Virus record (IMG/VR): IMGVR_UViG_3300025671_000614
Coordinates: 1 to 22,084 of that record
Reading direction: 5' to 3' (one strand)
Source: a virus
DNA length: 22,084 bases
Positions 1 through 22,084 of this stretch are shown piece by piece (the first letter of the stretch is position 1; each line of letters begins with the position of its first letter). The notes under the pieces were generated by a model. That model worked only from the letters and a program-made list of their open reading frames with translations. It did not search any database and was not told the DNA's origin. The position numbers and the translations under genes were made by a program.

Positions 1-3
1 TCT

Positions 4-11
4 TATATTTG
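4..11 (+). promoter_or_regulatory. Candidate Bacteroidota-type -7 element (TATATTTG)
   Basis: TATATTTG matches the Bacteroidota/Flavobacterium -7 consensus TAnnTTTG. Any -33 TTG would lie left of the window edge, so only half of the promoter could be seen. If active, transcription would start near position 18, giving a leader that runs into the terminator hairpin at 86-121 before the gene at 136. A chance match is quite possible in DNA this AT-rich. Confidence 0.25.
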
Positions 12-85
12 ATACACAAAGATTGCTTTAGTCATCCACGGATTAATCCCAATTTTTGTTCTTTGTTAATTTGTTTTCATATAAG

Positions 86-121
86 AACCCTCAGCCCTGT
101 CAAAAACGCTGAGGGTTTTTT
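86..121 (+). terminator. Intrinsic terminator, plus strand
   Basis: A perfect 10-bp stem is formed by 86-95 (AACCCTCAGC) and 108-117 (GCTGAGGGTT) around a 12-nt loop, and the T run 116-121 completes a classic rho-independent terminator for rightward transcription. Read leftwards, the hairpin is followed by CTTATATG, so it is not a good terminator in that direction. It lies only 14 nt before the ATG at 136. It either ends an upstream rightward transcript (stops in two frames occur at 10-12 and 29-31) or acts as a leader terminator for the gene that follows. Confidence 0.78.
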
Positions 122-135
122 GATTAAATTTGTTT

Positions 136-588
136 ATGGACTACAAGAAAAAAGTATTCGTAAACAAAGAGCTAACTGACATTGAACTCATGTTTGTCAA
201 AAGCATGCTAGAAGATATAAATCTAGAAAAATATTTAGATGAATGCTTTGTATATATTGACCTCAGTGAAGATGGTGCGGTAGAAATAATTAGTATTGCA
301 GACCAACACGTTTATCGAGTCTCTAAGAAATATAATGTCACAAACAAAATGGCAATACAATATATCCGCCACAAAACACAAATTAACCAAGAAATAAATA
401 AATTACTATATTGGATTGGAATAAACGACATTAAAAAATATATTCCAGTTAAACATGATGAATCCAATAAAAAAGAATACATGCCAATAAATGTGTACGC
501 AGAAAGCATGCCAGAGGCTATTAAGACGCTCACAGACATGCTCTATGATGATTATACCTACCTAGAAGACGTAGATGAGGAGATATAA
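136..588 (+). CDS. Unrecognised acidic 150-residue protein, first gene of rightward pair
   Basis: I do not recognise a family. The ATG at 136 is preferred; an in-frame TTG at 130 would add two residues (Met-Phe). The product is mixed alpha/beta in composition, with a Lys-rich start (MDYKKK), no signal peptide and no membrane segment. Its C-terminus is strongly acidic and aromatic (DDYTYLEDVDEEI). No catalytic motif stands out. Its last 14 nt overlap the start of the nuclease gene at 575, so the two are probably translated together and may act in the same process. No Shine-Dalgarno sequence is visible; the region before the ATG is T-rich. It could be a small DNA-metabolism accessory or an early host-takeover protein, but nothing in the sequence decides this. 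Coding status is supported by the overlap and by the position between a terminator and a recognisable gene. Confidence 0.72.
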   Translation: MDYKKKVFVNKELTDIELMFVKSMLEDINLEKYLDECFVYIDLSEDGAVEIISIADQHVYRVSKKYNVTNKMAIQYIRHKTQINQEINKLLYWIGINDIKKYIPVKHDESNKKEYMPINVYAESMPEAIKTLTDMLYDDYTYLEDVDEEI

Positions 589-1030
589 GCGCAAAAAGCA
601 AATAACGCAGTCTAAGAAAACCAAGGTCGATGGCATAGAGTTTCAGTCAAAACTCGAATCCCACATGTATCTGATACTAAAGGCCAATAAAATTCCTGCT
701 GGATACGAATCAACAAAGTTCACAATCATCGACGGCTTCGATTGCGGCTTTTCATCATACGAAAAAACGCCAAGCAAAAAATACTTACACGATAGAGGCA
801 ATAAAAAGGTGCTTCCGATAACATACACGCCGGACTTTGTTGACACACATAACCCTCCACGATTTATTATTGAGTGCAAAGGAAACCCTAATGAGCGATT
901 TCCTATAGTTTGGAAACTCTTCAAAAGACACCTGCACCTAAAAGGATGGGCCCCCGACTTATTTGTGCCGAGGACCCAAAAGGATTGTCAAGAAGTAATT
1001 AATCTTATTAAAGAAAAATATTACAATTAA
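575..1030 (+). CDS. PD-(D/E)XK nuclease, T7 endonuclease I / DUF1064-like
   Basis: This 151-residue basic protein is a probable phage nuclease of the PD-(D/E)XK superfamily. After a Lys/Arg-rich N-terminus (residues 2-17) comes FQSKLE with a candidate metal-binding Glu28, then YTPDF with Asp87, then FIIECKG with Glu100 and Lys102. This order matches the E...PD...ExK core of T7 endonuclease I, a Holliday-junction resolvase that clears branched DNA before packaging, and also that of DUF1064-type phage proteins. Length is close to T7 endonuclease I (149 residues). The segment between the first Glu and PDF is longer than in T7, with a charged insert at about residues 56-78. The ATG at 575 lies inside the preceding gene (14-nt overlap), which suggests translational coupling. 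The stop codon directly abuts the stop of the convergent giant gene. The fold is well supported; resolvase versus other nuclease activity is inferred. Confidence 0.85.
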   Translation: MRRYKRKKQITQSKKTKVDGIEFQSKLESHMYLILKANKIPAGYESTKFTIIDGFDCGFSSYEKTPSKKYLHDRGNKKVLPITYTPDFVDTHNPPRFIIECKGNPNERFPIVWKLFKRHLHLKGWAPDLFVPRTQKDCQEVINLIKEKYYN

Positions 1031-4000
1031 TTATTGTCTTTCCTTAGACGCTTTACGCATTTGGAATATCTTATCTGATGCGTATCTTCTTGCAGATTGA
1101 TTTAAATTTCTTTGCTCTGACTCCCACCATTTGTCCAATTGATTCATATCAATAAGAGCTCCTTGTTCTTGTCGCTTTTGTAAGTAGTATTTAAAGAAAT
1201 CTCCTTTAACGCTTTTGAAGTTTGGAATTTTTACAACGAAATTTTGTTCGATATCTCTTTCAAGCTTATTAAGCAATTTATTTATGTCTTTTCTAGGATG
1301 CGGAACAGCCAAATTAGATAATCGCATCCAAAACAATGTACCAACTGCGTCTCTAAGTTGTCTTTCCATAGCCTCATTTGGAGCATATAACATACGTACC
1401 TCTGGCCCACCAGCTAATCCAGAACTCATAGGTGCTGTCATTTCTCCGCCAGTATATAAACTGTATGCGTTCCAAAGATTTTCAACTTGTTGCTTCATCA
1501 CAGATGTGACACCTGCGTTATCTAAAACTGATATAAAAGCATCATCTACTGAAATAGTACCCCTTTCCACATCTCTACTGATGTATTCTGGTAGGATTTC
1601 ATCACCAACCCATGTATTTATTCCCCACTTAACCAACTCCATTGCCTCTGGAGGGATGGCAAAAGGTTGTGCTTCTATACCGGTTCCAACTGAAACTGAA
1701 AACCCAATATCTTCTGGTAAACCTGATTTAAATTTATTTTGAAATTCATGTGCAGATTGCATTAACTCTAGCATTGTTGATGTCATTCCAGTTGCATCTT
1801 CTTGCATCATCAACTTAAACGCCTCCATGGTGTTTATTTCATTTTTCGACATTGTTCTAGCAACTTCTGCAAAGTTCGGGTCATCTATGGGCAAAATAGC
1901 TCCACGAACTATGTTTGCTATGCTTAGATTGTCAAAACGACGAATGTCTTCTTCTTCACCACCAGCCAAAACATATAATCCAGCAAATCCCCCCATAATT
2001 GTAAGGTTATCAGTCATTAACCTAATGCCATGGAACATACTTGCCTCACGAAATAATCCATTTAGCCTTCTTCTAGCATCTTGTTTCTCAACCTCAGGAA
2101 GATCCGGATCCATAACCCTAGCCATTTGATTGGCAAAATTGGACTTATAGTTCATCTGGAATTTACCCCAAGAGAAAAATACGTTTTTAGTAAATTGATT
2201 TCTCCAATCAGAATCCATTCCATAATACTCAGCCTCAGACATGTCTGTGGTTTGGCGCATTGTTTCAGCTATTCTCTGGTCTGCCTTTTGAATTGCTTCG
2301 TCGTTAGGGTTTTCGTTTTCCTTAGCCCACCAAGCATTCATGTCTTGAGGAAGCCTTTCTCCTTGGTCCACGCGCGCTTGAATATAATGAGATTCAAACA
2401 TTATGTTTGCTGCATGGGCATCTGCATTGGCAAGGTAAACATCTAAAGCAAATTCTGCACTGGCATTTACACCATCTAAAATTTGATTTAGTCTATAACG
2501 AGCTCCAGGGCGGAATCCATATTTTTCAGGAGTTTCAGGATCAATTTGTAATGCTTTTGCATAATAGCTATAAGGCAATAATGTGTCATCAGAAATCAAT
2601 AACTCTGCTTTAATTGCGCTACGTAAATTAGTTCTTGATCTTGCATAAATGTTGGACAAATCATTACTCCCGAGCATACCTGACACAGCATCTTGAACAC
2701 CTTTAGCACCAAGGCTGCCGGCAAATCCGCCAACTAAATTTGGCACAAAAGTAAATCCTCCTCGGCGAGCATGAGCCAACGCAACAGGATCTGTTAAAGT
2801 TCTCATTGAACCAGACATTGCGCTATAAAACTGTCCAAATGGTTGACCTACACCACCTAAAGCAATTGAACTTATCGTACTGTAAGTGGCTTGACCAGCT
2901 CGACTACCAGCTCTTTTTCCTATATCTTCAGATCCAAAATCTGAACTTCCTGTTTGAGAATTTAATAGCTGCTCAAAAACCTGCCATCTTCCGCCAAAAT
3001 AACTCTGAATCATTTGATATTCATCATTATCGACAAACATATCTTCAAATGCTTTTGAATTAACCATTTGAGTAAATGTATCCCAATCACCTCGACTCAT
3101 AATATCAACATTAGCTGCCTGTAATGCCTTATAAGCGTTTTTAAAATACCCACCAAAAAGTATTCTTGAAGTCTCTAGTTGATCATCCATAGTAACATCC
3201 TTCAGTACATCAGCATCAGCATCTCTCGTAACGCGTCTTCCATCTGTTACAATTTCTCCATCAGTAGCAATTCTAAAGGTTGGTACATACGTTCCTTGTA
3301 CAAAAAACGATCCCTGTCCATCATAATCTAATTTGCGTTGTTTTGCAGCTTCATGAGGGAATCTTGATGCCATTTTATCTAGTGCAGATACAAGCGGAGC
3401 TTTTGCATTTGGAACAACATCATTATATGATCTTGCATCTTGAAGGCCTATTCTTTCGACAATATCTCTTAGTAAAACATATCTAGATTGCAAAGCGTCT
3501 TTAGATATGTTTGGGTCATTGCTTTTACCGCTCTCAGCTTCCTTCTTTCTTAACTCAAGCTCTTTTAATAAAGCATTTCTTTGTCTTTGAAATTCAGTAT
3601 CAAGGCCGGTAGCCGGATCAATTTCTCCAGATTGTCTTTTCAAATGACCAAGAATTTGTAATTCATAGTCATCGTTTATGCCAAGTGCCCCGTTCTTGAT
3701 ATTGATTTTTTTACCAGCCTCTGCTATAGGCAAAGATGCGTTGTATGCATTAATGTCTGCTTCTAAGGCAGCAACGTCATCAACAGTAGCAGTATTAGAT
3801 TCGTTTATTGCTATAGCGGTTTTTTGATTTGCAGTATTCCAAAGATCGATAAATGGTTTTCCTGCACGCTGGTTTCTAAACAAAGCGTCTTTTAAAATAT
3901 CTCCAGTAACCATATTCTTTCTAGACTTACTGCCAAAAGGTAATGTAGTTGCGTTCCAATACATGGCATTCATAGACTTTCGTCCTACGTCATTCAAGAA

Positions 4001-7000
4001 AGGATATATATCTCCCGCTAAATCTGTAACTAATGCAAAAGGATTGTATTTGTTAAGTTTAAATTTTTTCCATGCGTCTTGTGTAATGCTAGTAAATTTA
4101 TCTTTGAATATTTGTAGCTTACCATTGTTTAAAGTATTAATCTCGTAAGCTAACTCCTGGGCACGAACAAGGTTTTCCATTAAACCAAAACGAGGTCTTC
4201 TGCCCTTAATGATGTCATTAAAAAAGTCAACTACAATTCCTTGCTGTCTTGCATCTAAACTATTATAAAAGTTATTTGATTTATTTAAGGCCTCAATCCT
4301 GTCAACTATTGCATTTTTGCGGTCAATATCTGGATTGACTTCACTCGGTGCAGCAGGTTTAACCTCAACAGCTCCAACATCAGACGTTTCGACTTCTGCG
4401 GGCATCTCTGTAGCTGCTGGCTCTTCTGTAGGCGCTTCAGCTTCTGCTTCAGCTTCTGATGCAGATTGTTTCATTGCTTCAATCTGGGCTTCATTAGCCA
4501 GCTTAACTTTCACAGCGGCATCTTCTGCATCTTGACCAGTAAGCATAACTCTTTTATCTGAGCCTTTTACTCTCAAGCTGACTGCCTTAACGGTTCCGTC
4601 TGGATTATATTCAACCCCTTGATTCGCTACATCAAATTGAACTGTATAATCAACATCATTTACAGTAATTGATCCATCATTGTTAACGCCAACAACTTCT
4701 TGATCATATATGATACCAGAATTTGCAGCATCACTTCCACTAATTTCATCTACATTACCCAGCTCAAATACTTGACCCGTCTTTTTAGACTCAAAAACAA
4801 CTGTTTGACCATCAAGATACACATCTCCATCCATAACCTCTCCGGTGATTGGATTTCGGAACTGAGCACCACGATTTATAAAATCATCAATTGGTTTTCC
4901 TTTTGGAGTTGGCTTAGTCTCTTCGACTGGTTCGGCAACTGTTGCTTGCTGCTGCTCAAGAGTCGCATCAACAGGAGTAGCTTCAACTTCTTGATCTGTT
5001 TCTTGTTCAAACAGATTTTGCTGGCGAGCTCTATCAATATTATCCCTTAAATTAAACGCAGCTTTTTGCTCTGGAGTTACATTGGTATAGTAGTTTTCAG
5101 CTTGATAAAACTGACCTTTGGCACTAGCTATAGGGGTAAATGGAGCAACATTATCCTGAATATCCTGTAAATATAATTCAGATGCTTTTTCAGCAACCAT
5201 TTCTGGAGTGAGCTTAAAGTCTTCTGTTTCAGAATACTCGCTCTGCAATGCATCAACAGCTTGTGAATCATACATTGCTTTTTCTTGAGCAGTCAAGAAA
5301 TAATAGCCTAGTTTACTTGGATACTTGGCTAGTATTTTATTGATGTCTTTTTTGTAGTTCTCAATATTTCTTATATTGGCGTCAATCAATTCAGGCAGGT
5401 TTCCCTCCATGATCGCTTCATGCTGTTGTTCGATTTGAGCCATAAGATTTAAATAGTTCATCTTATCTTGACGACTCATGCTATCAACAAGTCTTTGCTT
5501 CTCTTCGTCAAGTGCTAAAATTTTATTACTTATTTCTGCTTTAGCATCTTGAACTGCTTTAAATTTAGGATGAGTTGGTTTAACACCACGCTCTGTTAGT
5601 CTTTGCTCCTCAATGTCTAGTTGTGCTTTAACCTGTAGTTGAGCAACTTCACCTTCTAAAGTTATATTGTTTTTGATAATTCCATCTCCAGCATTGCTTA
5701 AGCCTCTAGATAATTGTTGTTTGGCAGCACCCATTGGTAGAGATGTGAATAATGAATTTACTCCAGCATCAGCAGCTATTTTCATAGCCTTGTCCATATC
5801 AAACTCTTCTCGACCCGCGATTACATCTACCATGTAATTTGTTACGCCAATTAACATTTCTTCTGGAACTTCTCGCATTACAGCTTCTCTAGACAAACCG
5901 TAAGCTCTTGAATAAGATCCAATTATACCTTCTCGATATCTTTTCGCATACTCATTTGCAAATGATTGCAGTTCAGTAGATGAGCCTTTTGTAAAGTTGT
6001 TAAACTTTCTTAATCCCTGAAGGTCCTTGAAAAATCTATATGTAAACGCAGCTGTCCAAGCGGTTTCAGTTGCCCCTTTGCTAAATGAAATTGCTCGTAT
6101 TTTAGCATCAGACATGTTTAGCATGTCTTCTTGTGCTTGAGTTAAATTAATTCCTGCTTTTTGCATTGCACGAGCCTCTTCTCGTGCAGTTATAAGTTCT
6201 TCTCTACTTCTTCCGTAACCAGTTGTACCTGTTGCAGCTAAACCCATTCCAGGATTCAATAAAAATAAAGCTGTGTGAGGCAGTGATTGCATTGAAGCAG
6301 ATTTTCCTTGTACTAAAAACTCTGCTATAGTTCTTGAATCTGTTATGCTATAATCGTATTCAGGCAGACCCTCTTTTGCTCGTTGTACACTTTCTACAGA
6401 AGGAAAGTGTGGCTTTTGTATGTTTACGCCTCTGCCATTAGAAACACCAAACTCTTCGAACAACAAAAACTTAGAAGCTTCTGGCCCAATGATTGCACTT
6501 AAAGGGTCGTCTAAAAACATTCCAAAGTCATGCAGCATTTGCCAAGTAGCTGCTTTAACTTCAGCTGGAATTAAATACATTTGACGCTCAAACTCATTCC
6601 ATACCGGATTGTCTGGATCGTATTTAGCATTATTGTTTTTTTCTAAACGCGCTAATTCATTAACCATGTCTTTAAAAATACCAACATCTGCATCTTTGTC
6701 AATTTCTATAGTATACTCGCCATTTCTAATATAGCTAAGCTCTAGTGGTCGACTAATAAGCTCATACATTTCTCGGTAACTAGCAGATTCACCGTTAATT
6801 TTTAAAGCGCTTAAAGGAACATCAGCACGCATTAAACCCTGCTCTTCCAGAGTGTTCCAAAGTTCTACATTATTATAGTCTGCATTATCAAAAACACCAG
6901 ATGTTCTAAGGCCATGACTAATTAACGATGAAGCTCTTGCCTTTTGCTCCTCGAATCTTGCTATAGCTTTGTCAATAAAGTTTTTAGTTTTTCTAACATT

Positions 7001-8230
7001 AGCTACATCCTCAGGAATTAAATCTGCTTTGATCCGACCAGCCTCTGTCATAACATATTCATCGCGCTTTCTTGGATCTCTTGATCTTATTTGCTGACCT
7101 CCTCGCGATGTTTTTGGTCCAGTGCGGTTTTGAATGTCTTTAACGAATTCAATGGTCTTTTCGTACTCGGGATCTATAGCTACTTTCGCCGCATATAAAA
7201 ACATCGCATAAGAATATTCATCGAATTCTCCTGCATTATAAAACATATCCGTACTCATACCTGCTTGACCACTAACAGTCTCTAAAAGCTGCTCTAAAAA
7301 GCTTTCTGGTGGTCTAACAACAGCAGCTGAAACACTACCAACTATTTCTGGAATAGCAGTAGGATTTTCGCGAACTCTCCTGGCTATTGAAGGAACCATG
7401 TGTTGTCCCCCGCCTTCTACTCCAAGAGAATATAAAAACTCATTGTGTCTTTGCTCAACGCGTAAATTAAAATCCTCTTCATTAAATGTTTCTCCAAACA
7501 TATCGCCCATATCGGACATTAATTCTGTAACAAATTGCGATCCGTCTGGGCGCGTAATAAGCAAAGCTCCTTCTCCGCGTTCAGCAACTTCAGCTTGAAA
7601 GCCGAGATTTCTAAACTGCTTGTTGAAACGCATCATTGCGTCTTCTTCATTCATCTTTAAAAAATTTCTGTCGAAATTCTTTAAAGTATCAAGCATTGAA
7701 AAATCGTTTTCTATCTGCTGATTATATACAATATATCGGCTAGGAGGCTTCGGATCTTGAGATGCAGAATCCGATAAAGATAGATTTTGTTGAGTAGTTG
7801 AGGGTGATACCGTACTTCCTGTGATTGCAGTCTGCTGTTGCTGATCCGAATCCGAATCTTCTTTTTTTTTTTGAGTTTCGTCTGGATCTTGAATGGTCCA
7901 AGAGTTGTTCAAAGAGAAAAATTCTTGATCAGTTAGTTTTGGTAATTTATTATTTGAGCGCACATTATTAACCCAAAATTTTAATTGCTCGGTATCTTGC
8001 AGCCCAGAAATAATATTTAAATTATTCTCACTGTAATTACGCCCAGTCGCACCATATAAACCAACAAGGTAATTATATATTCTTTTGTTAGGTGGATCAG
8101 TAACTGGCGCATTAGTTTCTTGCGTTGAATCAACTGAAGCTTGAGCCACAACATCCTGCTCTACAGGCTGTAATGTGGCTTGGGTATCAGCAGTAAGTGT
8201 GTCCTGAACAATGTTTTCTTCTTGTGTCAT
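1031..8230 (-). CDS. Giant internal-virion / ejection-type protein (2399 aa)
   Basis: The largest gene here, last in the leftward virion operon. I infer an internal capsid cargo or DNA-ejection protein analogous to T7 gp16 (1318 residues), from its size, mostly helical make-up and place after the 291- and 651-aa genes. The ATG at 8230 is preferred over the in-frame TTG at 8233. Rough layout: acidic Thr/Gln-rich N-terminus (1-48); small globular segment (50-112); low-complexity linker rich in Lys, Asp, Gln and Ser (120-165); helical body with a glycine-rich hydrophobic stretch (about 650-672); coiled coil (about 850-970); two acidic Pro/Ala/Glu linkers (about 1075-1120 and 1245-1300, with an alternating EA tract) around a small beta-rich region; and a long helical C-terminal half with a membrane-like segment near 2073-2090 (TIMGGFAGLYVLAGG). 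I see no lytic transglycosylase, protease or RNA polymerase (DxDGD) motif. It ends exactly against the convergent nuclease gene. Confidence 0.8.
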   Translation of the reverse strand: MTQEENIVQDTLTADTQATLQPVEQDVVAQASVDSTQETNAPVTDPPNKRIYNYLVGLYGATGRNYSENNLNIISGLQDTEQLKFWVNNVRSNNKLPKLTDQEFFSLNNSWTIQDPDETQKKKEDSDSDQQQQTAITGSTVSPSTTQQNLSLSDSASQDPKPPSRYIVYNQQIENDFSMLDTLKNFDRNFLKMNEEDAMMRFNKQFRNLGFQAEVAERGEGALLITRPDGSQFVTELMSDMGDMFGETFNEEDFNLRVEQRHNEFLYSLGVEGGGQHMVPSIARRVRENPTAIPEIVGSVSAAVVRPPESFLEQLLETVSGQAGMSTDMFYNAGEFDEYSYAMFLYAAKVAIDPEYEKTIEFVKDIQNRTGPKTSRGGQQIRSRDPRKRDEYVMTEAGRIKADLIPEDVANVRKTKNFIDKAIARFEEQKARASSLISHGLRTSGVFDNADYNNVELWNTLEEQGLMRADVPLSALKINGESASYREMYELISRPLELSYIRNGEYTIEIDKDADVGIFKDMVNELARLEKNNNAKYDPDNPVWNEFERQMYLIPAEVKAATWQMLHDFGMFLDDPLSAIIGPEASKFLLFEEFGVSNGRGVNIQKPHFPSVESVQRAKEGLPEYDYSITDSRTIAEFLVQGKSASMQSLPHTALFLLNPGMGLAATGTTGYGRSREELITAREEARAMQKAGINLTQAQEDMLNMSDAKIRAISFSKGATETAWTAAFTYRFFKDLQGLRKFNNFTKGSSTELQSFANEYAKRYREGIIGSYSRAYGLSREAVMREVPEEMLIGVTNYMVDVIAGREEFDMDKAMKIAADAGVNSLFTSLPMGAAKQQLSRGLSNAGDGIIKNNITLEGEVAQLQVKAQLDIEEQRLTERGVKPTHPKFKAVQDAKAEISNKILALDEEKQRLVDSMSRQDKMNYLNLMAQIEQQHEAIMEGNLPELIDANIRNIENYKKDINKILAKYPSKLGYYFLTAQEKAMYDSQAVDALQSEYSETEDFKLTPEMVAEKASELYLQDIQDNVAPFTPIASAKGQFYQAENYYTNVTPEQKAAFNLRDNIDRARQQNLFEQETDQEVEATPVDATLEQQQATVAEPVEETKPTPKGKPIDDFINRGAQFRNPITGEVMDGDVYLDGQTVVFESKKTGQVFELGNVDEISGSDAANSGIIYDQEVVGVNNDGSITVNDVDYTVQFDVANQGVEYNPDGTVKAVSLRVKGSDKRVMLTGQDAEDAAVKVKLANEAQIEAMKQSASEAEAEAEAPTEEPAATEMPAEVETSDVGAVEVKPAAPSEVNPDIDRKNAIVDRIEALNKSNNFYNSLDARQQGIVVDFFNDIIKGRRPRFGLMENLVRAQELAYEINTLNNGKLQIFKDKFTSITQDAWKKFKLNKYNPFALVTDLAGDIYPFLNDVGRKSMNAMYWNATTLPFGSKSRKNMVTGDILKDALFRNQRAGKPFIDLWNTANQKTAIAINESNTATVDDVAALEADINAYNASLPIAEAGKKINIKNGALGINDDYELQILGHLKRQSGEIDPATGLDTEFQRQRNALLKELELRKKEAESGKSNDPNISKDALQSRYVLLRDIVERIGLQDARSYNDVVPNAKAPLVSALDKMASRFPHEAAKQRKLDYDGQGSFFVQGTYVPTFRIATDGEIVTDGRRVTRDADADVLKDVTMDDQLETSRILFGGYFKNAYKALQAANVDIMSRGDWDTFTQMVNSKAFEDMFVDNDEYQMIQSYFGGRWQVFEQLLNSQTGSSDFGSEDIGKRAGSRAGQATYSTISSIALGGVGQPFGQFYSAMSGSMRTLTDPVALAHARRGGFTFVPNLVGGFAGSLGAKGVQDAVSGMLGSNDLSNIYARSRTNLRSAIKAELLISDDTLLPYSYYAKALQIDPETPEKYGFRPGARYRLNQILDGVNASAEFALDVYLANADAHAANIMFESHYIQARVDQGERLPQDMNAWWAKENENPNDEAIQKADQRIAETMRQTTDMSEAEYYGMDSDWRNQFTKNVFFSWGKFQMNYKSNFANQMARVMDPDLPEVEKQDARRRLNGLFREASMFHGIRLMTDNLTIMGGFAGLYVLAGGEEEDIRRFDNLSIANIVRGAILPIDDPNFAEVARTMSKNEINTMEAFKLMMQEDATGMTSTMLELMQSAHEFQNKFKSGLPEDIGFSVSVGTGIEAQPFAIPPEAMELVKWGINTWVGDEILPEYISRDVERGTISVDDAFISVLDNAGVTSVMKQQVENLWNAYSLYTGGEMTAPMSSGLAGGPEVRMLYAPNEAMERQLRDAVGTLFWMRLSNLAVPHPRKDINKLLNKLERDIEQNFVVKIPNFKSVKGDFFKYYLQKRQEQGALIDMNQLDKWWESEQRNLNQSARRYASDKIFQMRKASKERQ
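4434..4458 (-). repeat. Low-complexity tract coding alternating Glu-Ala
   Basis: An imperfect GCTTCAGCTTCT-type repeat within the giant gene encodes the SEAEAEAEAP stretch of the acidic linker near residues 1258-1267. It marks a flexible interdomain linker rather than a mobile or regulatory repeat. Such repeats change length easily, so the linker may vary between relatives. Confidence 0.6.
7862..7872 (-). other. A11 homopolymer in coding strand of giant gene
   Basis: Eleven consecutive A residues on the coding strand (T on the plus strand) encode the end of a Gln codon and three Lys codons near residues 121-124. Runs of this length are known sites of polymerase slippage. Reading on in either shifted frame meets a stop within about 40 to 60 codons, so slippage would give an N-terminal fragment of about 165 to 175 residues. 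It lies in a low-complexity linker, and nothing else suggests it is programmed. Confidence 0.5.
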
Positions 8231-8244
8231 CAACTTAAAATATT

Positions 8245-10200
8245 TTAATTTAAATAGAAACTTTCACTATAATCTTTAAATGCAGATATCCATTGATTAG
8301 CCTGGCCATCTTCATTACTTCCATCTGCTTTATAACCCTCCTGTACAAGATAGTCTCTAAACCCTCCGACATTATTATTCCAAAAATTTGCATATAATTG
8401 AGGCATTTGATCAATCGGAATTCTTATGTAGTCAGTTGTTTGAATTGTGCGTTCTTCTGTTAATCCGAGCTGAGAGGAACCAACCATAGCAGCCACTTCA
8501 GAGCCAGCTTTACCGAAATCAGATGTTCCCTTTATATATACTGCCGCTGGCGATGCTTTTCCGTTTCTACCAAAACCTTCATCAAAATACAAAATACCAG
8601 TAACCTCATTTAATGTTCTATCATGAATTGTTGTTACATCGTCAATATTGTTTAAAAGAATATCTTTTCTACTAGGAGCACCTCCTTTTTTAAGAGTTCC
8701 TTGTTCAGACCTAAAAGTAACCGCTCCTGCTAAGTTATCCATTTGGTTATATAGAACATTATTTTTTAAAGAATCATTATAATTCGTAGACTCAATTTGC
8801 TGTCCGTTCTGGTTTATAGTTCTGTTGTTTTCAAAACTATCATTAGCTGCATTTCGAGCTTTACCTGCTGCGTCAATAGCCAATATTAAGTCGTTTTGTA
8901 TAGCTGATTTATTGAACTTACCTATCGTACTTGCAGTAGGAGCTCCAGGTCCTAATGAAATTTCAGGAACAGATGTCTGCATTACAGACGCATTAAATAC
9001 AGGAATTCCTGGAGGGGTTGATCCACTTCCATTATTTGACCAATATTCACGATAATTTACATCTAGACCCTGTAAAAATTTATCTCGCATAAAAGCTTTT
9101 GCAAGCTCTCTTTGCTGATCAGTTATGATTTCCTCACCTTGATCATCTAGTTGGATTGTAGTTGGGTCAATAATCAATCCGTTTTTCATTTCTGGAACAA
9201 GAAGTTCTCCCTTGTCATTATAAAATTGTGGGATCTCTTCCTCGTCGCCATTTTCATTTACAAACTTGCGCGTTCCATATATTTTTTTCAAATCCTCTTG
9301 CGTCATCCATTTATGACCAGGATCTCCAATAGCTTTACCGCCAAAATGTTGTGTTATGATTCTAACAACATCTTTGTCATCGGCCACTATTGAATCTAAT
9401 TCGTTTTCGATATTATTTCTTAGCTCAGGAACTTTTCTATTCTGTAGAACAGCTTGGAACATTATTTGACCACCTAAATCTTGAGTTTGATTATAGGGGA
9501 AAGCATAGTTTTGGCCCAATACCTTAAGGAAGTCTTTTACTCTTTCGTTAGGGTCAAACTTCAAATAAACATCGTCTTTACCTCCTGCTATATCAGTTAA
9601 TCGTCTTGTTTGTGTTGCCGTCTGAATCTTGCCTGATTGATCCGCATACTGAAAATTTCTAATCATAGAAGCATCATTGCCAATCATGCCAACTTGAACT
9701 GTATCTTGATACGGTATTCTTTCGCCTTTTTCATTGATTAAATATCGAGGCATTGGGCGATCTTTAATTAAAGTACGTATGTACTTATTTCTCCCATACT
9801 CATCCTGCTTATCTGCAGCTATAGCTTCATCATAAGCTTTAAGTTTTTTCGCTACAAGATCAGAAATATTACCAAGTTGGTTGGCTTGGCTTTGATAACT
9901 TGAGATTAATGCCGTTGCTTCAGATCTACTAATTTTACCTTCTCTGTTTGCCTGATGAGCAGCATAAGCAGCCTCTGTTAAGGATCTTGCTCCGCCAGCA
10001 TAAAGTTTATCAAGCTCTCCAGCCCCTGTTGCTTGAATGGTTGCAGATGCTTTTGCCAATTCAGATAGCTCTTTAGTACGAGCCTCCTGAACTTGCAATT
10101 TAATTTTATTGACATTCATCTGGCCGTCAAGATAGAATTGAGCTATCTTTTCAGCTTTTGTTGCAATAGGTTGCGTATATATTCCCCCTTGATAAGCCAT
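8245..10200 (-). CDS. Internal-virion / ejection-type protein (651 aa), gp15-like position
   Basis: Middle member of three consecutive genes (291, 651, 2399 aa) that I infer encode ejected internal proteins. Residues 1-135 are Ala/Gln/Lys-rich and almost wholly helical, probably coiled coil. They are followed by a charged mixed region (about 140-385), a Gly/Ser/Pro linker (about 388-425, NNGSGSTPPGIP), and a C-terminal part with beta-type and aromatic composition ending DYSESFYLN. There is no signal peptide, membrane segment or recognisable catalytic motif. Its size approaches that of T7 gp15 (747 residues), but I see no specific sequence match to that family. The ATG at 10200 follows the upstream stop by 5 nt, and 14 nt separate its stop from the next ATG, so all three genes are on one transcript. 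The function is drawn from order and composition only. Confidence 0.72.
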   Translation of the reverse strand: MAYQGGIYTQPIATKAEKIAQFYLDGQMNVNKIKLQVQEARTKELSELAKASATIQATGAGELDKLYAGGARSLTEAAYAAHQANREGKISRSEATALISSYQSQANQLGNISDLVAKKLKAYDEAIAADKQDEYGRNKYIRTLIKDRPMPRYLINEKGERIPYQDTVQVGMIGNDASMIRNFQYADQSGKIQTATQTRRLTDIAGGKDDVYLKFDPNERVKDFLKVLGQNYAFPYNQTQDLGGQIMFQAVLQNRKVPELRNNIENELDSIVADDKDVVRIITQHFGGKAIGDPGHKWMTQEDLKKIYGTRKFVNENGDEEEIPQFYNDKGELLVPEMKNGLIIDPTTIQLDDQGEEIITDQQRELAKAFMRDKFLQGLDVNYREYWSNNGSGSTPPGIPVFNASVMQTSVPEISLGPGAPTASTIGKFNKSAIQNDLILAIDAAGKARNAANDSFENNRTINQNGQQIESTNYNDSLKNNVLYNQMDNLAGAVTFRSEQGTLKKGGAPSRKDILLNNIDDVTTIHDRTLNEVTGILYFDEGFGRNGKASPAAVYIKGTSDFGKAGSEVAAMVGSSQLGLTEERTIQTTDYIRIPIDQMPQLYANFWNNNVGGFRDYLVQEGYKADGSNEDGQANQWISAFKDYSESFYLN

Positions 10201-10205
10201 TAGAA

Positions 10206-11081
10206 CTATCTATTTCTATTCATAAAATTAAAATAACCAGGCATAAAACCTCCAGAACTTTTACTGTTAGGAAAAACAACCCCATATTTCGGTGTAGTCG
10301 GCATATTATTTATTATGGAATTATTGATAGCCCCTTGAAGTCCGAATTGTGGATCATACATTGTGTTTCTTGGCTGCAATGAGCTAAAGGTATTGTCTAG
10401 TTGAGCAGAAAATGATTTTGCTGCCAATCTTGAATCAAGAGGTAAATCCTCAACCAATTTAGCTGTATCTGTAACGTCTTTTGCCGTTTTAGTAGCATTT
10501 GCAGCAGCTTCTGCAGCGTCTGCAGCGTCTTTTGCGTTCTTCACAGAACGTGGATCAATTCCTGCTTCAGCTAAAGCTGCTTCTCGCGCAGTGCCTGCAC
10601 TAACAACAGTCATAGCAACATCACTAAGTGCATCGCTTTTCATTTGAGCTCCAGCCATTGCTTGTTGCTTAAGAGATTGTAGTCGCTCTAAATCTCTAGC
10701 CTCTTGCATCTGTCTCATGGTTTGCTCTTCTTGTAGCCTAAGCATGTCTGCTTGAAATTCTTTGTCTAACATAGAAGTTAGTCCCTGTAATTGAGTTTTT
10801 TGAGCTTGCTGATATCCCATTCCTAAAATACCAAGAGCCCCAGCAATATCTCGACCTTGAGCAACATCACTTGTAGTTGCAAGCATTTCAGAAGTTCCAA
10901 TACGCAGCTGTCGTTCCGCTTCTAAAGAAGGCTTAATAGATGCAGCTAAATTAGTTAGATCTTGATATTTAAATTGGTCCAATCCGCTTTTAGCAGATGA
11001 AGCCATTTTTTCCCCTTGAATAAATTGATTTATACTGCTACCTGCACTTGCAATTAATCCTAATGTCGTTAAAAGAGCCAT
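10206..11081 (-). CDS. Internal-virion / ejection-type helical protein (291 aa), gp14-like position
   Basis: A helical protein with a short hydrophobic, small-residue N-terminus (residues 2-20, ALLTTLGLIASAGSSI), a second Gly/Ala-rich hydrophobic patch (79-90), a Gln/Met/Arg/Leu coiled coil (about 100-145), an Ala-rich amphipathic stretch (165-212) and a Gly/Asn/Phe-rich tail ending NFMNRNR. This pattern, with membrane-active helices and a coil in a short protein ahead of two larger core-type proteins, resembles the gp14-like ejection proteins of T7-type podoviruses, which enter the outer membrane during infection. The start at 11081 is an ATG. A 37-nt AT-rich gap upstream holds a promoter-like -7 element, and only 5 nt separate it from the 651-aa gene downstream. 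The role is inferred; an internal scaffold or chaperone is an alternative. Confidence 0.72.
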   Translation of the reverse strand: MALLTTLGLIASAGSSINQFIQGEKMASSAKSGLDQFKYQDLTNLAASIKPSLEAERQLRIGTSEMLATTSDVAQGRDIAGALGILGMGYQQAQKTQLQGLTSMLDKEFQADMLRLQEEQTMRQMQEARDLERLQSLKQQAMAGAQMKSDALSDVAMTVVSAGTAREAALAEAGIDPRSVKNAKDAADAAEAAANATKTAKDVTDTAKLVEDLPLDSRLAAKSFSAQLDNTFSSLQPRNTMYDPQFGLQGAINNSIINNMPTTPKYGVVFPNSKSSGGFMPGYFNFMNRNR

Positions 11082-11104
11082 TATTCTTGAGCTTTATAAT
11101 TATA

Positions 11105-11112
11105 CAAATATA
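11105..11112 (-). promoter_or_regulatory. Candidate internal promoter (-7 TATATTTG) before ejection-type genes
   Basis: On the minus strand TATATTTG matches the Bacteroidota -7 consensus TAnnTTTG, 23 nt before the ATG of the 291-aa gene. No exact TTG lies at the usual distance upstream. The nearest partial match is TTT at 11136-11134, giving a 21-nt spacer. It sits in a 37-nt AT-rich gap, one of only five gaps over 20 nt in the operon, and could boost expression of the last three genes. Confidence 0.35.
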
Positions 11113-11118
11113 CGAATT

Positions 11119-11877
11119 TTACATGTAGCTCTTAAACACCTCAGAGTTGACGGCGTATAGCTCTACAAAGTTTGTTGAATCATTTTGCAACAAGATGCTA
11201 GAGTAATATCCACGCAATCCATATGACTCAATTTGTGGGTCTTTAACTACAAAACAAAAATCATTTACTGAAGGTGCATTTATTATCGAAACAACGTTTA
11301 TGCTTGATCCAGATATTGTGTTAATCACCCCTACTTGAAGTGGGGTTCCTGAATTATCAAACCATAATTCATCACCTTCTTGTATTTGATTTGGAATCGC
11401 ATTGCCAAACACTATTTCAGTAGGCCCACCGCCACCGGTAACAGGCCCAATGCCTTGAATTGAAAGCTTGTTGTAATTGTTTTTATCACTAGCTTCGCGT
11501 CTAATATAGGCATACTTCATACCTTCTTTATCCTCAAACTTATAGTTCCCAGCAGATCCAATTTGACCAGACTCTAACTCAGAGTTAAGTGTTGCATACC
11601 ACTGAGTACTATTGGTCTCTAGTCCTAATGCCTTAAATAGCTTGACATCCGAAGGACCTTCATTAGCAGAAAATTTTATACGACACCCATCTATGCTTCC
11701 ATAAAAATTTGTTCGCTCTTCATTAGCATCATGCTCGTACAAATTACCGTTCTTAAAGGTATAAAATTTTGTCCCAAGTCTTTGTGTCCACTCAGGAATA
11801 TATGTATGAAATGAAGTCCACGCATTGTAAACCTCATCCCATGTTATTGTTCTTTGATCTGTTGATAATTGCGCCAT
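11119..11877 (-). CDS. Tail muzzle-associated module as a separate protein (252 aa)
   Basis: The N-terminal 100 residues carry a pattern I know from the C-terminal part of crAss-like and marine flavophage muzzle/stabilisation proteins: WTSFHTYIPEW (20-30), FYTFKNGNLYEHD (38-50), NFYG (57-60), then a DVKLFKALGLE-type segment (77-87) and KEGMKYAYIRRE. The remainder (about 130-252) is beta-rich and Gly/Ser/Asn-rich, with one glycine run (GGGGP). Here the module is its own gene, with an ATG at 11877, 3 nt after the stop of the 1389-aa tail gene. I infer that it assembles with that protein at the tail tip or muzzle. No signal peptide or catalytic motif is visible. The module identification is from memory of family patterns. 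Confidence 0.75.
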   Translation of the reverse strand: MAQLSTDQRTITWDEVYNAWTSFHTYIPEWTQRLGTKFYTFKNGNLYEHDANEERTNFYGSIDGCRIKFSANEGPSDVKLFKALGLETNSTQWYATLNSELESGQIGSAGNYKFEDKEGMKYAYIRREASDKNNYNKLSIQGIGPVTGGGGPTEIVFGNAIPNQIQEGDELWFDNSGTPLQVGVINTISGSSINVVSIINAPSVNDFCFVVKDPQIESYGLRGYYSSILLQNDSTNFVELYAVNSEVFKSYM

Positions 11878-11880
11878 ATC

Positions 11881-14800
11881 TTATCCTACGTAATCCCAAA
11901 TTAAAAATAAATTCTCACTAGTATTAGCCCTGTTGAATGTAAAGTTTCCAGAAACCAATGTACCGTTACCACTAGTAGTTACCGTTTGACTCACATAAGT
12001 TGCATTGTTTCTAATGTCAGCTGGAGTAAGTGTTGTTGAGCTACTAACTAAATAACCTAGTCTATGTGTGCCTTGTAAAAATTCTCCTGTATGAATATCT
12101 GAATTGACAAAAGATTGAATCACAACGACATCGCCATTATCTGGAACAATATCTGTACCCATGTCTCCGCTGACTGTTTCAAATCGCGTAACCCCATCAA
12201 AATCAAATATATCCAGCGTTGAATTTAATGCGCCATCAGCGTTAATTTTATATCTGTTTATCGTGGTTAATTCAGCGTACTCAGGAGAGTTCATTACAAG
12301 TAATGTAACATCCATTGTCTCAGGAATTGGACAGTCATGTGTTAGAGTTACAGTTGGATTATCGCCAACAGCTTGAATAGTAACAGAGGCTATTCCATCA
12401 GCATCTAAGTCTCCTTGACTTACTGCAAAAGAAATAGTTCCGCTGCCTGTAAGACCGTCATTAGTAAATAATGTTCCATTATGAACAATTGAAATATTAA
12501 TTTCAGCAGAAGTTACATAATCAATATTTACAGTGCCAGGATAATTAGCAATTTCAAAGTCATAAGTATATGTTCCACTTACGTCTCGCGTAAGTACTGT
12601 GCCGCATTCAATATTACTTGTTGGAATAATTTGTCCTTCATCAGTCATCGTCAATACGTATTGATGATTTCTTGGATCAAATCCTCCTAGGTTAAACTTG
12701 TTTTTATTTCCAATTAAAAACTCTTTAAAAAATGACTTCATACCTGCGTATGAAATTGGAGTAATGCCTTCGTTGTTGAGACTCAATACTGCTCCCCTAT
12801 TAGCGTCAGTAAAATACACACGGCCCTCATAAGTAGCAAAACTTTCTGGGTTTGTGGATATACCATATTCTCCAGAGTACGGAACATCTTGCCCAAGCAC
12901 TTGCTCTATTTGAGTCAAACTACCAGACCCATCAGGACTAGTTAAAATGTTTTTCTCATATAACACCTTAGACACTCGGTCTTCTTGGAAAACAATTAAA
13001 TCTCGTTCTCTAGCAAATATCTTTTGAATACCTCCATATTTAGAATCTAGATTCTTAGATATACCTCGTCCAGTATTAAATTCATTAAGGCTATTATATC
13101 CAGTATCCTCGCTAAAAGAACCACTATAGATAAGCCTGTTTTTATCTGCTCGACTAGCATACCCATCAATCAAGGCAATATTGGGGCGAGTTTTTAAAGT
13201 AATATATGGCTTGAATCTGCCATCTAAAATTCTTGATGCTTCAACACCATTGCCAAAAGAATAACAATTTCCAGCAGATAAAGAAACAATTGCTGGGTCT
13301 GAAGAATTTTGATTCTGTAAATTTCCTTGGTGATATCCAGCTTCAATCGTAAATGTTTGTTCTGTCTCGTAATAAATATCTGTGTTTTCTTCAATCGGCT
13401 CAGTTTCAAAAACTACTAAGTCCTGAAACAATGCCGTTCTTATTCTAGCACGAAATGTTGCTCTATCAGATCCATTAATAAATCTATCAGTTGTAACCTT
13501 ACATCTCCACCTATCACCGACCTTATAAATAATAATCGCAAATTCAAACGACGCCCTAATTGGTATATCGTATCTTCTTGCATTTGGATCGCCAGACTCT
13601 GTAATTGTTGTGTAAACATAATTTGTCTGAGCATCTAAAAATTTTGCAAAACAATGATCATTTCCGGTTGTAACGTAATCTGATTGAGCATCATATTCTT
13701 CATTGAAAACATCTGTAAGAGTATCATAAACAATACCGCCAACAGCCTCTTGTTCTGTATGCAAAAAATCAAGGGTTATTTTAGCGCCACGGGGTATTGT
13801 TAAATCAGTATAAGTGCCTGTAGATTCACTATATGATTGATAAAATCCAGAAGTATTGCTTGCTGGCAAAACAACAGTAGTGTATCCGTTCTGACCAGAT
13901 CCTATATAACTTCCACGATAATAATCAACATTTCTATCCGTATCAAAAACCATCGCAAAGTTCAAAGGACGAATTTTCATGTATGTCCCAGCCTTTTCAA
14001 TAATGGCATTGCCATCATTATCCTCATTCCCTTCAATCCATCCTTCTCCTGAGGTGTTTTGGTCTGCTCCTGTTTTTTGACTAATTTCTAAAACTTTGCA
14101 TCGAACAAGATCTGTAAGAGGCCCGCTATTATCGCGCTTTACAATTAATGTCTGGCCTTCTTCAACTTTTTTAGCATTTGCTCCTTGCATTAAAACGTAA
14201 ACATCTAAACCATCTTGATAATACTCCGTAGCGTATATGGTATAATATTCTTGCTTACTGCTTTTTATAAAGAACTTGTATCTGTCAGCCCAATAAGGAG
14301 GCAAATTATTTACTGTAATCTTAAAAGAATTTATATTTACAGATTGTCTTATTGGAACAAATACCTCGGATTCGCTATCTGGCACGTTTTCTAAAGGAAG
14401 CAATACACTGCTGTATCTACCAAATCGATCCAAATAAACAATTCCAACCTCATAAGTTGTGTTCGATTTTAGAGACAACTGAACAGCTTTTTTCCTATAG
14501 GTAATTATTGAAGGATCTTGCCAATAAAATGCTTCATTAGCAGTCCCCGTTGTTGTTGTGTATTCAATAAAAGGATTTGCCAGAGTAAAAGCCGTTGAAG
14601 TTGGAGGGGTACTTAATGATAAAGTTGGTCCAGAAAAAGTTTTTGATACCTCATCAGGGTGAGGTACTGTATTAACGTTTAACTGAAAGCTACTTTGAAG
14701 CTGCTCTAAAGCCGCAACAAACTCGTCAGAAGCACACAAATCAATTACTGAAGAATAGTTTTGTAGTAATATTACTGTGGCTTGAATATAAGCTGCTCCA

Positions 14801-16050
14801 CCAAAATAATCTGGAGGACCAACTACTTGATTAGAAAATAAATTCAATCCAAACCTAATGCTGCTACCTTTAATTAAATCTAATCCAGACAAATTAAAAG
14901 TTACAAGCTGCCCCTGGCCAGTTGTAATAGTCCCAGCAATATCAGTTCCTTCCTGAGTTTCTGATACTAGCTCAACGTTGTAATCAATTTTAATGTTTTG
15001 AGCATCACCCTCAGTACGTACTAAATCATACTGACTAGTCGTATTACCAAAAACAATACGATCTTCAATAATATCTTGGGCCTTTGCAGTTAAGGGAACA
15101 TCGTCAAATATCCGGAGTACCTCATCCGCAGGCAGCGTCTTAAATATTTTTTTATTAAAAAACTCATAGGTCTGAACCGAGTTGTCAGGTATATTGCTTT
15201 CATCTTTATTAATGTTATCGATAACATATATTGTTGGCTCATTAGCTACTTTAAACAAAAGCTGAACATCTGTAACTCTTTTATCTCCAGCATTATACGA
15301 TAATCTATATCCATTATATAAACTCTCCATGCCAAGGTTTTCCATGGACGCATAGTCCAAATCAAATTCCCCTGGAACAAATTGGTAATTGGTAAATGCA
15401 GAAGGCGCAGAATACTCGTTATCTAAATATTTGTAGCGATATGCAAATGCAAAAAAGTTTTCTTTTAAACTGTTTTCTGCATCAGTAGCTGTGTTGAAAG
15501 GAGTTACACTTGGAGCAAAACGTGGAGGTTTTTTATACAAAGAAATATCGTCCTCGTTAAATCCATTAACACCATAGGTCTTAGCTCTCTTAATGTTCAC
15601 CATTCTTGGCGGATTAATGCCATCAGTAAATAACAAAAGTTTATCTTTTCTAGAGGTGTTGTAAAGAATATTTACCCCAGTAATTTTATACTTAGCGTTA
15701 AAATTTAAAACTTGCAGATTTCCAGATCTTTCGTCCGCTAAAATAGTTGTGGTTAATTGCTTTAAAGCATCGTATTCAAAGACATAAGAATACCCAAGAC
15801 TATTAACAATAAACCAATATATTTTTTCCTCGGCCTCATCAGCTACAGAGCCAATACATATCGGAGTGTTTGTTACTGGGATATTAGTTAGCTTGACATT
15901 TCCCTTTTCATTTTCTATTGCGCCAGCATCAGAGCCACTAGTGTTGAGCACACGAATATTATAACCTTCAATGAATTCGCCTTTTTGAATAAGACGCTCA
16001 TCGACGTCTTTATTCATCTTGCCCGTCGAGAATACGTTTTTAATCTTCAT
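11881..16050 (-). CDS. Muzzle / tail stabilisation-type protein (1389 aa)
   Basis: The start (residues 8-33, with GKMNKDVDERL and Gly-Glu-Phe then Asn-Ile-Arg-Val) is the typical opening of large tail stabilisation or muzzle proteins in crAss-like and other podoviruses (P22 gp10 / crAss muzzle type), in which the protein closes or extends the tail below the ring proteins. The bulk is beta-rich, as expected for propeller or sandwich domains. A conserved-looking FNLGGFDPRNHQYVLTM lies near residues 1117-1133. It is followed by a beta-sandwich-like segment bracketed by Cys1149 and Cys1240, then a final domain of about 140 residues ending LFLIWDYVG, as in adhesive or receptor-binding modules. ATG at 16050; only 1 nt separates it from the ring-type gene before it. 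I infer a surface-exposed tail component with possible carbohydrate binding. It could alternatively be described as a tail-hub or tail-spike scaffold. Confidence 0.82.
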   Translation of the reverse strand: MKIKNVFSTGKMNKDVDERLIQKGEFIEGYNIRVLNTSGSDAGAIENEKGNVKLTNIPVTNTPICIGSVADEAEEKIYWFIVNSLGYSYVFEYDALKQLTTTILADERSGNLQVLNFNAKYKITGVNILYNTSRKDKLLLFTDGINPPRMVNIKRAKTYGVNGFNEDDISLYKKPPRFAPSVTPFNTATDAENSLKENFFAFAYRYKYLDNEYSAPSAFTNYQFVPGEFDLDYASMENLGMESLYNGYRLSYNAGDKRVTDVQLLFKVANEPTIYVIDNINKDESNIPDNSVQTYEFFNKKIFKTLPADEVLRIFDDVPLTAKAQDIIEDRIVFGNTTSQYDLVRTEGDAQNIKIDYNVELVSETQEGTDIAGTITTGQGQLVTFNLSGLDLIKGSSIRFGLNLFSNQVVGPPDYFGGAAYIQATVILLQNYSSVIDLCASDEFVAALEQLQSSFQLNVNTVPHPDEVSKTFSGPTLSLSTPPTSTAFTLANPFIEYTTTTGTANEAFYWQDPSIITYRKKAVQLSLKSNTTYEVGIVYLDRFGRYSSVLLPLENVPDSESEVFVPIRQSVNINSFKITVNNLPPYWADRYKFFIKSSKQEYYTIYATEYYQDGLDVYVLMQGANAKKVEEGQTLIVKRDNSGPLTDLVRCKVLEISQKTGADQNTSGEGWIEGNEDNDGNAIIEKAGTYMKIRPLNFAMVFDTDRNVDYYRGSYIGSGQNGYTTVVLPASNTSGFYQSYSESTGTYTDLTIPRGAKITLDFLHTEQEAVGGIVYDTLTDVFNEEYDAQSDYVTTGNDHCFAKFLDAQTNYVYTTITESGDPNARRYDIPIRASFEFAIIIYKVGDRWRCKVTTDRFINGSDRATFRARIRTALFQDLVVFETEPIEENTDIYYETEQTFTIEAGYHQGNLQNQNSSDPAIVSLSAGNCYSFGNGVEASRILDGRFKPYITLKTRPNIALIDGYASRADKNRLIYSGSFSEDTGYNSLNEFNTGRGISKNLDSKYGGIQKIFARERDLIVFQEDRVSKVLYEKNILTSPDGSGSLTQIEQVLGQDVPYSGEYGISTNPESFATYEGRVYFTDANRGAVLSLNNEGITPISYAGMKSFFKEFLIGNKNKFNLGGFDPRNHQYVLTMTDEGQIIPTSNIECGTVLTRDVSGTYTYDFEIANYPGTVNIDYVTSAEINISIVHNGTLFTNDGLTGSGTISFAVSQGDLDADGIASVTIQAVGDNPTVTLTHDCPIPETMDVTLLVMNSPEYAELTTINRYKINADGALNSTLDIFDFDGVTRFETVSGDMGTDIVPDNGDVVVIQSFVNSDIHTGEFLQGTHRLGYLVSSSTTLTPADIRNNATYVSQTVTTSGNGTLVSGNFTFNRANTSENLFLIWDYVG

Positions 16051-16051
16051 A

Positions 16052-16942
16052 CTACTTTATCCACTTATCTCGTCCTCGTAGAATCTGAGTAAGTTCGCCT
16101 AGTTTAATAGAGTTCAATCTAATCTTTGTGTTGCGTAATGATGCTGAAGCTTGCTTCTGAGCTCTACGCACAATGTATTCTTGTACACCAAACTTTTGTT
16201 TTAATACGCTAGACACAAGATAGTCGTACATGTAATTCTCTGCTAATTTATGAATCTTTATATCTCCGTCAGACAAAGCGTAAAGACCGTCAGACACATA
16301 TTCAATAATAATTTGCTTACCAGATAAATCTGAACTAAACAAAATAAACCCACGGTCTTTATCTAAACGATAGCTTCCATTGTGATTAGCAGTTGCAGTG
16401 TCTAAACCAAATCGCTTGCCAAGTAAATTTGTATCAGGCTCAACAACAGTTCTTCCAGAATGTTGATTTCTCCAATTAGTTTCGATTACAGGGGTTCCAG
16501 TTAGCGCATTGTCATTGTTATCCATAAGGATATTTTTCTGCGCTGTATTGTCCTGTAAATAACTAATAGGTGTAGATGTATTGAAGTTCTCTGGAATCAT
16601 TCTAGCCGTACCATCTTCTCCAACATAAGCTACTTTAACTGCACTAACAAAATCGTGTGGTAAATGCATCTTTAAATTGTCAGGTAATTCAGCTTCGAAT
16701 CCACGAATCTCTCGCAATGCATCATAATGTAATTCCTGCAAACCACGCTTGGCATGAAAGACAATTTCATTTCTATCAGCTTTATTAATGACCTTATCAT
16801 CACCAACATAAGTGAGCATAAAGTTATTTATGATGTCTTTCAGCAAGACATACTGATACGTTCCCCAGTTTTCGTCTGTAGGATTATTACCATTGTTTTG
16901 GTAGTATTCCCTTTGATCTATATATGTTCCAATTATTGGCAT
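16052..16942 (-). CDS. Head-to-tail ring / connector-type structural protein (296 aa)
   Basis: Residues 44-118 (YVGDDKVINKADRNEIVFHAKRG followed by ELHYDAL, then LPHDFVSAVKVAYVGEDG) match the pattern of ring or tail-tubular structural proteins in crAss-like and related podoviruses. In these, a helical bundle carries a beta segment that packs against the neighbouring subunit. The C-terminal 60 residues are helical and basic (KLAENYMYDYLVSSVL to the end). No membrane or signal segment is seen. The start is an ATG at 16942, 3 nt after the preceding stop, and the stop at 16052 is one base before the muzzle-type gene start. I infer that it forms one of the rings between the portal and the muzzle. 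The exact ring level cannot be told from sequence alone. Confidence 0.78.
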   Translation of the reverse strand: MPIIGTYIDQREYYQNNGNNPTDENWGTYQYVLLKDIINNFMLTYVGDDKVINKADRNEIVFHAKRGLQELHYDALREIRGFEAELPDNLKMHLPHDFVSAVKVAYVGEDGTARMIPENFNTSTPISYLQDNTAQKNILMDNNDNALTGTPVIETNWRNQHSGRTVVEPDTNLLGKRFGLDTATANHNGSYRLDKDRGFILFSSDLSGKQIIIEYVSDGLYALSDGDIKIHKLAENYMYDYLVSSVLKQKFGVQEYIVRRAQKQASASLRNTKIRLNSIKLGELTQILRGRDKWIK

Positions 16943-16945
16943 AGG

Positions 16946-17686
16946 TTATGAATTTTCTTTGGCGTATTCTATCTGCTCTTGCTGCGCAGTTAATTGTACG
17001 ACTTCTGTTTCTCGTATACTTAGTCCAGCATACTTACATATCTTGATGATTAACTCTGTCTCATCCTCCTCAGATATTTCAAAATCTGTGCTAGTGGCAG
17101 AGTTGTAAACAGGATCCCCTCCTACAGAAACATACCCCCAGTGCGGATCGACAGGCTTACGAATGTAATTAGCCTGTACGGTTTGCGATATACTTAAAGG
17201 TCGTACGTATATATTATTGCCTTTTCGTACGTATATAGGGTAGGTCAGTGTTGGCGTGGTGTAGTTGCTGTTCACAATCATATCAAACTTGTGTGGCGCA
17301 ACTGGCTGAATTACAGTTCCTCCAGATTGAATTACGTCTGTGCCAAATCCTCCTTGATAGGTAAGATTAATTAATTTATATAAGTCAGCAGGAAGCAAGA
17401 AGTAATCGCGCTCTTCCGGTGGAGGAACATTATCGACATACGTCAACGCAACATTTTCATAGAAAATATCAATTTTATTCTGTATATGCTGGACAGTATC
17501 GCCATAGTTCAGAGCTTTTTTGCGAACATTTTGCATTGCCATAGCTTTTGAGTAGTCAGAAAAATATGACTCAAAAATTTCTAGCTGGGCTAATTTTGCA
17601 AAATAATCAAATTCTGATGGAGATACATATCCTCTGTTGTCCTTGTTAAGCAAAAACATAACAGTATTTCTGACGCTATTAATCAT
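16946..17686 (-). CDS. Head-to-tail ring / adaptor-type structural protein (246 aa)
   Basis: The N-terminal pattern (residues 14-42: NKDNRGYVSPSEFDYFAKL and then EIFESYF) and the C-terminal helix with SIRETEVVQ (about 223-231) resemble a structural protein found next to the ring protein in crAss-like and marine Bacteroidota podoviruses. The middle is beta-rich, with a YVRKGNNIYVRP hairpin-like part. I infer an adaptor or ring component at the portal-tail junction. The ATG at 17686 lies just downstream of a strong terminator and a promoter-like element, making this the first gene of the tail segment. Spacing to the next gene is 3 nt. Assignment as ring protein rather than head-completion protein is uncertain. 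Confidence 0.76.
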   Translation of the reverse strand: MINSVRNTVMFLLNKDNRGYVSPSEFDYFAKLAQLEIFESYFSDYSKAMAMQNVRKKALNYGDTVQHIQNKIDIFYENVALTYVDNVPPPEERDYFLLPADLYKLINLTYQGGFGTDVIQSGGTVIQPVAPHKFDMIVNSNYTTPTLTYPIYVRKGNNIYVRPLSISQTVQANYIRKPVDPHWGYVSVGGDPVYNSATSTDFEISEEDETELIIKICKYAGLSIRETEVVQLTAQQEQIEYAKENS

Positions 17687-17701
17687 AGGATATATTTTCT
17701 A

Positions 17702-17709
17702 CAAAAGTA
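17702..17709 (-). promoter_or_regulatory. Candidate promoter (-7 TACTTTTG) for tail genes after terminator
   Basis: On the minus strand TACTTTTG matches TAnnTTTG and lies directly after the T run of the terminator at 17711-17741. A TTTG at 17729-17726, inside the terminator hairpin, could serve as the -33 element with a 16-nt spacer, slightly short of the usual 17-23. The predicted start would leave an untranslated leader of about ten nucleotides before the ATG at 17686. Terminator then promoter is a sensible arrangement for restarting transcription at the tail genes. Confidence 0.4.
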
Positions 17710-17710
17710 C

Positions 17711-17741
17711 AAAAAAAAGAGGCCGCAAATTGCGACCCCTC
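17711..17741 (-). terminator. Intrinsic terminator after the 257-aa gene, minus strand
   Basis: On the minus strand GAGGGGTCGC (17741-17732) pairs with GCGGCCTCTT (17726-17717) over 10 bp, three of them G-U wobbles, around a 5-nt loop, and an eight-T run (17718-17711) overlaps the end of the stem and follows it. This is a strong rho-independent terminator, 26 nt after the stop of the 257-aa gene. It should end most capsid-segment transcripts. Confidence 0.87.
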
Positions 17742-17766
17742 CTCCTTTCACGGTAGAACTGTAAAT

Positions 17767-18540
17767 CTATAGTTTATTGGTAATGTTCTGTAAGACATCT
17801 AATCCTTCATCAGTTTTGAAGAACGAGGCTAATGCACTATATACATTTTCACCGAATGGGGCAATCATTACCTTTTGGCGTTTGTCAGTAGCCCAAGTAA
17901 CGGTACGATTGTCGTCTTTAATGTGTAGTATTCCCATCTCTACTGCACGTACAGCTAAGTTACGTAGTTTTAGATTTTCATCGTTTAACAAATCCATAAA
18001 CTCACCTGGGTTATTTCTTGCCCAAATAATCATGTCACGACGCAGTTCTGATGAGGTCATTTTTGAAATGTTTCCTTTAAGCGCAACACGAGCAACAGCC
18101 TCTAGGTCGTTGATATCTAAATCTTTAGCAGCAACCTGCGCTTCAAGGGTAGAAAATATAGTTTCAACCTCGTCGCTTGCTTGTTTCTCCTTGTCAAACT
18201 CCTCAAATTTCTTGTTGAAATCGGGATGAATCATAAGAAACTTCTGTAAATTAACATTCCACGCTGGAACAATAAGCGTTCCATTTTGAAATACAATAGG
18301 CTCCATTGTTACAACACCATCTTGCTCATCTACAAATGGAGATAATTGATTTGTAGCATATCTTAATGCTCTGTTCAAAGAGCCATCAAAATATGTTAAT
18401 GGCTTTCTAGAGGTGTGTTTTACTGAAATCATTGTGCGTATTGGGGTCTTGTTTCCCTTAAGAATAAATACGCGATCTTTTTGCTCTAGCTTTGGTAATA
18501 CTGTATTGTACCCATAAGCTTTGGTAGTTTTTGTAGACAT
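17767..18540 (-). CDS. Conserved virion-associated protein next to capsid gene, function unknown (257 aa)
   Basis: I recognise the general type: proteins beside the MCP in marine phages with RVFILKGNKTPIRTMI (23-38), a DEQDGVV segment (71-77), then IHPDFNKKFEEFDKEK (104-119). No function is known to me. The N-terminal half is beta-rich. A charged helix (108-135) leads to a C-terminal part that looks like a small SAP/helix-extended-loop-helix segment (MTSSELRRDMIIWARNNP, 161-178) and a winged-helix-like end (AVRAVEMGILHIKDDNRTV then ATDKRQKVMI, about 196-226). Both are often nucleic-acid-binding folds, but this is inference. The ATG at 18540 follows one strong terminator and its stop is followed by a second, so its expression should fall below that of the MCP. 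Capsid cementing, DNA contact inside the head, or regulation of assembly are all possible. Confidence 0.75.
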   Translation of the reverse strand: MSTKTTKAYGYNTVLPKLEQKDRVFILKGNKTPIRTMISVKHTSRKPLTYFDGSLNRALRYATNQLSPFVDEQDGVVTMEPIVFQNGTLIVPAWNVNLQKFLMIHPDFNKKFEEFDKEKQASDEVETIFSTLEAQVAAKDLDINDLEAVARVALKGNISKMTSSELRRDMIIWARNNPGEFMDLLNDENLKLRNLAVRAVEMGILHIKDDNRTVTWATDKRQKVMIAPFGENVYSALASFFKTDEGLDVLQNITNKL

Positions 18541-18563
18541 TTTATTTAAAATTTAATTTTATT

Positions 18564-18603
18564 AAAAAAAAGGATTGGGGGGCGACAAGCGCCCCCTTTT
18601 CCC
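18564..18603 (-). terminator. Intrinsic terminator directly after the MCP gene, minus strand
   Basis: On the minus strand a GC-perfect stem GGGGGCG (18596-18590) / CGCCCCC (18584-18578) with a 5-nt loop is extended, across a 3x3 internal loop, by GGGA/TCCT (18603-18600 / 18574-18571) and ends in a run of eight T (18571-18564). It begins 11 nt after the MCP stop. It should cut most transcripts after the capsid gene, with readthrough to the 257-aa gene. Confidence 0.87.
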
Positions 18604-18614
18604 TAACATAGTTA

Positions 18615-20003
18615 TTATTGGAACAACATAAAGTTGTTTACTCCCATTGTACAAAGAGCACGCTCAGACAAGAAGTGAACTTCCATCACATCTTTATCAG
18701 TTGTAGCAGCTCCTCCAGCAGAACCAACAACCCAAGACTTATACTTGCGGTCTTCAGTAGGAGAAACACGATAACGAACGTGTAAGAACGGACGTTTTGC
18801 GTTTTCACCCAATACTTGGTCATATACTGTAGTAGTACCAGCAGGAACTAAGATTCCATCAACCCCTCCAATGTTACCACGAGTAGTAGCATCGTTAAGG
18901 TATTTCCAGTCAGACTTATAGAAGTCATATCCGATACGGAATCCAGTGAATCCAAGGTTAAGAGCCATGTCCTCGTCATTGTCAAACAAACCGTAAGAGC
19001 TATCAGAAGCTGATGCGTTGTTTTGTGAAGCGAGTACTCGGTCAATTTCAAAGCTAGTTGCACGGTTTACAAACATAACGTTTTCTTGAATAGCTCCTTC
19101 TTTGTCAAGAACTTTAGCCATAGCTTCAAGATCGTCACGGTCAGTAAAGATACCAGTAGCAACGTTACCATTGTTTTCTACATCGTAGAAAAGACCTTTG
19201 GTTCCTTTGTATCCAGCAGTAGCGGCAGAAGAATTAACAGCAGCAGGCTCTCCTTCAACCATTGCAGTCTCAAGATAGTCTTCAAAACGTAAACGAGTTT
19301 CATGCTCAGACTTCAAATACCAAAGATATCCAGAAGCACCATTCTCAGTAGTTACTTCAACCCATCCAACGTGAGCCATTTCAGAACCAGATACTTCGTA
19401 ACGGTCTTTAATGATGATTGGATTGTTTTCTTTAGATTCAAAATCAGCTTCAAGAGAACCTTTCATTCCTTCAGATCCTTTTTTAAACTCAGAACCATAA
19501 ACAAAAATAGTTATATCGTCAGCGGCTGTGAAGTTTGCGGCCCCACCGCTAGTAACTTCTACAAGGCTAAAAGTAGCAAAAGTAACAACATCAATAGAGT
19601 CTGTAGCTACGCTCGTAATAAGACACTTAGCTTGCTTGCCATCAGAATCACGAGAAATGATAATGGTTTGGTTTGCGCGGAAATTGTGTCCAGTCACAGC
19701 AATAGTATTTCCATCAGTAATGCTACCAGCTGCTTGAATGTGTAAACGTCCTTGCTCACTCCACTTGATAAGGTCTGAGCTAGAAGGTAATTCAGCTCCT
19801 ACCATACGTAAGAAAGAAGCAATTGAACGATTTCCATAACGCTCAAATTCTTTTTCGTACAAATCTGGTAAGTACTGTTGTGCAAAAGTGTAATCTGCAT
19901 TAGAAAGGTAGTTGGTGTTAGCCAATCCCTTTACTGGTGCAGGAGTTAAAGAGGTAGATCCGCCTACGGTTCCAGCTCCTCCAAGGGTGATAGTTTGTGC
20001 CAT
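18615..20003 (-). CDS. Major capsid protein (MCP), HK97-fold, crAss-like type
   Basis: A 462-residue protein forming the icosahedral head shell. It follows the portal and scaffold-type genes. Its C-terminal end (residues 440-461, MEVHFLSERALCTMGVNNFMLF) resembles the C-terminus of crAss-like and related Bacteroidota phage capsid proteins. The N-terminal arm (1-80) holds a Gly/Thr-rich start and an FAQQYLPDLYEKEFERYGN helix. Residues about 90-170 look like an inserted small beta domain. The central region (AMVEGEPAA, 247-255; FTDRDDLEAMAK, 286-297; FVNRATSFEIDR, 311-322) fits the P/A-domain core. Among its 19 arginines I count only CGN codons (16 CGT) and no AGA or AGG, a sign of very high expression. 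ATG at 20003, 24 nt of AT-rich gap after the scaffold stop. A strong terminator follows. No N-terminal prohead cleavage site can be named. Confidence 0.9.
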   Translation of the reverse strand: MAQTITLGGAGTVGGSTSLTPAPVKGLANTNYLSNADYTFAQQYLPDLYEKEFERYGNRSIASFLRMVGAELPSSSDLIKWSEQGRLHIQAAGSITDGNTIAVTGHNFRANQTIIISRDSDGKQAKCLITSVATDSIDVVTFATFSLVEVTSGGAANFTAADDITIFVYGSEFKKGSEGMKGSLEADFESKENNPIIIKDRYEVSGSEMAHVGWVEVTTENGASGYLWYLKSEHETRLRFEDYLETAMVEGEPAAVNSSAATAGYKGTKGLFYDVENNGNVATGIFTDRDDLEAMAKVLDKEGAIQENVMFVNRATSFEIDRVLASQNNASASDSSYGLFDNDEDMALNLGFTGFRIGYDFYKSDWKYLNDATTRGNIGGVDGILVPAGTTTVYDQVLGENAKRPFLHVRYRVSPTEDRKYKSWVVGSAGGAATTDKDVMEVHFLSERALCTMGVNNFMLFQ

Positions 20004-20027
20004 CTTAATAAGGTTTTAAAATTTTTT

Positions 20028-21170
20028 TTATCGTTTTTTAATTTTCAAACCAGACCCATAATCATTGTCGTTCATAACTCTGAATTTTGGACCAGGCTTC
20101 GATGAATCAACATTAGCACGAACATTCATATTTATATTTTTACCATCCTTAACCACTTCGTTTACCGCGTCGGCTTTGCCCTGCTCATAAAAGAACTTAG
20201 CGTATGCCTGAGGGTTCATTGCCATGTTTAAGGCGGTATGATACTGTTTCGCATCTTTTAAGTAGCCATTGTCATCGACAAAGCGTGAAATAAAATTGTT
20301 AAGGTCTGATTGAGCCTTGACAACCTCGTTCACATCTTTTGGCTTATAACGCAGCGACTTTTCACCAACATTAAATTCGAAACCTTCGAACTCATCAGTA
20401 AAAAGCTCAGACGTTTTTTGCTCAAAAGTTTTTCTTTGACTTTGAACAACTTCTTGCTCCCTAGTTGATTCATCATTATATTGCTTGTAAAACTCAATAG
20501 CTTTTCTTGCATCCTCAGGAAGAGCCTCGCTACTTGACTCAAGTGGGGCTTTGTACTTATCCTGCATCTGCTTGAAATACTCCTTTGCTTTATGCAATTC
20601 TTGTTTTTTCTCAAAAGCTTTTCGCTTGGCATCTTTTTCAGTATCAACATTTTCGTCAACACTAAACCTGTCTTCAATTATATAATTAATATCAGACTCA
20701 TCCAGCTCTGGATTTGATTGTCGATAATATTCACGCAATAAAACTGATTCTTCATACTCGCTCACGTCTTCGTTTGCTTTAATGAAGTCTTTGAGACCGC
20801 GTTTAGTCTCTTGCTTATATTGCAAATACTTCTCGACTTCCTCCGGAAGCTCTTGAGGGGTATTCTTATTTGAAAGAACGTTGTCTAAATCATCTACACT
20901 GATTTTATATTTATCAGTCAAGAATTGATTTATAATTTCTTCTCTGCTTGGAGCTACAGTCTTGGGGTCTTTTTCCTCTACGTCCTGCGATTCTGCTTGG
21001 GCTTGTTGCTCTTCTTTTTGGCCTTGTTCGCCATCGAGTAACACCCCTTCATCAGTTTCTTGCTCTTTAGTGCCATCTTCTATATTTTCTTGTTGTTCAG
21101 TACTTTTTTCTGCCGCTGGCGGCTGTGATAAGTCGACTTTAAAATCAACCTCTTCGTTTACATTACTCAT
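20028..21170 (-). CDS. Scaffold-type head assembly protein (380 aa)
   Basis: A 380-residue protein between portal and MCP. Residues 1-75 are highly acidic and Gln-rich and look disordered (for example TEQQENIEDGTKEQE). The middle (about 75-340) is helical and charged with long coiled-coil stretches (KRKAFEKKQELHKAKEYFK is one). The C-terminus is basic and Gly-rich (SKPGPKFRVMNDNDYGSG then LKIKKR, 358-380), a typical arrangement for a scaffolding protein whose C-terminal end contacts the capsid protein. No protease motif is seen, so a fused maturation protease is not supported. ATG at 21170; a 44-nt gap with a promoter-like element separates it from the portal stop. A minor internal virion protein remains an alternative. 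Confidence 0.8.
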   Translation of the reverse strand: MSNVNEEVDFKVDLSQPPAAEKSTEQQENIEDGTKEQETDEGVLLDGEQGQKEEQQAQAESQDVEEKDPKTVAPSREEIINQFLTDKYKISVDDLDNVLSNKNTPQELPEEVEKYLQYKQETKRGLKDFIKANEDVSEYEESVLLREYYRQSNPELDESDINYIIEDRFSVDENVDTEKDAKRKAFEKKQELHKAKEYFKQMQDKYKAPLESSSEALPEDARKAIEFYKQYNDESTREQEVVQSQRKTFEQKTSELFTDEFEGFEFNVGEKSLRYKPKDVNEVVKAQSDLNNFISRFVDDNGYLKDAKQYHTALNMAMNPQAYAKFFYEQGKADAVNEVVKDGKNINMNVRANVDSSKPGPKFRVMNDNDYGSGLKIKKR

Positions 21171-21196
21171 AATGAATTAGATTTAAATTATTATTG

Positions 21197-21204
21197 CAAA
21201 ATTA
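21197..21204 (-). promoter_or_regulatory. Candidate -7 element (TAATTTTG) before scaffold gene
   Basis: On the minus strand TAATTTTG fits TAnnTTTG, 26 nt before the ATG of the scaffold-type gene, in the 44-nt gap after the portal stop. No TTG lies at the usual -33 distance, so it is weaker than the elements at 17702 and 11105. A promoter here would separate scaffold and MCP expression from the low-copy portal. Confidence 0.25.
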
Positions 21205-21214
21205 TGTAAAAATA

Positions 21215-22084
21215 TTACATGTTTCCTTGACCCATCATAGCCTGTATTTTTGCCATAATATCTTCCTGATTATTTTGTTGTTCAAAATCAGTAGGAGGTA
21301 AATTTTCTTTACGCTGGGCAATCATTTTACTTTGCTGAGTCGCTTGTTTTTTTGTTCTTTCGTCTTTGCGGTCTTCTTTGTATTTTTCTTTAGACTGGCC
21401 TACTTGACCCTCAATTTCTTTTAAGCGCATTTCAAATTCGTACTTCATCTTCATCAGCTCCATGTCAATTTCTTTTTTGGCTTGCATTTTTTGCATCTCT
21501 AGTTGAGCACGCATTTGCTCCAATTGAGATTCAGACTCATTCTTCATCTGCTGTTCTTGCATTCTAGATTGAGAAGCCGATTGTGCTGATTGAGCATTAG
21601 CCTGAGTTTGCATGTCAATAGTCTTTTGCTGTTTTTGCAACTCTAGCTTTTCACGTTTTTGTTTACGAACTTTTAATAAACTATTAGCTAAATTCAAATT
21701 ATTTACACTGCGTATGTCAATTGCATCTTCCAATCCAATTTGACCAGCCTGAATAGATTGTTGAATATTTTGCTCAAGCATTTGTTTTTGTTCCTCGTCG
21801 GGCTCAATCTCAATGAAAATGCCAAAATCATGAAGATGCAATTGCATAATATCTCTAACAGCATCTAAGTTGTTTCGGCCAATCATTTTTGCAAAATCCG
21901 TTGAAAAATCTGAATATTGTAAAATATCAGATATTCTATATGATAATGCCTCAGCTAATTGCTCAGTAATATAAATACCAGACAATACAATGTGTCTTGT
22001 TGCTGTATTGCTGTTTAAAGCAGCTAACTTTTGAATACCAACCAATGCATATTGATCAGGAGTACTGGCATCCCTGGCTTCATT
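21215..22084 (-). CDS. Portal protein, C-terminal part (5' end beyond window)
   Basis: The reading frame stays open to the right edge, so the visible 289 residues are the C-terminal part of a longer protein; the internal TTG at 22045 is not a real start. It begins NEARDASTPDQYALVGIQKL and continues through a helical segment with MQLHLHDFGIFIEIEPDEEQ and GLEDAIDIRSVNNLNLANSL, a pattern typical of crAss-like and marine podovirus portal proteins near the C-terminal barrel. A very long Gln/Lys/Glu/Met coiled coil (about visible residues 140-260) and a short disordered tail rich in Pro and Gln follow. The portal is the dodecameric DNA entry/exit ring at one capsid vertex. The terminase gene expected upstream would lie outside the window. 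Identity rests on position before scaffold and MCP and on the recalled motif pattern. Confidence 0.82.
   Translation of the reverse strand, partial: NEARDASTPDQYALVGIQKLAALNSNTATRHIVLSGIYITEQLAEALSYRISDILQYSDFSTDFAKMIGRNNLDAVRDIMQLHLHDFGIFIEIEPDEEQKQMLEQNIQQSIQAGQIGLEDAIDIRSVNNLNLANSLLKVRKQKREKLELQKQQKTIDMQTQANAQSAQSASQSRMQEQQMKNESESQLEQMRAQLEMQKMQAKKEIDMELMKMKYEFEMRLKEIEGQVGQSKEKYKEDRKDERTKKQATQQSKMIAQRKENLPPTDFEQQNNQEDIMAKIQAMMGQGNM

Follow-up and report, generated by a model that had tools for sequence, protein, structure and literature searches.

How might a phage whose virion genes lie together on one strand make much capsid protein and yet set the level of its tail proteins separately? 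The question is raised by a locus in which a single gene for a 257-aa protein, placed between the major capsid protein (MCP) gene and the first tail gene, has a hairpin on either side. The virus record that holds the locus is 22,084 bases long; all of it was analysed and is referred to here as the window. Its source is an uncultured marine phage, kin of the crAss-like phages infecting Bacteroidota, and its late (virion) module is encoded on the minus strand. Late genes of crAss-like phages are thought to be probably transcribed by the host RNA polymerase, according to the accessible text of two publications (PMC10136315, PMC8375218). From the sequence patterns described below, we consider it likely that the late module consists of punctuated units read by a host-type RNA polymerase, delimited by a promoter P1, a leaky terminator T1, a terminator T2 joined to a promoter P2, and a promoter P3.

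The module follows the order P1, putative scaffold gene, MCP gene, T1, 257-aa gene, T2/P2, ring proteins, muzzle, P3 and cargo-position genes (Table 1). The match of the 246-aa protein to SU10_adaptor is weak and under the cut-off, and the 1389-aa protein carries the crassvirus muzzle domain crAss_MUZ (49.5 bits against a cut-off of 27). Beyond the 1389-aa gene, the minus strand encodes proteins of 252, 291, 651 and 2400 aa. With a muzzle domain above the cut-off, several virion families and the order portal-MCP-ring, the module is Crassvirales-like, a term used here for module content and order, since the records of the named relatives put these outside Crassvirales. The named relatives are phages of Flavobacteriia, namely Maribacter phage Panino, the Flavobacterium elemo phages, and the Cellulophaga phages phi38:1, Calle and phi18:3; a further relative is the environmental record ctfjg026.

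Table 1. Genes and candidate signals of the late module, with positions in the window
Feature	Position	Strand	Basis or remark
Portal gene, 3' part	21215-22045	-	
P1, TAATTTTG, -7-like, 5' of the scaffold-position gene	21197..21204	-	conserved
380-aa protein, scaffold position	20028..21170	-	flanked by the portal and MCP genes; lacks a strong family match
Major capsid protein (MCP), 462 aa	18615..20003	-	phrog_13704, E 1.2e-105; order as in annotated relatives
T1, hairpin and T8 3' of the MCP stop	18564..18603	-	fold, T-run, conservation
A/T-rich leader of the 257-aa gene	18541..18563	-	conserved in alignment; without TAHHTTTG
257-aa gene, gp33-family protein	17767..18540	-	profile-profile match to phicrAss001 gp33 family
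T2, hairpin and T8 3' of the 257-aa gene	17711..17747	-	fold, T-run, conservation
P2, TACTTTTG, -7 element	17702..17709	-	74/74 sequences; predicted start near 17697
246-aa protein of ring/adaptor type; its gene opens the tail unit	16946..17686	-	phrog_14543, E 5.3e-38
296-aa virion protein and 1389-aa muzzle-type protein	11881..16942	-	phrog_13977, phrog_14478
P3, TATATTTG, 5' of the 291-aa gene	11105..11112	-	11/11 longer contigs with that gene

A preliminary description of this DNA had read the region as two terminators flanking one gene, with a promoter next to them, and this anatomy is right: it is kept in every clade relative that has the sequence. T1 pairs GGGGGCG with CGCCCCC above a lower GGG/TCC stem and ends in T8 at 18571-18564, while the T8 of T2 lies at 17718-17711. 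Both thus display the G+C-rich hairpin and subsequent T-run by which an intrinsic (Rho-independent) terminator is recognised in sequence. Their folding z-scores are -2.6 (T1) and -3.8 (T2), with 1 of 200 shuffles folding equally well in each case. Runs of at least seven T occur only twice on the minus (coding) strand of the 22-kb window, each adjoining a hairpin, and these hairpins (-18.5 and -15.9 kcal/mol) are the strongest terminator-like sites in the window, both of them intergenic. Sixty first-order Markov copies of the minus strand yielded in total a single site combining T>=7 with a hairpin of <= -15 kcal/mol, and no copy contained two. A generic terminator scan of positions 10000-22084 detected 7 sites against 6.5 +- 3.0 expected; there is no overall excess, so the count alone is no proof. 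Rfam matched nothing in the window. Directly 5' of the T2 hairpin, a CCGTGAAAGG stretch (17753-17742, minus strand) is conserved in many, although not all, relatives.

The clade set comprises 80 viral loci that encode a relative of the 257-aa protein. T1, as a hairpin and T-run between the MCP stop and this gene, is present in 80/80 loci, 77 detected by script and three (L036-L038) by eye; for the latter, L036 was inspected, and L037 and L038 have an identical upstream gap in the merged listing. The T-run measures 5-10 nt in all 80 loci. The hairpin sequences of T1 vary widely among loci, in contrast to the T-run and the A/T-rich leader downstream, which stay constant. T2 and P2 are present in all 74 sequences (73 loci and the window) that extend at least 100 nt past the gene, a limit that omits L015, L031, L032, L060, L077, L079 and L080. 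In five loci (L028, L029, L030, L033 and L034) T2 is weak, at -7.3 kcal/mol by restricted fold. Among 16 T2 hairpins of the same geometry, pairing is retained in 99.2% of cells, with two-sided change at 2 of 8 pairs; this count covers one geometry and omits others (L027, L028, L036, L039, the group around L053, L058, L061, L074, L075), and the covariation lends the predicted hairpin modest support.

The -7 element of the putative promoter P2 lies one base past the T-run of T2. Its sequence, TACTTTTG, fits the Bacteroidota sigma-A -7 element TAHHTTTG, described for Flavobacterium johnsoniae in the accessible text of PMC6847099, where many starts fall 4 or 5 nt downstream, A/T-rich stretches have their centres at -18 and -28, and there is a weak -33 element. 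P2 agrees with this consensus in that its H positions are free of G and the T-run covers -18. Across 28 distinct junctions drawn from the 74, the invariant columns are T-15 to T-20, TA[CT]TTTTG, T-4 and A+1 to A+3, and the distance from the -7 element to the next ATG is 14-15 nt in 27 of them. For the -33 element (TTTG/TTG), the window has TTTG at 16 nt upstream; TTG lies at 16-17 nt in 16 of the 28 junctions and at 15 nt in five, and is not in range in seven. The T-stretch at -15 to -20 of P2 is the T-tract of T2, so that one element seems to serve as both terminator and promoter. On the minus strand of the window, TAnnTTTG occurs at chance level (15 listed against 13.6 +- 3.4 expected), and TACTTTTG is credible because of its location and its conservation in 74/74 sequences. 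The leader between P2 and the ATG, AAATATATCCT (17701-17687, minus strand), is near-invariant among relatives and is without the A at -3 favoured in Flavobacterium.

The same motif lies ahead of other genes as well. In the elemoE genome TAHHTTTG is enriched in intergenic gaps (16 against 3.9 +- 2.0 expected), and 12 of these 16 copies precede a same-strand gene start by no more than 75 nt; the late half of phi38:1 displays a weaker excess (7 against 2.0 +- 1.3). At the position of P1, 61 of 65 sequences carry TAHHTTTG 29-35 nt upstream of the scaffold-position gene. Two of the four exceptions show TAGCTTTG, and in two the gene is truncated. The counts cover 65 of 81 sequences, since either MCP or the scaffold-position gene could not be located in the other 16. 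The gap between scaffold-position and MCP genes harbors TAHHTTTG in none of the 65. For P3, 12 chosen records were inspected, of which 11 (L165-L175) have the 291-aa gene; no terminator precedes TATATTTG. A generic sigma-70 scan gave 35 sites against 40.1 expected.

Similar boundaries appear in other families. The order MCP, hairpin, middle gene, hairpin, TAHHTTTG, ring gene is shared by ctfjg026, elemoE, phi38:1 and Calle_1. In Panino (L082 6751-8041), five small genes separate the second hairpin from the promoter-like site of the ring gene, and in phi18:3 (L086 6784-8771) the same interval holds six genes on the opposite strand. With such an insert, a terminator followed by a separate start of the tail genes is the natural reading for phi18:3. 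The interval between T2 and the ring promoter is likely an insertion hotspot at a transcription boundary. The independent start of the tail genes put forward in the preliminary description thus finds strong support in the sequence, both from the 74/74 conservation of P2 and from the genes that Panino and phi18:3 carry between T2 and the tail promoter.

These features point to the following course of transcription. Host-type RNA polymerase would start at P1 and produce a message for the scaffold-position protein and MCP, most of which T1, as an intrinsic terminator, would stop just past the MCP stop codon. The fraction reading through T1 would carry the 257-aa gene, whose A/T-rich leader has no recognisable promoter, and would be ended by T2. 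P2, which has its T-tract in common with T2, would then restart transcription ~11 nt ahead of the ring-protein gene, and P3 would later initiate the cargo-position genes. The predicted outcome is much MCP, little 257-aa protein and a tail level that is set separately. From the arrangement and conservation of the signals we infer that these elements terminate or initiate transcription, that T1 is leaky, and what the protein ratios would be.

The 257-aa protein itself is related to the gp33 family of phicrAss001 by profile comparison (94.2%, E 1.1e-7) and by its place directly 3' of the MCP gene, as gp33 is the gene directly after MCP in phicrAss001; the family alignment was redone without L111, which has a stop codon, and also without L116, L120 and L140. 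Eight other annotated crass-like records hold a gene in the same slot. The records of phi18:3 and phi14:2 give MCP and the tail proteins next to it a structural label from MS/MS, but give none to the scaffold-position and gp33-family proteins. A term search of the phicrAss001 virion-structure paper (PMC10172136) did not return gp33. The missing virion label suggests that the gp33-family protein probably either assists assembly or occurs in low copy number, and expression below that of MCP would fit this. The earlier proposal of less 257-aa protein is accordingly plausible as a prediction, considering that TAHHTTTG is absent 3' of T1 and that the homologues in two phages are unlabelled. The predicted fold (mean pLDDT 73, pTM 0.44) has no PDB match at E <= 0.001, and the named BFVD matches at this threshold are uncharacterised phage proteins, including those of Gundel_1, phi14:2 and crAss-like viruses, so no function can be deduced from them. 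Some gut crassviruses (L157, L159, L161, L162) have 'RecA protein' as the label of the gene in the gp33 slot, and three of them (L157, L159, L162) have 'Regulatory protein RecX' at the scaffold position; these labels look like doubtful transfers.

The read-through step has to be weighed against the idea that the A/T-rich leader contains a promoter of a kind not yet recognised; this would make the 257-aa gene an independent unit. The leader is conserved, and TATCTTTG, a TAHHTTTG, is located 3' of T1 at the equivalent place in elemoE and ctfjg026, where the middle gene hence seems promoter-equipped and read-through is not universal. However, the last 75 nt 5' of the 257-aa gene contain TAHHTTTG in no clade sequence, an absence from which the gene probably relies on read-through of T1. 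The leader also resembles the A/T-rich leader 3' of P1 and may serve translation only. We therefore hold a separate promoter in the leader to be unlikely. A similarly low probability is given to the possibility that T1 is chiefly a hairpin for 3'-end protection or processing, which would stabilise the MCP message, with termination secondary and the protein ratio arising from message stability. Evidence for such a role comes from the gaps after MCP in crAss-like phages: z <= -2 is reached by 50 of 58 distinct gaps, whereas the final 75 nt of MCP reach it in 3 of 58 cases, and a T-run of at least 5 at the foot of the hairpin is found, by a crude measure, in only 20. The screen started from 63 gp33-family loci, with phicrAss001 (L095) omitted and nine loci without an MCP end; merging of identical gaps left 45, removal of L116 and L145 (short upstream frame) left 43, and 15 annotated records brought the number to 58. 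A strict test for hairpin plus T-run was passed by 22 of the 45 merged gaps. The strong hairpins of phi14:2 and cr127_1 lack a T-tract, FpV4 has no clear hairpin and a promoter-like site in the gap, and ProJPt-Bp1 and cr4_1 have weak z. As hairpins of the wider group are often without a T-tract, their main role may be protection of the MCP message, with termination possibly a special case of the clade. Within the clade, in contrast, the T1 hairpin is followed in every locus by a T-run of 5-10 nt, which is the hallmark of intrinsic terminators. Protection and termination are compatible roles for T1.

The remaining explanations concern the origin of the signals. Hairpins, T-runs and TAnnTTTG could arise by chance from A/T-rich gaps, as might be suspected from the generic scan without a total excess and from the chance frequency of TAnnTTTG on the strand. 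The position, strength and conservation of the elements speak against this, and their recurrence in 74/74 sequences refutes it in practice, leaving it a negligible probability. The terminators on both sides of the 257-aa gene could also mark a moron, a mobile gene with its own signals. Yet the slot between MCP and ring genes is filled by a similar-sized gene in records of Pervagoviridae, Pachyviridae, Elemovirus and Crassvirales, and together with the gp33-family profile link this indicates a core gene; the real insertions, in Panino and phi18:3, are located between T2 and P2. The moron reading, which we regard as very improbable, was dropped on the ground that every family examined has the gene as part of its core. 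Punctuated transcription with read-through at T1 thus remains our preferred reading for the clade. The stronger wording of the preliminary description, a clear case of stoichiometry set by transcription, exceeds the evidence, as the post-MCP hairpin of other crAss-like phages often has no T-tract, which also fits mRNA stabilisation, and as the promoter-like site 3' of T1 in elemoE and ctfjg026 weakens it further.

Comparable arrangements exist in well-studied phages. The single terminator of T7 for the phage polymerase lies directly 3' of gene 10, and genes 11 and 12 are expressed via read-through, as given in the accessible text of PMC5592923. T7 and the window share a terminator, in the window a predicted one, just 3' of the major capsid gene and a scaffold gene, or a gene at that position, just 5' of it. 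The virion genes 11 and 12 of T7 are reached by read-through; the position of the 257-aa gene fits this, and its read-through is predicted. T7, however, uses its own RNA polymerase and promoters, whereas the promoter-like sites of the window match host sigma-A, and the accessible account of T7 describes no further terminator joined to a promoter beyond the next gene (PMC5592923). PhiX174 has stepwise terminators at its capsid genes and an overlapping promoter-terminator element (PMC9135205, accessible text), and resembles the window in the alternation of genes and terminators, in the falling transcript levels of structural genes, which for the window are a prediction, and in this overlap. It differs in being a small, unrelated ssDNA phage with other genes and another host. 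With these precedents the principle is already known; new, as far as the literature was searched, are the conserved version seen in crAss-like phages and the fusion of T2 with P2. A search on crAss-like phages, major capsid protein and intrinsic terminator found no paper, subscription papers being mostly outside reach.

Closer relatives display parts of the same arrangement. In phicrAss001 (gp31-gp34, NC_049977), MCP is likewise followed by a strong hairpin, then TTTTTCTTTTTT, no TAHHTTTG, and the gp33-family gene, and TATCTTTG lies ahead of the gp31 gene. In contrast to the window, the gp33-gp34 gap measures 4 nt, T2/P2 is missing and the ring-protein gene is directly next. Phi38:1 and the elemo phages have the same order as the window, with hairpin and T-run 3' of both MCP and the next gene and TAHHTTTG before the ring gene; they differ in a middle gene only 25-37% identical to the 257-aa protein and, for elemoE, in the extra motif 3' of T1.

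The sequence evidence leads to a specific map in which a capsid unit is followed by a gene reached by read-through and then by separate units for tail and cargo. This punctuated map is at odds with the view of the late structural and lysis genes as 'a single cohesive transcriptional unit', the phrase used in the accessible part of a review (PMC10136315). If true, it would explain how different amounts of capsid and tail proteins are obtained from one host polymerase, and would provide compact natural terminator-promoter parts for Bacteroidota. In a wider form, which we see as evenly poised between right and wrong, the post-capsid hairpin would be a standing regulatory feature of gut and marine crAss-like phages that sets MCP against the gp33-family protein; the flavophage branch would add a dual-use T-tract, in which the U-tract of T2 is the -18 T-stretch of P2, and the late module would comprise several tuned units. 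Since stranded RNA-seq of phicrAss001 already exists, as stated in the accessible text of PMC8375218, the step between MCP and gp33 can be checked on present data.

A second terminator-promoter-like junction is located on the plus strand at 86-138 of the window. It comprises a CCCTCAGC/GCTGAGGG hairpin, T6 and TAAATTTG at 125-132, which ends a few bases 5' of a 152-aa plus-strand frame.
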